A stretch of DNA of 64,000 nt from an uncultured delta proteobacterium (GTDB taxonomy: Bacteria; Myxococcota; Myxococcia; Myxococcales; 40CM-4-68-19): contig CAIWCD010000052.1 of NCBI GenBank assembly GCA_903911145.1, positions 1-64,000 on the forward strand. The letters are read 5' to 3'. Below the pieces are notes generated by a model that saw only the letters and a list, made by a program, of their open reading frames with translations, had not been told where the DNA came from and searched no databases. A program made the position numbers and the translations under genes. Numbering within the stretch: position 1 is the stretch's first letter; the number at the start of each line of letters is the position of its first letter. Shown one piece after another: positions 1 through 64,000 of the stretch.

Positions 1-125
1 CCCCAGTTTTCAAAGACCCGACCCTGCTCACCACTCACTTCCGACCACGTTCCTGCTGCCGATTGTCTGCCTCGGCCCTGCTCTCCCCTTCCTCTCGGGA
101 GCCCCCGGTTCAGCGAGGGGGGCGG
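1..125 (-). other. Probable rRNA operon leader (16S gene would lie beyond the window edge)
   Basis: Reading the minus strand away from the two promoters, the last 20 bases of the window are GGGTCTTTGAAAACTGGGG-like. A TCTTTGAAAACT box of this kind is typical of the leader just before 16S rRNA, where it overlaps the boxA antitermination region. No convincing protein frame crosses this stretch on either strand. The rRNA gene itself is not visible, so the assignment rests on the leader box plus the tandem promoters upstream. Likely but unproven. Confidence 0.55.
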
Positions 126-154
126 TGTCTACTCCTCCGCCCTTTTCACGTCAA
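126..154 (-). promoter_or_regulatory. Sigma70-type promoter P2 of a probable rRNA operon
   Basis: On the minus strand the -35 hexamer TTGACG (154-149) is separated by exactly 17 nt from TAGACA (131-126). An A-rich stretch directly upstream (about 155-170) looks like an UP element, and a C-rich discriminator follows the -10. It is the downstream member of a near-identical pair. Confidence 0.6.
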
Positions 155-230
155 CTTCTTTTTTTCAACCGCTTCATCTTTCGTCCTTCCAACTGCTCCC
201 CGCCGCGCTCCTTTGCTGCGAGGGGGGCGC

Positions 231-259
231 TGTGTACGCCTACACTTTTCCCGCGTCAA
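231..259 (-). promoter_or_regulatory. Sigma70-type promoter P1 of a probable rRNA operon
   Basis: On the minus strand TTGACG (259-254), a 17-nt spacer and TACACA (236-231) match P2 in hexamers, spacer length, AT-rich upstream flank and the GC-rich sequence after the -10. It sits 105 bp upstream of P2 and directly after the gmk stop codon. Confidence 0.6.
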
Positions 260-284
260 CAACTATTTTGAACCGGGGCTCTCG

Positions 285-878
285 TTACAGACCGAGGAGG
301 CTGAGGTCCCGCCCGCCGGCCTTGCAGCGCTCTGCGCGGATGATCGCGTTAAGATCGTCAGTCGCTCGCTCGAGATCGTCATTCACTACCCAGTACTCGT
401 AGGCGCGAGCCCGCTGCAGTTCCTGCCGCGCGGCCTCGAGACGTCGGCGGACTGTGACTTCATCGTCGGTGCTGCGCGAACGCAAGCGGCGCTCGAGTTC
501 CTGCAGCGACGGGGGAAGAATCAGCACCCGGATCGACTCGGGGTGCGCGGCCTTGATCGATTCGCCACCCTGCACATCGATATCGAAGATGGCGAGGACG
601 CCGTTGGCGCGGGCTTGCGATGCGACAGAGCGCGGAGTTCCGTACTTGTGGCCGTGGACCTCGGCGTGCTCGAGAAACGCGTCGGCGGTGACCATCCGCT
701 GGAAGGTTTCCTCGTCGACGAAGTGGTAATCGACGCCGTCGCGCTCGGCGCCGCGAGGTGCGCGCGTCGTGAAGCTCACCGAGAAGATTCCTCCCGGGTG
801 CGCTGCGAGAAGTCGACGAGCAAGCGTCGTCTTGCCAGTGCCGGAAGGTGCGCTCAGGATCAGCAGGGTCGCAGACAT
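285..878 (-). CDS. gmk: Guanylate kinase
   Basis: Phosphorylates GMP (and dGMP) to the diphosphate with ATP in the cytosol, a required step of GTP and ppGpp supply. The 197-residue length is normal for the family. A P-loop APSGTGKTT lies at residues 10-18, and the GMP-binding segment with SFTTRAPRGAERDGVDYHFV follows at about 35-54. The start is ATG at 878. It lies 13 nt after yicC, the usual bacterial yicC-gmk pairing, so co-transcription is likely. It is the last protein gene before the probable rRNA promoters. Identification is secure. Confidence 0.97.
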   Translation of the reverse strand: MSATLLILSAPSGTGKTTLARRLLAAHPGGIFSVSFTTRAPRGAERDGVDYHFVDEETFQRMVTADAFLEHAEVHGHKYGTPRSVASQARANGVLAIFDIDVQGGESIKAAHPESIRVLILPPSLQELERRLRSRSTDDEVTVRRRLEAARQELQRARAYEYWVVNDDLERATDDLNAIIRAERCKAGGRDLSLLGL

Positions 879-891
879 GGTGCCCTCGGGA

Positions 892-1770
892 CTACTCGAT
901 GTTCTGCACCTGCTCGCGGATTCGTTCGAGCTCAGCCTTGAGTTCGACGACGTGGCCAGCGATGCCGACGTGCTGCGCCTTCGAGCCGATCGTGTTCACT
1001 TCGCGATTCGTCTCCTGCAACAGAAAGTCGAGCTTGCGGCCTGCCGGCGCGTCCTGCACGAGCAGCGCGCGCATCTGCTGCAGGTGGCTCGCGAGGCGTG
1101 TGAGCTCCTCTGAAACGTCGGTGCGGTCGGCGAAGAATGCGACCTCCTGCGCGAGCCGCAACGGATCGATCTGCGTCCCGCGAGAAAGCTCGGCGACACG
1201 AATCGCGAGCCGATCGCGCAGGGCCTCGACGGATTGCGGAGCGAGTTCCCGCACCGCCGCGACGTTGCGCTCGACAGAGTCGAGCCGAGCCGCGAGATCC
1301 TTTCGAAGTGCCTCGCCCTCCTGGCGGCGCAGTTCGTCGTGCGCAGTCAGGGCCTGATCCAACGCCGTGCGCAGCGCCTGCGCAGCTGCACCGAGATCGG
1401 GCGGTGTCTCGACGAGCGAGATCACCCCGTCGAGAGCAGAAATATCGCTCACGGTCGGCTCTCCATCGAGCATCAGGCGCATTTTCAACTCGCGCAACGC
1501 GCTCGCGTATGCCGAGGCGAGCGAGAGATCGAGCCGCGGCTGCGTCGTGCGCTGATCGGTCCCGCTGCGGCGGACGTGAATGTCGATGACGCCGCGCTGC
1601 ACGCGCGACCGAACCGTCTTCATCAACTCGGCTTCGAGTGCGCCGAGTTCGCGGGGAAGATGAGGTTTGACGTCGCAGAACTTTCCGTTGACGGAGCGGA
1701 CCTCGACGCCGATCGCCTCGGCGCCTGCCTGGCCGTGCCCCTGGCCGAAGCCGGTCATCGAGCGAATCAC
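892..1770 (-). CDS. yicC: YicC family endoribonuclease
   Basis: Member of the YicC/YloC family, now regarded as an RNA endonuclease; the 292-residue length fits. The N-terminus IRSMTGFGQG is the family hallmark, and the C-terminal part is helical and rich in charged residues, with the conserved end segment DFLLQETNREVNTIGSK. I chose GTG at 1770 because a perfect AGGAGG lies about 6 nt before it and the protein then begins with the conserved motif; a longer frame reaches 1803 but would run into the upstream gene's coding end. It is followed by gmk after 13 nt. Confidence 0.93.
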   Translation of the reverse strand: MIRSMTGFGQGHGQAGAEAIGVEVRSVNGKFCDVKPHLPRELGALEAELMKTVRSRVQRGVIDIHVRRSGTDQRTTQPRLDLSLASAYASALRELKMRLMLDGEPTVSDISALDGVISLVETPPDLGAAAQALRTALDQALTAHDELRRQEGEALRKDLAARLDSVERNVAAVRELAPQSVEALRDRLAIRVAELSRGTQIDPLRLAQEVAFFADRTDVSEELTRLASHLQQMRALLVQDAPAGRKLDFLLQETNREVNTIGSKAQHVGIAGHVVELKAELERIREQVQNIE

Positions 1771-1780
1771 GCGTGCCTCC

Positions 1781-2947
1781 TCACTTGAGAATCGGGGGCG
1801 CAAGCTGTCGCCGCGGATGGGGCGTTGTCAAGGCGAGAAGGCGAGAAGCCGCGTCCGTGGCCGCCTCGAGATCGGACGCATCGTTGCCATCGACGGACAT
1901 GAGTGAGCGCGCATCGACGGCGCAGAACATCGGCCCCGCGTGTCCCCACCGAGCTCCATCTTCAGAGAGAAAGATCGCGAGGACGGGCGCGCCGCACGCA
2001 ACGGCGAGGTGCATCGGTCCGGTGTCGTTGGTCACCGCGAGCGAGCAGGCACGCAGGTGCGCGGCGAGGGAATTGAGATCGGTCGCGGGAGCAAGCAACG
2101 CCGCTGCGTCGCTCAGGGCGCAGACCTCGCGAGCGAGAGTTTCCTCGCCTGGCCCCCAGAAGACGATCGACGGCAACTGGTGCTCATCACGCAGCCGCTT
2201 CGCGAGGCGTGCGAACTTGCCTGGCGCCCAGCGATGATCGGGCTTGCGCGCTCCCGGATTGAAGGCCGCAAATCGTCCCTCGACGCCGAGCCTCGCACGA
2301 GCCGCGCGAGCCGCGTTCGCGTCGTCTGTCGTCCTCGCAAGCGCAGTTTCTAGAGGAGGCAGAGGGAGATCTGCGAGACCGACGCCCCTGGCAAGCGCGA
2401 CCTTCGCGGCGACCTCCGGCGTACCGGGGAGAGGGAGCGCGACAGCCGTCGAGTAGAGGCAAGTGGCACCGCGCGCACTTCCCACGACGCAGCGGTGGGA
2501 CGCCACCCGGGCGAGTAGCGCAGAGGTCAGGGAGAACGCGTGCCAGTGAGCAGCGTCGATGGCCACTTCGTAATCGCGCGCACGCAGCGCGAGCAGGAAT
2601 CGGATGAGCCGCAGCGGACGACGAAATGCGTCTCGCTTGTCGAACTCGAGCAGACCGAACCCACCGAGTCCGCTGGCAACCTGTGCGCGCGAGGACGGAA
2701 GAAGCAGATCAATCTGCGCGTTCGGCAGAGCCAGCGAAAGAGCGCGGACGAGAGGAATGGTCAGCAGCGCGTTGCCGACGCGATCATCGGAGCGCACGAC
2801 CAGAATACGACGCAGCGCCGAAGCCTCGGGCACGCCGCCGCGCAAGGGAAGCAACCAGGAAGCGAGACGCGCGACCGCACGAACAGCGAACGACGGCGGA
2901 GGATCGAGGCGCGGGTCCAGCGCGGCTGGCGAGAGGATCGTGTTCAT
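1781..2947 (-). CDS. Glycosyltransferase family 9 (heptosyltransferase-like)
   Basis: A 388-residue GT-B enzyme of the ADP-heptose:LPS heptosyltransferase superfamily, expected to add a sugar to the LPS core on the inner face of the cytoplasmic membrane. Family features are RRILVVRSDDRVGNALLTIP at about residues 46-65 and NDTGPMHLAVACGAPVLAIF in the C-terminal nucleotide-sugar domain. The ATG at 2947 overlaps the TGA of waaF (ATGA), which fixes the start; an open frame reaching further upstream is spurious. It differs from the neighbouring WaaF, so it may be heptosyltransferase I, III or another GT9. Sugar specificity cannot be told from sequence. Confidence 0.85.
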   Translation of the reverse strand: MNTILSPAALDPRLDPPPSFAVRAVARLASWLLPLRGGVPEASALRRILVVRSDDRVGNALLTIPLVRALSLALPNAQIDLLLPSSRAQVASGLGGFGLLEFDKRDAFRRPLRLIRFLLALRARDYEVAIDAAHWHAFSLTSALLARVASHRCVVGSARGATCLYSTAVALPLPGTPEVAAKVALARGVGLADLPLPPLETALARTTDDANAARAARARLGVEGRFAAFNPGARKPDHRWAPGKFARLAKRLRDEHQLPSIVFWGPGEETLAREVCALSDAAALLAPATDLNSLAAHLRACSLAVTNDTGPMHLAVACGAPVLAIFLSEDGARWGHAGPMFCAVDARSLMSVDGNDASDLEAATDAASRLLALTTPHPRRQLAPPILK

Positions 2948-4071
2948 TCGACACGATCCCCCGACTGCGCCGAGAGCAACTCGACGGCGGCAGCCTCGAC
3001 TTGCGACGCAGAGAGATCGCGCATGCACCTGTGATGCTGGACCGGGCAGCGCCTTGCTCCATGCATTCCGCAAGGCGAGCAGGAAAGATTCAGAGAGAGG
3101 GCACGCGAACCGATTTCGATCTGATGCAGGGCCGGATCGGTGGGGCCGAAGAGGAGCAGCGTCGGGATCGAGAGCGCTCGGGCGGCGTGGGAGAGACCGG
3201 TATCTCCACCGACGCAGAGCACGCATGTCGCGAGCAGCGCGAGTGCTTCGCTGATCGGGTTTCCGGTTGTGTCAAGCGCCTCTGGACAGGCCCGGAGGAT
3301 CTGCTCTGCGATCTGCGTCTCGCGCGGGCCGCCGAGGAGGAGCGGCGTCAGACCGCGCGCAGCAAGGCGCTTCGCGAGTTCCGCGAACTGCTCTGTCGGC
3401 CAGATCTTCGTCTCCCATTCTGAACCGAGCGCGAGTCCGACAAGGCGCACATCGCCGCGAGACCGCGCCTGGCCTGCGTCCGCGGCGATCGGCGATGCAA
3501 CGCCGAGCAACTCGAGTCGGTGCTCCGCAGCCTGACTCGACTCAACTGTCGGAATGAGCTGCATCGCAGCCGACTGCCCGCCGAGCGCGGCCAGCAGCGC
3601 CGCCTCGCGCAGGAGAAACGGTCCGCCGGGATCGCGCGCCGTCGAGGTGTAGAGAAGACGGCCGGGCGCATCGGAGAACCCGACGCGTTCGCGGATCCCT
3701 GCGCGCCAGGCGAGCAGAGACGAACGCAGCGAGCGATGCGGCAGCAGCGCGACATCGCATTGGCGCTCTCGCAGTGCACGAGCGGCGCGGAGAAATCCCG
3801 AGAGCCCGCGATCCGCGCTGCGCTTGTCGTAGACGAGGACGTCGTGGACATGAGGCGTCGCCGCCGCGACGTCACGGCCGCGAGGCGTCACCACCAGAGT
3901 GATCTTTGCGGAAGGAAATCGCGCGGCGACTCCGGCGACGAGCGCCGACGTGAAGACGGTGTCGCCAAGAAAGGCCGTCTGCACGATCGCGATGCGCCGC
4001 GGAACCTCGCGCGCAAGACGTGCCTGCAGCAACGAGTGATCAACCGCGTCGCCGCGAAAGGCCGCGCTCAC
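2944..4071 (-). CDS. waaF: Lipopolysaccharide heptosyltransferase II (WaaF-type)
   Basis: Transfers L-glycero-D-manno-heptose from its ADP form to the LPS inner core. The 375-residue protein starts with RRIAIVQTAFLGDTVFTS after a short leader, has the acceptor/donor region SEWETKIWPTEQFAELAKRL, and GGDTGLSHAARALSIPTLLL in the C-terminal domain. The late Cys-rich segment (CSPCGMHGARRCPVQHHRCM) is characteristic of WaaF rather than WaaC. The GTG start at 4071 overlaps the stop of the zinc-ribbon gene upstream (GTGA), and its own stop overlaps the next GT9 (ATGA). Translation is probably coupled along the block. Confidence 0.9.
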   Translation of the reverse strand: MSAAFRGDAVDHSLLQARLAREVPRRIAIVQTAFLGDTVFTSALVAGVAARFPSAKITLVVTPRGRDVAAATPHVHDVLVYDKRSADRGLSGFLRAARALRERQCDVALLPHRSLRSSLLAWRAGIRERVGFSDAPGRLLYTSTARDPGGPFLLREAALLAALGGQSAAMQLIPTVESSQAAEHRLELLGVASPIAADAGQARSRGDVRLVGLALGSEWETKIWPTEQFAELAKRLAARGLTPLLLGGPRETQIAEQILRACPEALDTTGNPISEALALLATCVLCVGGDTGLSHAARALSIPTLLLFGPTDPALHQIEIGSRALSLNLSCSPCGMHGARRCPVQHHRCMRDLSASQVEAAAVELLSAQSGDRVE

Positions 4072-4241
4072 GCGGAGAGCGGCTTGGCCTCGTCGAGCAA
4101 CATCACGGGAATGTCGTCGTCGATGCGGAAGACGAGCTTGCAGGCGCGACAGATGATCTCGCTCTGCGGCTCGCGGAACTCGAGTTCGCCCTTGCACTTG
4201 GGGCAGGCGAGGATCTCCTTCAACTCCGGTGCGATCGGCAT
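4068..4241 (-). CDS. Trm112-like zinc-ribbon protein
   Basis: A 57-residue protein beginning PIAPELKEILACPKCKGELE, with a second Cys pair reduced to IICRACKLVFRIDDDIPVML. This is the Trm112/YcaR family: small zinc ribbons that in eukaryotes and archaea activate methyltransferases and in proteobacteria often sit beside LpxK/KdsB. The ATG at 4241 matches the family N-terminus; a GTG at 4259 overlapping the previous stop is an alternative that adds six residues. It lies inside an LPS glycosyltransferase run, so a role in envelope synthesis is plausible but unproven. Confidence 0.85.
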   Translation of the reverse strand: MPIAPELKEILACPKCKGELEFREPQSEIICRACKLVFRIDDDIPVMLLDEAKPLSA

Positions 4242-4255
4242 GGTCCGGGCTTCTA

Positions 4256-5512
4256 TCACAGCACGCTGGAACCTCGTCCATCGGCGCGCTCGACAGGAGG
4301 CAGGGCGCGCAACTCACGCCAGAACCCGAGCGTCGCTGACGCGGCTTTCTGCGGCGTGAAGCCCGCGGCGCGATTGCGCGAGGCCGCGCCCATGGCCGCT
4401 CGCAGCGATTCAACCCCGAGGAGCTCAGCCAGCGCATGGGCGAGCCCACCCGGCTTCAATGTGCCTGGCGTTGTCTCAACTGGATCGAGGAGACGCGGAT
4501 CAACCACGCGGCCGCACGCCGGTTCGCCTGCGGGCGCGACCAACTCCGGCGGCGCGCCCTGATCACCCACGATCATGGGCAGACCGCAGGCCATCGCCTC
4601 GAGAACTCCGCGGCAGGCGCCATCGTTCCCCTCGCGAAGCCAGACACCGACGTCGAGCGCGCGATAGGCCTCGACGAGCGCACTGCCGCGCTGGTAGCCG
4701 CCAAAATGGATCCGCTCTCCGCATATCCGCTTGTCGGCCCAGTCGCGCAGACGCTCTTCCTCCTCGCCTCGACCGATCAAGACGAGGTGGGCGTCAGGCA
4801 CGTAAGCGAGTGCTGCCCAGAATGCGGCCAAGAGGTTCACGTGAAGCCTCTCGCGCTTCATCCGCGCGACGATCCCGACGAGCGGCGCGCCGTCTGGCAC
4901 TCCCCACGAGCGCCGCAACGCGAACGCCGCGTTGGTGCGACCCGGTGTGAAGAGTTGCGCATCGACGCTGCCCGGAATCGACGCCACACGACGCGGATCG
5001 AGTCCCTGCTCGAGCAGCACGCGACGGTAGTTCTCTGCATGAACAATCACGCCGTCGGCCATCTTGAGCAGGCGCGTGCGCAGTCCGAAGCGGCCCGGTT
5101 CAACATCGACGCGCCGATGGGCTTCGCGCACCAGTCGAAGGTTTTCCCGCGCAGGCCCCGCGCGCCGCGTTGCAGTGAGAGCGAGCAGATAGTCGTGCGC
5201 GAAGGCAGCGTGGATCAGGTCGGGCGCACCGCTGCGGACCCACGACGTGAGAGTGCGCACATCGTGGAGCAGATCACCTGCGCGCACTTTGCGGGAGAGC
5301 GCAAGACCGGGCGCCCACGGCAGCCCTGCTCGCTCGAGATGGCCGGCGAGATCCTCTCCTTCGCGAACACGATCCCCAGCGAACCGCGCGTCGATTCCCT
5401 CGGCCCGCAGGATCGCGCCGAGGGAGATCAAGCCTTCAACCGGACCGGTGCGTGACGAACTTGCGCAGAGCAGAAGAGGCGCGCGCGGCCAGTGCGGTGC
5501 GAGTGAATTCAT
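4256..5512 (-). CDS. Glycosyltransferase family 4
   Basis: A 418-residue GT-B glycosyltransferase. The N-terminal domain has a GPVEGLISLGAILRAEGIDA stretch, and the C-terminal donor domain has VGIVARMKRERLHVNLLAAF, HLVLIGRGEEEERL and EAMACGLPMIVGDQGAPPEL, with the usual E-x7-E region near EGNDGACRGVLEAMACGLP. It probably adds a sugar to LPS core or another envelope glycan. Start and stop both overlap neighbours (ATGA with the GT2 gene upstream). The donor and acceptor are not determinable. Confidence 0.85.
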   Translation of the reverse strand: MNSLAPHWPRAPLLLCASSSRTGPVEGLISLGAILRAEGIDARFAGDRVREGEDLAGHLERAGLPWAPGLALSRKVRAGDLLHDVRTLTSWVRSGAPDLIHAAFAHDYLLALTATRRAGPARENLRLVREAHRRVDVEPGRFGLRTRLLKMADGVIVHAENYRRVLLEQGLDPRRVASIPGSVDAQLFTPGRTNAAFALRRSWGVPDGAPLVGIVARMKRERLHVNLLAAFWAALAYVPDAHLVLIGRGEEEERLRDWADKRICGERIHFGGYQRGSALVEAYRALDVGVWLREGNDGACRGVLEAMACGLPMIVGDQGAPPELVAPAGEPACGRVVDPRLLDPVETTPGTLKPGGLAHALAELLGVESLRAAMGAASRNRAAGFTPQKAASATLGFWRELRALPPVERADGRGSSVL

Positions 5513-6330
5513 CGCAGGCGATCTCGCTCCGCCTCAGCGAAATGCGTGAGTTCCCAGAGGCGAGACTCGCGAGCGAAGGCTTCATGGGCGCGCACGAGGG
5601 CCACCAGCGCACCCGCGCGTCCATCGAGAAATCCCAACTGCAGCAGGGATCCGCGAAGGAAGCGCCACATAGGTTTGCCGATCATCCGCAACCACGAACC
5701 GCGCGTTCCACGTGCATGCAGTGCGCGCGCGGCGGCATCGGCGTAGCGCTCATTCTTCTGCAGTGCCTGCGCGAGCGAGGTCCACCCGAAGTGCAACACG
5801 GGAGCGACGAGTCGACCAACGGTCCCGTCAACCAGCAACTTCTCGTGAACGGCACGCGATGGATCCGCGCGGCAACGGTCGCGCCGATAGAGGCGCACAT
5901 GTCGATCCGGCCAGAGGCCACCGTGCCGCAGGGGGATGCCGCGAAAATGATTCTGGAACGGCAACTCGAACGCGGCGTGCGACGCGGCGTCATCGGTGCG
6001 GTCGACCACGGCGCGGATCTCCTGCGCGAGCGACGGAGAGACGCGCTCGTCGGCATCGAGAGAGAGAATCCAGCGACCGCGCGTATTCGCGTTCGCGAAT
6101 GCGTGCTGCTGCGCGAAATCATCAAAAGGCCGACCCACGACGCGCGCGCCCGTCTGCAGCGCGATCGCGCGCGTGCGATCGCGGGAACCGCCATCGACCA
6201 CCACCACCTCGTCGCAGAAACCGAGCGAAGCGAGACAGTCGCCGATGCGCAACTCCTCGTCCTGCGCGATCACCGTCGCGCTGAGACGAACCTCGCGCTC
6301 GAGCGGACCTCCCGACGCACTCGTGGTCAC
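5509..6330 (-). CDS. Glycosyltransferase family 2, WaaE/KdtX-like
   Basis: A 273-residue GT-A enzyme. It opens with SATVIAQDEELRIGDCLASL, then CDEVVVVDGGSRDRT and the metal-binding region ILSLDADERVSP, the pattern of LPS core beta-glycosyltransferases of the WaaE/KdtX type. The C-terminal half contains the WPDRHVRLYRRD segment usual in that subfamily. The start is GTG at 6330, overlapping the rfaE2 stop (GTGA). Together with the heptose genes next door it supports a core-oligosaccharide role. Confidence 0.87.
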   Translation of the reverse strand: MTTSASGGPLEREVRLSATVIAQDEELRIGDCLASLGFCDEVVVVDGGSRDRTRAIALQTGARVVGRPFDDFAQQHAFANANTRGRWILSLDADERVSPSLAQEIRAVVDRTDDAASHAAFELPFQNHFRGIPLRHGGLWPDRHVRLYRRDRCRADPSRAVHEKLLVDGTVGRLVAPVLHFGWTSLAQALQKNERYADAAARALHARGTRGSWLRMIGKPMWRFLRGSLLQLGFLDGRAGALVALVRAHEAFARESRLWELTHFAEAERDRLR

Positions 6331-6809
6331 CGCGAGCGCTCTGCGCGCAGCAACGCCGCCGTGGCTGTCGTCGAGTGATCTTTCGGGTCGCCGCAGATCA
6401 CGGTGCGGCCACCGAACGATTCGACGAGCGCGCGCTCGGGAACGCTCTCGACGGAATAGTCCGTTCCCTTCGCGTGGAGTTCCGGGCGCAACGCCGCGAG
6501 CAGCGCCGACGCGGTTGTCTCCTCGAAGATCACCACCAGGTCGACGCAGCGAAGCGCCGCGACGAGTTCGGCGCGCTCCGCCTCCGGAACGATCGGTCGG
6601 CCCTCGCCTTTGCTCGCGCGCACGCTCGCGTCGCTGTTGACACCGACCACGAGCAGCCCGCCCGCGCCCAGCAAGGCCTTCGCGGCTTCGAGATACCGGA
6701 CGTGACCGACATGGAGCAGATCGAACGCACCGTTCGCGACCGCGCAGCGCAGTCCGCTCGAACGAGCCGCGTCGCGCAGCGCGACTGCCTCCGCGAGCGA
6801 GACGATCAC
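6327..6809 (-). CDS. rfaE2: D-glycero-beta-D-manno-heptose 1-phosphate adenylyltransferase
   Basis: Adds AMP from ATP to heptose 1-phosphate, giving ADP-heptose for the LPS inner core. At 160 residues it corresponds to the C-terminal half of HldE. The nucleotidyltransferase motif GAFDLLHVGHVRYL (HxGH) is at about residues 27-40, followed by VVGVNSDASVRASKG. In enterobacteria the kinase and transferase are fused; here they are separate genes overlapping by 4 nt (ATGA), so the two activities should be made together. Confidence 0.94.
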   Translation of the reverse strand: MIVSLAEAVALRDAARSSGLRCAVANGAFDLLHVGHVRYLEAAKALLGAGGLLVVGVNSDASVRASKGEGRPIVPEAERAELVAALRCVDLVVIFEETTASALLAALRPELHAKGTDYSVESVPERALVESFGGRTVICGDPKDHSTTATAALLRAERSR

Positions 6810-7945
6810 GCGCGCTTCTTTCCCGAAATGGCCGCCAGCGTTCCACCGCGCGCAACCTCCGCGACCGCGAGTTCCGCAGCGAGCTCAGCTGCGCTCACGG
6901 TCGCCGTCCCGGGCTTCTTCACGACCAACGCTCCCGCAACGTTGGCGAGTCGCGCGGCCTCGACCGGGTCGGCCTTGCAGGCGAGCGCGAGCGTCATCGT
7001 CGCCATCACGGTGTCGCCCGCGCCGGTGACATCGACCGCTTCATGCGCGCCATGCGCGGGAAGCAGCACGGTCGGCAGATCGGGCCGAACCACGGCCATG
7101 CCGCTGCGGCCACGCGTCACCAGCAACACGCCAGCATCCACGTCGCGAAGCAGCGCCCGCGCGGCCGATTCGAGCGCGCGAAGGTCGTCACCGATCTGCC
7201 GCCCGACGGCCTGCTCGAGTTCGACTTCGTTCGGCTTGAGGAGCGCCGCACCGCCGTAGGTCCGCAGGCTGTAGCGAGCATCCGCACAGAGCGGCAACGA
7301 GCGACCGAGCGTCGACAATTCGGCGTGTAGAGATGACGGAACGCCCAGCCCATAATCGGAGACGAGCAGCGCATCGGCGCCGCGCGCGGCCGTGCGCAAG
7401 GCACGAACCAGCGCATCGCGCAGCGCTCCCTCGGGAGGCCGCGGACCATCGCGATCTAGTCGGACGATTTGCTGGCGACGCGTGTTCTTGCCACCCGCAA
7501 GGATGCGCGTCTTGCTGGCCGTTGATTCCCCTGCGGCGACGAGGATGCCGCGGACGTCGGCGCCGGCCTCCGCGAGCATCGCGCGCAGACGAGCACCAAT
7601 CGGATCGTCGCCGACAAGACCAACGGGGCGCACCTGCGCTCCAAGCGCGCAGAGGTTCATCACTGCATTTGCCGCGCACCCCGCGCGCAGTTCGCTGCGC
7701 TCGTAACGAACGACCAGCACCGGCGCTTCGCGACTGACCCGCTCCGTTTCGCCGAGGACGTACTCGTCGGCAACCAGATCGCCGACCACGACAACGCGAG
7801 CGCGAGCGCATTTCTCGAGCAGAGCGAGCAAATCCGCATTCTGGGTCTTGTTTGCCGATTTCCCATTCACTGCGGCGCGCACCGAGCTCTTCGTGCGTGT
7901 CGCCGCTGCCGCATCATCCCGCTGGCCCGCTCTTGCTCTTGGCAC
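6806..7945 (-). CDS. rfaE1: D-glycero-beta-D-manno-heptose-7-phosphate kinase
   Basis: PfkB-family kinase that phosphorylates heptose 7-phosphate at C1. Motifs seen: VVVGDLVADEYVLGETERVS, RLDRDGPRPP, SDYGLGVP, KPNEVELEQAVG and the catalytic DVTGAGDTVMATMTLALA. I placed the start at GTG 7945, preceded by GGAGGA with about 6-nt spacing, giving 379 residues. This leaves about 55 N-terminal residues not typical of the family, so a later start near GTG 7870 is possible. The frame is also open far upstream into the phosphoesterase gene, which I do not count. Confidence 0.92.
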   Translation of the reverse strand: MPRARAGQRDDAAAATRTKSSVRAAVNGKSANKTQNADLLALLEKCARARVVVVGDLVADEYVLGETERVSREAPVLVVRYERSELRAGCAANAVMNLCALGAQVRPVGLVGDDPIGARLRAMLAEAGADVRGILVAAGESTASKTRILAGGKNTRRQQIVRLDRDGPRPPEGALRDALVRALRTAARGADALLVSDYGLGVPSSLHAELSTLGRSLPLCADARYSLRTYGGAALLKPNEVELEQAVGRQIGDDLRALESAARALLRDVDAGVLLVTRGRSGMAVVRPDLPTVLLPAHGAHEAVDVTGAGDTVMATMTLALACKADPVEAARLANVAGALVVKKPGTATVSAAELAAELAVAEVARGGTLAAISGKKRA

Positions 7946-7982
7946 CGCTGCTCCTCCCGCCTCGTGCACGAAGCCGTCTCTC

Positions 7983-9266
7983 TCACACCCGCCGCAGGGT
8001 GAGCAAGGCAAGCTCTGGAGGGACGCCCAATCGAACGGGCGCCGCGCCGACGACGCCCATCCCTCGATGCACATAGAGCTGCGTGCCACGCTCCGAATAG
8101 AGACCCGTCGTGTGCCGACCGAGCAGCCGGGCCGGACTGGCTGCAGGAGACCAGGCGATCTGTCCACCGTGCGTGTGGCCCGACAGAACGAGTTGCGCGC
8201 CCGCCTCTGCGCAGAGGCCGAACAAACCCGGGCGATGCGCGAGAACGATGCGCGTCTCCTCTGGAGCAGCGCCAGCAAGCGCGCGGACAGCATCGACGTC
8301 GCCGCCTGCGTCGCGCACGAGCGGGTCATCGACGCCACCAAGCCAGAGCGAGCCGCGACCACGAACAATGCGCGCGCCCGTGTTGCGCAGCAGCGTCTGC
8401 CCCGCGTCGCGGATGCCGCGAATCGCCGCCCGCTCACCCGCGTAGTAGTCGTGATTTCCCAGCACCGCGAAGGTGCCGAGCTTGCCATGCAGCGACTCGA
8501 ACGCGCGCGCATATGGCCGCGCCGCGTGGCCGCTGGCGTCGAGAAGATCGCCGGTGAAGACGATCAGATCGACCTCGTGCAGCGCGGCTGCTTTCGCGAA
8601 CTGCCGCATGCGCTCCTCGGTGATCAGCGCGCCGGCGTGGATATCCGAGAGTTGCAGGATGGTCAGACCATCGAGGTCCGGGTCCAGACCTGAAAGCGCG
8701 ATCTCGACTCGCGTGACCTGCGGGATCTGTTCCGCTTCACGAATGCCTCGACCGATCGCGAACGCGGTGGCGCCGAGCAGCACCTGCGCCGAGCGGGCGA
8801 GAAAGATCCGGCGAGCCGGAGAGAGCGCGTGGGGATCGACCGGTGCCGCAGCGGGAAAGGCCGGCTCGCTCTCGGGTGCCGAGGCGATCTCGCTTGCTGC
8901 GGGGAGATCGGGACGCGGCGACGGCAGGGCCTCGACTGGGCGCGCTCGGCGGTCTGGCCAGCGACGCACAAGAGCGCGCACGCCAGCGAGGGAGAACAGC
9001 AGCGGCAACCCGAAGAGGAGCCATGCCAGAAGCGGTTCAACCAGCGACCAACGCAGCGGTGCAACAAACTCGACGCCAGCGCGGATGGCGAGAAAATGCA
9101 CGGGCAGTGCGAGCGTCGCAGCGCCCATGGCGCCACCGAGACGTCGCCGGGCGCGCGCCTGATCCGGCCGCGCGAAGAAGATCGACGAGAGAACGCGGTG
9201 CAGCCCGAGTTGCACGAGGAAGAAGACCACCAGGATGGGCACGAGGCGCAGCGCGTGGAGAGACAT
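7983..9266 (-). CDS. Membrane-anchored metallophosphoesterase
   Basis: A 427-residue calcineurin-like phosphoesterase of the YaeI/YkuE type. The N-terminal third has about three hydrophobic segments and then a Pro/Ala-rich linker. An ARRIFLARSAQVLLGATAFA stretch resembles a twin-arginine signal placed internally. The catalytic domain shows LQLSDIHAGALI, FTGDLLD, GNHDYY and SGHTHGGQ, which supply the two-metal ligands. Start ATG 9266 shares one base with the rnc stop (TGATG). Substrate unknown; homologs act on lipid or nucleotide phosphates. It is not an obvious LpxH. Confidence 0.85.
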   Translation of the reverse strand: MSLHALRLVPILVVFFLVQLGLHRVLSSIFFARPDQARARRRLGGAMGAATLALPVHFLAIRAGVEFVAPLRWSLVEPLLAWLLFGLPLLFSLAGVRALVRRWPDRRARPVEALPSPRPDLPAASEIASAPESEPAFPAAAPVDPHALSPARRIFLARSAQVLLGATAFAIGRGIREAEQIPQVTRVEIALSGLDPDLDGLTILQLSDIHAGALITEERMRQFAKAAALHEVDLIVFTGDLLDASGHAARPYARAFESLHGKLGTFAVLGNHDYYAGERAAIRGIRDAGQTLLRNTGARIVRGRGSLWLGGVDDPLVRDAGGDVDAVRALAGAAPEETRIVLAHRPGLFGLCAEAGAQLVLSGHTHGGQIAWSPAASPARLLGRHTTGLYSERGTQLYVHRGMGVVGAAPVRLGVPPELALLTLRRV

Positions 9267-10168
9267 CAACTCTCGCCCGACCCGTCACGGGGCACACCGC
9301 GAGTCGCGGCGATCGCATCGTCCACGCCCGCAGCCAACGACCGCTCGCCCGCGCCCAGTGCGGCCGGGAGCAGCACAGAACCCGGAGGCGCCACAGCATC
9401 TGCACGCGTAGAGGCCGCAGAAAGCTCGTCATCGAGATCGGTCCTCGCGAGAGCCTCGCGCGCGGCCGCCTGCTCTGCGTCCTTCTTGCTGCGGCCCTGC
9501 CCGCGGCCCAGCGTCGTTCCGCGAAAACCGACCTCCACCTCGAACGTGCGCGCATGCTCCGGCCCAGGCGCAGCGAGGGTCTGGTACGTCGGCGCAACGC
9601 GATACCGGCTCTGCACGCGCTCCTGCAACTCCGTCTTGTGATCGCGCCCCAGCGCGCCCGCGAGCGCCTGATCGAACAGTGGCGCGAAGAGGCGATCAAC
9701 GGCCTGCCCCGCAGCCGCAAGGCCACTCGAGAGAAAGACCGCCGCGATCGATGCCTCGACGGCATCGGCGAGGAGATTCTGCTTGTCGCGACCTCCGCCC
9801 CGCTCTTCTCCACGGCCGAGGAGAAGCAGCTCACCGAGACCGACCGTTCGCGCCACGCCCGCGAGCGCTTCGGCGTTGACCAGCGCGGCCCGCAGCCGCG
9901 TCAGCGCGCCTTCCGCGTAGGACGGAAATCGATCGCAGCAGCGCTGCGAGATGAGCAGCCCGAGCACTGAATCACCGAGAAACTCGAGCCGTTCGTTTGA
10001 GTGCAGACCATCGACAGGATGGCGCTGCTCGTGCAGCCAACTGCTGTGGCGCAGCGCCTCGAGCGCGAGCTCCTCGCGCAGAGTTCCAGGAGGAAGCCCG
10101 AGGCGATTGGTCAGCGAGAGCGCGCGCTCGGCATCAGCGGAGAGAGGAGGTGCTGCGGACTCGGTCAC
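9266..10168 (-). CDS. rnc: Ribonuclease III
   Basis: Double-strand-specific endoribonuclease that processes rRNA precursors and some mRNAs. The signature NERLEFLGDSVLG is at residues 58-70, a second catalytic Glu/Asp region is KQNLLADAVEASIAAVF, and a double-stranded RNA-binding domain (KTELQERVQ...GRSKKDAEQAAAREAL) follows. The 300-residue protein has about 60 extra C-terminal residues without a recognised domain. The GTG at 10168 overlaps the stop of the upstream lipoprotein gene (GTGA). It is notable that an rRNA-maturing enzyme shares the transcription unit direction with the rRNA promoters at the window edge. Confidence 0.95.
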   Translation of the reverse strand: MTESAAPPLSADAERALSLTNRLGLPPGTLREELALEALRHSSWLHEQRHPVDGLHSNERLEFLGDSVLGLLISQRCCDRFPSYAEGALTRLRAALVNAEALAGVARTVGLGELLLLGRGEERGGGRDKQNLLADAVEASIAAVFLSSGLAAAGQAVDRLFAPLFDQALAGALGRDHKTELQERVQSRYRVAPTYQTLAAPGPEHARTFEVEVGFRGTTLGRGQGRSKKDAEQAAAREALARTDLDDELSAASTRADAVAPPGSVLLPAALGAGERSLAAGVDDAIAATRGVPRDGSGES

Positions 10169-10890
10169 CGCGCCATCTCGAACTGCACGTCGAACAGCAG
10201 ATCGGCGGCGCCGAGCGGCATCGCAGAATTGACAGCCGAGTCGATCGGCAGATGCAGCACGACGAAGATTGCAAACGGCGTCTTCGCGAAGATGAATTGC
10301 TGCAGTGCGAGTTGCGCGTCGGCACCGAAGATCAGCGTCTGCGGCGAAGCGGTCCAGCCTCCGTCGGTCGGCGCACAAGTACCGCCAAGAGGACCGGCAT
10401 CGCAGCCGCCGGCCATGCTGGTCATCGTTTCCGGATACGCGCCGCTCGCAAGCGGAGCGACGCCCGGGTCAGTGATCGACGTCGCGCTCGATGGCCCGAC
10501 GAACAGCTCGATCATCGTCGGCGTCGGCGTCAGCTGCGTGCCATCCGGACTCGACACGATCACTTGCGCCCAGTGTGGCCGTAGCCCCGAGTACGCGGAG
10601 GTGTCGATGTTGGCGCCCGCGAGATCGATCTTGTTCTCGGCGACGATCGGCAGATCAAGGAGCAGGCGCGGCGCGCTCGCAGGCCAACCATCGGCGGGCA
10701 GGAATCCGCCGACAGCGCTCAGCAACTCAGGCGCCATCTTCATCTGCAGCGCGTAGCGGGCCGCGTCCGACGTGAAGATGTCGTGCACGTTCATGTCGAC
10801 GCGCTCGGGCGCGCAGGCCGAAGCGAGAGCTGCGACGGTGGCGAGCGTGACAGGTGCGAAGCGGGCGAGGTTCGGTCGGCAAGAAAACAT
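10165..10890 (-). CDS. Putative lipoprotein, unknown function
   Basis: A 241-residue protein with a short positive N-terminus, a hydrophobic stretch and the lipobox LASAC, so it is probably exported and lipidated. No catalytic domain is recognised. The mature part contains Pro/Thr-rich loops and two Cys close together (GGCDAGPLGGTCAP) that could form a disulfide. ATG 10890 is chosen because it places the signal at the N-terminus. It sits between meaB (11 nt gap) and rnc (4-nt overlap). I cannot assign a role. Confidence 0.75.
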   Translation of the reverse strand: MFSCRPNLARFAPVTLATVAALASACAPERVDMNVHDIFTSDAARYALQMKMAPELLSAVGGFLPADGWPASAPRLLLDLPIVAENKIDLAGANIDTSAYSGLRPHWAQVIVSSPDGTQLTPTPTMIELFVGPSSATSITDPGVAPLASGAYPETMTSMAGGCDAGPLGGTCAPTDGGWTASPQTLIFGADAQLALQQFIFAKTPFAIFVVLHLPIDSAVNSAMPLGAADLLFDVQFEMAR

Positions 10891-10901
10891 GGCGCGGGAG
10901 A

Positions 10902-11858
10902 CTACTCGCGCGCGGCCGCATCCGCTACGCCATACGGATCGATCTCGCGTCTCGCGATGCGCGCTGCGAGTTGATCGAGTTGCGCACCCTGCTGCGCGAG
11001 ACGGTGAAGCGCGACGCGCAGGAGCCTCTCGCGAAGGAGCCGCACCAACTCCTCCTTCGCTCGCATCGTCTCTCGCGCGAGCAGGCCAGGCCCAGACGCG
11101 AGCATCTGGTGGTGGCGCGCAATCGCGTCCCACAACTCGACCGTTCCTTCATCTCGCGCGGCGACCGTCTTGATGATCGGGATCTCCCACGGCACGACGT
11201 CGCTCGGCGTGAGCATCGCGTGGTTGAGCTCGAGCATGTGCACCAGATCGCGCACGGTCCGCTCCGCCCCTTCGCGATCGGCCTTGTTCACCGCGAAGAT
11301 GTCGGCGACTTCGAGAATGCCCGCCTTGATCGCCTGGATGTCATCGCCGAGGCCTGGAACAACGACGACGACCGTGGTGTGAGCAAGCCGGCAGACCTCG
11401 ACCTCGTCCTGCCCGACGCCGACAGTCTCGATGAGGATCACGTCCTTGCCCATCGCATCGAGCACCCGCACGCAGTCGCCCGTCGCGCGCGACAGGCCGC
11501 CAAGCTGTCCGCGCGTCGCCATCGAGCGGATGAAGACGCCGGCGTCGAGCGCGTGATCCTGCATGCGCAGTCGATCGCCGAGGATCGCCCCTCCGGTAAA
11601 CGGACTGGTCGGATCGACCGCGAGCACGCCGACGGTCTTGCCGAGCTTGCGCAGATGCGCGATCAGCCGATCGACGAGCGTGCTTTTGCCCGCGCCCGGA
11701 TTTCCCGTGATGCCGACGATCTGCGCGCGACCGGTGTGAGGAAAGATGGCGCGCAACTCGGGCTCTGCCGATGGCTGCCCATCGTCGACCAGCCGCATCA
11801 GTCGTGCGGCGGCGCGCACATCGCCCGCAAGAACGCGCGCCGCGAGTTCGCCGCTCAC
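10902..11858 (-). CDS. meaB: Methylmalonyl-CoA mutase-associated GTPase MeaB
   Basis: G3E-family GTPase that protects and reloads adenosylcobalamin-dependent methylmalonyl-CoA mutase. The P-loop GNPGAGKST is at residues 52-60, followed by VDPTSPFTGGAILGDRLRM, the switch IETVGVGQDEVEV and the base-recognition NKADREGAE. The 318-residue length fits. No mutase gene is in this window, but an acyl-CoA carboxylase beta subunit lies about 9 kb away, consistent with a propionyl-CoA route in the cell. The GTG start overlaps the upstream gene (GTGA). Confidence 0.95.
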   Translation of the reverse strand: MSGELAARVLAGDVRAAARLMRLVDDGQPSAEPELRAIFPHTGRAQIVGITGNPGAGKSTLVDRLIAHLRKLGKTVGVLAVDPTSPFTGGAILGDRLRMQDHALDAGVFIRSMATRGQLGGLSRATGDCVRVLDAMGKDVILIETVGVGQDEVEVCRLAHTTVVVVVPGLGDDIQAIKAGILEVADIFAVNKADREGAERTVRDLVHMLELNHAMLTPSDVVPWEIPIIKTVAARDEGTVELWDAIARHHQMLASGPGLLARETMRAKEELVRLLRERLLRVALHRLAQQGAQLDQLAARIARREIDPYGVADAAARE

Positions 11859-12943
11859 GGCCCCTCCGCGACGCCGTCCTCGGTGCGAATGATCACCGCG
11901 CGATAGACAGGGGTGCCTTCGTTCCCCTTGCCGTCGTAGCGAACGACCGCCTCGATCCCATCGGGAGGCGCGACGAATCGACGATCACGACCAGCGCGCT
12001 GGAGCAGCTTGGGCGAGAAGCGAATCGATGCGTCACCAGAATCGCTGTGCAGCGGCACGAGCAGTCCGTTCGCCCCGCCCTCCTTCTGCACATCTCCAAC
12101 CGCGATCCCGTGGAGCGTGAGGTGGAAGAGCGGCGCGTCGTTCTGCAACTCTTCGCCCTCCTCTGCCTTGCGCGTGGCGAGCAGCACCGGCGTGCCTTCG
12201 GCGATCCGGCGACCGCGCCGCCGCATCGCTTCGGTAAAGAGCTGCGCAGGAGATTGCTGGCCGTCGGCGAGCAGCTTCGTGTCGATGAGGAACTGCTCAC
12301 GTCCATCGTCGCGCTTGACGAACGGGACCCCCGCGTAGCGTCCCAGCAGTTCGATGTGCTCGCGATCCTGTCCGCCGTAGACCTCTGACTGCGCGCAGAA
12401 GAAGCAGTTCGTATCGACCATGCTCAACGCGCTGCCGGCGTTTCCCGAGACGGTGCGATCGCCCTGATCGAGATCGAGCGTGCGGCCGTGAATCGAAGAG
12501 AGCGCACTCTGCGCGCGCGTCGCGATATCCGTCTCCCCGTGGGAACGCGCCGAGAGCGCAACCGCAGCGAGCGAGCGGCAGAGCGCATCATCGAATGAGC
12601 CCGTCTTGGTGGTGATCGGCGCCCGCACATGCGCCCGGGCCTGGTGCTCGAGCACCGTGATGAGCAACGAACGAGCGCGCTTGTCGTCCCCTTCACGATG
12701 CCAGCAGTTCGCCGCTTCGCGACCATCATCGTCAGCGCTCGACTCGCCGGGACGCATCGGCAACCCGCTCGACTTCTCCTGCGCCCACTGCTCGAGCGAT
12801 GCGCAGCCCGCCTTGTCTGCACGCACCGCAGCGAGATTTCGCGGCGGCATATAGCAGGCAGTCATCGCGGCAGAGACCAGCACGCCACGCACGCAGATCC
12901 GCGCCCAGTGCGGACGCGCCGTCTCAGCGCGTGACACGATCAT
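11855..12943 (-). CDS. Putative lipoprotein, unknown function
   Basis: A 362-residue protein with an N-terminal hydrophobic stretch ending MTACYMPP, a slightly irregular lipobox, so outer-membrane lipidation is possible. The middle has a short CFFCAQSEVYGGQ segment; the rest shows no familiar fold. ATG 12943 overlaps the TGA of the acyl-CoA dehydrogenase gene (ATGA), which fixes the start despite an open frame upstream. It lies between the dehydrogenase and meaB. Function unknown. Confidence 0.72.
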   Translation of the reverse strand: MIVSRAETARPHWARICVRGVLVSAAMTACYMPPRNLAAVRADKAGCASLEQWAQEKSSGLPMRPGESSADDDGREAANCWHREGDDKRARSLLITVLEHQARAHVRAPITTKTGSFDDALCRSLAAVALSARSHGETDIATRAQSALSSIHGRTLDLDQGDRTVSGNAGSALSMVDTNCFFCAQSEVYGGQDREHIELLGRYAGVPFVKRDDGREQFLIDTKLLADGQQSPAQLFTEAMRRRGRRIAEGTPVLLATRKAEEGEELQNDAPLFHLTLHGIAVGDVQKEGGANGLLVPLHSDSGDASIRFSPKLLQRAGRDRRFVAPPDGIEAVVRYDGKGNEGTPVYRAVIIRTEDGVAEGP

Positions 12944-14082
12944 GACTTGAACATCTCGCGCGCGATCACGACCCGCTGGATCTCGCTGGTGCCCTCGCCG
13001 ATCGTGCAGAGCTTGACGTCGCGATAGATGCGCTCGACGAGAAACTCGCGCGTGAAGCCATAGCCGCCGTGGATCTGCACGCCGTTCGCCGCCGCCCGGC
13101 ACGCCGCTTCGCTCGCGAAGAGCTTGCCCATCGCGGCCGCCTGCGAATAGGGCTGGCCCGCGTCGCAGAGCGCCGCTGCGCGCATCACCATCAAGCGCGC
13201 CGCGTCGAGCTCCGTCGCCATGTCGGCCATCATGAAGCGCAGCGACTGGAACTCCGCGATCGGCTTGCCGAACGCCTGCCGCTCCTTCGCATACGCGACG
13301 GACTCCTCAAGCGCACCGCGGCCGAGACCGATCGAGAGCGCGCCAATGGTGATGCGGCCTTTGTCGAGAATCTTGAGCGTGTCGATGAAGCCCTGGCCGA
13401 CCTCACCGACGCGATTCTCGTCGGGCACGAACACGTCCTCGAAGACGAGTTCGGCCGTGTCGGACGACCGCATTCCGAGCTTGCCGTGGAGCTGCCGCTG
13501 CGAAAACCCCTTCATCGACTTGTCGAGGATGAACGCGGTCACCCCCTTCTGCTTCTTCGACGCATCGGTCATCGCGAGAACGAGGAAAGACCCGCCGACG
13601 CTGCCCTGCGTGATGAACATCTTGGCGCCGTTGAGAACCCATCCGTCACCCTTGCGCACGGCCGACGTGCGCATGCCGGCCGCATCTGAACCCGAGCCGG
13701 GCTCGGTGAGGCCCCACGCTGCGAGCGTCTTTCCTGCGGCGATATCGGGGATGTACTTCGCGCGCTGCGCGTCGTTGCCGAACCGCAGGATGTGCGAGGT
13801 GCCGAGGCCGTTGTGCGAAGCGACCGTGAGCGCGAGCGAACCATCCCAGCGCGCGATCTCCTCGATGACAATCGCCATCGACTGCGCATCAAGCGCCGAG
13901 CCACCGAGCTCCTCGGGCACCGTCATGCCCATGAGCCCGAGCTCGCCAAGCTGCGCGACCACCTCGTGCGGAAACTTCTCTTCGCGATCCCACTCACCCG
14001 CGTACGGCTTCACTTCGCGGATGCAGAAATCGCGCACCATCGCCACCAGCTTGCGCTGGCTGTCAGTCATATCGAAGTTCAC
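12940..14082 (-). CDS. Acyl-CoA dehydrogenase
   Basis: FAD-dependent alpha,beta-dehydrogenation of an acyl-CoA, passing electrons to ETF. The 380 residues match the short/medium-chain family. Conserved parts are WGLTEPGSGSDAAGMRTSA, the FITQGSVGG flavin region, and IGEGTSEIQR near the C-terminus, where Glu363 is in the position of the catalytic base of SCAD-type enzymes. Start is GTG 14082. The presence of MeaB two genes downstream and a carboxylase further on suggests branched- or odd-chain acyl-CoA degradation, but chain specificity is not visible. Confidence 0.93.
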   Translation of the reverse strand: MNFDMTDSQRKLVAMVRDFCIREVKPYAGEWDREEKFPHEVVAQLGELGLMGMTVPEELGGSALDAQSMAIVIEEIARWDGSLALTVASHNGLGTSHILRFGNDAQRAKYIPDIAAGKTLAAWGLTEPGSGSDAAGMRTSAVRKGDGWVLNGAKMFITQGSVGGSFLVLAMTDASKKQKGVTAFILDKSMKGFSQRQLHGKLGMRSSDTAELVFEDVFVPDENRVGEVGQGFIDTLKILDKGRITIGALSIGLGRGALEESVAYAKERQAFGKPIAEFQSLRFMMADMATELDAARLMVMRAAALCDAGQPYSQAAAMGKLFASEAACRAAANGVQIHGGYGFTREFLVERIYRDVKLCTIGEGTSEIQRVVIAREMFKS

Positions 14083-14100
14083 GTTCCGGCCCTTCTCGAT

Positions 14101-15825
14101 CTATTTGCGAACCTGGAACTCGCCGGCAGCGAGCGGCTCGGGGTTTTCTGCATCCTCTCCCTGCCGATAGAGCCACAGGTCGAAGATGTGTTTGCCGCCG
14201 CCCAACTCCGCGAGCAGCGCGCCGTACTCCTGCTTCACATCGATGACAACCTGATCCGCATCGTTCGCAAGCGGCGGATCGTAGATGACCTGCTTGCGTC
14301 GAACGCCGTCGATCCAGAGCTCCTGGTAGACCTCGCCCGATTTGGTCGGCCCGACCTGGTGCGCGAGATAGCAGCGCGCGTTCATCTCTTCGGAGAACGC
14401 GAACCCAGTGCGAACAGCAGCGGCGTCCTCCTGTCCTGCCTCGAGCTCATGCAGAGAGAAGACGCAGTTTCCATAGCCGCCCGACGTCTGCACACGCTTG
14501 AGCTGCGGCGCAGGCGCACCCGGATAGACCCAGCCCTTGCTGGGCACGCGCCAGGTCGACTTCGAACTCTTCGAAGACCAGAGATAGGTGAGGACGGCGC
14601 CGCCGACCGCTGCCGCACCGAGCGCACCGACGAGGATGCCCACCCACGCGCGCGATGGCTTCGCGACGATCTGCGGCTCCGCCTGCGGGTCTGAGCGCTG
14701 CGGCTGTGTCGGAACCCGACTCGGCGCTTGGACCGCCGCGCCTGGATTCGAGCGGGGCTGCTGCCGATTGGGATTGCTGGTTGGAACCGGGGCCCGCAAA
14801 GGAGCCGCCGAGACGCCAGCGGTCGGACTGGTCGCGGAAGGCGGGCGCACATCGGACGGCCGCGGGCGGCCCGGATCCGAGCGGGGAAGTCGCGCCTCAA
14901 CCGTCTGGGCCGACGGCACCGGAGCCGCCGTGGCCTTGATCGAAACGGGACGCGCGACACCGACGCTCGCCTCATCGGGCGCACGCCCGCCAAGGCTTTT
15001 CGGGAATGAATCGATCGCGTCGATCAGCTCCTGGCAACTCTGGAAGCGGGCAGCCGGCTGCTTGGAACACATCTTCTCGATCAATTGGATGACGCGCTCG
15101 TCGACGTTGGGAACGAGCGGGCGAAGATCCGGAAGAGGATTCTTCACCTGCATCAACATCACGTCGACCTTGCTCTTCGCCTCGAACGGCCGCTTGCCCG
15201 TGAGCAGATGGAACGCGGTGATGCCGAGCGAATAGATGTCCGTGCGCGCGTCGATGGTCTGCCCCATCGCCTGCTCGGGGCTCATGTAATACGGCGTGCC
15301 GAGCACGGTCTGGCCCGTCAGATCCTTCTTCGCGTCAAGCGCCTTGGCGATGCCGAAGTCGAGGATCTTCACCTCTCCCGCCGCCGACATCATCAAGTTG
15401 GCCGGCTTGATGTCGCGGTGGATGACGCTGTTGGCGTGGGCCTTCTTCAGACCCTCGGCGGTGTAGTGAATCACCGAGATGAGCGATGCCTGCGGCAGCG
15501 GCGACATCTTGAGCACCGCGTCGAGCGGCTTGCCGTCGAAGTACTCCATCACGATGTAGGGATCGCCCGCCTCGTCATCCGAACCGACGATCTCGTAGAT
15601 CTGGATGATGCTCGGGTGCATGATCTTCGCGAGCACCTGCGCTTCGCGGCGGAACCGCTCCACGTACTTGGGCTCGCGATGCGTGAGCACCTTGACCGCG
15701 ACGAAGCGATCGAGTTGCGGATCGGTTGCGCGATAGACCGCGCCCATCCCGCCCTGTCCAAGCAGGACCGGGTCTGTGTAGCGGCCGAAGCTCTGAGGTG
15801 CTTCTCGCCCCTCGGGCACCGACAT
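14101..15825 (-). CDS. Membrane-anchored Ser/Thr protein kinase (Pkn family)
   Basis: A 574-residue Hanks-type kinase. The glycine loop GQGGMGAVYRA is at about 23-33, ATP-binding Lys45, catalytic HRDIKPANLM at 136-145 and DFG at 157-159, with an APE-like SPEQAMGQ; all key residues are present. After a Pro/Ser-rich linker (about 290-385) comes one membrane helix (about 390-416) and an extracytoplasmic domain of about 155 residues of unknown type, with two Cys. ATG 15825 has GGAGG upstream. It is the first gene of the minus-strand run and could be its regulator only by position, not by evidence. Confidence 0.93.
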   Translation of the reverse strand: MSVPEGREAPQSFGRYTDPVLLGQGGMGAVYRATDPQLDRFVAVKVLTHREPKYVERFRREAQVLAKIMHPSIIQIYEIVGSDDEAGDPYIVMEYFDGKPLDAVLKMSPLPQASLISVIHYTAEGLKKAHANSVIHRDIKPANLMMSAAGEVKILDFGIAKALDAKKDLTGQTVLGTPYYMSPEQAMGQTIDARTDIYSLGITAFHLLTGKRPFEAKSKVDVMLMQVKNPLPDLRPLVPNVDERVIQLIEKMCSKQPAARFQSCQELIDAIDSFPKSLGGRAPDEASVGVARPVSIKATAAPVPSAQTVEARLPRSDPGRPRPSDVRPPSATSPTAGVSAAPLRAPVPTSNPNRQQPRSNPGAAVQAPSRVPTQPQRSDPQAEPQIVAKPSRAWVGILVGALGAAAVGGAVLTYLWSSKSSKSTWRVPSKGWVYPGAPAPQLKRVQTSGGYGNCVFSLHELEAGQEDAAAVRTGFAFSEEMNARCYLAHQVGPTKSGEVYQELWIDGVRRKQVIYDPPLANDADQVVIDVKQEYGALLAELGGGKHIFDLWLYRQGEDAENPEPLAAGEFQVRK

Positions 15826-15849
15826 GGAATCCGCCTCCGCGGCCCTCAC

Positions 15850-15974
15850 GCGATTGGAGGACCGCGCCTCTTATACCGCGAGGCGCGCGAGTGCGGCGAA
15901 ACTTGAACGAAGAAGTTGAACGAAGGTCGCAGCGGCCCCTTGGTATACGGTTCCGCTCCCTCGAGGAAAACCTG
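15850..15974. promoter_or_regulatory. Divergent intergenic region with tandem 13-mer
   Basis: This 125-bp gap separates the kinase gene (minus) from the membrane glycosyltransferase gene (plus), so it must hold promoters for both. A tandem imperfect repeat AACTTGAACGAAG / AAGTTGAACGAAG lies at about 15900-15925. On the minus strand a TATAAG could serve as a -10. No clear complete sigma70 pair is seen. Confidence 0.4.
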
Positions 15975-17426
15975 ATGCCAACCGATCGTTCGAGCGCGAA
16001 CGCAGCCACTCTCCCGACCACGCCGAGCGGGTGGATCGCCGAAATTGGCGGGGCGCTCGTGATGGCGTTGGCCGCGGCGGGCCTGCTCGCTGTTGCCTTC
16101 TGGATGCAGCGGCACGACTGGGAGTACGGTCGCGAGCGCTCTGCATTGATCGCGCTCTGCGCATTGCTCGTCTTCGTACTGCGATGGCCGTCTCGTCCGC
16201 TGAGGTTCTTCTCTTCGCGCGCGTTGATCGCCATCGCATGGATCGCGATGGCGACCGCGCTGGGCCTCGATTTGCGGGTCGGACTCGAAAGCGTAACGCA
16301 CGTACAGTCCACCGGTGAGATCCGCCTCGATCAGGGGCAGAATCTCCTGCGGTCATCGCAACTCCTGCTGCGCGGCGAGGATCCGTACGGCCGCGGCGCG
16401 CTGGTCGATCTCGAAGCGTACTCGACCCGCTTTCGCTCGCGCGTCGACGCAGGCCTCACTCCGCAAATTCCTCGGGAGCAGATCCGCGGAATGCTCGCAC
16501 GTTATGCGTTCCAGCCCGATCCCCAGCTGCGAGAACTTCTCCTGCCAACGCCGTCCGCGCCGCGCACGCCCGACGCAGAGTTGGAGTATTCGCTGCTCGG
16601 ACACAAGTACGGTCCGCTCCCCGTGCTGCTCGTGACTCCGTTCGTGCAGTTCGGGCGGGCCTGTATTCCCGCGCTGCAGCTCGTTGCGTTTTTCGGCTGG
16701 ATCGCCGCGCTCCTCTGGATGCTTCGCTCGCCTGCGCTGCGCTTGGCTCCTGGAGCGATTCCGATCGCACTCATGCTCGTGCTGATCGAGCCGCACGTCG
16801 CGCACAACTATCTCTACGACTCCGCTTCCGATGCCTGGGGACTCGCCTTCTGCGCGCTCGCGCTGGGTGCGCACCTGCGCGATCGGCGCCTGCTCAGCGG
16901 CGTCGCCGTAGCACTCGCGTTGGCCTGCAAGATCTTCCCGGCTGCACTCTTTCTTCCGCTGCTCGTCGTCGGCCCGTGGCCATCGATTCGGCGTGCGGGG
17001 CTTGCGTGCGTCGCCACACTGGCGGTGCTTTTCGGGCCATTTCTCCTCTGGGATGCACACGGACTCTGGCTCAATCTCGTCGCGTGGCCATCACTGATGG
17101 CGCCCGACAACACGGGCTGGATTTCCTATGTTCCGACCGCCGCGAGCACGATCCGGCTTTGCCTCACCGCGCTGCTCGCGGTCCTGTCGCTCGCAAACAT
17201 TCTGGGCCTCCGGCCTGCACGCGGACAGTCGCGGCTCTGGGCATTCGTGCGCGTCGACTCCGCGCGGCTGCCCGCCCATTTCGCGCTCGCGAGCGCCTGT
17301 GCTGTGCTCGCCGGGAGCGCGTTCCACAACAACTATGTGCCGTGGGTGACGAGCTGGAGTTTCTGCGCCATCACGATCGCCTTCGCGAGTTCGCGCGAAT
17401 CGAGCAGCGCCCCAGCCGTGACCTGA
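15975..17426 (+). CDS. Polytopic membrane protein, GT87/DUF2029-like glycosyltransferase
   Basis: A 483-residue protein with about ten hydrophobic segments. The long extracytoplasmic loop after the second to third helix (about residues 115-190, with GEDPYGRGALVDLEAY) and the acidic/aromatic pattern resemble GT-C polyprenyl-phosphate-dependent glycosyltransferases of the GT87/DUF2029 group. ATG 15975 follows GAGGAAA at good spacing. It converges with the GT-C gene at 17460 with 33 nt between stops. Substrate unknown; membrane glycan assembly is inferred. Confidence 0.7.
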   Translation: MPTDRSSANAATLPTTPSGWIAEIGGALVMALAAAGLLAVAFWMQRHDWEYGRERSALIALCALLVFVLRWPSRPLRFFSSRALIAIAWIAMATALGLDLRVGLESVTHVQSTGEIRLDQGQNLLRSSQLLLRGEDPYGRGALVDLEAYSTRFRSRVDAGLTPQIPREQIRGMLARYAFQPDPQLRELLLPTPSAPRTPDAELEYSLLGHKYGPLPVLLVTPFVQFGRACIPALQLVAFFGWIAALLWMLRSPALRLAPGAIPIALMLVLIEPHVAHNYLYDSASDAWGLAFCALALGAHLRDRRLLSGVAVALALACKIFPAALFLPLLVVGPWPSIRRAGLACVATLAVLFGPFLLWDAHGLWLNLVAWPSLMAPDNTGWISYVPTAASTIRLCLTALLAVLSLANILGLRPARGQSRLWAFVRVDSARLPAHFALASACAVLAGSAFHNNYVPWVTSWSFCAITIAFASSRESSSAPAVT

Positions 17427-17459
17427 AACTCGATTCGCTCAATGAGGATCAGCACGAGC

Positions 17460-18953
17460 CTAGAGGTGGGGCGTCCATCCGTCGGGCGGTGGCGCGCATC
17501 GGCCCTCTCGACGCAGCAGGACCACTCCATCCGCGCGACTGACCTCGACGTAGCTGTCGGGCACCCGCATCCCGGCCGCCGCGATCAGGTAGTTCGAGGC
17601 GGCAAGTTCCGGCACGCGGAAGTCGTAGAAGAGCGGAACGTCGCGGTGGAAATAGGTGTAGCCGCCCGTGAGCCAGGGCGCGAATCCAGTGACAACGAGG
17701 CCACAGAGATCGTCGCGTTTGCCAGCGGCCAGGAGCGCCCGGTTGATCGGCTCGTTCGCGTGCCAGACAGAGACGCTATCGTTGCCGTCGAGTTGGCCCA
17801 TCTGCCCGAAGTTCTCGGCGAGCGCTGCGCGATCACCGACGAAAAAGATCGCACACGCCAGCAGCGCCGGCGACCACTGCGGCAGGCGGAGCAACGAGAA
17901 GATGCGCGCCAGGCCTGCACCAGCGAGCGCGAGCGCGAGAGGGAGGATCGGAAGGATGAAGCGAAACTCCTTATGTGGGATGAGCGCGTGCACGCCGACA
18001 TAGGCGATGCAGATCAGCACAAGTCCGCGCGCGCGCGACCAGATCGCGGCCAATCCCAGAGGAACGAGCAACACAGCCGGCCCCGTCGAACTCCACGCCG
18101 TCGCGAAATAGTAGGTCGCCGGGGAGGTGCCCCACTCAGAGGCGCGGCCTTCGACCAGATTGAATTTGAGATAGGCCACCAGCGAGTGGAATGGACCGCC
18201 CCAGGTCATCCAGTCGAGCGCGCCGCCAAGCAGTCCCACCGCTGAGGCGCCGATGATGAATTGAACTGAGGCGGTTCGGCTTCGCTGAAGCAGGACAACC
18301 AGGAGCAACCCGGCAGCGACCACGCCGCACTGGTAACGGAGCAAGCAGGCCAACGCGACGAGCGCGCCGGAGAGGCGGGCCCGCTTCGCATCCGGTTCGA
18401 TCGCAAGCATCGCCGCAGCGACGATCAGCGGGCCGCTAACGGTTTCGGTCATGCATCGCGCCGAGTAGACAATCACGCCCGGGAACGCGGCGCAGAGCGC
18501 GCCAGCCAGCACGAGGCCACCAGATCCGCCCAGCTTCTCGCCAAGCTTCATCCCCGCGGCGATCCCGGCGAGGCCCACCGCGACCACCATCAACTTGGCG
18601 AGCACGATGAGGGAGAGCGCATCGTGCATTCCGAGGAGCGAGGCCAACTTCCAGACGAGACCGATGAAGCCGGGGAAGAGCCAGGAGCGCACGCCCTCGG
18701 TGAACTCCCAGGGGATCACTCCCTTGCCGAAAGCAAAACGATGGGACTGTTCGAGCGACTGGAAGATCTCGTCAGGCCAGAACATCCCCTGATCGCTCAC
18801 TGCGGCCCAGAGACGAATCGGCGACGCGAGCGCGAGGATGATTGCAAACAGAACGAGGCGAGGGAAGTCGCGCGCCGCGAGTGGCGCTGCGGCGCTCGGT
18901 GCGAGCTCGGAGGCTACGCTCACGCCCGAGCCAGAGGCGCCGGTCGCGTTCAC
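17460..18953 (-). CDS. GT22/PIG-B-like membrane mannosyltransferase
   Basis: A 497-residue protein with about ten membrane helices. The first extracytoplasmic loop carries WPDEIFQSLEQSHRFAFG, and the segment HKEFRFILPILPLALALAGA (the HKEFRF box) is diagnostic of GT22 dolichol/polyprenyl-phosphate mannosyltransferases. The GTG at 18953 overlaps the stop of the gene upstream (GTGA). A much longer frame that is open up to 20063 is an artefact of the GC-rich neighbour. Probably modifies an envelope glycan or lipid; the acceptor is unknown. Confidence 0.8.
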   Translation of the reverse strand: MNATGASGSGVSVASELAPSAAAPLAARDFPRLVLFAIILALASPIRLWAAVSDQGMFWPDEIFQSLEQSHRFAFGKGVIPWEFTEGVRSWLFPGFIGLVWKLASLLGMHDALSLIVLAKLMVVAVGLAGIAAGMKLGEKLGGSGGLVLAGALCAAFPGVIVYSARCMTETVSGPLIVAAAMLAIEPDAKRARLSGALVALACLLRYQCGVVAAGLLLVVLLQRSRTASVQFIIGASAVGLLGGALDWMTWGGPFHSLVAYLKFNLVEGRASEWGTSPATYYFATAWSSTGPAVLLVPLGLAAIWSRARGLVLICIAYVGVHALIPHKEFRFILPILPLALALAGAGLARIFSLLRLPQWSPALLACAIFFVGDRAALAENFGQMGQLDGNDSVSVWHANEPINRALLAAGKRDDLCGLVVTGFAPWLTGGYTYFHRDVPLFYDFRVPELAASNYLIAAAGMRVPDSYVEVSRADGVVLLRREGRCAPPPDGWTPHL

Positions 18954-20377
18954 GCCGCGACCTCGACGACGATGGGTGAAGCCGCAGCGGCGCTCACGTT
19001 CGCGCTCGCCGATCCACGGGCTGCTTCTGTCTCGCCGCTGCCCGACAGCGCCGCCGCCCAGAGCGCACAGCAGGAGACGAACATCAGGTAGTTCTCGAAC
19101 GCCTGCTTCGCGAAGAAGAAGAAGAGACCGAGGCTGAGCGCAGCTGCGGCGCAGAATCCCAGCGGCGTTCTCGGTGCGCGCCAGACAGAGAGTCCGAGTC
19201 CGAGTGCCAGAGCGATGAACGAGACCGAACTCGAGAGCATCTGCGCCGTGTGCGCGAAGATCGCCGCGCTCAGGTTGATCGAGTCCGGACGAAATGGCTG
19301 GCGGACCTGGAAGAGCAGCACATCGTCGATGAAGCCTTGCAGATTTCCGAGCGCCAGCGGGAGCGAGACGGCGAGGCCGACCGCTCCGGCGATGAGCGCG
19401 GTCCGCACGATCTCCCGCGCGGAGAGCGGCCTGGGCAGGAGGAAGAACGCGAGCGGAGCCAGCAACAAAGCGTACTGCTTGTCGGCGAAGAAGAGTCCCA
19501 GCGCATACGGGAGCAGGCGCGGCGCACGCAACGACGCGAAGAGCGTCAGAGAGAAAAGGAGCGCAAGCACTGGTTCGGTCCACGCACCAGTGAGGAGATG
19601 AAATGCGCACGGCAGCAGCAGCATCAAGGCTGCTGCGGCCGTGGCGGCGCGACCCGGACGCGCCCAGACCATGAGCAGCGCGGAGAGCGGGATCGCCAGC
19701 GCATGGAGGAAACGATAGTTGCCCGCGAGCAGATGGGTGACGAAGGAGAGCATCAACTGCAACGGCGGATACGGATAGCCAATGAGGACGCGCGACTGAT
19801 CCGGAGTGAGCACATCGAGGCCATAGAAATTCGCGCCCGGATAGAGGTTCGGGATCGTCCGACCGTAGGGAGACTGGCCCGCGCGAAGCGCGTCGAACGC
19901 CTGCAGGTGGAAGAGGTGCACATCGAGATACGGCGCTGGATTGAAGCGAACGATCGAGATGCACATGAACGCAGAGAGGACGGCCGCAACGACGAGCCAG
20001 GTGCGGGCGCGGCGCGCGTCGAAAGCGATCGCCGCAACGGCGCAGGCACCGCAAGCGGCCCAACCGTAGCTCCCGTCGGTCAACATCGGAACAGGCGCCT
20101 GCTTCGCGAGCATCGGCATCTCACTCATGGCCCAGCCGAGTTGTCCGGCGAGACCCGCAATCGCGATCGGAGAGAGAGCGCGCGATCCAAATCGCGCAAC
20201 CTTCGAGAGCGGAGCAAAAGTCCCGATGCCGAAGAGCAGCAGTGCCGTCGCGAAGAGGATCGCCGGACCATCGCCCCAGCGAACGATCATCGCGGTCGCG
20301 AGCAGAAACGTTCCGATGAGAAACGGCAGCGGCGAGGTCAGTTTCTCCTCTGGCGCACCGTTGACTGTCTCGCCCAC
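18950..20377 (-). CDS. Polytopic membrane protein, probable GT-C glycosyltransferase
   Basis: A 475-residue, very hydrophobic protein with about eleven predicted helices. A periplasmic-type loop after an early helix contains NPAPYLDVHLFHLQAFDALR and AGQSPYGRTIPN, like DUF2029/GT87 proteins; the AGQSPYG phrase parallels GEDPYGR in the protein encoded at 15975. GTG 20377 is the only sensible start. It overlaps the GT22 gene by 4 nt, so both are likely made together. Exact reaction not assignable. Confidence 0.68.
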   Translation of the reverse strand: MGETVNGAPEEKLTSPLPFLIGTFLLATAMIVRWGDGPAILFATALLLFGIGTFAPLSKVARFGSRALSPIAIAGLAGQLGWAMSEMPMLAKQAPVPMLTDGSYGWAACGACAVAAIAFDARRARTWLVVAAVLSAFMCISIVRFNPAPYLDVHLFHLQAFDALRAGQSPYGRTIPNLYPGANFYGLDVLTPDQSRVLIGYPYPPLQLMLSFVTHLLAGNYRFLHALAIPLSALLMVWARPGRAATAAAALMLLLPCAFHLLTGAWTEPVLALLFSLTLFASLRAPRLLPYALGLFFADKQYALLLAPLAFFLLPRPLSAREIVRTALIAGAVGLAVSLPLALGNLQGFIDDVLLFQVRQPFRPDSINLSAAIFAHTAQMLSSSVSFIALALGLGLSVWRAPRTPLGFCAAAALSLGLFFFFAKQAFENYLMFVSCCALWAAALSGSGETEAARGSASANVSAAAASPIVVEVAA

Positions 20378-20409
20378 GCTGACCCCGCGGAGTGGTTGAC
20401 CGAGATGAA

Positions 20410-21939
20410 CTAGACCGGCGTCACGCTGCGGCGCTTTGGCGTCGGCATCCGCTCGCGCTGCTCAGCTGCCGCGAAGCGCGCGACGATCTCGCTGCGCAGA
20501 CGCTCGCCCGGAACCACCGCGTCGATCACCTGCTCGCTCGCGAGCCGGAAGAGATCGATGTCCGCCTTGTACTCTTCGCGCAACTGCTGAACGTAGGCCG
20601 CGCGCTCGGCCTCCGGCTTCTCCTGGATCTTGTTGAAGTAGACCGCATTCACCGCGGCCTCCGGTCCCATCACCGCGATCATCGCCTGCGGCAGCGCGAT
20701 GGTCGCGTCGGGCTCGAACGCCGGTCCGCAGAACGCATAGAGGCCCGCGCCGTAGGCCTTGCGCACGACGACGCAGAGCTTGGGTACCGTTGCCTCCGAC
20801 ATCGCCATGATCATCTTCGCGCCCGCTCGGATGATCCCCTCGCGCTCGACCTTGGTGCCGATCATGAAACCCGGAACGTCGGCGAGATAGAGCAGCGGAA
20901 TTCCAAACGCGTCGCAGAGGGTAATGAAGCGCGCCGCCTTGTCTGCCGAATCGACGAAGAGCACGCCGCCTTTGTGCTTGGGCTGGCTTGCGACAATGCC
21001 GATCGGCTTTCCGTCGAGTCGCGCAAAGCAGGTGACGATCTCGGGGGCGAACAGTTTTTTAATCTCGAAGATCGAGTCCGCGTCGACCAGTTCTTTAATT
21101 AAAGCAAAAATATCGAAGAACTTATTCTGGTCGGGCGGAATGATCTCCTCGATGCGCTTTCCGCTCGAGGCCGGCGCGACCGCCTTCGCGATCGGCAACG
21201 GCTTATTAAACGATTCGGGCAGGTAGCTTAAGTAACGCTTACCCGCCTCGATCGCCTCGGCCTCCGTCTTGACGAGCACGTCGCCGCAGCCGCTCACCGC
21301 GCAGTGCATCTTCGCGCCGCCGAGCTCCTCGAGCGTGACCTTCTCGCCGATGACCATCTCGGCCATACGCGGCGAGCCGAGGTACATGCTGGCGTTTCCC
21401 TCGACCATCACGACGATGTCGCAGAAGGCCGGGATGTACGCGCCGCCCGCTGCGCTCGGCCCGAAGAGCAGGCAGAGCTGCGGCACCAGTCCGCTCATCT
21501 GGCACTGGTTGAAGAAGATGCGGCCCGCGCCCCGCCTGCCCGGGAACATCTCGAGCTGATCGGTGATGCGCGCGCCGGCCGAGTCGACGAGATAGGCCAT
21601 CGGGCAGCGCAGCTTGATCGCCTGCTCCTGGATGCGGACGATCTTCTCGACGGTGCGGCGGCCCCACGAGCCGGCTTTGATCGTCGAGTCGTTGGCCATC
21701 AGCGCGATGAGGCGGCCGTTGACCTTCGCGAGTCCGGTGATGACGCCGTCTGCCGGCAGCTCGGGATCAGACGCGTTCGCAAGCGCGCCGTCCTCGATGA
21801 ACGAGCCATCGTCGACGAGCAGCCGCACGCGCTCGCGCGCGAAGAGCTTGCCGGTCTCGGCATTCTTCTGGTGGTACTTGGGCGCTCCGCCCTTCTCGAT
21901 GCGGGCGAGCTCGGTCTTGATCTTGTCGTCGAATCCCAA
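20410..21939 (-). CDS. pccB: Acyl-CoA carboxylase carboxyltransferase (beta) subunit
   Basis: Transfers the carboxyl group from carboxybiotin to an acyl-CoA, probably propionyl- or methylcrotonyl-CoA. The 509 residues contain the crotonase-type halves with SAGARITDQLEMFPGRRGAG, FGPSAAGGAYIPAFCD, and AGAKMIMAMSEATVPKLCVV plus YGAGLYAFCG. Start is an unusual TTG at 21939, with GGAGG and 6-nt spacing before it; no better start exists. A stretch at about 21050-21235 uses AT-rich codons (TTA, ATT, AAA) unlike the rest. The alpha/biotin subunit is not in the window. The choice between propionyl and methylcrotonyl substrate is uncertain. Confidence 0.9.
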   Translation of the reverse strand: MGFDDKIKTELARIEKGGAPKYHQKNAETGKLFARERVRLLVDDGSFIEDGALANASDPELPADGVITGLAKVNGRLIALMANDSTIKAGSWGRRTVEKIVRIQEQAIKLRCPMAYLVDSAGARITDQLEMFPGRRGAGRIFFNQCQMSGLVPQLCLLFGPSAAGGAYIPAFCDIVVMVEGNASMYLGSPRMAEMVIGEKVTLEELGGAKMHCAVSGCGDVLVKTEAEAIEAGKRYLSYLPESFNKPLPIAKAVAPASSGKRIEEIIPPDQNKFFDIFALIKELVDADSIFEIKKLFAPEIVTCFARLDGKPIGIVASQPKHKGGVLFVDSADKAARFITLCDAFGIPLLYLADVPGFMIGTKVEREGIIRAGAKMIMAMSEATVPKLCVVVRKAYGAGLYAFCGPAFEPDATIALPQAMIAVMGPEAAVNAVYFNKIQEKPEAERAAYVQQLREEYKADIDLFRLASEQVIDAVVPGERLRSEIVARFAAAEQRERMPTPKRRSVTPV

Positions 21940-22247
21940 CGTGTGCCTCCGGGCGCGAGGCCTTCTAGCCGATACGGCGAGAGGCCTCCAGCGAGACTTC
22001 TAGCCAGCGCCGTCAGCTTCTTCGCGGGCGGCCGGCGAGATTTGCGGCCGGCGCCACCATCTCCCCGGTCGTGGTCGCTGCTCGGTCCCCTGCGAGAGGG
22101 GACCTGCGCGGCTCCGCGCGCATGCGGAGAGATGGCCCTACGCCGGCCTTTGTACTCTCGCCCACAGCGCTCCTGATCGGCCGCCGCTCGCGGAGCAGTT
22201 GCTTCGCGGGCTGCCTGCAGGAGGTCCAGCTCGAGTTCGCGAACGGG
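21940..22247. other. Intergenic region without a recognised gene
   Basis: About 308 bp between the carboxylase start and the end of the Cys-rich lipoprotein gene. It holds a hairpin at 22084-22104, a direct repeat CTTCTAGCC (21962 and 21997) and two copies of a GCGGCCGGCG motif near 22025-22055. Frames here overlap the lipoprotein gene in other phases and lack coding character. No promoter pair is convincing. Confidence 0.5.
22084..22104 (-). terminator. Hairpin downstream of the Cys-rich lipoprotein gene
   Basis: GGTCCCC at 22084-22090 pairs perfectly with GGGGACC at 22098-22104 around a 7-nt loop. It lies about 145 nt after the stop of the lipoprotein gene. There is no clear U-tract, so an intrinsic terminator is only possible. 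Confidence 0.35.
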
Positions 22248-22721
22248 TCAACGACAGAGCGCCTGAAAGATTGGGCCCGTGGCGCATTCAGCGCGGCAGG
22301 TGCCACACGCAGCGCACTCGTAGAGGCTGATCGCGAGCCCGCCCGGAGCGATGCTTCCCGGGTGGAGTTCAAAGTACTTCGAATCGCAATTTGCATCATT
22401 TGTCTCAGGGTTGCTCGCCCAGCACTTCGTGAGCTCAACCGCACCAATCAGGCAGGCCTGACTCCGCGGGAGCGCGCCGCTGCAGGGCACGTTTCCGAAC
22501 GTGCAATTGTCGGGGAGTGGAACGCTCGTGCACGCGCACAAGGCGGCGCTCACGCAGGTCAGGCACTCGTCAGAAGCGCCAGCGTCGAGGATGTCTCGGC
22601 AATCGCCAACATCCTGCGCCGCCGCACACTGGCCGTCGACATGCTTCGCGCCACACGCTCCGGCAGTCAGGACCAGCAACGCGCCGAGCGCTGCGACGCC
22701 GAGGCCCTTTCGTTCGATCAT
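22248..22721 (-). CDS. Cys-rich putative lipoprotein, unknown function
   Basis: A 157-residue protein whose N-terminus (MIERKGLGVAALGALLVLTA followed by GAC) is a good type II signal. The mature part has about a dozen cysteines, many in close pairs such as CLTC, CAC, CAAC and CRAEC, suggesting a small disulfide- or metal-stabilised exported domain. ATG 22721 puts the signal at the start; a longer frame to 22754 is less likely. It is flanked on both sides by inverted repeats and seems to be a single-gene unit. No family recognised. Confidence 0.72.
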   Translation of the reverse strand: MIERKGLGVAALGALLVLTAGACGAKHVDGQCAAAQDVGDCRDILDAGASDECLTCVSAALCACTSVPLPDNCTFGNVPCSGALPRSQACLIGAVELTKCWASNPETNDANCDSKYFELHPGSIAPGGLAISLYECAACGTCRAECATGPIFQALCR

Positions 22722-22737
22722 CGTCGCAGCATACATC

Positions 22738-22751
22738 CCGCGGATCCGCGG
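22738..22751. promoter_or_regulatory. Perfect 14-bp palindrome before the Cys-rich lipoprotein gene
   Basis: CCGCGGATCCGCGG is self-complementary over 14 bp and lies 17 nt upstream of the lipoprotein start. It could be an operator or part of a transcript structure. It may also be chance in GC-rich DNA. Confidence 0.35.
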
Positions 22752-22809
22752 CACGGCGGGACCGAAAGGCCGGCGTGGGTCAGCTCGCCGCAGCGCGCGG
22801 CGCCGCGGA

Positions 22810-22829
22810 GGATCCGCCTCGGCGGATCC
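22810..22829 (-). terminator. Hairpin between acyl-CoA ligase and lipoprotein genes
   Basis: GGATCCGCC and GGCGGATCC (22810-22818, 22821-22829) form a perfect 9-bp stem with a 2-base centre. It lies 43 nt after the ligase stop on the minus strand. No T-tract follows; terminator role is inferred from position and stability. Confidence 0.45.
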
Positions 22830-22872
22830 GCGCAGCGAGCACGAACGGTGAGCTGGTGGAGCCGGCCGCCCA

Positions 22873-24498
22873 TCACGCCTCCCACTTCCAATCCTTGAAC
22901 CGCTCTCGCAGCGCGCTCTTCAAGAACTTCCCGGCGCTTGTCCGCGGAATCGCGTCGACGAAGACGAACGCGTCGGGCAACTGGAACTTCGCGAAGCGCG
23001 GCGCGATGAATTCGCGCAACTGCTCGGCAGTCGCGCTCTGTCCCGGCTTGAGCACGACCGCCGCGATCGGCCGCTCGCTCCACTTCGGGTGCGCAGCGGC
23101 CACCACCGCGGCCTCGCGAACCGCGGGATGCGCCATGATCGCGTTCTCCAGTTCGACCGACGAGATCCACTCGCCGCCCGATTTGATCATGTCTGCGACG
23201 CGATCGGTGAGCTGCACAAAGCCGAGTGCGTCGACGTGCGCGATGTCGCCGGTGCGGAAGAAGCCATCGTCGGTCCAGCGCGTGGAGTCGTCGCGATTGA
23301 AGTAGCTCGCCGCCACCCACGGGCCGCGGATCAGCAGCTCGCCGGGCGTCTTTCCGTCTGCCGGAACATCGCCCGCGTCGCCGCGGATGCGCACCTCAAC
23401 GAGCGGAGGAGGCACGCCCTGCTTGGCCCGCAGCGCGTACTGCGCATCGGCAGAGAGCGAGTCAGCCTCTGGTGGAAGACGGGAGACGAGGCCAACCGGC
23501 GACGTCTCGGTCATTCCCCACGCGTGCAGGATCGTCATCCCTTGCCGATCGAAATCACGGATCAGTTGCTCCGGTGCAGACGAGCCACCGACGACCATGC
23601 GCAGGCCGGGACGCAGCGGGAAGCGCCCCGGCTGCGCGTCGAGCAGATCGCGGATGCCCATCCAGATGGTCGGCACGCCCGCAGCAAGCGTCGCCTGCTC
23701 GCGCGACATCAACTCCAGCAGGCTCTCGGCGTCGAGGTGCGGCCCGGGGAGAATCAGACGCGCGCCGACGAGCGCCGCGGTGTACGGCAGTCCCCACGCG
23801 TTGACGTGGAACATCGGCACAACGACGAGCATCGAGTCGCGGCGCGAGAGATTGAGCGAGTCTGGAAGCGCGCTCACGAGTGAATGGAGCACCGTCGAGC
23901 GGTGAGAATAGACAACCCCTTTCGGCTTGCCGGTGGTGCCGCTCGAGTAGCACATGCCGAGCGCATCCTCTTCGCGCAGCGTCGGCAAAGCCTTGCTGGG
24001 AGCGGCTGCCATGAACTCGTCGTACGCAATCGCTCCGTCGGCACTGGTCTGGCCGGGCACTCCGGAGTCGCGGCTCGCAACGACGATCACGTGCTTGAAC
24101 GACGCGTTCGCGCGCACCTTCTCGAAGAGCGGAAGAAGCACTTCGTCGACCAGGAGGACGCTGTCACCCGCGTCGTTCGCGATCTGCGCGATGTCGTCGG
24201 GATGGAGGCGCAGATTGAGCGTGTGAATGACTGCACCAGCGAGCGGCACGCCCAGATAGGCCTCGAGATGCGCGGCGTGATTCCACATCAGCGTTGCGAC
24301 GCGGTCGCCGGGTTGGACGCCGAGGCCAACCAGCGCCTGCGCGAGCGTGCGCGCGCGCGCCGCGACGGCTCCCCAGGTCGTGCGGTGCAGCGATCGGTCA
24401 GGCCGCCGCGAGACGATCTCGACGTTGGCGAAGAGGCCTTCGGCGCGCTGGAGGATCGAATCGATCGTCAGCGGGATCTGCATCATCGTGGCGTTCAT
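22873..24498 (-). CDS. Medium/long-chain fatty acid--CoA ligase
   Basis: A 541-residue ANL-superfamily enzyme that activates a fatty acid to its CoA thioester via an acyl-AMP. The P-loop-like motif YSSGTTGKPKGVVYSH lies at about 180-195, AWGMTETSP gives the A5 region, and DGFFRTGDIAHVD plus DRVADMIKSGGEWISSVELE the hinge and C-domain; the terminal PRTSAGKFLKSALRERF has the catalytic Lys. ATG 24498 is preceded by GGGGAG. The frame continues upstream but without a family match. It probably feeds beta-oxidation; chain length is unknown. Confidence 0.93.
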   Translation of the reverse strand: MNATMMQIPLTIDSILQRAEGLFANVEIVSRRPDRSLHRTTWGAVAARARTLAQALVGLGVQPGDRVATLMWNHAAHLEAYLGVPLAGAVIHTLNLRLHPDDIAQIANDAGDSVLLVDEVLLPLFEKVRANASFKHVIVVASRDSGVPGQTSADGAIAYDEFMAAAPSKALPTLREEDALGMCYSSGTTGKPKGVVYSHRSTVLHSLVSALPDSLNLSRRDSMLVVVPMFHVNAWGLPYTAALVGARLILPGPHLDAESLLELMSREQATLAAGVPTIWMGIRDLLDAQPGRFPLRPGLRMVVGGSSAPEQLIRDFDRQGMTILHAWGMTETSPVGLVSRLPPEADSLSADAQYALRAKQGVPPPLVEVRIRGDAGDVPADGKTPGELLIRGPWVAASYFNRDDSTRWTDDGFFRTGDIAHVDALGFVQLTDRVADMIKSGGEWISSVELENAIMAHPAVREAAVVAAAHPKWSERPIAAVVLKPGQSATAEQLREFIAPRFAKFQLPDAFVFVDAIPRTSAGKFLKSALRERFKDWKWEA

Positions 24499-24636
24499 GG
24501 CGGCTCCCCGGTTGGCGGCGCGGAGCATCGGCGTTCTTTCCGGCGACGTCCACTGCGGCCCGGTTGTGCGGGGGGGCGCGATGTTACAATGCGACACTTC
24601 TTGTCACTCTGCCACACGCAGCGGCAGCGAAGTTGA

Positions 24637-25797
24637 TTACCGCGCCCTCTTCTCCGGTCGCGCACTCGGGCTGAGTGTCTCCTCCAGTTCGCGCGGTTCG
24701 CTGCTCGTGTCTTCGGTCACGCGGAAATGCAGCAGCCCCATCGTGCGTCCGTCGGCGCTCTGGATCTCGACGCGCCACTTGCCGGGAGCGGGGTGGCTGA
24801 GAAACCCATCGGTGGCGAAGCCGACCTCGCTGCTCGCCGAGACGGAGAGTGGCTTGCGATAGATCTGAACCCAGCCCTTGTCCTCGTCGTGGCGGAACCA
24901 GACCATCTGGATCGCATCGCGGAAGTGTCGTGGCGCGAAGATGCGCGCGAAGCAGAAGACACGATCGCCCGCGCGCTCGAGGAAATCCTGATCGCCCTTC
25001 TGCCAGAACTTCCAGCTCTTCTCCTGGTGGAACAGACGCCAGCCGCCTTCTTCGTGGCGCACGTCGTGATAGATGCCGATCTCCTTGATCGCGAGCGGCA
25101 CCGGGGGCGCGACGCGCAGCGCGTAGAGGAGAACGAAGACCACCTGCACGCCGAACGCCGGGATCGCCGCGTGGCGCGCGACGTGGCCGTAACTTCCGCT
25201 CCACCGCAGCAGGAACAGTACGTGGGCCACGAGCGGAATCATCGCGGTCGCGACCGCGAGATAGAACATCCACGGACGGATGTGGCCGAAGAGCACCGGG
25301 AAGAGATAGGCGAAGTAAGACGTGAGGCAGATGCTGTAGAGCGCGTAGAGAACGACCGGGCCCATCCGCTGGAAGCGCGGCAGTTCGTTGAGCGCGAGCA
25401 AGGTGCAGATGGTGAGGATGAAACCGACCGCGGTGAAGCCGGACGCGCTCTGGAAATAGAAGATGCTGTAGGCGTTGAGCAGCGTGCCGAGCATGAAGTG
25501 CAGCAGATGCTCGACGTAGTGCCACGGCTTGCGCAGCCACGCGGGAGGCTCGCGCTTCTTGAGTTCGAGGTGCTGCGTGGCGGCAAGCAGCGCGCCGCAG
25601 ATGAGTAGATATGCGCCCTGCTGGATGAGCATCGGCGGCTCATCGATGCGGCTGAGCATGATGGCGTCGAAGAGGAATCCGCCGATGAAGAAGAGGATCA
25701 TCAGGAGCGGTTCGTTGCGCTCCTTGAACGTGCGCAGGCGCGCCATGATCCGCGCGCTGCGTTGGGCGTCGTCTGGTGTGATCGTCGCGGGTTCCAC
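24637..25797 (-). CDS. DUF2914-domain integral membrane protein
   Basis: A 386-residue protein with about seven helices between residues 30 and 235 and a soluble C-terminal domain from about 240. The C-terminal part (FCFARIFAPRHFRDAIQMVW, WVQIYRKPLSVSAS, SHPAPGKWRVEIQSADG) matches the DUF2914 domain found in envelope proteins and some RecT/ComEA-like proteins. The start GTG 25797 has GGGAG upstream. Likely extracytoplasmic C-terminus. Biochemical role unknown. Confidence 0.8.
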   Translation of the reverse strand: MEPATITPDDAQRSARIMARLRTFKERNEPLLMILFFIGGFLFDAIMLSRIDEPPMLIQQGAYLLICGALLAATQHLELKKREPPAWLRKPWHYVEHLLHFMLGTLLNAYSIFYFQSASGFTAVGFILTICTLLALNELPRFQRMGPVVLYALYSICLTSYFAYLFPVLFGHIRPWMFYLAVATAMIPLVAHVLFLLRWSGSYGHVARHAAIPAFGVQVVFVLLYALRVAPPVPLAIKEIGIYHDVRHEEGGWRLFHQEKSWKFWQKGDQDFLERAGDRVFCFARIFAPRHFRDAIQMVWFRHDEDKGWVQIYRKPLSVSASSEVGFATDGFLSHPAPGKWRVEIQSADGRTMGLLHFRVTEDTSSEPRELEETLSPSARPEKRAR

Positions 25798-25908
25798 GGA
25801 GCTCCCTGCGGAATGCGCGCCGGGTGAGCGCGCACGCGGAACGTCGCACAGCGTGATGGCGGTCGTCGAGAACCGTGCGTGTTTGAAGCGACGCGGTATT
25901 GTCGGAGC

Positions 25909-26922
25909 ATGCCCCTGATCGCACTCCCGCCAGCTCCCGTGAAGCTCGTCGCCGAGGGCGCACCGCGCTTCGGTCTCTGGTCCGGCCCGGTTGCCGATGC
26001 AACGCTCAGCGCGCTCGCTGCGCCGTTCGCCAGAAGCGCATTCGCGCGCCTACTCGTCGAGAAACAGTGGGTCTACACACTCGTCAGCACGCCCGAACTG
26101 TTTCTCTGCATCGCCATTATCGACGCAGGAATCGTGCACTCCTGCTTTCTTGGACTCTTCGATCGCAAGAGCCGCACGCTGCTGGCCGACACCAGCGTCG
26201 TGCTGCCCGGGCTCGGTCTCGTGAAGATCGGCGAGCAGCCCACGAGCCTCTCCGCGCGCATCTGGGGTCCGAACGTACAAGCGACGATCGTGCGCAACGG
26301 CGACGGAGCGACGGTGCACGCGGACATCAAGGGCACCGAGGTCGCGCTGCGTCTCGATGGTCGCGCCGAGCCTGCATCATTGAGCGCGTGCGCGGACCTC
26401 GGCGCGGGTCGATTCAACTTCACGCAGAAGCGCGTCGGGTTGGTCGCTGAGGGAACGATCCGCCACGCCGGACGGACGATGGCGGTCGAACGCGGATATG
26501 CCGGGCTCGACTTCACGCACGGGTATCTGCGCCGCAAGACGGATTGGCGCTGGGCGTTCGGGATGGGCTCCGTGAGCGGCCGCCAGGTCGCCTTCAATTT
26601 CAGCGACGGGTTCCTCGGCAGTGCGCCGAGCGAAAACACGGTCTGGCTCGACGGAGTCGCGCACGCGACCGGCGCAATCACCTTCCAATTCGACGTGAGC
26701 AACTCCAGCACGCCGTGGCTCATCCGCTCCGACGATGGAACCGTCGACCTCGAGTTCATCCCGGAGGGGCAGCGCGCGCAGAAGGTCTGGACGCCGCTGA
26801 TGGCGAGCGCCTACGTGCAGCCGTTCGGGAGCTTCCGCGGGCGCATCAGGACGCCGAGAGGAGAGGTCATCGCGCTCGACGAGATCGCCGGCGTGACCGA
26901 GGATCACTCGGCGACCTGGTGA
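25909..26922 (+). CDS. DUF2804 family protein
   Basis: A 337-residue soluble protein of the DUF2804 family, which is built from two beta-rich lipocalin-like halves. Features are LVEKQWVYTLVSTPELFLCI at about 50-70, AVERGYAGLDFTHGYLRRKT, DWRWAFGMGS and VAFNFSDGFLG. No catalytic site is known. ATG 25909 is the family-like start, in a 111-bp gap divergent from the DUF2914 gene. It converges with the TRAP gene across a strong stem-loop. Confidence 0.8.
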   Translation: MPLIALPPAPVKLVAEGAPRFGLWSGPVADATLSALAAPFARSAFARLLVEKQWVYTLVSTPELFLCIAIIDAGIVHSCFLGLFDRKSRTLLADTSVVLPGLGLVKIGEQPTSLSARIWGPNVQATIVRNGDGATVHADIKGTEVALRLDGRAEPASLSACADLGAGRFNFTQKRVGLVAEGTIRHAGRTMAVERGYAGLDFTHGYLRRKTDWRWAFGMGSVSGRQVAFNFSDGFLGSAPSENTVWLDGVAHATGAITFQFDVSNSSTPWLIRSDDGTVDLEFIPEGQRAQKVWTPLMASAYVQPFGSFRGRIRTPRGEVIALDEIAGVTEDHSATW

Positions 26923-26935
26923 CACAGGTGCCGGC

Positions 26936-26974
26936 GCGCAATCGCTCCCGGCCGCGCCAGGAGCGGAGTTGCGC
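26936..26974. terminator. Bidirectional stem-loop between convergent genes
   Basis: GCGCAA (26936-26941) pairs with TTGCGC (26969-26974) and CGCTCC (26943-26948) with GGAGCG (26960-26965), with a small internal bulge and an 11-nt loop. It fills the 69-bp gap between the DUF2804 gene (plus) and the TRAP receptor (minus). No U-tract is seen. Confidence 0.5.
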
Positions 26975-26991
26975 AGCTGATCCGCTTGCGA

Positions 26992-28005
26992 CTACTTCGC
27001 GTGCTGCTTGGCCCGATACTCGTCGCGCAGCGCCTTGACCTTGTCGTACGTCGCGGTCGGCACCACCTTCGTGCGCACGACCTCCTGGATCTTCGCGTAG
27101 GCGTTGTTCCACGCCGCCTCATCCTTCGGCTCGAGGATGGTCAAACCCTTAGCCTTCATCTGCACGAGAGACTCTTCGTTCTGCTTGCGCACGTCCGCGT
27201 CGACCTTCGCGCCCTGCTCCGCTGCGATCACCAGCAGCTTCGCGCGGACGTCGGCCGGGATCTTCTCCCAGACATCCTTCTTCACCACCGTCGCACCGGT
27301 CAGCAGGCCCCACTTGATGTTCAGCATGTAATGGGCGCGATCGTAGAAGCCCGACGTGTACGCATAGAGCGGCGGCTCGGAGACGATGTTGATCATCTTC
27401 GTCTGCAGCGACGTGATGAGGTCGGTCGACGAGAGAACGACCGGGTTGAATCCGGCCGCCTTCCACGCCTCTTCGCTCGCCGGGTCGCCGTTCCACGCGA
27501 AGACCTTGCCCTTCGCGAAGTCGGCCGGTGTCTGGTACGGCTCGGTCGAGAAGATGTTCACGAAGCCGACGTCGGCCCAGTTGATCGCGACGTAGCCATG
27601 TTTCTCGAGGGCGGCCTCGAGCTCGGGCTGCATACGGGAGTGGACGTAGTCGAACTCGGCGTAGGAGGCGATGAGACCCGGCGTGTCCTCGGCCTGCGGC
27701 TCGGGCGTGATCTCTTTCATTCCCACGGTCGTGATCGCGGCAGCGTGCAACTGCCCGATCCCGATCTTGCGGATCATCTCGCCTTCTCCGCCCTGGGTCC
27801 CGCCCGCGTAGATCTTCAGCTGCACCTTGCCGTTCGAGGCCTCGGCCCAGCGCGTGCCCATCTCCTGAAGGATCGTGTGCCAGGTCGATCCCTGCGGCGC
27901 GACCGTGCCCAGCTTGATCTTGACGACGTCCTGCTGCGCGCGGACCGGCGTGGCAACGAGGGAAAGTGCGGCGGCGGCAGCGAGAGCGAGCGGTGTGCGG
28001 CGCAT
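26992..28005 (-). CDS. dctP: TRAP transporter solute-binding protein DctP
   Basis: A 337-residue periplasmic receptor of a tripartite ATP-independent transporter, which captures a carboxylate-type substrate for sodium-driven uptake. A Sec signal (RRTPLALAAAAALSLVATPV, cleavage near VRAQQ) opens the protein, then KIKLGTVAPQGSTWHTILQE and the FVNIFSTEPYQTPADFAKGK region, which are TRAP receptor hallmarks. It is followed upstream by the TatT-type gene with 66 nt between. The ligand cannot be told; the position of the conserved Arg was not resolved. Confidence 0.92.
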   Translation of the reverse strand: MRRTPLALAAAAALSLVATPVRAQQDVVKIKLGTVAPQGSTWHTILQEMGTRWAEASNGKVQLKIYAGGTQGGEGEMIRKIGIGQLHAAAITTVGMKEITPEPQAEDTPGLIASYAEFDYVHSRMQPELEAALEKHGYVAINWADVGFVNIFSTEPYQTPADFAKGKVFAWNGDPASEEAWKAAGFNPVVLSSTDLITSLQTKMINIVSEPPLYAYTSGFYDRAHYMLNIKWGLLTGATVVKKDVWEKIPADVRAKLLVIAAEQGAKVDADVRKQNEESLVQMKAKGLTILEPKDEAAWNNAYAKIQEVVRTKVVPTATYDKVKALRDEYRAKQHAK

Positions 28006-28071
28006 CAGGGAGACCTTTCAGTCGAGCGTGTTCGAGGCGTTACCGAATCGTTATCGAATTCGCAAATGCAG

Positions 28072-29130
28072 TTATCGAATTGCGTTGGACGCGAAGCGGG
28101 CGTCGACGATGGACACTCCGCCGGTTCCAGCCGCGGCCATCGCATCGGACGGCGCCTGGCGCGAGGCGATCAGGTCGTCTTCGTGCGCGAGCAGATAGCG
28201 GGCACGGCGCTGCGCGATGAGGTTGGCGAGCCGCTGATCGCGAACGGCCGGCGCGTCGGTGTCGTACTCGAGCACCTCGTGCAACAGAGCCTCGAACGCC
28301 GTCTTGTCTTGCGCGGCAACGAGGACGTTCTCCGCCCACGCGACCTTGAGAGAGAGCCGCTGCGCGTGCGAGGCCGCGAGCGCGAGATCAAAATGGGCCT
28401 TCTGCGCGGCTGGCGTGGTGCCCGTGGGGCGTGCGCCGTCAAAGGCGAGCGAAAACTCGTGCAGCGCGCCCTGCTGCCACTCGCTGTCGAGCGCGAGCGC
28501 GCGGTCGAGCAGCGCCGCAACGATGGGCAGATCTCCGACGAGCGCGAGGTCGCGCTTGTCGACCGCCACAGCGGCGGCCCAGGGCACGAGCGTCCAGTAG
28601 AGCAGCGGCACGTCGCTCTTCTCGACCTTGCCCAGCGCGGCCGCGCGCGATTCGGAACTCTTGCGCAGCTCCTCCAGCGTGATGCCCCGCGAGATGCGCA
28701 GACCGTCGAGCCCATAGTCGCGTGCGCGAATATAGAGCCGCTTGGCGCGGTGGTGCAGCTCTGCTGCGCGCGCCGCCTCCTTGACGTCGAGTTCGTCCGC
28801 ATCGGCCTGGACGAAGGCATATCCGTATTGCGTGAAGCCAGACGCAAGCGAGACGCGGAGGTTGGCGTGCTCGGGGAGTTGATCCGCCAGCGACTCCATC
28901 GTCTTGAGCGCGAAGGGGATCGCGTCCCGTACGAGAGCAGGATCGTCATCGCGCGCAAACGAGCCACCCGTGCCACTCGAGAGGCCATCGGCGGCCTTGC
29001 CGAGAATGAACGACGTGCAGCCAAGCTGAAGCGCCGCGGCGGCCAAAAGCGTGAACGGCAGAGCTGCGCGCAGGCTGCGGACAGGAGCGACTGCACGGGG
29101 CGACAGGGTCAGCGAAGGATTGGGGCGCAC
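28072..29130 (-). CDS. TRAP transporter TatT-component family protein (lipoprotein)
   Basis: A 352-residue protein with an N-terminal lipobox (AALQLGC), so a lipoprotein. The body consists of repeated helical pairs like the TPR-type TatT family, which in Treponema binds the TRAP receptor TatP. Segments such as ALLDRALALDSEWQQGALHE and DLALAASHAQRLSLKVAWAE fit TPR helices. Its place between DctP and the fused DctQM strengthens the call. Start is GTG 29130. It may form a periplasmic channel for hydrophobic ligands, by analogy only. Confidence 0.87.
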   Translation of the reverse strand: MRPNPSLTLSPRAVAPVRSLRAALPFTLLAAAALQLGCTSFILGKAADGLSSGTGGSFARDDDPALVRDAIPFALKTMESLADQLPEHANLRVSLASGFTQYGYAFVQADADELDVKEAARAAELHHRAKRLYIRARDYGLDGLRISRGITLEELRKSSESRAAALGKVEKSDVPLLYWTLVPWAAAVAVDKRDLALVGDLPIVAALLDRALALDSEWQQGALHEFSLAFDGARPTGTTPAAQKAHFDLALAASHAQRLSLKVAWAENVLVAAQDKTAFEALLHEVLEYDTDAPAVRDQRLANLIAQRRARYLLAHEDDLIASRQAPSDAMAAAGTGGVSIVDARFASNAIR

Positions 29131-29204
29131 GATGGCGGAGAGTGATAATGACGAGACCGTCGCAGGTCAATGAAGCGCTGCAAGCCAACGGTTGATTCGA
29201 GGAG

Positions 29205-31199
29205 ATGAGCGTGCCCGAGCAGGCCCCGAATGCGTCGCCCACCGCTGCGCAGCCGCACGCCCACCGTCCGATCGTCGCACCCGAACCGCACGAAATCGCG
29301 GCCGCGGCCGCCACGGGGTCGCACGCACCGCTCGGCAGTGAGGGCGGAACCCGCTTCGAGGTCTGGACGGTCTCGCTGATCGGCCTCGCGATGGTCGCGC
29401 TTCCGACGATCGCGGCCATCGTGCGCCGGGTCAGCGGGCACAGCATCGCCGGCGCCGCTGTCTACACGCAGCACCTCACGCTCTGGATCGGCTTCCTCGG
29501 CGCGCTGCTCGCGACCGCGCAGGGCAAGCACCTCGCGCTCTCAGCGGTGGAGATGATGCCGGCCGGGCGGCCGCAGACCTTCGCGCGCAGCTACGCGCAC
29601 GCGCTCGCCGCACTCGTCAACGCCGCGCTCGCCTACGCGTCGACCGTGATGGTGATCGCCGACCGCCAGCACTCCGACGTCCTCGAAGGCGGCGTTCCCG
29701 AATTCGTCTTCGAACTCATCATGCCGATCGGCTTCGCGCTGATGGCCGTTCGCTTCGCTCGCTTGTCTCCCAACCGCATCGCGCGTGTCATCTCGTTCCT
29801 CTTCGTCGCTGCCGCGATTCCGTACACCGTGGCGGCGCTGGCGACCGCGCTCGGCCATCCGATGGCGCTCGTGCCTCCTGACGGCTCGATTCTCTTCGGC
29901 GCGCACACGACGGCTGTCGGCTGGCTTGGCGGCGCGATGCTCGTCGCCGGCTTCCTCCTCGGCGCGCCCGTCTTCGTCATCATGGCCGGCGCGGCCTGCA
30001 TGCTTTTCTTCCTCAACGGGACGCCGATCGCGTCCGTGCCCGTCGAGACATATCGCCTCGTCGCCTCCTCGACGCTCCCGGCGATTCCGCTCTTGACCAT
30101 CGCGGGCTACGTGCTCGCCGAAGGTGCCGCGAGCAAGCGCCTCGTCGCCGCCGCGCAGTCTCTCTTCGGCTGGATGCCGGGCGGCCTCGCCGTCGTCTCG
30201 GTCGTCGTCTGCGCGCTCTTCACGACCTTCACCGGCGCATCGGGCGTCACCATCCTCGCGCTCGGAGGACTCATCCTTCCTGCACTCGTGCGCGAGGGCT
30301 ATCCCGAAGGTTTCTCGCTCGGTCTCGTCACCGCATCCGGCTCGCTGGGCCTGCTCTTCCCTCCGTCGCTGCCCGTGATTCTCTACGGCGTCGTCGCCGG
30401 CGTCGCGATCGATCACCTCTATCTCGGCGGCCTCGTCCCCGGCCTGCTGATGATCGTCCTGGTCGCGGTCTACGGAGTCGTCGCGGGAATTCGCAACAAG
30501 ACGCCCAGGCATCCGTTCCACGCGAAGGAGGCCTTCTCCGCACTCTGGCAAGCGAAGTGGGACCTCGGCCTGCCCGCGCTGATCATCATCGTCGTCGCGT
30601 CGGGCTTTGCCACGATCGTCGAGGCGGCCGCTCTGGGCGCGGCCTACGCGATCCTCGTCGAGTTGCTTATCTTCCGCGATGTGCATCCGATCCGCGACAT
30701 GCCGCGCGTGCTCGGACACGCAGCGACGCTCGTCGGCAGCGTCGTGATTCTCCTCGGCGTCGCACTCGGTCTGACGAGCTTCCTCGTCGACGCGGAGATC
30801 CCGACGCTGCTGTTGTCGTGGGTCCAGCTGCACATCCACGAGCAGTGGCAGTTCCTCCTCGCGCTCAACGTGCTCCTGCTCGTGCTCGGCTCTGTCCTCG
30901 AGATCTACTCCGCCATCGTCGTGCTCGCCCCTCTCGTCGCGCCGCTCGGAGTGGCGTTCCACGTCGACCCGGTCCACCTCGGCGTCGTCTTCCTCGCGAA
31001 TCTCGAGCTGGGCTTTCTCTTCCCTCCGATGGGCCTCAACCTCTTCCTCTCCGCAAGCCGCTTCCAGAAGCCGCTGCCGCTCTTGTATCGCAAGGCGTTC
31101 CCGTTCCTCGTCATCATGGCGGTGGGCGTGTTGCTCATCACGTACGTGCCGGCGATCACGACGGGTGTGGTCGCGGCGCTCTCGTCTTCGCCTCACTAA
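29205..31199 (+). CDS. TRAP transporter fused permease (DctQ-DctM)
   Basis: A 664-residue integral membrane protein. The N-terminal roughly 45-230 residues have four helices typical of the small DctQ subunit, and 235-655 has the 11-12 helices of DctM, including the TTFTGASGVTILALGGLILP region and LLFPPSLPVILYGVVAG. It drives ligand uptake with the DctP receptor. ATG 29205 lies directly after GAGGAG; GTG 29211, two codons on, has better spacing and may be the real start. It diverges from the TatT/DctP genes, with the shared promoter region at 29131-29204. Confidence 0.92.
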   Translation: MSVPEQAPNASPTAAQPHAHRPIVAPEPHEIAAAAATGSHAPLGSEGGTRFEVWTVSLIGLAMVALPTIAAIVRRVSGHSIAGAAVYTQHLTLWIGFLGALLATAQGKHLALSAVEMMPAGRPQTFARSYAHALAALVNAALAYASTVMVIADRQHSDVLEGGVPEFVFELIMPIGFALMAVRFARLSPNRIARVISFLFVAAAIPYTVAALATALGHPMALVPPDGSILFGAHTTAVGWLGGAMLVAGFLLGAPVFVIMAGAACMLFFLNGTPIASVPVETYRLVASSTLPAIPLLTIAGYVLAEGAASKRLVAAAQSLFGWMPGGLAVVSVVVCALFTTFTGASGVTILALGGLILPALVREGYPEGFSLGLVTASGSLGLLFPPSLPVILYGVVAGVAIDHLYLGGLVPGLLMIVLVAVYGVVAGIRNKTPRHPFHAKEAFSALWQAKWDLGLPALIIIVVASGFATIVEAAALGAAYAILVELLIFRDVHPIRDMPRVLGHAATLVGSVVILLGVALGLTSFLVDAEIPTLLLSWVQLHIHEQWQFLLALNVLLLVLGSVLEIYSAIVVLAPLVAPLGVAFHVDPVHLGVVFLANLELGFLFPPMGLNLFLSASRFQKPLPLLYRKAFPFLVIMAVGVLLITYVPAITTGVVAALSSSPH

Positions 31200-31229
31200 A
31201 GGTTGTACTTGGCAACTATCCGGCGCGCT

Positions 31230-31310
31230 GGATCGACACATCGATCCGTGCTCGCTTTTCGGCACCCGCATGGGGTGCCTGCGAGGCTGCGCGCGGCCTC
31301 GATGTGTCGA
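31230..31310 (+). terminator. Nested inverted repeats after the TRAP permease
   Basis: TCGACACATCGA (31233-31244) is the reverse complement of TCGATGTGTCGA (31299-31310), and a perfect 7-bp hairpin GGCACCC/GGGTGCC (31261-31279) lies between them. The left arm also folds on itself (GGATCGA/TCGATCC, 31230-31247). This begins 31 nt after the permease stop. A terminator or structured 3' end is likely; no U-run follows. Confidence 0.45.
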
Positions 31311-31579
31311 CTCCCGCCGCACATGTGTGGCCTGACAACCAATGAGTGGCTCGAGAGAGTCGCGCGGCAACGCCCATCGCGATCGCCGGCACGTACGTGA
31401 TGCCCGGACGCTGTTCAAGACAAGAGCAGCCGCGGCCCCCATTGCAACAAGCTCCGCCACGCAGCCAATGCCCGAACCTCCTCAGGTGGAGATCTCAGGC
31501 GATTCGCTCGAAGGTCTCTTGAGTCTTGTAGAGCGCAAAGGCGCGGAGGGAGTCGATCATCGATGCCGCGCGCAGCGAA
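31311..31579. other. Remainder of the 442-bp gap without a gene
   Basis: Between the permease terminator structure and the next hairpin there is no frame with a start, ribosome site and coding character. The segment read on the minus strand at about 31575-31510 (ASMIDSLRAFALYKTQETFERIA) looks protein-like but is short and lacks a ribosome site. It could be a decayed gene end. Confidence 0.4.
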
Positions 31580-31600
31580 GAGTTCCCCTTGCGGGAACTC
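31580..31600 (-). terminator. Hairpin after the zinc-ribbon gene
   Basis: GAGTTCCC (31580-31587) and GGGAACTC (31593-31600) form a perfect 8-bp stem with a 5-nt loop. It is 41 nt downstream of the stop of the gene at 31642. No U-tract. Confidence 0.45.
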
Positions 31601-31641
31601 GAGAGCGAGCACGGATCGATGATCGATCCCGACGCGCCGAT

Positions 31642-32082
31642 TCAATCCTCGATGTCCGTCTGTCCTCGATATTCGCCGCGCGCGACGCGCCCATCCTCGA
31701 GCCAGATCGCTTCGTACTCGCGGCCGCACTGCGGGCATGTGAGCAACTCGAGTTCAACGGGCTCGCGCTGCGGAACTCCACGCACGACGGCGAGATAAGC
31801 CTCGAGGAGAAATTCTTCCGAGCCGCACGCGCAGGTGGCGCTGCTCTCTGCGCGAGAGGCAGAGCCGCCGATCGCATCACCCCAGCCAGTTGAGGGAAGC
31901 GTAGGAAGCGCGCGCTCCGCGGCTGGCGAAATGCTTTGAACACCAACCATTCGCGATTCCGCTGCGAGCCGCTCTTCCTCGGCGGCCGCGGCAGCGTCGG
32001 CCTCGGCGTCCGCGAGGGTGCGCTCGGTGGACCAGTCGGTGACGTCGTGCGATCCGCCGCGATCTCGCCTGCGCTTGGCCAT
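31642..32082 (-). CDS. Zinc-ribbon protein, unknown function
   Basis: A 146-residue protein: a basic N-terminus (AKRRRDRGG), an Ala/Glu-rich middle likely helical, and a C-terminal domain with CACG and CPQCGREYEAIWLEDGRV, a four-cysteine zinc ribbon. ATG 32082 is in family-like position; a GTG nine bases upstream is less likely. It is a single unit facing the TRAP permease, with a hairpin at its end. I do not recognise the family. A coding sequence is likely because of the clear ribbon and codon pattern. Confidence 0.65.
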   Translation of the reverse strand: MAKRRRDRGGSHDVTDWSTERTLADAEADAAAAAEEERLAAESRMVGVQSISPAAERALPTLPSTGWGDAIGGSASRAESSATCACGSEEFLLEAYLAVVRGVPQREPVELELLTCPQCGREYEAIWLEDGRVARGEYRGQTDIED

Positions 32083-32157
32083 GGCGAGCACTCTACCCGC
32101 AAGAAGTTCAGTCGGGCGATATCGCGAACACTGTTACATCTGACGTCACACTGTCAC

Positions 32158-33381
32158 TCAGAGCTGGATGACGCCGAGAAGGACGACCGCCAGCAGACCG
32201 AACAGCAACATCACGAGATAGATGAACGACAGCGTGAAGAACTTGAAGATGGTCGCGACCCAGCTCTGCGAATAGACGCGGCGGAGCGCGAGCAGCGTGT
32301 AGAGCCAGGAGAGCAGGCCCGCGGTGGCCGTTAGGGGCCCGTCGATGCTCTCGGGAATCGGCAGCGTGGTCGCGGCGAGCAGAAGAAATGCAAACGCGTG
32401 CAGATGGAACGTCAGCGTGAGGTGCTCGGTGTACCAAGCGTGGCGCCTCCTGAAGAACAGCTTGAAGAGCAGTGCAACCAACGGCACGAGCAGGAACATC
32501 AAGCGCGGGGTGTTCTCGACCATCGCCTCGAGCATCCTGCGGCGCAGTTGGTCGCTCTCGTGAGAGTCGCTTCCTCGCGCAGCATCGAGGCGCGCCATGT
32601 TGGCGTTGAGATGCTCGTAGATCTGGTCGACCCCCACGGCGCGCGCGAGAGGAGAGAAGTGCGGCGGTGAATGCGTGACGGCCGTTCCACCGTCGGGGCT
32701 TCCGCCGTCTGCGGCGGGTGAGCCGCCGTCGAAGTCATCTTCGACCGGGTGGGAAACGAGCGCGAAGGAGGTAGCGCCTGGCCGGATCAAACCAACTGCG
32801 GAACCGATCTCGTCGGCGGGCTGCTTCGCGTGATCGGATTCGGTGGGCGCAAGGTTCGCGTCAGGGCCGCCATCGAGAGGGATCGGGCCAGCGTCGCTTG
32901 TCTTGGCGTCCGGCGCATCGCCAACCTGGGAACCGACTCCGGAGTCCGCAGAGAGGCGACCCGCGTCTCCCGCACCTGCATCGCGCTCGGATTCCGCGAA
33001 GGCCACTTGCACGGCGGTCGTGAGATTTCCACCGTCCGCGGCTCCGAGCTGAACGTGAACAACTTTGATCTTCGCGCGCGAAACGTTGAGCGACAGCCCG
33101 AGGAAGAAGAGCGCGCTCGCGAGCAAGTAGATCCGGACTGGCGAGCTGTAGCGGACACGGCGGCCGGCGTTGTGCTCGTTGGTGAGAAAGCCGGGCTTGA
33201 AGAGGAACGGGACGATCGTGCGGCCCATGCGCGAGTCGAGGTCGAACGCCTCGCTCACGATGTCGACGAGCAGTTCCCAGAACGAGGCGCGCAGATCGAC
33301 GTTGCGCTGGCCGCACGCGCCGCAATATTCGCCGGGCGTGGCCTCGCCGCAGTTGAGACAGTTGGGCGAGTGGTGACGCAT
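32158..33381 (-). CDS. DUF3667-domain membrane protein
   Basis: A 407-residue protein starting RHHSPNCLNCGEATPGEYCG, then ACGQRN, giving a CxxC...CxxC zinc ribbon, followed by LRASFWELLVDIVSEAFDLD and RTIVPFLFKPGFLTNEHNAG, the DUF3667 signature. One hydrophobic segment follows, then about 120 residues of Asp/Gly/Ala-rich low-complexity linker, and three or four helices at the C-terminus. ATG 33381 is preceded by TTG, a weaker choice. Role unknown; many homologs sit in envelope operons. Confidence 0.8.
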   Translation of the reverse strand: MRHHSPNCLNCGEATPGEYCGACGQRNVDLRASFWELLVDIVSEAFDLDSRMGRTIVPFLFKPGFLTNEHNAGRRVRYSSPVRIYLLASALFFLGLSLNVSRAKIKVVHVQLGAADGGNLTTAVQVAFAESERDAGAGDAGRLSADSGVGSQVGDAPDAKTSDAGPIPLDGGPDANLAPTESDHAKQPADEIGSAVGLIRPGATSFALVSHPVEDDFDGGSPAADGGSPDGGTAVTHSPPHFSPLARAVGVDQIYEHLNANMARLDAARGSDSHESDQLRRRMLEAMVENTPRLMFLLVPLVALLFKLFFRRRHAWYTEHLTLTFHLHAFAFLLLAATTLPIPESIDGPLTATAGLLSWLYTLLALRRVYSQSWVATIFKFFTLSFIYLVMLLFGLLAVVLLGVIQL

Positions 33382-33458
33382 CAATCAAGCTCCCGAAGCG
33401 CGCGCGGCCGGCCCGGCATGTAGCCGGAGCCGACCGCGGACGTCGAGCGAGAAAGCGA

Positions 33459-34745
<1,287 letters not shown>

Positions 34746-34881
34746 GACGTTTCTCCTCGCGAGAGTGGTGCTTCGAGATTCGGTGCGCCCGCTCTTTGAC
34801 CCCAGCTGCTCGCGGAGTCAAGTGGGTCTTCGTTGCCCTGCGTCATTGAGAGCATCGGTGCGACCCAACGCCGCTCCGCTG

Positions 34882-35580
34882 TCAAGCGTCCGGAGAGGCC
34901 AGGTGCGAGAGCAACTCCGACAACTCGCTGGCACTGTCAACGAGGTACGCCGGCCGCAACTGGACGAGCTCGGCGCGCGGAGCGAAGCCCCAGGAGACGG
35001 CGCAGGCGCGCACGCCCGCGGCCGCCCCTGCGAGGACGTCGAAACGGGTATCACCGACGAGCAGCGCGTCGTCTGGCCGCACGCCCAGAGCGGCGCAGAG
35101 TTCGAGCAGACCGCGCGGATCCGGCTTCTTCGGTCCCTCGTCGCCCCCGCGAACGATCGCAAACGCAGAGCCAAAGCCAAGTCCCTCGACGATGCGCCGC
35201 GCATAGAGAATTGGCTTGTTGGTGAGCACCGCACGCAGCGCCGGTGGCTGCGCGAGCAGTTCGGCGATCCCCGGATATGCGCGTGTCTCGTCGAGGAGCA
35301 TTGCCGAATAGTTTGAGTGCCAACCATTCATCGCGTCGCGAACAAGCGCCTCGGGCAGCGCCCGCATTTGTTCATCGGCGGGCCGCCCGACCGCGCCCAG
35401 AGCGGCCACCAGCGATCGCCGGACAAGCAACTCGGCCCCTTCGCCGATGAACGAGACGACCCGCGCAACGGGAAGTGTCGCGAGGTGCAGTGACGAGAGA
35501 GACGCGTTCACGGCGTGAGCAAGATCGGCGCGTGAGTCAACCAGCGTCCCATCGAGATCGTAGATGACGGCCTTGAGCAC
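34882..35580 (-). CDS. gph: HAD-family phosphatase, phosphoglycolate phosphatase-like
   Basis: A 232-residue HAD hydrolase. The nucleophile motif YDLDGTLVDS (Asp8, Asp10) starts the protein, motif II is VLTNKP, the Lys is in KKPDPRGLLE and motif IV is VGDTRFDVLAGAAAG. The long cap (about 20-85) is of the phosphoglycolate phosphatase/PGMB type. The GTG start at 35580 is the only reasonable one. It could also be another small-molecule HAD phosphatase. It carries one copy of the TTTGAGTGCCAA motif at 35312 on the opposite strand. Confidence 0.85.
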   Translation of the reverse strand: MLKAVIYDLDGTLVDSRADLAHAVNASLSSLHLATLPVARVVSFIGEGAELLVRRSLVAALGAVGRPADEQMRALPEALVRDAMNGWHSNYSAMLLDETRAYPGIAELLAQPPALRAVLTNKPILYARRIVEGLGFGSAFAIVRGGDEGPKKPDPRGLLELCAALGVRPDDALLVGDTRFDVLAGAAAGVRACAVSWGFAPRAELVQLRPAYLVDSASELSELLSHLASPDA

Positions 35581-35694
35581 GGCGCGCGATCTACCACGAG
35601 CCGTAGGTCTTCTTTGCGCGCGAGGCGACTGCCGCTAAGGTCCGCGCCCGCCCGAGAACGCAACGCTGGACAGCCTGGGCGGTGGGGATTTCCG

Positions 35695-36648
35695 ATGCAC
35701 ACGTACTCAACATCGGAGCGGTTCGCCGCTCTCGACGAGCAGGATCGCGGGCGCCTCGATGCGCTCAGCAAGCTCGATCACTACGCAGCGGGCGAGCAGG
35801 TTGCGAACAGCGACCATCCTGCCGAGTGGCTGTTTCTCATTGTCCGCGGCAAGGTCGAACTGCGCGCGGGTCGCGACGCCGCGGAGGTCGTGCTCGCGAC
35901 GCTCGAGGCCGGGGACCTCTTTGGCGAACTCGAGAGCTTCGCGCAGATGCCGGGCCTGCGCTACGTCGCGCTCGAGGAGACGTTCGCCTGGGCCCTGGCG
36001 AAGAATCCGCTCAAGCAGGAACTGCGGCTGCACCGCCCCCTCGCGGCGGGAATGCTGTCCGTCTATGGCCGCTCGATCTCCGAGAAACTGCGCGCGGCCA
36101 GTGCGGCCCTCGCTGCGCTGCCTGCGGATGCGCACGGGCTGTCGCGCCCTCCGCCGCCTGCGCGCGCGGCCGGCGACGCGGAGGAGGTCATCGGGCCGCT
36201 CGGTCGCCCCGCACATCTGAGTGCCGAGGAGGCCGGCTGGCTTGCTCTGCTGGGCGCGCAGCGCACCGTTCGAGCAGGCGAGACCATCGTGCGAGAGGGA
36301 GACGCCGGCGCGAGCTTCTTCGTCGTGGCAACAGGACGCGCGCAAGTGCGCAAACGCGGCGTTCTCGACGTGGAAGGAGAGCGCACGCTTGCTGAATTGG
36401 CCGATGGAGATCTCTTCGGCTTCATGTCGTTCGTCGATCGCAAGCCCCGCTCCGCGTCGGTCATCGCTGTCGATGATTGCGTGCTCGCAGAGATCGACGC
36501 CGGAGCGCTCGAGACCGCGCTGCGCTTGAACTTTACGGTGAGCTTCCGATTCCTCGGCACGCTCTGCAACGTGCTCGGCCGCACATTCCGCGACACGGCA
36601 GAGCAGATCCTGCTTGCCGCCTCTCCCGTGCAGGATAAGAGACTCTGA
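35695..36648 (+). CDS. Protein with two cyclic-nucleotide-binding domains
   Basis: A 317-residue protein with two CRP-type beta-barrel domains, about 1-120 (AEWLFLIVRGKVELRAGRD, GDLFGELESF) and about 180-300 (TIVREGDAGASFFVVATGRA, DGDLFGFMSFVDRKPRSASV). The second keeps a phosphate-binding cassette-like RxxSASV pattern. No helix-turn-helix is seen, so it is not a classical CRP. ATG 35695 has GGTGGGG upstream. The last base of its stop codon is the first of the FadL-like porin start (TGATG), so the two are likely co-expressed. Confidence 0.8.
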   Translation: MHTYSTSERFAALDEQDRGRLDALSKLDHYAAGEQVANSDHPAEWLFLIVRGKVELRAGRDAAEVVLATLEAGDLFGELESFAQMPGLRYVALEETFAWALAKNPLKQELRLHRPLAAGMLSVYGRSISEKLRAASAALAALPADAHGLSRPPPPARAAGDAEEVIGPLGRPAHLSAEEAGWLALLGAQRTVRAGETIVREGDAGASFFVVATGRAQVRKRGVLDVEGERTLAELADGDLFGFMSFVDRKPRSASVIAVDDCVLAEIDAGALETALRLNFTVSFRFLGTLCNVLGRTFRDTAEQILLAASPVQDKRL

Positions 36649-38105
36649 TGATCGACGCCTCAAGACGAATTCACCGACCACGCGGCAGGTCGGCGTGCCG
36701 CTTCGTTCGCGCACTATGCATCGCCGCGGCGATGGCGGCAGGCGGCGCGCGGGCCTCGGGAGAGGGCATCCCCGATCTCGGCACTGAGGCGTTGGGCGAA
36801 GGCTCCGCGCAGATCGCCTCGCCGCAGAACATGACTGCGCCCTGGTACAACCCGGCAGGCCTCGCTGGCCTGAGCGGCCCGATCATCGAGATCGACCTGC
36901 GGCTCGCGTGGCATCGCGTCGGCTTTCAGCGTCTCCAGGCCGACGGCAGCAATCCGCACGTCTGGGACCCGGTCAACAACAATGCGAACATCACGCCGCT
37001 CTCAACCGTGCCGACCGGCGGCTTCGCCGTTCCCATTCGCGCGATGCCGTTTCCTTTCGTCGCGTCACTCGGCGGCTTTCCGTTCAATGGTGCCACTGGC
37101 TACCAGTATCCAGATCCGGCCGCGCTGCAGAAGAATGGCCTGACTCCGGCGCAGATCGAAATGGCGGCTCCGCAGCGCTACTCGAGCATCCTCTCCTCCT
37201 CGAAGATCTATGTCGCCGCGCTCGGCGTCGCGGCCCGGCCCATCTCGTGGCTCGATCTCGGTGCCAATCTGCAGTTCGTCAACGCCTCTTTCGGAACGCG
37301 CCAGTCGATCTCCTCGGGGATCACGGCTGGCGAGTACAGCGAGTTTGATGCCGCGCTGCAGATCGCCGGGCACGACTTCATGCGCTTGAGCGGAGCGTTC
37401 GGGCTGACTGCACGACTGCCTTGGGGCCTCGTCTTCGGCGCGTCGTACCAGCTGCCGTATCGTTTTCACGCCACCGGAACTCTCACTGCCGACATCCCGC
37501 CCACGCTGACGAGCATCGGCGCCAAGCTCTCCGGCAGCGATGCGACGCTCTCGTTCACGTTCCCCTGGTACTTCCGCGCCGGCTTGCGGCTCGTTCGCCG
37601 CGTCTTCGAGGTCGAGCTCGCGAGCACTGTCGATGGCTGGTCGACGCTCGACAACATCCGCATCGTGCCGCACAACATCTCGATCGACCTCGGCACCAAC
37701 AGCCACACCGCGCTGCCGACGTTGATACTTCCCCAGCAACTGCAGAACGCGGTCAGCGTGCGCCTCGGCGGAGAGCTGCACGTCGGCGAGTTGGCGCCCT
37801 CGGTGAAGGGACTCACTCTGCGTGCAGGCGCGCTCTACGAGACATCGGCAGTGCCGGAGCAACGGCAGACCCTGTCGCTTCCGAATTGGGCGCGGGGCTC
37901 ACTGAGCGTCGGCGGCAGCTATGACATCGGTCGATTCACACTGAGCGCAGCCTGGGCGCACTTCATCCAGCCCGAGCGCGACGTGCGCGACAGCACGGTC
38001 AAGCAGACCGTCGCGCTCCCCGGCGCAGCGCCGACCATCATCGGCAACGGGAACTACACCTCCGACCTTGATCTCTTTGGCTGCTCGGTGCTGATGCGGT
38101 TCTGA
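36648..38105 (+). CDS. FadL/OmpP1-type outer-membrane porin
   Basis: A 485-residue beta-barrel protein. After a Sec signal (ALCIAAAMAAGGARASGEGI, cleavage near RAS-GEG) comes the FadL-like N-terminal segment GTEALGEGSAQIASPQNMTA with PWYNPAGLAGL, then alternating beta strands to a C-terminal Phe (CSVLMRF). FadL-type porins take up hydrophobic compounds. ATG 36648 overlaps the previous stop (TGATG). Its neighbour, a cyclic-nucleotide-binding protein, may sense or control it. Substrate unknown. Confidence 0.85.
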   Translation: MIDASRRIHRPRGRSACRFVRALCIAAAMAAGGARASGEGIPDLGTEALGEGSAQIASPQNMTAPWYNPAGLAGLSGPIIEIDLRLAWHRVGFQRLQADGSNPHVWDPVNNNANITPLSTVPTGGFAVPIRAMPFPFVASLGGFPFNGATGYQYPDPAALQKNGLTPAQIEMAAPQRYSSILSSSKIYVAALGVAARPISWLDLGANLQFVNASFGTRQSISSGITAGEYSEFDAALQIAGHDFMRLSGAFGLTARLPWGLVFGASYQLPYRFHATGTLTADIPPTLTSIGAKLSGSDATLSFTFPWYFRAGLRLVRRVFEVELASTVDGWSTLDNIRIVPHNISIDLGTNSHTALPTLILPQQLQNAVSVRLGGELHVGELAPSVKGLTLRAGALYETSAVPEQRQTLSLPNWARGSLSVGGSYDIGRFTLSAAWAHFIQPERDVRDSTVKQTVALPGAAPTIIGNGNYTSDLDLFGCSVLMRF

Positions 38106-38123
38106 GCAGAGACGCCCTCAAAT

Positions 38124-38141
38124 ATGACAGAAGGCTGTCAT
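38124..38141. promoter_or_regulatory. Operator ATGACAG-N4-CTGTCAT before the VOC gene
   Basis: ATGACAG (38124-38130), AAGG and CTGTCAT (38135-38141) make a perfect 7-bp inverted repeat, 91 nt before the VOC gene start. A one-mismatch copy lies before the regulator gene at 38648, so this is very probably the binding site of that regulator. Confidence 0.7.
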
Positions 38142-38231
38142 TCGCCTTCGTTACGTTCACGTCATCGGGCGCGGCAATCCAGCCGCACCGACCCCGACCG
38201 CGGCCTTTGCGCTGCGGATCTCGGAGCTCCC

Positions 38232-38609
38232 GTGACGAACGCAACGAAGAACAGCCTGAACTGGTTTGAGATCCCCGCGACAGACCTCGACCGCGCCGCC
38301 CGTTTCTACGAACAGACGCTCGGCCTGAAACTCAAGCGCGAGGATTTCGGTCCCGACAAGATCGCCGTCTTCCCGGCGGCCGGAGGGGGCGTCGCCGGAT
38401 CACTGGTCGCCGGCCCGAACCGCCGGCCATCGGCGGAGGGCTCCCTGATCTTCCTCGGCGCACCGGACGTGGCGGCCGCGCTCGCACGCGCCACCAGCGC
38501 GGGCGGCAAGAGCGTCTCCGGGATCGTCGACATCGGCGAGATGGGGAGCTTCGCCATCGTGCTCGACACCGAAGGCAATCGGGTCGGTCTGCATCAAGAG
38601 AAGCACTGA
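38232..38609 (+). CDS. VOC family protein (glyoxalase/bleomycin-resistance fold)
   Basis: A 125-residue protein of one VOC domain: LNWFEIPATDLDRAARFYEQ followed by TLGLKL, a GSLVAG-type beta strand and SFAIVLDTEGNRVGLHQEK at the end. Metal ligands are probably the N-terminal region acidic/His residues, but I cannot fix them. GTG 38232 follows GGAGCTCC. It is directly preceded by the operator at 38124 and followed by the regulator with the same site, so expression is probably controlled by that regulator. Confidence 0.85.
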   Translation: MTNATKNSLNWFEIPATDLDRAARFYEQTLGLKLKREDFGPDKIAVFPAAGGGVAGSLVAGPNRRPSAEGSLIFLGAPDVAAALARATSAGGKSVSGIVDIGEMGSFAIVLDTEGNRVGLHQEKH

Positions 38610-38647
38610 TATCTGCATCGAGCCTGCGTCTGCGCCTCTCGACCGGG

Positions 38648-38665
38648 ATGGCAGTCTTCTGTCAT
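38648..38665. promoter_or_regulatory. Operator ATGGCAG-N4-CTGTCAT before the regulator gene
   Basis: ATGGCAG (38648-38654), TCTT and CTGTCAT (38659-38665) differ from the upstream site at one base. It lies 11 nt before the regulator start. This suggests autoregulation. Confidence 0.65.
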
Positions 38666-38675
38666 CTTTATCGAC

Positions 38676-39323
38676 ATGCGCAGACAGGCAAGACTCTTCG
38701 CCATCGCGGAGCACCTCCGCGCGCGACGCACGGGCGTAACCGCCGAGGAGCTGGCGGCGCGGTTTCACGTCAGCCCACGCACGCTGTTTCGCGACCTGGC
38801 AGCGCTGCGCGATGCATCGCTGCCGATCATCGCCGACCGGGGGAGAGGGGGAGGAGTCGCGCTCGACCGCGGCTACAGCCTCCCTCCCGTCAACTTCAAC
38901 GCCCGCGAAGCAGCCGTGCTCGTCGCGCTGGGGAACTGGGCGACGGAGCAGCGACTGCTCCCGTTCGTCGATACGCTCCAGTCCGCGCTGGACAAGGTCC
39001 GCGGCGCGCTCACACTTGGCGCGCAGAGGGAACTTACGCAGCATCTGCGTTCGCTCCGCTTCGTCGGAGTCCCGGGACTGCCAGTGCGCAAGGAGGTGCG
39101 GCGCGCGATCGAAGAGGCCTGGTTCGAGCAGCAGCCGATCGGGCTGCGCTACACCCGCGCCGATGGAACGACTGGCGCGCGCACCGTGAGGATTCGCGGG
39201 CTGGTGATGGAGCGAGGCCGCACGCTCGTCGAGTGCGAGGACGTGCTCAGCGGAGAGGAGCGAAGCCTGCGTCTCGATCGGATCGATCTTGCGCCGAGGC
39301 CGCGCCGCCGCGCGAAGCCGTAG
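38676..39323 (+). CDS. HTH/WYL (YafY-type) transcriptional regulator
   Basis: A 215-residue regulator. The N-terminus RRQARLFAIAEHLRARRTGV and TAEELAARFHVSPRTLFRDL is a type-11 helix-turn-helix, and the remainder resembles the linker and ligand-binding WYL region, with YTRADGTTGARTVRIRGLVM in the WYL position, though the canonical W-Y-L triad is not obvious. ATG 38676. It is coded beside a VOC protein, and both promoters carry a matching inverted repeat. It probably represses or activates both genes in response to a small ligand. Confidence 0.85.
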   Translation: MRRQARLFAIAEHLRARRTGVTAEELAARFHVSPRTLFRDLAALRDASLPIIADRGRGGGVALDRGYSLPPVNFNAREAAVLVALGNWATEQRLLPFVDTLQSALDKVRGALTLGAQRELTQHLRSLRFVGVPGLPVRKEVRRAIEEAWFEQQPIGLRYTRADGTTGARTVRIRGLVMERGRTLVECEDVLSGEERSLRLDRIDLAPRPRRRAKP

Positions 39324-39326
39324 ACG

Positions 39327-40931
39327 CTACAGCTTGCTGACGAGCGGGAGCGCGCTGAGGAACGACTTGATGTCCTCCTCGTTGAAGAAGATGCCGCCGC
39401 CGATGAAATAGTCCCTCCCGCTGATGATGCGGCTTGGTGACGTCGGATCTTCGATCGGCTTGTTGAACACGTCGTCCACGCCCGCCGTCAGCATCAGGTG
39501 TCCGAGGAACCGATAGTCCGCGTAGAGCTTCATGCGCGGATGGTCCTTGAGCGGATTGGCGAACTCGAAGACGTCGCTCGAGATGACGAGATCGTCGTTG
39601 AAGAGATGGAACTTCACACCGAAGCCACCGGAGCTCTCGATGATACCGAAGCGCGCAGAGATGAAACCGAACCGCTTGGCGAGATAGACGCTGTACTTGA
39701 GATCGCGCGTCGTCGTGATCTGCTGCAGGTTCGCCGGATAGTAGGGATTGTTGCTGGCGACGCCGAGCACGGTGTTCTGCACCTGCACGAGCTTGGTCAC
39801 GCCGCGCGGATCATCGACGATCTCGAAGCCGTACCACTTGTCGGGTCGCGGGATCAGCCGCAGCGAGAAGTAGTTCTTTGCCCACGGGTTGTAGGCGACG
39901 TTGCTCGCCTGCGGTGTCGACTGCGGCGTCAGGACTCCGGCGAAGATCTCGGTGCGCGTCGAGACTTCGATCTGCATCTGCGAGCCGCGCCCGAGAAGAT
40001 TCGAGATGCTGGTCGTCGCCTTGTCGAGATTCTTCGCGAGCGTGTCATCGTTGATCAGATGCCCGATCGTGCCTTCGCCGCGGTTGATCTTGTCGGTCAC
40101 CGACTCGACGTTCGCGAGCGTCTTGTCGAGCTTCTCCAGGTTGCTCTTGATGCTCTTGACCGTGTCGTTGACCTCGCCCTTCCCGGGCGTACCGACCATC
40201 CCCTGGATGCTCTTGAGGATGTCGCGGGCCTCGGCGGTGGCGTCGCGCGTGTTGGCGAGGATCTGAGCCACGTTCTGCTGCTGGCCCGAGGACATGTTGC
40301 GCAGGTCGCCGGAGAAATCGCGGAAGTTCTCGATGGTGTCGTCGAGCTTCTCGCCGCTGCTGTCGACGATCCTCTCGACCCGCTTGGTGATCGCCGCGAG
40401 TCCTTCGACAATCGACTTGAGGTTCTGCTGCCCTTCGTCGCTGCCGAGCACTTTGCGCAGCGAGCGGGTCACCTCCTGGATGTCGTCGGCGATGTGCCCC
40501 ATCGAGGTGAAGATCTCGTTCACTCCCGGTTGGCGGATGACGTTCTTGATCTCGTCGCCGTCGACGAGCAGCGGCTCATTCGGAGAGCCCGGCTTCACGT
40601 CGAGGAGGAAGTCTCCCAGAATGCTCTCGCTGCGCTTGGTGATCGCAGCATCGCGATGGAGCGCGAACTTCTTCTCAATACGGATGAAGATGCGCGCGCG
40701 CGCGGCGGCCTCGTCGAGTTCGACCTTCTCGACCGTGCCGATGACGATGCCCGCGACCTGCACCCGCGTGCGGATGCCGAGGCCGGTGGCGTCGTCGAAC
40801 ACGGCCGACACGACGTAACTGCCACCGTGGCTGAACGACTTGCCGCCGATCAGCGTCAGCCCGACGAAAAACGCGCCGATGGCCAGCAGCACGACTGCGC
40901 CGACCTTGAAGGAGTTGGAGATCTGGCTCAA
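39327..40931 (-). CDS. mlaD: MlaD/MCE-domain protein with C-terminal beta-rich domain
   Basis: A 534-residue lipid-transport protein. One N-terminal helix (about 9-30) anchors it, an MCE domain occupies about 38-118 (GLGIRTRVQVAGIVIGTVEK), a long helical, probably coiled-coil region runs about 125-310, and residues about 335-534 are beta-rich with repeated aromatic ends (LKYSVYLAKRFGFISARFGI; ITTTRDLKYSVYL) as in outer-membrane barrel domains. Start is TTG 40931; no ATG or GTG is available. Typical MlaD has only the first two parts (about 180 residues). With MlaE and MlaF next door it should move phospholipids between membranes. Confidence 0.88.
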   Translation of the reverse strand: MSQISNSFKVGAVVLLAIGAFFVGLTLIGGKSFSHGGSYVVSAVFDDATGLGIRTRVQVAGIVIGTVEKVELDEAAARARIFIRIEKKFALHRDAAITKRSESILGDFLLDVKPGSPNEPLLVDGDEIKNVIRQPGVNEIFTSMGHIADDIQEVTRSLRKVLGSDEGQQNLKSIVEGLAAITKRVERIVDSSGEKLDDTIENFRDFSGDLRNMSSGQQQNVAQILANTRDATAEARDILKSIQGMVGTPGKGEVNDTVKSIKSNLEKLDKTLANVESVTDKINRGEGTIGHLINDDTLAKNLDKATTSISNLLGRGSQMQIEVSTRTEIFAGVLTPQSTPQASNVAYNPWAKNYFSLRLIPRPDKWYGFEIVDDPRGVTKLVQVQNTVLGVASNNPYYPANLQQITTTRDLKYSVYLAKRFGFISARFGIIESSGGFGVKFHLFNDDLVISSDVFEFANPLKDHPRMKLYADYRFLGHLMLTAGVDDVFNKPIEDPTSPSRIISGRDYFIGGGIFFNEEDIKSFLSALPLVSKL

Positions 40932-41040
40932 GGCTTGGGCTCAGCTTCTCTCTGGACGCGCACGCGGTTGAGCCGCGCGAAACGTGATTGGGTAACAGCG
41001 AACGACGGTGCAGGCAAGATCGCAGCAGCGCGTGCGTGCC

Positions 41041-41853
41041 TCATTGGCGCGCAAACCAGGTGGCGAGGAACTCCTGGGTGTGCGGCTCCTTCGAGTTGCG
41101 AAGCTGCGCGGGAGTGCCCTGCTCGACAATGACGCCGTGGTGGAGCATCGCGATGTGATCGGCGATGTGAAACGCCGAGCCGATGTCGTGCGAGATCACG
41201 ACCGACGTGACGCCGAGCTTCTTGCGCGCACCGATGATCATCTGATCGACGCTCTCGGTGGTCAGCGGATCGAGGCCCGTGGTCGGCTCATCGTAGAGAA
41301 CGATCTTCGGATCGCGGATGATCGCGCGCGCAAGCCCCACGCGCTTGCGCATGCCGCCCGACAGCTCTGCAGGAAACTTCTGCTCGACATCGAAGAGGTC
41401 GACCACCGCGAGCTTCTCTTTCACCTTCGCGCCGATCTCGTCCTCGCTCATCTTCGTGTGCTCGCGCAGCGGGAAGGCGACGTTGTCGCCCACGGTCATC
41501 GAGTCGAACAGCGCGGCGTTCTGGAAGACCATCCCCATGCGCTGCCGGAAGATCGCGAGCTCCTGGCGCGACATCACCGAGACGTTTTCTCCGTCGACGA
41601 TGACCTCACCCTTGTCCGGCTTGAAGAGTCCCATGATGTGCTTCATCAGCACGGTCTTGCCGGAACCTGAGCCGCCGAGAACCACGGTTGTGGTGCCGGG
41701 CGCCATCTGCAGATTGATGCCCTTGAGCACGCCGAAACCGTTGAACGACTTCCAGAGATCGCGCACGTCGATCATCGGTCGGTCGCTTGCGATCGCGCTC
41801 GGTCGATCGCCTGCGGCCGCGCCCCGAGCGCCTTTGCGCGATGGCTCGATCAC
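41041..41853 (-). CDS. mlaF: Mla-type ABC transporter ATP-binding protein
   Basis: ATPase that powers MCE-linked lipid transport. Walker A GGSGSGKT at about 60-67, signature LSGGM, Walker B IVLYDEPTTGLDP and a switch His in VVISHD are all present, as is the VGDNVAFPLREH motif typical of MlaF. With GTG 41853 (GTGA overlap with mlaE) it has 270 residues; an internal ATG at 41775 would remove 26 non-conserved residues. MlaB and MlaC genes are absent here. Confidence 0.93.
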   Translation of the reverse strand: MIEPSRKGARGAAAGDRPSAIASDRPMIDVRDLWKSFNGFGVLKGINLQMAPGTTTVVLGGSGSGKTVLMKHIMGLFKPDKGEVIVDGENVSVMSRQELAIFRQRMGMVFQNAALFDSMTVGDNVAFPLREHTKMSEDEIGAKVKEKLAVVDLFDVEQKFPAELSGGMRKRVGLARAIIRDPKIVLYDEPTTGLDPLTTESVDQMIIGARKKLGVTSVVISHDIGSAFHIADHIAMLHHGVIVEQGTPAQLRNSKEPHTQEFLATWFARQ

Positions 41854-42695
41854 ATCCCGCCCATTCCGCCGCCGCTCGCGGTGTTCAACGAGATCGCCGT
41901 GTAGATGTAGTCGATCGCGAAGATGGCGATGAGTCCGCTGACCACCGCTTCCGTCGTCGCGATGCCGACTCCGCGCGCGCCGCCCTCGGCCTTGTAGCCG
42001 CGGAAGCATGCGATGCAGGTGACGAAGAAACCGATCACCATCGATTTGCCGAGACCATTGAGCAGGTCGTGCGGATAGACCATCGTCTGCATGCGATTGA
42101 GGAATGCAGCCGGAGATATGTCCTGCACATAGACGTCGATGCCGTACGCGCCGGCGATGGCGATGGCGTTGAAGAGCATCGTCAAGATCGGAGCGGCCAC
42201 GGCGGCCGCGAGCACGCGCGGCACGACCAGATAATTGAGCGGATCGACGGCCATCGTTTCGAGCGCATCGATCTGCTCGGTGACGCGCATGGTGCCGAGC
42301 TCCGTCGCGATCGCGGAGCCGACGCGGGCGACGACGACGATGCAGGTGAAGATCGGCGCCAACTCGCGGGCGAGCGCGATCTCGAGCGTTGCACCGACGA
42401 GGCTCTGCGCATTGAAGAGACCGAACGCAGAGGTGAGCTGCATCGCCATGACCATGCCGGTGAATAGGCCGGTCAGACCGACGACGAACAGCGAGCCGTA
42501 CGCCATGAACTCGAGCTGCGAAAGGAAGATCGAGAAGCGGTACGGCGGGCGGGGAATGGCCGCGAGAGACTGCGCGACGAAGATGAAGAGGTCGCCGATG
42601 GTGACGACGGGCTTCTCGATCCAGGTCAGCCAGCGCGGCTTCGCTTCCGGGGCCGCCGGTTCAATCGCTGCTGGGCTCGCTGCGTGCTCGGTCAT
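41850..42695 (-). CDS. mlaE: Mla-type ABC transporter permease
   Basis: A 281-residue inner-membrane permease of the MlaE/YrbE family with about five helices. The conserved core is MVMAMQLTSAFGLFNAQSLV, ELAPIFTCIVVVARVGSAIA and TELGTMRVTEQIDALETMAV. It forms the membrane part for the MlaF ATPase and docks MlaD. ATG 42695, and its stop overlaps the ATPase start. Its N-terminal ~30 residues are Pro/Ala-rich and not conserved. Confidence 0.93.
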   Translation of the reverse strand: MTEHAASPAAIEPAAPEAKPRWLTWIEKPVVTIGDLFIFVAQSLAAIPRPPYRFSIFLSQLEFMAYGSLFVVGLTGLFTGMVMAMQLTSAFGLFNAQSLVGATLEIALARELAPIFTCIVVVARVGSAIATELGTMRVTEQIDALETMAVDPLNYLVVPRVLAAAVAAPILTMLFNAIAIAGAYGIDVYVQDISPAAFLNRMQTMVYPHDLLNGLGKSMVIGFFVTCIACFRGYKAEGGARGVGIATTEAVVSGLIAIFAIDYIYTAISLNTASGGGMGGM

Positions 42696-42741
42696 CGAGC
42701 CAGCCTTCTAGCAGGGGTTCGCGCTTTCCGAAAAAAGCTGC

Positions 42742-43956
42742 TTAGAGCGCGACGCGTGGGACGCGAGCGGAGATGTCGCAGAAGATCTCGTACGCGATGG
42801 TGCCGCAGCGGTCGGCCAGTTCGCCGACATCGAGATGCTCTCCGCCCTGCGCGCCGAGCAGGATCGCTTCGTCACCGAGCTGCACGCCCGGAACATCCGT
42901 GACGTCGGCCATCATCATGTCCATGCAGACAGTGCCGGCGATCGCGCAGCGGCGGCCGCCGACCAGCACGTTGCCGATGTTCGTCAGTTGTCTTCGATAA
43001 CCATCTGCGTAGCCGACCGGCAGCGTCGCGATCACGCTCGGCCTGCGCGCGACCCACTTGTGGCCGTACGAGATCGGTGTGCCGACGGGGACCGACTTCA
43101 GATGGCTGATCCCCGTCGCCCACGAGAGCGCCGGGCGAAGATCGGCGAGCCCCGAGAAGCGCGGTGCGGGCACAGCGCCATAGAGCATCAGTCCCGGGCG
43201 CACGAGATCGAAATGCGAAGCGGGCAGATCGAGAACGGCAGCGCTGTTGGCGAGATGGCAGAGACCGAGCGGCTGGCGTGCATCGACGAGCTGCGCGCGC
43301 GCTGTGGCGAACAACTCGAGCGCGCGCACGGTCGCCGCGGGGTCTCGCAAATCGGCGTTGGCAAAGTGGGAGCAGAGGCCGGTGAAGCGAACCTCCGGTC
43401 GGCCACGGGCGTGATCAAGCAGCGCGCCCAGATCGCCGGGCTGCACGCCAATGCGACCCATTCCCGTGTCGATCTTGAGATGCGCCTCAGCGATCAGACC
43501 TGCGCTGCGCGCGGCCGCGGCGTATCCGTCGAACTGATCGGCGCGATAGATGATCGGCGTGATCCGATTCGCGATGAGCAGCGCGTAGTCGGTGTACTGG
43601 CCACCGAGCACGAGGATCGGCGCGGTCAGACCTGCACGTCGAAGCTGCAGGCCTTCTTCAACGAGCGCGACGCCAAGCCAATCTGCGCCGTGGGCGACGA
43701 ACTCGCGCGCACAGAGCACAGCTCCGTGGCCGTAGGCATCGGCCTTGACCACCGCGAGCACCCGCGAGCGCGGAGCGCAGCGGCGAACCTGCGCGAGATT
43801 GTGCGCGAGCGCGGTTCGATCGATGCGCGCTTCCGTGGGACGCACCCGAACATCGAATGCGCGGCGCGCCGGATCGGGCGGCATCGAGGGAGAAACGCGT
43901 GCAGTCGGATCAACTGAAGAGGAAGACACGAAGCTCCTTGGCGAGCGCGGCCGCAT
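42742..43956 (-). CDS. alr: Alanine racemase
   Basis: PLP enzyme that makes D-alanine for peptidoglycan. The PLP lysine is in VVKADAYGHG (Lys71 with this start), the C-terminal barrel-partner Tyr lies in ISYGHKWVAR, and HLKIDTGMGRIGV, LPVGYADGYRR and GTVCMDMMMADVTD are family motifs. I chose ATG 43956, preceded by GGGAG; ATG 43884 would give a tighter N-terminus without a ribosome site. It diverges from the small zinc-motif gene at 44027. Confidence 0.94.
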   Translation of the reverse strand: MRPRSPRSFVSSSSVDPTARVSPSMPPDPARRAFDVRVRPTEARIDRTALAHNLAQVRRCAPRSRVLAVVKADAYGHGAVLCAREFVAHGADWLGVALVEEGLQLRRAGLTAPILVLGGQYTDYALLIANRITPIIYRADQFDGYAAAARSAGLIAEAHLKIDTGMGRIGVQPGDLGALLDHARGRPEVRFTGLCSHFANADLRDPAATVRALELFATARAQLVDARQPLGLCHLANSAAVLDLPASHFDLVRPGLMLYGAVPAPRFSGLADLRPALSWATGISHLKSVPVGTPISYGHKWVARRPSVIATLPVGYADGYRRQLTNIGNVLVGGRRCAIAGTVCMDMMMADVTDVPGVQLGDEAILLGAQGGEHLDVGELADRCGTIAYEIFCDISARVPRVAL

Positions 43957-44026
43957 CTTTCTCCCGAGTGACGAACGCGCACAAGCATCGACAAGGCTCC
44001 CCCCGAGCGCATAGCTTCCCCGGCCA

Positions 44027-44440
44027 ATGACCATCGCTCACAGAGTTGGCGGCGACATCGACGCCTCCTGCACCCGCTGCAAGATGATCCTCGGACACAC
44101 CATCCTCGCGATGGTCGGAAGCAAGCCCGCGCGCGTGCGCTGCAACACCTGCCAGGGCGAGCACAACTTCCACGCACCTGCCTCGCCGGCCGCAGCGAAG
44201 GTCAAGACCAAGGCAGCGACCACGCGCGCGAGCAAGGCAGAGATCACCAGCCTCGAGGCGCTGCTCGCCGGAAAAGACATCTCTCGCGCACGCCGCTACT
44301 CGGTGAAGGAGCTCTTCGGCGACGGAGAGGTGCTTTCCCATCCCACGTTCGGGATCGGCATCGTCCGCGAAGTGCGCAGCGACAAGCTCACCGTCGTGTT
44401 CAACGCGGGGACCAAGACGCTCGTGCACGGCAAGCACTAG
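44027..44440 (+). CDS. Small zinc-motif protein, CarD-like C-terminus suspected
   Basis: A 137-residue protein. The N-terminus has CTRCKMILGH and CNTCQGEHNF, four cysteines arranged as a zinc ribbon. A basic Ala/Lys linker follows, then about 50 residues (VKELFGDGEVLSHPTFGIGI, VREVRSDKLTVVFNAGTKTL) that resemble the small beta fold seen in CarD/CdnL- or SH3-like RNA polymerase-binding domains. ATG 44027 is 70 nt from alr. Such proteins recur in Myxococcota genomes, but I know no function. Confidence 0.7.
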   Translation: MTIAHRVGGDIDASCTRCKMILGHTILAMVGSKPARVRCNTCQGEHNFHAPASPAAAKVKTKAATTRASKAEITSLEALLAGKDISRARRYSVKELFGDGEVLSHPTFGIGIVREVRSDKLTVVFNAGTKTLVHGKH

Positions 44441-44486
44441 ATCGCGCAAGTCCGCGCCCAGAACGGCCGCGCGACGCCTGCGGAGT

Positions 44487-45233
44487 TCATGTCTCCCGAC
44501 GCCGGGCCGCGCGAAGCAAATCGAGACAACGCGAAAAGTCAGTTGGCGTCGGTGACTCGACCTGCAGGAAGCCGCGTCCGCTCGGGTGCGGCAAACGGAT
44601 CGCTGCGGCGTGAAGCGGTGTCCGGGAGAGCACGATCTCGTCTGCGTCGAGCGCCTGCGAATCGAGTGCGCGCGCAGCAAGTGGTTCAACGAGCGCGTAT
44701 CGCGGATCAACCAGGAGCGGATGTCCGATCGCCGCAAGGTGGACACGGATCTGGTGCGTGCGCCCCGTGCGCGGGCGCGCTTCGATCAGCGTCACCGAGC
44801 CGAATCTCTCGACCGGGATGAACTCCGTGGTCGATGCGAGCGCACCCGACTCATCGGCCCGAGCGACCCGCATGCCTCCCGCGCGCGCTGCGAGCAGCGG
44901 CAGGTCACAAAGAGTGCGCACCTTCAGATCGCCTTTGCACAGCGCGAGATAGCGCTTCTCCGCACGGCGATTCTCGAACGACAGATTGAGTGCACGATGC
45001 GCGTCGCGACCGAGCGCAAACAGCAGCACGCCGCTGGTGTCGCGATCGAGTCGATGCACTGCGAGCGCGTCGGTCGCGAGCGAGCGCACCAGCGCAGAGA
45101 TCGCCGGTGCGGTATCCGGCCCACGCCCCGGCACGCAGAGCAGACCGGCAGGTTTGTCGATTGCGATCACCGACGCGTCCCGATGAAGCACGCGGAGCTC
45201 CTCGTGCGGCTGCACCTCGTTCGTCGACGCCAT
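44487..45233 (-). CDS. RluA-family pseudouridine synthase
   Basis: Isomerises uridine in rRNA or tRNA. The 248-residue protein has no S4 domain. The catalytic motif HRLDRDTSGVLLFA puts the Asp at residue 63, and RTGRTHQIRVHLAAIGHPLL is the conserved RNA-binding/scaffold strand. ATG 45233 lies 2 nt beyond the stop of the DUF3187 gene (TGA-CG-ATG), so co-translation is likely. The specific site on RNA cannot be named. Confidence 0.92.
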   Translation of the reverse strand: MASTNEVQPHEELRVLHRDASVIAIDKPAGLLCVPGRGPDTAPAISALVRSLATDALAVHRLDRDTSGVLLFALGRDAHRALNLSFENRRAEKRYLALCKGDLKVRTLCDLPLLAARAGGMRVARADESGALASTTEFIPVERFGSVTLIEARPRTGRTHQIRVHLAAIGHPLLVDPRYALVEPLAARALDSQALDADEIVLSRTPLHAAAIRLPHPSGRGFLQVESPTPTDFSRCLDLLRAARRRET

Positions 45234-45235
45234 CG

Positions 45236-46420
45236 TCAGAACGCCTTCGTCCACGAGAGGCCGGCAACGATATCGGGAGAGTTGCTGACGTAGACCCAGG
45301 TGATCGTGCTGCGCGGATTTGCGCCCGGCGTGTAGTCCTCGCTGAGCCAGAACGTGAAGCCTCGCCAGCGCGCGCCGAGGCTGACCTGGTTGTGCGGACG
45401 GAACGCGGCGTTGAGCGCGGACGAAATCAGTCCATTCGAGCCGCCGAACTCAACGCGCGTCCAGCCCGGCTCGAGCAGCGGCGTTGCGAGGCGATCTTCA
45501 AGGAGCAACTCGACGGCGCCCAACTTGAACGCGAGCGAGAGATCGCCCGTCGCATGCCAGCGCTTGGGCTGCAACTCGATGGGCTGCGAGAAGTGACCGA
45601 ACTGCGCAATCGTCGCCATCGCGTGGAGCGTAAAGCGTGACCCCAGAGTGAGCGTGCCAGCGAGGCCCAGCGATTCGTCCCAACCGCCAGACGAGCCAGC
45701 GCGCGCCACTGTCCCGGTTGGCGCCTTGACGTCGAAACGCAGCGCGAGTGCGCCGCGGCTGCCATCGACCAGGTCGAACTCAGTGCGCGCGACGAGATCT
45801 CCAAGTGCGAGCGTGGGCGCGTGGAGATCGAACACAGTCACTGCGTTCTGGTCACGAAGTTGAAGGCGAGTCTGGTTCGCCGGATAGAGATTCCGGTCGT
45901 AGCCGAATCCACCGATCAGATTGTGAAAGCCGGCGATCGCGCCGTCGCTCCACCCGCCCCAATGCTCGGTCGCGCGCCACTCGATCGCAGTGGAAACCCG
46001 CGCAGAGAGCGACTTCGCGCTTCCCGGCAGGTTTGTCGGCCCACCTTTGAAAAACACCGACCAGGGGAGGCGAACGCGAGCGGTGAGGGAATCGGCCTGC
46101 TCGTCGGTCCAGAGTTCGGCACCCTGCCCTTTGCGCACCATCTGCGTCGGGATGCTCCACGAGTTGGCTGCGCTCCAACGCAGATCGATTTCCATTCCCG
46201 TCCGCGGGCGCGCGTCGAGGAGGACCGGATCGAGGAAGAGTTCGCGCAACACACCCTGCGTGCGCACGCCGAGCGGAGCGGTCGCTACGAAATCCGCGTC
46301 GCTGTCGGCCTGCGCCGAGGAGGTGAGCGCGGCCAACAGGCTGAGGAACGCTCCCGCCGCACATCGGCTCACCGAATGCTTTGAGTGCCAATCATTGGAG
46401 TGCAAACGATTCGTCTTCAC
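45236..46420 (-). CDS. DUF3187 family outer-membrane protein
   Basis: A 394-residue protein with a Sec-like signal (about 1-37, ending SSAQA-DSDAD) and a beta-barrel-like body: alternating strands, LIGGFGYDRNLYPANQTRLQ and a terminal Phe. The family DUF3187 is found in outer membranes of gamma- and delta-proteobacteria. GTG 46420 is chosen; GTG 46372 would give a tighter signal peptide. The frame open upstream is not coding. A TTTGAGTGCCAA copy lies over its start region at 46380. Function unknown. Confidence 0.75.
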   Translation of the reverse strand: MKTNRLHSNDWHSKHSVSRCAAGAFLSLLAALTSSAQADSDADFVATAPLGVRTQGVLRELFLDPVLLDARPRTGMEIDLRWSAANSWSIPTQMVRKGQGAELWTDEQADSLTARVRLPWSVFFKGGPTNLPGSAKSLSARVSTAIEWRATEHWGGWSDGAIAGFHNLIGGFGYDRNLYPANQTRLQLRDQNAVTVFDLHAPTLALGDLVARTEFDLVDGSRGALALRFDVKAPTGTVARAGSSGGWDESLGLAGTLTLGSRFTLHAMATIAQFGHFSQPIELQPKRWHATGDLSLAFKLGAVELLLEDRLATPLLEPGWTRVEFGGSNGLISSALNAAFRPHNQVSLGARWRGFTFWLSEDYTPGANPRSTITWVYVSNSPDIVAGLSWTKAF

Positions 46421-46437
46421 GGCTCGGCGACGCGCGA

Positions 46438-47679
46438 TCAGGCCCGCACAAAGACGAAGAACTTGAGGTAGCGGCCCTCGGGAAACGAGAGCAACCAGGG
46501 ATGATCGGCGGGTTGGCGGCGCTCCTCGAGCAACTGCAGCTGGATGTCGCTCTTGCCAGCCGCCTCCTTCACGCAGGCAGTGAATTCCTCGGAGGAGACA
46601 CGCGCAGAGCAACTGGCGGTGGCGAGGATTCCTCCCTGCGGCAGGAGAGCAAGAGCGGCCCGATGCAATGAGGCGTAGCCATCGAGGGCCGCGGGAACGG
46701 CCTTCTGCGTCTTGGCGAACGCAGGCGGGTCGAGGACGATCAGATCGTAGCGTTCGTTCGCGCGCTTCTTCTCGCCGAGGAAATCGAGGACGTCGCTCTC
46801 GACGGTCTGGTGCGGCGTCGCAAATTTGTTGAGTGCAAAGCTGTCGCGCGCGAGAGCAAGAGCAGATCCGTCGCGATCGATCGACGTCACTTCGCGCGCG
46901 CCACCAGCAGCCGCTGCGAGTGAGAATCCGCCGGTGTACGAGAAGCAGTTGATCGCGCGTCGACCCTTCGCGTAGCGGCGCAGCGCGAGGCGATTTTCTC
47001 TCTGGTCGATGAAGAGTCCTGTCTTCTGTCCGGTGCGAACGTCGACGGCGATCGCGACGCCATGCTCGCGCACGACGATCGGATCGGGCGGCTCGGTTCC
47101 CCAGAGCAGTTGCCCTTTTTCCGGACGCCCGGACGATTCATTCGTCTCCTCGTCTTCATCGGCCGCGACGTCCTCGCCGGCCCCGCCCTCGTCGCGTCCA
47201 TACACACCGTCGAGCGCAACTTCGCCGCGCAGCGCATCGATGATCGAGCGGCGATGCGGAGCAAGCCCCGCGCTGTAGAGCTTGATCACTGCGTGCTTGC
47301 CGTAGAGGTCGATGATCACGCCGGGGAGAAGATCGCCCTCTCCGTGCACCAGACGCGCGCAGTCGGTGACCGCCGGGTCAGAAAAGGGCGAGTAGGCGCG
47401 ACGAAGCGCGACGGCCTTGGCGATGCGCTTGCGGAAGAAGAGCGTGTTGATCCCCTCAGCGGGATCGCGCGTCAGCACGCGCACCGCGATGGGAGAGAGG
47501 GGATCGTAGTAGCCGCGCACGACGAAGCGGCCCTTCTCGACGACATCGACGATCGCACCCGCAGGCAGTCCTGCCGGCGCCTTTTCAAGCGCGCGGCGAT
47601 AGACCCACGGATGGCCCGCGCGCAGATGGCGCGCGAGATCTTTCACCAGAGAGAGCTTGACGGTCGGCTCGGTCGCCAT
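46438..47679 (-). CDS. Class I SAM-dependent rRNA methyltransferase (RlmI-like)
   Basis: A 413-residue protein: PUA-type N-terminus (LVKDLARHLRAGHPWVYRRA), an insertion domain, then a Rossmann methyltransferase (NCFSYTGGFSLAAAAGGARE, VTSIDRDGSALALA, LIVLDPPAFAKTQ with a catalytic PP, ATASCSARVSSEEF with Cys). This fits the RlmI/RlmK group, which methylates a cytosine of 23S rRNA. A stretch of about 28 acidic residues near 150-180 (RDEGGAGEDVAADEDEETNE) is an unusual insertion. ATG 47679 is the family-like start. Confidence 0.88.
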   Translation of the reverse strand: MATEPTVKLSLVKDLARHLRAGHPWVYRRALEKAPAGLPAGAIVDVVEKGRFVVRGYYDPLSPIAVRVLTRDPAEGINTLFFRKRIAKAVALRRAYSPFSDPAVTDCARLVHGEGDLLPGVIIDLYGKHAVIKLYSAGLAPHRRSIIDALRGEVALDGVYGRDEGGAGEDVAADEDEETNESSGRPEKGQLLWGTEPPDPIVVREHGVAIAVDVRTGQKTGLFIDQRENRLALRRYAKGRRAINCFSYTGGFSLAAAAGGAREVTSIDRDGSALALARDSFALNKFATPHQTVESDVLDFLGEKKRANERYDLIVLDPPAFAKTQKAVPAALDGYASLHRAALALLPQGGILATASCSARVSSEEFTACVKEAAGKSDIQLQLLEERRQPADHPWLLSFPEGRYLKFFVFVRA

Positions 47680-47739
47680 AGGGGCGCACTCTTCGCAGAA
47701 GCGCAGGCCCTCGCGCAAGCGAGTCGAGTCGCGCGCGCG

Positions 47740-49068
47740 TCAGCGAGCGGGCGCGCGCTCGCTCAGACCACGCGCGAAGTTGCCGATGCGAAGGCCACGC
47801 CGCGCACGCTTGAGACGACGGAACATCTCAGCCATCCCCAGTGCACGTCCACCCGCGCTCTTGCTCTGCGCCACCGCGAGGTACTGCGCAGGATCGATGG
47901 CGAGGCTGCGCACCTGCACCTGATCGACCTTCGCCGAACCGACCAGAGCGCAGAGTGCGTCAACTTCGCGCTCCTGGTCGACGACGCCGGGGAAGGTCAG
48001 CAGATTGAGCGCAACATACAGCCCACGCTTCTTCGCGAGACGGATCGAGCTCTCGACGTCGGCGAACGAATATCCGATCGGCTTGTAGTAGGCCTCGTAG
48101 AGCGGCGCGTGCGCGCTGTTGAGCGAGACGCGGATCGCATCGAGTCCGGCGTCGATCACCCAGCCGAGCTTCTCCGGCATCGAGCCGTTCGTGTTCAGGT
48201 TGATCGAGCCGCGCGACGTCGCCTCTCGCATCAGCCGAATCGACGCCGCGATCGCCTTCGCCTGCGTCAGCGGTTCGCCCTCGCAGCCCTGGCCGAACGA
48301 GATCATCGTGCGTCCTGGCGCGTTCGAGAGATGGACGATTCCCAGTTCAGCCATCATCTCGGCGCGCGGAGCCTTGTCCATGCGCTGGTGCGAACTCGGC
48401 GGGCCCTCTTCGGGCTGGTCGCTGATGCAGCCGATGCAGCGCGCGTTGCATCCAATCGACGCCGGGATCGCGCCCTCGTCGCGGACGTAGAAGGTGTTCT
48501 GCGCAGTGAAGCAGCGGTAGTCGAGCGCGCACTTTGAGATCTGCGCGTAGAGCGGATTGTCCGGATGCGCGGCTCGCATCTGTGCGACGAGCGCGGGGAG
48601 TTCGGTCGTCGAGTGATCGGCAGGACTCCAGTGCGAGCGCTTGTCGGTATGCAGCGCGAAGGCCACTGGCGCGGCTGCGCGCGGATCCCATGCTGCCGCG
48701 GCGTAGGCCCACTGGGGGAGAACCGGCGCGATCGCGCGCTGCTGGAATGCCGGAAGCGCCACGCGCGTCCAGCCCGGAGGCAGCACCGCCGCGACCGCGC
48801 GCGGGAGGATCGTCCGCCGACCAAGCTTCATCTCCCGCAGCACGACCGCCTGTCCGGTCACCGGATCGAGGCCGATCGGAGCACGTCCAGGCAGCGCCTG
48901 CAGCCCGGCGAACTCGGGCAGAGGCTGCGCGACATCTCGCGGGAGACCCGCGCCCAGCATGGCCGGGACAGCTTGCGGATCGCCCACCAACGCGAGCAAC
49001 TCGGGATGTTCGAAGACCTGGCCGCGCTCGTCGGCGAAGAGGAGGTGCAGTGCCATTGGGACGCGCAT
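47740..49068 (-). CDS. Radical SAM protein with long N-terminal domain
   Basis: A 442-residue protein. The 4Fe-4S motif is CNARCIGC (CxxxCxxC) at about 207-214, followed by [40 protein letters not shown] and [20 protein letters not shown], typical of the radical SAM barrel. The first 200 residues have no familiar domain. No second Fe-S site is evident in the tail. ATG 49068 or ATG 49056 may be the start. It diverges from ald. The reaction cannot be guessed. Confidence 0.85.
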
Positions 49069-49143
49069 TACCAGCGCGCGGCCTCTGGCAGCAAGCGGCC
49101 CGAAGGGTGTAGTGCGCCCGCCGAGAGTTCAACACGTCGCGTA

Positions 49144-49172
49144 TTGACGTCGGGAGTCCCTCCTAGTAGTGC
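49144..49172 (+). promoter_or_regulatory. Possible promoter of the alanine dehydrogenase gene
   Basis: TTGACG at 49144-49149, a 17-nt spacer and TAGTGC at 49167-49172 match the -35 and spacer of the rRNA-type promoters at the left edge. The start codon is 53 nt downstream. The -10 hexamer is weak. Confidence 0.45.
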
Positions 49173-49224
49173 CCGCGCGCCTCGATTCCTCCTCTCACAG
49201 ACCCTCAATTCTGGAGTTGCACCC

Positions 49225-50343
49225 ATGATCATCGGCGTCCCGAAGGAGATTAAGACCCGCGAGTACCGCGTCGGACTCGTTCCCGGAGGTGCGGCCGCGT
49301 TCGTCATGCGCGGACACCGCGTGCTCGTCGAGAAGGGCGCGGGCCTCGGCTCGGGCATCGCCGACGCGCTCTACACCGCGGTGGGCGCGGAGATCGTCGA
49401 TTCAGTCGACGACGTCTGGGCGAAGGCCGACATGATCATGAAGGTCAAGGAGCCGATCGCGCCCGAGTACACCCGGATGCGCGCGGGCCAGACCGTCTAC
49501 ACCTACTTCCACCTCGCAGCGGCGCCGGAGCTCGCCAAGGTCCTCGTCGATCGCAAGGTCACCTCGGTCGCGTACGAGACCGTCGAGTTGCCCGATCGCT
49601 CGCTTCCGCTCCTCAAGCCGATGAGCGAAGTGGCAGGCCGCATGGCGGTGCAGGTCGGCGCTGTGCAACTCGAGAAGGAGCACGGCGGCAAGGGCATTCT
49701 GCTCTCGGGCGTGCCCGGTGTCCGGCGCGGGAAGATCGTCATCCTCGGCGGCGGCGTGGTCGGCACCAACGCGGCAAAGATGGCGATCGGGATGGGCGCC
49801 GAAGTCGTCATCCTCGACGTGAACATCAACCGCCTCGCCTACCTCGACGACATCTTCGGCTCGCTCATCAGCACGATCTACAGCGACCCCGCGCAGGTCG
49901 CGCGCCACGTGAAAGACGCCGACCTCGTCATCGGCGGCGTGCTGATTCCGGGCGCGAAGGCCCCCAAGCTCGTCTCCGAGAAGCTGATCTCGCAGATGCA
50001 GGAGGGCTCGGTCGTCGTCGACGTCGCGGTCGATCAGGGCGGCTGCATCGAGACCTGCCATCCGACGACGCACGACAACCCGACCTACGTCGTCCACGGC
50101 GTCATCCACTACTGCGTTGCGAACATGCCGGGCGCGGTCGCGCAGACGAGCACGTTCGCGCTGACCAACGCGACGCTCGGGTATGGACTCAAGCTCGCAG
50201 ACCTCGGCGTCGCCGAGGCCGTGCGGCGCGACCCGGCGCTCGCGCTCGGCGTGAATACGGTCAACGGTCACTGCACCTACGCGGCCGTTGCCGAGGCGTG
50301 CAACCTGCCGTATCTGGCTCTCGAGAAGGCGCTCGCGAAGTAG
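49225..50343 (+). CDS. ald: Alanine dehydrogenase
   Basis: Catalyses NAD-dependent interconversion of L-alanine and pyruvate plus ammonia. The 372 residues have the AlaDH/PNT N-terminal fold ([20 protein letters not shown]), with Lys75 and His96 ([10 protein letters not shown]) at catalytic positions, the NAD site [20 protein letters not shown], and the [20 protein letters not shown] loop with the active-site Asp. ATG 49225 follows CTGGAG. Its upstream gap carries a sigma70-like promoter. It is divergent from the radical SAM gene. Confidence 0.96.
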
Positions 50344-50370
50344 GGCTTTGGACTCTGGGCTTTGGACTTT
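50343..50370 (+). repeat. Tandem 14-bp repeat after ald
   Basis: GGGCTTTGGACTCT and GGGCTTTGGACTTT follow each other directly after the ald stop, then GGGGG. Similar GGACTTTGGGCTTTGG runs occur in intergenic DNA of other large bacterial genomes. Origin and role unknown. Confidence 0.55.
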
Positions 50371-50464
50371 GGGGGAGTCTTCAGCTTGATTGGGAATAAG
50401 GTGCCGCTGTCGACCGTTTGTCACGTGTCGGCGGCGGCATTCTTTGTCTGGCAGAGGGAAGCTA

Positions 50465-51100
50465 ATGCTCGGATTTCGGCAGACGGACAGGTTGCGGCGC
50501 GAGTTCGAGGCGCTGACGCTGGGCCATCTCGACGGGCTCTACGGGGCGGCTCTGCGCCTGACGCGCAACGAGCGCGACGCGGAGGATCTCGTCCAGGACG
50601 CGATGCTGCGTGCCTACCGATTCTTCGACAAGTTCGAGCGCGGCACCAACGTGCGCGCTTGGCTGTTCAAGATCCTCACCAACACGTTCATCAACAAGTA
50701 CCGCCGGCGCGTGAAGGAGCGCGAGGTGGTCGACGCGGCCGCGAGTGAGGGGCTGCATCCGCAGATGATCTCCTCGCCGCACGCGCAGCAGGCGCCGGGG
50801 CCGGAAGAGCTCGTCGTGGATCAGCTGCTCTCGGACAACGTGCTCAAGGCGATCGACGAGCTTCCGATCGACTTCCGCATGGTGGTGATGCTCGCGGACC
50901 TGCAGGACTTCTCCTACAAGGAGATCGCCGACGTGCTCGACTGCCCCGTCGGAACGGTGATGAGCCGGCTGTTCCGCGGACGCAGGATGCTGCAGAAGCA
51001 GCTGCACGCCTACGCCGTCGAGCAGGGAATCATCGCCGCGCCGAGTGCCGCGCACGAGGAAGACGCAAAGGTTCTGGAGCTCAAGCGCCATGTCCGCTGA
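50465..51100 (+). CDS. ECF-type RNA polymerase sigma factor
   Basis: A 211-residue sigma70-family factor with only regions 2 and 4. Region 2 shows HLDGLYGAALRLTRNERDAE followed by DLVQDAMLRAYRFFDKFERG and NVRAWLFKILTNTFINKYRR; region 4 shows LPIDFRMVVMLADLQDFSYK with EIADVLDCPVGTVMSRLFRG. The ATG 50465 has GAGGGAAG at good spacing. The next gene overlaps by 11 nt and codes for its probable anti-sigma factor. The stimulus is unknown; the group resembles RpoE/SigR-type ECF sigmas. Confidence 0.92.
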   Translation: MLGFRQTDRLRREFEALTLGHLDGLYGAALRLTRNERDAEDLVQDAMLRAYRFFDKFERGTNVRAWLFKILTNTFINKYRRRVKEREVVDAAASEGLHPQMISSPHAQQAPGPEELVVDQLLSDNVLKAIDELPIDFRMVVMLADLQDFSYKEIADVLDCPVGTVMSRLFRGRRMLQKQLHAYAVEQGIIAAPSAAHEEDAKVLELKRHVR

Positions 51101-51974
51101 AACACAATCGGCGTCGCTCGAGGCTGTCGATTGCACGGAGGCGCAGGCGCTGGTGGGGCCGTTCGTCGACGGCGAACTCTCGCACGATGACGCGGGCTCC
51201 CTCTCTGCGCACCTGGCGTCGTGCGCGACCTGTGCGGTCACGCTCAAGAGGCAGGAGCAGCTCAAGCAGGCAGTGCGGAGCGCGAGCACCGTCACGGCCC
51301 CGGCTCATCTTCGCTCGAAAATTCTCGCGGCAATCGCCGCCGAGGCGCCACCAGCGCGGACGAGCGGCATTTCGGGCTGGCGCCTCTCTCCCGCTCGATG
51401 GTCGTTCGAGGGCTTGAGTCCGCGCGCGGTGGCGTTCAGCGCGGCCGCGCTCGGCATGGCTGCGTGGTTCGCGTTCGGTGGCCTGACCCACCCGGTGGTC
51501 GACAAGCTCCTGCGCCGCAGTGCCCTGCACACCGTGATCGACGATGGGATCGCGCTGCACTCGCGCACGCTTCCGCTCGACTACACCGCGTCCGATGTCG
51601 GCCTGGTGCAGCACTGGCTCGAGGGGAATCTCCATTTCGGCGTTCACCTTCCCCGCTTCGCCCAGCACGCTGATGCGCCGCAACCGACGCTCCTCGGCGT
51701 GCGCCTCTCGACGCTGCACGCGCGCCCTGCCGCGATGATCCAGTACGCCGTCGCCGAGGATCACGGTCGCCGCGTGTCGTTGCTGGTCGTCGATGATCCT
51801 GAACCCGAGCTGGTCGGACCTGCCCGGCGCGTCGAGGGGCGCGACGTGTTCGTCTCCCGCGCGCATGGATACAACGTCGCAACCTGGCGTCGCGATGAGA
51901 TCGTCTACTCGCTGATCTCCGATCTCGACGAGGGCGATGTGCTGGCGCTTGTGCGCGCCGCAGAGCAGCGCTGA
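51090..51974 (+). CDS. Zinc-finger anti-sigma factor, membrane-anchored
   Basis: A 294-residue protein. The N-terminal ZAS domain is HLASCATC (H-x3-C-x2-C), preceded by CTEAQALVGPFVDGELSHDD, which binds the ECF sigma. One hydrophobic segment (about 110-127, AVAFSAAALGMAAWFAFGG) is the likely membrane helix, leaving about 165 residues outside as a sensor domain. ATG 51090 sits inside the sigma gene, an 11-nt overlap that should couple the two. Sigma release would need proteolysis or redox change at the zinc. Confidence 0.88.
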   Translation: MSAETQSASLEAVDCTEAQALVGPFVDGELSHDDAGSLSAHLASCATCAVTLKRQEQLKQAVRSASTVTAPAHLRSKILAAIAAEAPPARTSGISGWRLSPARWSFEGLSPRAVAFSAAALGMAAWFAFGGLTHPVVDKLLRRSALHTVIDDGIALHSRTLPLDYTASDVGLVQHWLEGNLHFGVHLPRFAQHADAPQPTLLGVRLSTLHARPAAMIQYAVAEDHGRRVSLLVVDDPEPELVGPARRVEGRDVFVSRAHGYNVATWRRDEIVYSLISDLDEGDVLALVRAAEQR

Positions 51975-51985
51975 AGGCTGTTTCG

Positions 51986-52015
51986 TTGACACTCTGCTGC
52001 GCGCGCTCCTAGAGT
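51986..52015 (+). promoter_or_regulatory. Promoter of the FrzS-like gene
   Basis: TTGACA at 51986-51991, an 18-nt spacer and TAGAGT at 52010-52015, 41 nt before ATG 52057. The -35 is a perfect sigma70 consensus, so the gene can be transcribed separately from the anti-sigma gene. Confidence 0.6.
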
Positions 52016-52056
52016 TTTGCTCCCTCTCCCCAGGCGTCGCGGAGCGTTCTCCCTAC

Positions 52057-53814
52057 ATGGCCAAGCGCATTCTTCTCATCGACTCCGACGAGCAGCTCGT
52101 GCGCACCTTGAAAACGGCGCTGGCTGCGCGCGGTCTGATTGGTTTGAGTGCCAATGATTCCGAGCGCGGTCTGGTGCTTGCGAAGAACGACCGGCCAGAC
52201 GTCATCGTCGTGAGCGTCGAGGCGCAGCCGACCAACGGATACATGGTCTGCAAGCGTCTCAAGGAGAGCGAGCAGCTCAAGAAGATCCCGGTGGTCATCA
52301 TCTCCAGCAACGCGACCGCCGACTCGTTCGAGAAGCACAAGAAGCTCAAGACGCGCGCGGAGGAGTACCTCATCAAGCCGTTTGCGCCAGATGCGCTCAT
52401 GACGCTGATCGGTAAGCTGCTCAAACTCGAGCTTCCGCCGGCGCCGGTCGGTGACCATGAGGATGAGCCGCTCGGACTGGGCGCGCTCGTCGACGAGGAT
52501 GAGCCCGTTCAGGTTGTCGAAGCTGGCCGAACAGCGGAGCATGGCAGCGTCGACGACGGAGAGGACGACAACGTCGACGTCGAGGAGATCCTCGAAGAGG
52601 AGCCCGTCGTCGACCTGCACGAGGACGAGAAGCTCCATACCGATCTCGATCTGCTCGACGCCGCATTCAAGGCGATCTCGCCGGCGGTGAAGAGCGCGCC
52701 GCCGCCTGCTGCGCCGCACGAGTCGCAGGCGAGCGAGGAGATCGTCGAACTCGGCGAGGATGAGCTCGCCCCGCCAACGGGTGAGCAGTCGGCGCTCTCG
52801 ATCTCGTCGCCCGAGACGCAGGCGCTGCTCATCCCGGACACGCACGCACTCGAGGCGCGCGTCCACGAACTCGAAGCCCAGCTGATCCAGAAGGAAGCGG
52901 AGCTGGAGGCCGCGCGCCAGGGTCAGACTCCCTCTGCGGAACTGCGCAAGGTGAAAGAGGCGCGCAGCAAGGCCGACAAGGAGAACGTGCAACTCAAGGA
53001 GGAGCTCAACGCCAAGGAGCGCGAGCTGATCGAGTTGCGCGATCAACAGTCGGCGCTCGAGCACCAGGCGCAGACGCTGCAGGATGATGCGGTCAAGCGC
53101 GAGGTGGCAGCGAAGTCGCTGCAGCAGCGCGCGGAGGCGCTGGCGGCGGCCGCGAAGAAGTTCGAGCGTGAACTCACAGCGGCGAGAGAAGAGCTCAAGA
53201 GCGTCGCGACGCTGAAGGCGAAAATCGCCGAGCAGGAGAGCGCACATGCAGCGCTTGAGAGGAGCCACACAGAGGCGAGCGCGGAAGCGGCGCAGCAGTC
53301 CGAGCAACGCAAGAGCCTCGAGCAGCAACTCGCAGCGAAGTCGAGCGCCGCAGACGAGAGCAGCGCGCAATTGAAGTCGGTCAAGGAGGACCTGGCACGC
53401 GCGCAGGCGGCGCAGAAGAGCGCCGAGAGTGCTCTCGCGGCCGCGAACACAGAGCGGCAGCAGGTCGCCACAGAACGTGACAGCGCGCGCACAGAATCGA
53501 CGGCTGCGCTTGCCAAGCTCGAGACGGCACGCTCACTTCTCGCCCAGGCGCAGAAGGAGATGGAGAAGTCGCGCACGGAGTTGGCGGCGCAACTCACTGC
53601 TCGGGACGAACTGCGACAGCAGCTCGCGGATGCGACCAGCGCGGCCGCGCGCCATGAGCAGAACGCCGCAGAGGCCCAGCGGCGCGTCACGTCGGATTCG
53701 CAAGCGCGAGAGAAGGCACGCCAGGCGCTGCAGTCGGCGCTCGAACTGCTCGCCGAATCCGCAGCACCTTCGTCAAGCGAGGCCGGCGCGGCCGACGATC
53801 AGCCGAGCGCGTAG
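52057..53814 (+). CDS. FrzS-like pseudo-receiver/coiled-coil protein
   Basis: A 585-residue protein. Residues 1-125 form a CheY-like receiver (KRILLIDSDEQLVRTLKTAL, PVVIISSNATADSFEKHKKL, EYLIKPFAPDAL) whose phospho-acceptor Asp is replaced by Ser53 in DVIVVSVEAQ and whose second acidic pocket residue is Ser10. This matches FrzS of Myxococcus, whose receiver cannot be phosphorylated normally. Residues 130-280 are an acidic linker, and about 285-565 are heptad-rich coiled coil. FrzS moves between cell poles in type IV pilus motility. Homology by architecture; a motility role is inferred. Confidence 0.85.
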   Translation: MAKRILLIDSDEQLVRTLKTALAARGLIGLSANDSERGLVLAKNDRPDVIVVSVEAQPTNGYMVCKRLKESEQLKKIPVVIISSNATADSFEKHKKLKTRAEEYLIKPFAPDALMTLIGKLLKLELPPAPVGDHEDEPLGLGALVDEDEPVQVVEAGRTAEHGSVDDGEDDNVDVEEILEEEPVVDLHEDEKLHTDLDLLDAAFKAISPAVKSAPPPAAPHESQASEEIVELGEDELAPPTGEQSALSISSPETQALLIPDTHALEARVHELEAQLIQKEAELEAARQGQTPSAELRKVKEARSKADKENVQLKEELNAKERELIELRDQQSALEHQAQTLQDDAVKREVAAKSLQQRAEALAAAAKKFERELTAAREELKSVATLKAKIAEQESAHAALERSHTEASAEAAQQSEQRKSLEQQLAAKSSAADESSAQLKSVKEDLARAQAAQKSAESALAAANTERQQVATERDSARTESTAALAKLETARSLLAQAQKEMEKSRTELAAQLTARDELRQQLADATSAAARHEQNAAEAQRRVTSDSQAREKARQALQSALELLAESAAPSSSEAGAADDQPSA

Positions 53815-53848
53815 AGACGATCGCCCTGCATCGGCCCCAGCGTGACGG

Positions 53849-55057
53849 CTAGCTCTGCTTCTTCTCGACCATGTTCCGCGCAGCCGTCGCGAGCGCGTTC
53901 GGGATGTTCTTGTTCTTCGCGACAGCCTTGAGTTCCGACGCGCGCAGCAGCGAGAGGAACCGCATCGCAACCGCGACTGGCACCTTCGGGTTGTTCACCA
54001 GATTCACCTTGATCGAGTAGTTCTTCGTCAGCTGGCGGTTGTTGTAGATGTACATCAGCACCTCAGACGGAAGCGTCCGGCTCAGGCTGAGCTTGACCAT
54101 CTCCGGCTCGGTCATGCGAGGGCTCTGCACCACCGCGAGCTGCACGAGCTTGTTCGGATCGCGCAGAAGAATCGTGCGCACCTCCTTGTTTCCCTTCTTG
54201 TTGGCCCACTCGATCTTCTTGGCGATCGTCAGCTTCATGATCTGCTGCTGCACGCTCAGCTTGCGCGTCTGCACAACGGCGTCGGTCGTCACCTCGTCCG
54301 GCGGATCGTCGACATGTGAATCGGGTCCGGTCACGCCCAACTGCGTGAGCGCAACCTCTGCTGCTTTCTGGTCCGCATGCAGCTTCGCGGCGACAGCAGC
54401 GGCCGCGGCGTCGTCTCCCTCGCCACCGCCGTGAATGCGGCGACGGGCGGCCTTGAACGCAGCGAGGTCTTCGAGGATCAGGCCGGACCGCACGCAGAAA
54501 TCGCAAATGCTGTCGACCGTGCTCGGCCGCGTCGCCGGGTTCTGGACCAGTGCGCGTGCGATCGCAGAGTCGCGAAGGATACGCAACTGGTTCTGCGCAA
54601 CCAGGTCGAGGAGCTTCTCTCCGGCGACCGACGCGATCACCGCGACCGTCTCGTCGCTGGTCGAACCGTTGAGCACAATCATCTCGAGGTATTCGGGCTT
54701 CTGCGTCAGCGCACTCGCGAAGTAGCCGAGGACCGGCGCCTCGAGCGTCTCGTCCCGCAGCGCGACAGAGAGGATCTTGTCGGGCAGGCCAGCCGCGCTC
54801 TTCGCAGCCGTCGCGCGAATCGCCGCGTCGGCATCGAACGTCAGTATGAAGAGAGCGGTCGTCAGCTCCTTCGGCCCCATCGGAACGAGCGCCTTCGCGC
54901 CCATCATTCGCAGCGGAGGCGGCGCAGCGGGATCGACGTGCTTGCGGAAGTTCGCCGAGAGCGCCTCAAGAGGAAGCGGGCAGAGCGCAGCGCTTGCGGT
55001 TGGCGCACCTGTTTCAGTCGCGGAGTCGGGAGGAGGAGTCGGAGGCAGATCGGTCAT
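53849..55057 (-). CDS. Helical-repeat protein, unknown function
   Basis: A 402-residue, largely helical soluble protein. Segments LFILTFDADAAIRATAAKSA, ALRDETLEAPVLGYFASALT and VQSPRMTEPEMVKLSLSRTL repeat a two-helix pattern like HEAT/leucine-rich-variant repeats. The C-terminus (KVNLVNNPKVPVAVAMRFLS) and a low-complexity Ala/Glu insert (about 205-235) break it. No signal peptide. It faces the FrzS-like gene with 34 nt between stops. I know no function; similar proteins occur in Myxococcota. Confidence 0.7.
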   Translation of the reverse strand: MTDLPPTPPPDSATETGAPTASAALCPLPLEALSANFRKHVDPAAPPPLRMMGAKALVPMGPKELTTALFILTFDADAAIRATAAKSAAGLPDKILSVALRDETLEAPVLGYFASALTQKPEYLEMIVLNGSTSDETVAVIASVAGEKLLDLVAQNQLRILRDSAIARALVQNPATRPSTVDSICDFCVRSGLILEDLAAFKAARRRIHGGGEGDDAAAAAVAAKLHADQKAAEVALTQLGVTGPDSHVDDPPDEVTTDAVVQTRKLSVQQQIMKLTIAKKIEWANKKGNKEVRTILLRDPNKLVQLAVVQSPRMTEPEMVKLSLSRTLPSEVLMYIYNNRQLTKNYSIKVNLVNNPKVPVAVAMRFLSLLRASELKAVAKNKNIPNALATAARNMVEKKQS

Positions 55058-55206
55058 GGCGCGATGCTAGGCGGGAATCGCTCCCGGTTCGAGCAGGCGC
55101 TGTGTGCAGCGAGCGCGCGACGCCTTTCATTGCTCTTGCGGACCCACGCGTGGGCATGTAAGTGACCACGAGTTGTCGACAAGTGAATCATCCCTGAGGG
55201 GGGATC
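55058..55206 (+). promoter_or_regulatory. Chemoreceptor promoter region with two palindromes
   Basis: TTGCGG (55136-55141), a 17-nt spacer and TAAGTG (55159-55164) give a possible promoter. The 12-bp perfect palindrome CCCACGCGTGGG (55143-55154) fills most of its spacer, and TTGTCGACAA (55173-55182) follows after the -10. Both would be good repressor sites. Confidence 0.5.
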
Positions 55207-56778
55207 ATGCGCGCACGAGAAGAGACGACAAGGACGGCCTCCGCTCCAATCACGACGGAAGCGAAGCCCGACCAGTTTCGATTGCTGCTCGATTGCTCGC
55301 CGAACCCGATGATGCTCTGCGACCGCGAGTTGGTGATTCAGTACGCGAATGCAATCGCCATCAAGACTCTGACGCGGCTCGAGCAATATCTTCCGGTCAG
55401 GGCCAATCAGATCGTCGGCAGTTCAATTGATATCTTTCATAAGAACCCGGCGCATTCACGCAGGATGCTTTCCGACCTGAGAAATCTGCCGCACACCGCG
55501 CGGATCACGATCGGGCCGGAGACGCTCGAACTGAAGACATTCGCCGTCCACGATTACGCGGGCACGCAGATTGGCTCGGCGGCATCCTGGGAAATCATCA
55601 CGGAGCGCGTCGCAATAGAGAAGCGTGCGGCGGAAGCGCAGGCCGAGGTCACGCGGGTGCGGAGCCTGATCGACAACTCTCCGAACCCGACGATGCTTTG
55701 CGATTTGAACCTGACAATTCTCTATGCGAATCCGATCGCCGTGACGACGCTCAAGCGGCTCGAACATCTGCTGCCGATCAGGGCGTCCCAGATTGTCGGC
55801 AGCTCGATCGATATCTTTCACAAGAATCCGGCGCACCAGCGGAAGATGCTTTCCGATCCGCGCAACCTTCCGCACCGCGCGAAGATCAAGCTGGGACCGG
55901 AGACGCTCGAACTCAAGGTCTACGCGACCTTCGACGCGGCCAATCAATATGCCGGACCTGCGCTGTCCTGGGAGATCATCACCGAACGCGAAGCCGAAGC
56001 AGCGCGCACGTTCGCAACGCTGAATGATTCGTCCACGTCGTTGACGAGCATCGCCAACCAGCTTGCCGCCGGCGCGACACAGACCGCGGCGCAGGCGACC
56101 AAAGTGGCGAGCGCGGCCACGCAGATGAACCAGAGCGTCTTGTCCGTGGCGAGCGCATCAGAAGAGATGAGTTCGACCGTGCGGGAGATCGCGGGCAATA
56201 CCGCGAAGTCGGCCAAGACGGCGCGGCAGGCGAAAGACTTGGCGACCTCCGCCAACGCGACGGTGCAGACGCTCAGCACGGCGGCAATGGCGATCGGCAA
56301 GGTCACCAAGGTAATCAGCACGATTGCGCAGCAGACCAACCTCCTCGCATTGAATGCGACGATTGAAGCCGCGCGCGCAGGAGAGGCCGGCAAGGGCTTT
56401 GCCGTTGTTGCCAATGAAGTCAAAGAGCTTGCCAAAGAGACGGCCCGCGCGACGGAGGAGATCTCGTCGCAGATCGAGGGAATCCAGGAGAGCACGCGCA
56501 AGAGCGTCAACGTGATTGGCGAAGTCGGAACGGTGATCGATCTCATCGACGGATTTGCCACCTCGATCGCCGCTTCCATCGAGGAGCAGGCCGCGACCGT
56601 TCGCGATATCGCGCGCAACGCGGGAGAGGTCGCTGGTGCAGTGCGTGCTGTGGTGGACAACATCGCTGGCGTCGCCGACGCCGCCAGGGACGCAGAGCGG
56701 AATGCAGCCTTGACCCAGGTCGCGGCCAGAGACGTTGCCGGAGTTGCCGCCGGCGTCGAGGCGCTCTTCAAGCGTTAA
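55207..56778 (+). CDS. Cytoplasmic methyl-accepting chemotaxis protein with duplicated PAS domains
   Basis: A 523-residue receptor without a membrane helix. Two PAS domains (about 22-135 and 145-262) are copies: each begins [18 protein letters not shown] and includes [15 protein letters not shown] and NLPH...GPETLELK. The signalling domain runs from about 270, with the CheA/CheW-binding tip [19 protein letters not shown] at about 377-395. No HAMP domain or C-terminal CheR pentapeptide is visible. GAGGGGGG lies just before ATG 55207. It should regulate a CheA not in this window. The ligand or cofactor is unknown. Confidence 0.93.
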
Positions 56779-56800
56779 TCGCGCAAGGCCACTGCCCGCA

Positions 56801-57307
56801 CTACTTCCCGCGCAGCGACGCAGTATTGCGATACTTCCAGGTCAGCCGACCGATCCAACGATTCAGGAAGAAGTTGCGCGGCAACCACGAGATCGGCGGC
56901 GAGCGCCGCAAACCGAGCGCAGTGAAGGCCTCGCGCACGGTCGGATCATTGGGCGAGAGTTCGAGCGCCTTGTTGAGCGCACGCACGGCCTGCTCACGAT
57001 TGCGCGTCTCCACCAGCGCACGCGCGACATTCACGAGCAGTTCGCGCGTCGGCGGCCCACGCCGCACCGCCTCTTCGCAGAACCGGATCCCGCGCTGTCG
57101 ATCGCCCTCGACGAGCACCAGCGTCAATCCGTAATGGCTCATCGCGCGCAGGTTATTCAGGTTGATTCGATAAGCCTGCTCGAACAACTTGTGCGCCGCG
57201 TGCGGATACTGCTCGAGTAGATCGCGGCCCTCGTCGATCAGGCGCGACTGTTCCGGCGTCGGCGGCGGCGGCACGCTCAAGGCAGGCGGCGGAATCGACG
57301 CGCTCAT
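56801..57307 (-). CDS. TPR-repeat protein
   Basis: A 168-residue protein with three or four TPR-like helix pairs (LFEQAYRINLNNLRAMSHYG, FCEEAVRRGPPTRELLVNVA, ALNKALELSPNDPTVREAFT). A Pro-rich N-terminus and a basic tail (LPRNFFLNRWIGRLTWKYRN) flank the repeats. No signal peptide. It is 3 nt downstream of coaX and converges with the chemoreceptor gene. Such proteins act in protein complexes; its partner is unknown. Confidence 0.8.
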   Translation of the reverse strand: MSASIPPPALSVPPPPTPEQSRLIDEGRDLLEQYPHAAHKLFEQAYRINLNNLRAMSHYGLTLVLVEGDRQRGIRFCEEAVRRGPPTRELLVNVARALVETRNREQAVRALNKALELSPNDPTVREAFTALGLRRSPPISWLPRNFFLNRWIGRLTWKYRNTASLRGK

Positions 57308-57310
57308 CGC

Positions 57311-58099
57311 TTATGCACTCCGGTTGCGCTGGTAGATGATCCGCAAGCCTTCGAGCGTGAGTTGATCATCCACCTCTTCGATCTGCTCGGAGACATTCGC
57401 GATCAACGTTGCGAGGCCGCCCGTCGCGACGATCTTCACGGGGAAGCCGAGCTCACTCGCCATGCGTGCGCATATGCCATCGACGAGCCCGACATATCCG
57501 AAGACGATTCCGCTTTGCATCGACGTCACGGTGCTCTTGCCGACCACGGACTGCGGGCGCTCGAAGGCAACGCGCGGCAGTTTGCTCGCACGCTGGAAAA
57601 GCGCCTCCATTGAAATGCCGATACCCGGCGCGATCGCCCCGCCGAGATACTCCCCCTTCGGACTGACGGCATCGAACGTCGTCGCCGTGCCGAAATCGAC
57701 GATGATTAGACCTTGTGGCCAGCGTTCATAAGCGGCGACGGCATTGACGATCCGGTCCGCGCCGACTTCGCGCGGATTGTCATAGAGCACCGGCATGCCC
57801 GTCTTCATTCCCGGTCCAACGAAGAGCGGCTTCTTGTCGAAGAAGCGGCGGCACATCTGCTCGAGCGGAAACGTCATCTGCGGCACGACGCTGGAGATGA
57901 TCACGTCGTGCACATCGGACAACTTCACGCCCGCAAACTCGAAGAGCGCGCGCAACTGAAGGCCATACTCGTCGCCGGTGCGGTCCTTCTCCGTCTGCAC
58001 GCGAAACGAATCGCGCAGCGTGCCGCCCGGCCCCGCGGCAGGAAGCTCATAGAGCCCGAGCACTGTGTTGGTATTGCCGACGTCGATTGCAAGCAGCAT
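57311..58099 (-). CDS. coaX: Type III pantothenate kinase
   Basis: First step of coenzyme A synthesis, phosphorylation of pantothenate. The 262-residue protein is of the ASKHA fold: [17 protein letters not shown] at the start (Asp6), [20 protein letters not shown] with the GADR pantothenate site, and [20 protein letters not shown] for phosphate. All three motifs are intact. ATG 58099. It is followed closely by the TPR gene and starts 45 nt from the E2-type gene stop. Confidence 0.96.
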
Positions 58100-58143
58100 A
58101 GATGCGCACTATCCGCGCCCGCACCAGCGAGCGTCAATCTCGC

Positions 58144-58998
58144 TTAGGTGGAAGCAGGGAGCGCGTCGATTCGATCGAGGTTCTCGAACGGCTTCTCGAG
58201 ATAAGCGTGCACCATCTTCGAGATCACGCTCGCGTGATAACCGTCAATGAAGCGGTGATCGAACGTCGCCGAGAGCCGCATGACCTTACCGGGAATGATC
58301 TTGCCATCCTCGACAACGGGAACTTCGCGCACCATCCCCGGCGCGAGAAAGAGCGGCACACGCGTATAGGGAACAAGCGGCACATATCCGGTATCGAGGC
58401 CGAGCGAGCCGATATTGGTGATCGTCGCGCTGCCGAACGGATCCTTCGGCACGCCAGCCCAGCGCAGATCGAGATTGAGCGTGTACATGAAGAACGAGAG
58501 CAGCTTGAGGAACGTGTTCATCATGAAGAGTGGAATCAGATTGGTCGTCTTCTTCCCCTGCTCCATCGCCGCGTCCTTGCGCTCACGCACCCGCGTGACC
58601 TGAACCTCGATCTCCTGGGTTAATTGATAAAGAGATTTCTTATCCGCCTCGTTGATCTTGCAAGCCGCGAGATCGGCCTTGCCCGCGCCCTCGTCCGTCT
58701 GCACGACGAGAATCGAAATATCGACCGTCTTGCGCAGATAGATTCGATTCCAGCGCAGGATTGCATTGGCCTCGGGACATTTCGCCAGCGCATCGGCAAT
58801 CGCCTTGGCGACCAGGTGCGTAACCGTGAGACGCTTGCCCGTGCGAGCGCGAAACGCCTCGATATAGGCAAAGGCCGCGTCCATCCGGATCTCCATCGAT
58901 CCGTAGACGTTCGGGTCGTACGCCGTCTGCCATGAACCAATGGCGATGCGGCGAAAACTGGAAAGCTCCTTGAGGTGAGTCAGTTCCAGTTGAGGCAT
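58144..58998 (-). CDS. 2-oxo acid dehydrogenase E2-type acyltransferase, catalytic domain only
   Basis: A 284-residue protein that is only the catalytic domain of dihydrolipoamide acyltransferases. The N-terminus runs RRIAIGSWQTAYDPNVYGSM and the catalytic motif DHRFIDGYHASV (His and Asp kept) is at about 255-266. No lipoyl or peripheral-subunit-binding domain is present. One leucine-rich stretch (MNTFLKLLSFFMYTLNLDLR) is hydrophobic enough to be membrane-associated. It starts 3 nt after the nuoI stop, so it is part of the nuo unit. True activity is doubtful. Confidence 0.85.
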   Translation of the reverse strand: MPQLELTHLKELSSFRRIAIGSWQTAYDPNVYGSMEIRMDAAFAYIEAFRARTGKRLTVTHLVAKAIADALAKCPEANAILRWNRIYLRKTVDISILVVQTDEGAGKADLAACKINEADKKSLYQLTQEIEVQVTRVRERKDAAMEQGKKTTNLIPLFMMNTFLKLLSFFMYTLNLDLRWAGVPKDPFGSATITNIGSLGLDTGYVPLVPYTRVPLFLAPGMVREVPVVEDGKIIPGKVMRLSATFDHRFIDGYHASVISKMVHAYLEKPFENLDRIDALPAST

Positions 58999-59001
58999 AT
59001 T

Positions 59002-59646
59002 TTAATGTCCGCCCATCTTCTTGCCGCCTTCGTTACTCCCCATCGGCGCCACCGTCTTGAGCGGCGCGCGATACGTCATTGAATCGCTCGACAGCTCGAC
59101 CGGCGCACCGCCAAGCAGCGCCTCCTTGTCGAACACGGCGAGCGGGCGCGAGAGCACCGCCGGCGCATGCGTGCCGGTATCCATGCGAATCGCATCCTTC
59201 GGGCAGGCCTCGACACAGAAGCCGCAGACGATGCAGCGCAGCTCGTCGATTTCGAAGCGGACCGGATACTTCTCGATCGCCTGATCATCGTACTCGCCCG
59301 CCTCGATGTAGATGCACTGCGCGGGGCACGCCGTCGCGCACATATAGCAAGCGACGCAGCGCGGGCGACCATCGACGCGCGGAACGAGCCGGTGCATCCC
59401 GCGATATCCCGGCGGATAAGGCTTCTGCTCCTCGGGATAGTTGATCGTCGTCACCAGATTCACGCCCGTGCCCTTGCGATCGAGCACCTCGGTCGTGTTG
59501 TCGCGGAAGCCGAACAGATTCTTCCAGAAGTGACGCGCGACGATCGCCATGCCCTTGATGGTCTCGCGCAGGAAGAGCTTCTCGCCGAGCGTCAGCTCCT
59601 GCTCGTCTTGCGCCGCGCGCGGTGACTCTGCGTGTCCGTGATCCAT
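59002..59646 (-). CDS. nuoI: NADH-quinone oxidoreductase subunit I
   Basis: Complex I peripheral-arm subunit that holds iron-sulfur clusters N6a and N6b. The two 4Fe-4S motifs are [12 protein letters not shown] (Cys97, 100, 103, 107) and [12 protein letters not shown] (Cys138, 141, 144, 148). The N-terminus has the conserved GYRGMHRLV. The 214-residue protein starts at ATG 59646, which has AAGGAG about 7 nt upstream; an earlier start at 59664 is less good. The next gene, E2-like, follows with 3 nt. Confidence 0.96.
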
Positions 59647-59706
59647 CGGGTGCTCCTTAATCAACGTCGCTTCAGAGATTAAAAACAGTTTCTAATCAGC
59701 TGCTGC

Positions 59707-61182
59707 TTAATGAGACGCCGGTGCAGCGTGGGGATCTGCAGCGTGTCCGTGCGCATCGGGAGCGTCGGCCGCGGGCTTCTTGCCCCAGAACGCGACGTAC
59801 CCGACGAACGCGACGATCTCGACGAGGCCGACCATCGCCATCGCCTCCCGCCCGCCAGCGAGATAGGCCGCGGCCGAAATGATGACGTTGGCGAGCGACG
59901 CGGGCAGCAGCATCTTCCAGCCGAGGTGCATGACCTGGTCGTAGCGGAAGCGCGGCAGCGCCCAGCGCGCGAGGAACATCACCCAGATCACGAGCAGCAC
60001 CTTGATGATGAAGCCCATGACCTGGAAGATCGCGAGCAGCGCGGCGCCGTTGCCGTGCCAGAGGCCATCGAGCACGCTGCAGAGGGCCGGCTCGATCCAC
60101 GGGAGGTGCCAGCCGCCGAGGAAGATCGCGGTGACGATGCCCGCGACAACCACGGTCTCGACATATTCCGCGATGAGGAAGAGGCCGCTCTTGAGGCCCG
60201 AGTATTCCAGGTAGTAACCGATGATCTCGCTCTCGCCTTCCGGCGTATCGAACGGCGTGCGCTTGATCTCGGCCATTGCGGCGGTGAGGAAGAAGATCGC
60301 GGCGAGCGGCTGCATGAAGATTCCCCAGGCGGGGAGCCAGCCGAAGAAGAGCGTCGGATCGCTGCCTCCGATGCGGATGGCCGCTTCGGTCGCGCCTTGC
60401 AACTCGCTCATCACGTCGAGGCGCACGGAACCGTAGGCGATGAACGCACCGACCAGCGTGAGGCCAAGCGTGACTTCGTAGCTGATCATCTGCGCCGAGG
60501 CGCGCAGACCGCCGAGCAGCGCGAACTTGTTGTCGCTCGACCAACCCGCGAGCGCGGTGCCGAAGACGCCGATCGAGGCGAGCGCGAAGACGTAGAGGAT
60601 GCCCCAGTCGACGTGCAGCACCTGCAGCGAGATCCGCTTGCCGAAGAAGAAGACCTCCGGGGACATCGGGATCACAGCGAAGAGACAGAACGCGGGGCCG
60701 AACGCGAGCAGCGGTCCGAGATTAAACAACAGTTTCTGGCGAGCGGCGCCGTCGGAGATGAAATCCTCCTTGAAGAGCATTTTCAAGACGTCCGCGATGA
60801 TGTGCGGCAGACCTGCGAGCGGGCTGTCGATGCCCGGAAGGCGCGCCCGGTTGGGGCCGACGCGGTCCTGCATCATCGCGCTCCACTTGCGATCGGCCAT
60901 CGTCAGGAGCGTCGCGAGGATCATCACGAACACGAGCATGAGGATGAGGATGTTCCCGACTCCCTCCCAGGTGCCGCCGACGCTGTTCTTCTTCTCGTCG
61001 AAGCCGGCGAAAAGACGGACCACGCCCAGCATCGTCGCCGAGAGCCCGAAGAGGAAAGCGAAGAACATTGCCCAGCCGCCGATGAGCCAGCCGAACCAGT
61101 TGCCGACGGTGCGCTTGACGGGCACCGCCGTGGGAATGTCGCTCGAGGCGAGCCGCGATGAAGGAGTAAGCGTGGCGTCCAT
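59707..61182 (-). CDS. nuoH: NADH-quinone oxidoreductase subunit H
   Basis: Integral membrane subunit that joins the peripheral arm to the proton-pumping arm near the quinone site. The 491-residue protein is long for NuoH (usually about 325-350) because of an N-terminal extension (about 1-75, with one extra helix) and a His/Ala/Asp-rich tail. Conserved parts are QDRVGPNRARLPGIDSPLAG, GWSSDNKFALLGGLRASAQM, AMAEIKRTPFDTPEGESEII and GYYLEYSGLK. ATG 61182. It is 60 nt from nuoI and 9 nt from nuoG. Confidence 0.95.
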   Translation of the reverse strand: MDATLTPSSRLASSDIPTAVPVKRTVGNWFGWLIGGWAMFFAFLFGLSATMLGVVRLFAGFDEKKNSVGGTWEGVGNILILMLVFVMILATLLTMADRKWSAMMQDRVGPNRARLPGIDSPLAGLPHIIADVLKMLFKEDFISDGAARQKLLFNLGPLLAFGPAFCLFAVIPMSPEVFFFGKRISLQVLHVDWGILYVFALASIGVFGTALAGWSSDNKFALLGGLRASAQMISYEVTLGLTLVGAFIAYGSVRLDVMSELQGATEAAIRIGGSDPTLFFGWLPAWGIFMQPLAAIFFLTAAMAEIKRTPFDTPEGESEIIGYYLEYSGLKSGLFLIAEYVETVVVAGIVTAIFLGGWHLPWIEPALCSVLDGLWHGNGAALLAIFQVMGFIIKVLLVIWVMFLARWALPRFRYDQVMHLGWKMLLPASLANVIISAAAYLAGGREAMAMVGLVEIVAFVGYVAFWGKKPAADAPDAHGHAADPHAAPASH

Positions 61183-61191
61183 GTTTTCTCT

Positions 61192-62826
61192 CTAAACAGC
61201 AGCGACTGGCGCGGGATGCGGCGCGCGCTTGGGGAACTCGGTCGGAAGCAGGCCCGGGAGAACCTGGCCCTCCTCGGAGATCTTCTCAAACTCGATGCCG
61301 GCAAGCGCGGGCACTTTCGCGGCGGCCTGCGCGAAGAGCTCCTGCACGGTTTCGATTGCAGCCGGTCCACCGAGAGCAGCGCCGAGCTTGCCCGTCCACG
61401 ACCAGCCCGGAAGCGCGTCGCCGCGCGGAGCCTGAGTCGCGGGCCAGCTGCGCTGGAGGCGACCATAATAATTAATCAACGTGCCGGCCTGCTCGTAGAG
61501 CGAATTGATCGGCAGCACCACCTGCGCGAGGCGGGATACCGCGTCCTCATTCTGCGCAAGCGCGACAATCACCTCGAGCCGCTCGAGCGACGAGAGATGA
61601 TTCGCCAGACCGTCGGTGCGCGCGGCGATGAGCGCCGAAACGCCATTGAGCGCCCCCTCTGCGTCACCCGACTCGAGCTTCACGCCCGCAGCCTGCGCGA
61701 GCAACTCGACGCCGCGGCGATTGGGATTCTTGTCGGCGCGAACGAGGAACTCGTCACCCTTCCCTGCTGCCTTGCCGCCAATCAGATACTTCGTCGCGCC
61801 GAGCTGCGCGCCGAGCGTCAATGCGCCCTGCGCCTCCTCGACCGTGCACTGCGCGGAGATCCAGATCGCCACGCCCGGCTTGCCCGCAAACGGCGCGAGC
61901 AGTCGCTTTGCCTCGTCGATCGCGAGCGCGGGCCCGATCTCTTCGCGCGCATCTGCGCGACCCTTGCGCGCCCACTCGACGCGGGCCTCGTTCGTCGCGT
62001 GATAGGTCAGGCGACCCTCGTCGCACATCCAGACCTCATTCACCTCTTCATTGCGACGCGGGAGCAATCGATAGAGCACGTTCGCGCGGCTCTCTACGTA
62101 GGTATTGCAGCCGTTCGAGCAACCATTGCAGACCGTGGGGCTCTTATTGACGAACCAGACGCGCGACTTGAACTTGAAATCGGTATTGAGCAACGCGCCG
62201 ACCGGACAGACATCAACCGTATTGCCCGAATAGTTGCTATCGAGCGGCTGCCCCGGGAACGTCGAGATCATCGAGTGGTCGCCGCGATTGACCACCGCGA
62301 GCTGCGGCTCCTGCGCGACCTCATCCATGAAGCGCACGCAGCGCGTGCACATGATGCAGCGCTCGGCGTCATAGACGACCATCGGCCCGAACTCTTCGCG
62401 CTTGGGCTTCTGCAGCTTGTACGTCCGCTGCCGCGAAGGCTGGTGATCATAGTCCATGTAATAGTCTTGGAGCTTGCACTCGCCAGCCTGGTCGCAGATG
62501 GAGCAGTCGACCGGGTGGTTGATTAAGTGAAACTCCATCACGCCGCGCTGGTTCTCCTTCACCGCGGGAGTGTTGGTGAGGATCTTCATCCCCTCCTTCA
62601 CGCGCACCTGGCAGCCCGCCTGGAGACGGCCCGGCATATCGGCCGTCTCGACCAGACAGAGCCGGCATTTGGCGGCAATCGACAAGCGCGGGTGATAGCA
62701 GAAATAGGGAATATGCTTATTCGCGCGGCGCGCCGCTTCAATCAGGTTATCGCGCGCGTCGACCTCGACAGCAACGCCGTCGACCTCGACCTTGACCATC
62801 TTCACCGGGACCGTCGGCGTCGTCAC
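61192..62826 (-). CDS. nuoG: NADH-quinone oxidoreductase subunit G (short form)
   Basis: Complex I iron-sulfur subunit. The 2Fe-2S ligands are Cys43, 54, 57 and 72; cluster N5 uses His104, Cys108, 111 and 117; N4 uses Cys157, 160, 163 and 207; and a fourth set Cys233, 236, 240 and 268 fits N7. The remaining 270 residues form a shortened molybdopterin-oxidoreductase-like domain. Length 544 compares with about 900 in E. coli. GTG 62826 overlaps the nuoD stop (GTGA). Contains AT-rich codon patches. Confidence 0.94.
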   Translation of the reverse strand: MTTPTVPVKMVKVEVDGVAVEVDARDNLIEAARRANKHIPYFCYHPRLSIAAKCRLCLVETADMPGRLQAGCQVRVKEGMKILTNTPAVKENQRGVMEFHLINHPVDCSICDQAGECKLQDYYMDYDHQPSRQRTYKLQKPKREEFGPMVVYDAERCIMCTRCVRFMDEVAQEPQLAVVNRGDHSMISTFPGQPLDSNYSGNTVDVCPVGALLNTDFKFKSRVWFVNKSPTVCNGCSNGCNTYVESRANVLYRLLPRRNEEVNEVWMCDEGRLTYHATNEARVEWARKGRADAREEIGPALAIDEAKRLLAPFAGKPGVAIWISAQCTVEEAQGALTLGAQLGATKYLIGGKAAGKGDEFLVRADKNPNRRGVELLAQAAGVKLESGDAEGALNGVSALIAARTDGLANHLSSLERLEVIVALAQNEDAVSRLAQVVLPINSLYEQAGTLINYYGRLQRSWPATQAPRGDALPGWSWTGKLGAALGGPAAIETVQELFAQAAAKVPALAGIEFEKISEEGQVLPGLLPTEFPKRAPHPAPVAAV

Positions 62827-64000
62827 TGCTCCACCTCTCCACCAATCATGTTGATGCTATCGAAGATGGGAATCAGATCGCCGAGCGAGTGGCCGTGCAG
62901 CAGCCGCGGCAACGCGCCGACGATGGGGAATCCGGGCGCACGCACCTGGATTGCGTAGGGCTTGCCCGCGCCGTTCGAGACGAGATGGAAGCCGAGCTCG
63001 CCATTCGAGCCTTCCGTGAACGAATAGACCTCGCCCGCCGGGACATGGATGCCTTCCATGATCAGCTTGAAGTGCGCCATCACGCCTTCGATGGACGAGA
63101 AGACATCCTTCTTCGGAGGCAGCGCATATCGCCAATCGTCGATGATGATCGGTCCGGGCGGCATCTGCTCGAGCGCCTGCAGCACGATCTTCGCGCTCTG
63201 GCGGATCTCCTCGAGACGGCAAAGGTAGCGATCAAACGTGTCGCCGCGCGAGCCAAGCGGAACGCTGAACTCCATGCGATCGTAGACGAGATAAGGATGC
63301 GCCTTGCGGATGTCGTAGTCGACGCCGCTCGCCCGCAGCGCGGGTCCCGTGAATCCCCACGAGATCGCTTCGTCCGCGCCGATGACGCCGACGTTGCGCG
63401 TGCGATCGACGAAGATGCGGTTCTTCGAGAAGAGCTTGTCGAGCTCGTCAGTCAGCTCGAGCACGCGCGGGATGGTCTCCTTCACGCGCTCGATCCAGCC
63501 GATCGGTGCGTCGGTTGCGACGCCGCCAATGCGCGTCCAGCTCGTCGTCATGCGCGCGCCGGTCAGCTCTGCGACGCGATCCCAGAGGATCTCGCGCGCC
63601 TCGACTCCGTAGAGGAACGCGCTCATCGCGCCGAGTTCGAGACCGATCGCGGAGACGCAGGTGAGGTGATCGCAGATGCGGCTGATCTCGCCCGCGGCGA
63701 CGCGCAGATACTTGCTGCGCTCGGTATCGGTGATGCCGATCAGCTTCTCAACGCCCATGATGTAACCGACGTTGTTGAGAATCGGCGAGACGTAGTTGAG
63801 GCGATCTGTGTACGGCAGTACCTGGTGCCAGGTCGCGTTCTCGCTGCTCTTCGAGAAGCCGCGGTGCAGAAAGCCGATCTCGGGAATGCACTCGACGATG
63901 CGCTCACCGTCGAGCGTCATGTTCAGGCGCACCGTCCCGTGCGTCGCCGGATGGCTCGGGCCCAGCTTCACTTTCGTGAATGCCGACGGCAGCTCATCGT
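62823..64000 (-). CDS. nuoD: NADH-quinone oxidoreductase subunit D (5' end outside the window)
   Basis: 49-kDa Complex I subunit forming the quinone-binding pocket with NuoB. Visible are KLGPSHPATHGTVRLNMTLD, IGFLHRGFSKSSEN and the C-terminal RAPGFPIVGALPRLLHGHSL. Reading continues in the same frame to the window end (DELPSAFTKV before KLGPSHPATHG, as in other NuoD), so a GTG at 63971 is unlikely to be the start. At least 392 codons are present. It is the first visible nuo gene of this unit; nuoA-C probably lie beyond the edge. Confidence 0.95.
   Translation of the reverse strand, partial: DELPSAFTKVKLGPSHPATHGTVRLNMTLDGERIVECIPEIGFLHRGFSKSSENATWHQVLPYTDRLNYVSPILNNVGYIMGVEKLIGITDTERSKYLRVAAGEISRICDHLTCVSAIGLELGAMSAFLYGVEAREILWDRVAELTGARMTTSWTRIGGVATDAPIGWIERVKETIPRVLELTDELDKLFSKNRIFVDRTRNVGVIGADEAISWGFTGPALRASGVDYDIRKAHPYLVYDRMEFSVPLGSRGDTFDRYLCRLEEIRQSAKIVLQALEQMPPGPIIIDDWRYALPPKKDVFSSIEGVMAHFKLIMEGIHVPAGEVYSFTEGSNGELGFHLVSNGAGKPYAIQVRAPGFPIVGALPRLLHGHSLGDLIPIFDSINMIGGEVEQ

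Follow-up and report, generated by a model that had tools for sequence, protein, structure and literature searches.

The MlaD protein encoded in the window (the whole stretch of 64,000 nucleotides that was analysed) is very probably a bridge spanning the envelope, with one end in the inner membrane and a barrel in the outer one, and part of a Veillonella-type MlaEFD system of three genes, as judged from its sequence, from structural models and by analogy. The one-protein bridge is well supported, both by the anatomy of the protein and by a precedent tested by fractionation, and it is not new: the same architecture was published for MlaD of Veillonella parvula by Grasekamp et al. in 2023 (PMC10665443), and the window protein is an ordinary member of this known kind. 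The present analysis extends the published bridge across a whole phylum, Myxococcota, in which Myxococcus offers genetically tractable organisms for testing it. It also qualifies the published tendency of barrel-ended MlaD to go together with the loss of MlaA and MlaC, as MlaA is lost everywhere in this phylum, whereas an MlaC-family protein is often kept, paired with a TolC-like protein. The interest lies mainly in this side observation on MlaC and its OEP-family neighbour.

The mlaEFD operon

The host genome (5.3 Mb, 99% complete) belongs to Myxococcota, its nearest named relatives being titled Deltaproteobacteria or Myxococcales, and the window is part of its contig 52. MlaE, MlaF and MlaD are encoded together on the reverse strand, as in Veillonella. 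The gene mlaE (41850-42695) encodes an MlaE-family lipid ABC permease of 281 aa (Pfam PF02405, E 1.3e-74; NCBIfam TIGR00056, above cut-off), and mlaF (41041-41775) encodes an ABC ATPase of 244 aa (PF00005, E 2.2e-33) whose best NCBIfam match is MlaF; both are standard, as originally predicted. The start of mlaF was moved from the listed ORF start at 42009 to 41775 (MIDVRDL), where the homologues align. The third gene, the long mlaD (39327-40931), is one intact ORF with a TTG start, encoding 534 aa with a PF02470 match and full-length homologues throughout the phylum. The order mlaE-mlaF-mlaD is conserved in loci L006 and L007 and in most of the family loci whose stored flank extends that far. 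An alanine racemase gene is located upstream of the operon, and a gene of a WYL-type regulator lies downstream on the opposite strand.

None of mlaA, mlaB and mlaC adjoins the operon. The earlier statement that they are not nearby therefore holds for the operon itself, although an MlaC-family gene is found on another contig. The possibility that MlaB had been overlooked was rejected, since the sole STAS_2 match in the window, at 38534, was below the cut-off; in the whole genome this search gave one strong match, located within the MlaE of a second MCE operon (contig 25).

Two other genes of the window may be mentioned here. A FadL/TodX-type outer-membrane transporter is encoded at 36648-38105 on the forward strand, about 1.2 kb from mlaD and opposite to it in direction, and a DUF3187 protein, possibly a further envelope protein, is encoded at 45236-46612 on the reverse strand.

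Domain structure of MlaD

With 534 aa, MlaD is about 2.9 times as long as the E. coli protein (183 aa), in line with the roughly threefold length noted before. The originally described succession of an inner-membrane helix, an MCE domain, a helical stretch and a beta-rich C-terminus was recovered from Pfam, sequence periodicity and the model taken together (all coordinates are on the reverse strand). The N-terminal inner-membrane helix (residues 7-27, positions 40851-40913) is helical in the model and hydrophobic in the alignment of 28 sequences. It is followed by the MCE domain (residues 38-115 approximately, 40587-40820), which is the part matched by PF02470, and by a periplasmic helical region of about 175 residues (137-311, 39999-40523), assigned from modelled helices and from a helical periodicity that dominates over residues 136-320 of the alignment. 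As one continuous helix this region would span, by a length estimate, up to about 260 Angstrom, which is enough for a typical periplasm; the AlphaFold model splits it into several helices. The C-terminal domain, of about 215 residues, contains the predicted barrel (residues 320-516, 39384-39974) and, in the model, a short helix past the last strand (residues 518-527, 39351-39380).

Homologues of MlaD align over its full length, with 63% identity in the same genus and about 40% in other families, and thus the fusion is not a sequencing or frame artefact. A tunnel of the Pqi/LetB type was also rejected, as MlaD carries only one MCE domain. When solved structures were searched by sequence, matches were confined to the MCE region and to coiled coils of a generic kind, and none was obtained for the C-terminal domain. 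No relative of MlaD was found in viral contigs.

Genomes of one family (f3; G064:C1:2239868-2240695 and others) gave partial MlaD matches, two per genome, in reading frames of some 600-640 aa, possibly reflecting an insertion that lengthens the bridge in that family.

The C-terminal domain

The C-terminal domain is predicted, from its sequence and from modelling, to be a beta-barrel of ten strands that sits in the outer membrane and has both of its ends on the periplasmic side; the assignment draws on strand pattern, loop and turn statistics, face conservation and fold matches. Structure prediction of this region, which had been proposed as a check, gave a ten-stranded barrel pattern, and a near-identical pattern appeared in the model of full-length MlaD. 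The AlphaFold input consisted of three sequences, the scan of genome contigs having given two relatives of the window MlaD, and the mean pLDDT was low (56 for the C-terminal domain and 44 for the full-length protein).

Connections between strands and the conservation of strand faces were analysed in 28 aligned family members. Three connections vary in length, namely b1-b2 (5-30 residues, SD 9.4), b3-b4 (12-25, SD 3.2) and b9-b10 (17-38, SD 4.8), while the turns of the opposite side are invariant in the 28 members (b2-b3, 5 residues; b4-b5, 2; b6-b7, 2; b8-b9, 3). On the variable side, b5-b6 (4 residues) and b7-b8 (10 residues) are likewise constant. In one homologue, L033, ten extra residues occur close to the b6-b7 turn; the alignment puts them within strand b6. 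As read from the sequences, this alternation corresponds to short turns on the periplasmic side and loops of variable length on the outside, and it would place both ends of the barrel in the periplasm, as is required for a bridge. The polar faces of the strands are more conserved than the hydrophobic ones (mean entropy 1.00 vs 1.44, p 0.008), and the alternation of hydrophobic and polar residues along the strands, which were chosen by the model, exceeds that of shuffled sequences (p 0.0002). Both features argue for a polar interior with the outer surface facing lipid, and against a soluble barrel that binds lipid.

The first 50 Foldseek matches were all outer-membrane barrels or designed transmembrane barrels. 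In the structural comparison outer-membrane barrels predominated; the tightest match was the designed ten-stranded TMB10 (Z 14.2, rmsd 2.5 over 135 residues), and OpcA (Z 13.6) and the Pla/OmpT family (Z 10-14) were also among them. Some soluble barrels, namely DUF3598, phycobiliprotein lyase and Ycf58, matched as well (Z 9-12.6). The latter matches, together with the low confidence of the models, would suit a soluble ten-stranded periplasmic barrel resembling lipocalins or fatty-acid-binding proteins, which might hold a lipid or dock on another outer-membrane protein and would leave MlaD short of the outer membrane. We consider this highly unlikely, given that indels are limited to alternate connections, with short invariant turns opposite and conserved polar faces, that no soluble barrel is among the leading Foldseek matches, and that the counterpart from V. 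parvula fractionates with the outer membrane (PMC10665443).

Comparison with known systems

As far as it can be likened by the published description, the window system shares with that of V. parvula the genes mlaE, mlaF and mlaD, an MlaD composed of a membrane helix, an MCE domain, a long helical region and a C-terminal ten-stranded barrel, and the absence of MlaA from the genome. The window MlaD is larger (534 vs 419 residues), its helical region is longer than the approximately 150 residues of V. parvula, and it ends in a short helix past the last strand, helical extensions being mentioned for some members of the group (PMC10665443). Unlike in V. parvula, neither tolC nor tamB adjoins the operon, and an MlaC-family protein is kept elsewhere in the genome, whereas both mlaA and mlaC are missing in V. 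parvula (PMC10665443). In the published survey, the loss of MlaC with barrel-ended MlaD is a tendency, neither strict nor defining (PMC10665443).

With the E. coli system (MlaFEDB-MlaC-MlaA/OmpC) the window operon has in common MlaE, MlaF and the MCE domain of MlaD. The short MlaD, separate MlaB, diffusing MlaC and outer-membrane MlaA of E. coli are not encoded beside it, and the system is not a six-component Mla of that type, because MlaA was not detected in the genome and MlaD is not short. The Mla-Pqi chimera of Brucella, Mpc, also has an MCE protein whose long helical part has been proposed to extend to the outer membrane, but it uses a separate PqiC-like outer-membrane lipoprotein and a STAS-fused MlaE in place of a built-in barrel (PMC12436622); the window operon encodes neither an MlaE with an N-terminal STAS domain nor a PqiC-like lipoprotein. 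PqiABC and LetAB (YebT) likewise bridge the periplasm with MCE proteins, but through stacked MCE rings, with no ABC ATPase and no built-in outer-membrane barrel. The literature search gave no paper dealing with Mla or MCE proteins of Myxococcus.

Distribution in Myxococcota and replacement of the shuttle

A search for the window MlaD across 193 Myxococcota genomes gave a match in 177, and most of the listed matches were full length, some being partial. MlaA was absent from the host genome and from all 193 genomes, while the controls (E. coli and Caulobacter) were positive. The host genome as a whole encodes no MlaA, one MlaC (on another contig), two MCE proteins and two MlaE. The MlaC family is present in 145/193 genomes. 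A survey of the fusion in genomes lacking mlaC, as had been suggested, gave an MlaD match in all 20 listed MlaC-negative genomes, which points to an independence of the long MlaD from MlaC across the phylum; 18 of these matches were clear and two were short or weak. Hence at least 18 genomes have a long MlaD and no detectable MlaC, and this protein probably does not require MlaC as a partner.

In the proposed mechanism, MlaE and MlaF would make up the lipid ABC transporter of the inner membrane. MlaD would presumably assemble as a hexamer, with its N-terminal helix as the inner-membrane anchor, and would carry the MCE ring, its helices might bundle across the periplasm around a lipid path, and the ten-stranded barrel on each subunit would anchor in the outer membrane. 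Glycerophospholipids are probably moved between the membranes, inward if the system is like known Mla systems, and this transport probably needs neither MlaA nor a diffusing MlaC.

The two parts of the original prediction fared differently. That MlaD could reach the outer membrane directly agrees with its domain anatomy and with the fractionation precedent of V. parvula. That it replaces the periplasmic shuttle is plausible from gene content, because MlaA is absent and the long MlaD occurs in MlaC-negative genomes, but the host genome itself keeps an MlaC-family protein. Homologues of mlaA or mlaC acting with this MlaD in the same genome had been named as evidence against the prediction; the MlaC-family gene is present and MlaA is not, and there is no sign that this MlaC acts with MlaD.

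The MlaC-TolC gene pair and a second MCE operon

Of the side observations, the most surprising is that a TolC-MlaC gene pair is conserved in a phylum that lacks MlaA. On contig 7 of the host genome (15266-19100; L008:5267-9101), genes of an inositol-phosphate synthase, a TolC/OEP-family protein and an MlaC/HpnM-family protein are located in a row, the last directly after the other two. The HpnM model gives the MlaC-family protein a higher score than the MlaC model itself, and the protein falls below the cut-offs of both. An OEP relative was within reach in 18 of the 21 mlaC neighbourhoods examined, immediately upstream of mlaC in 17. The neighbours of the pair include genes similar to phosphatidylinositol-phosphate synthase or a serine-palmitoyltransferase-like cluster, which suggest a link to inositol or sphingolipid metabolism. 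A paper on sphingolipid transport in Caulobacter mentions neither MlaC nor TolC.

In a distant genome (G012, contig 67; L058:4980-8467), mlaE, a short mlaD (183 aa), an OEP/TolC gene and mlaC are encoded in a row on the same strand, the genes from mlaD to mlaC overlap, and OEP occupies the place where MlaA might be expected. The same genome also encodes a long MlaD. Together with the MlaC-negative genomes and the gene neighbourhoods of the pair, this arrangement suggests that MlaC belongs to a route other than that of the long MlaD.

The four genes in a row, together with the wide occurrence of MlaC and its TolC/OEP neighbour in most neighbourhoods checked, could also be taken to mean that the long MlaD works with the periplasmic MlaC of contig 7 and that the TolC-family neighbour serves as the outer-membrane arm in place of MlaA. 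This is improbable: in the host genome MlaC lies on a separate contig from the long mlaD, the one MlaC linked to MlaE and MlaD stands beside a short MlaD, the listed MlaC-negative genomes keep their MlaD match, and the neighbours of the pair hint at inositol or sphingolipid metabolism. As against this joint pathway, one may tentatively imagine, although it is rather doubtful, two parallel MlaA-free lipid routes in Myxococcota, one through the barrel-ended MlaD bridge and another by an MlaC-type carrier with a TolC-family protein replacing MlaA, the latter route having inositol lipids or sphingolipids as possible substrates.

The second MCE operon of the host genome, on contig 25 (L009:6067-9621), encodes the STAS-fused MlaE, an ATPase, an MCE protein of 318 aa and a protein with a weak match, just below the family cut-off, to PqiC-type auxiliary lipoproteins. 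Its gene content corresponds to that of Brucella Mpc (PMC12436622).
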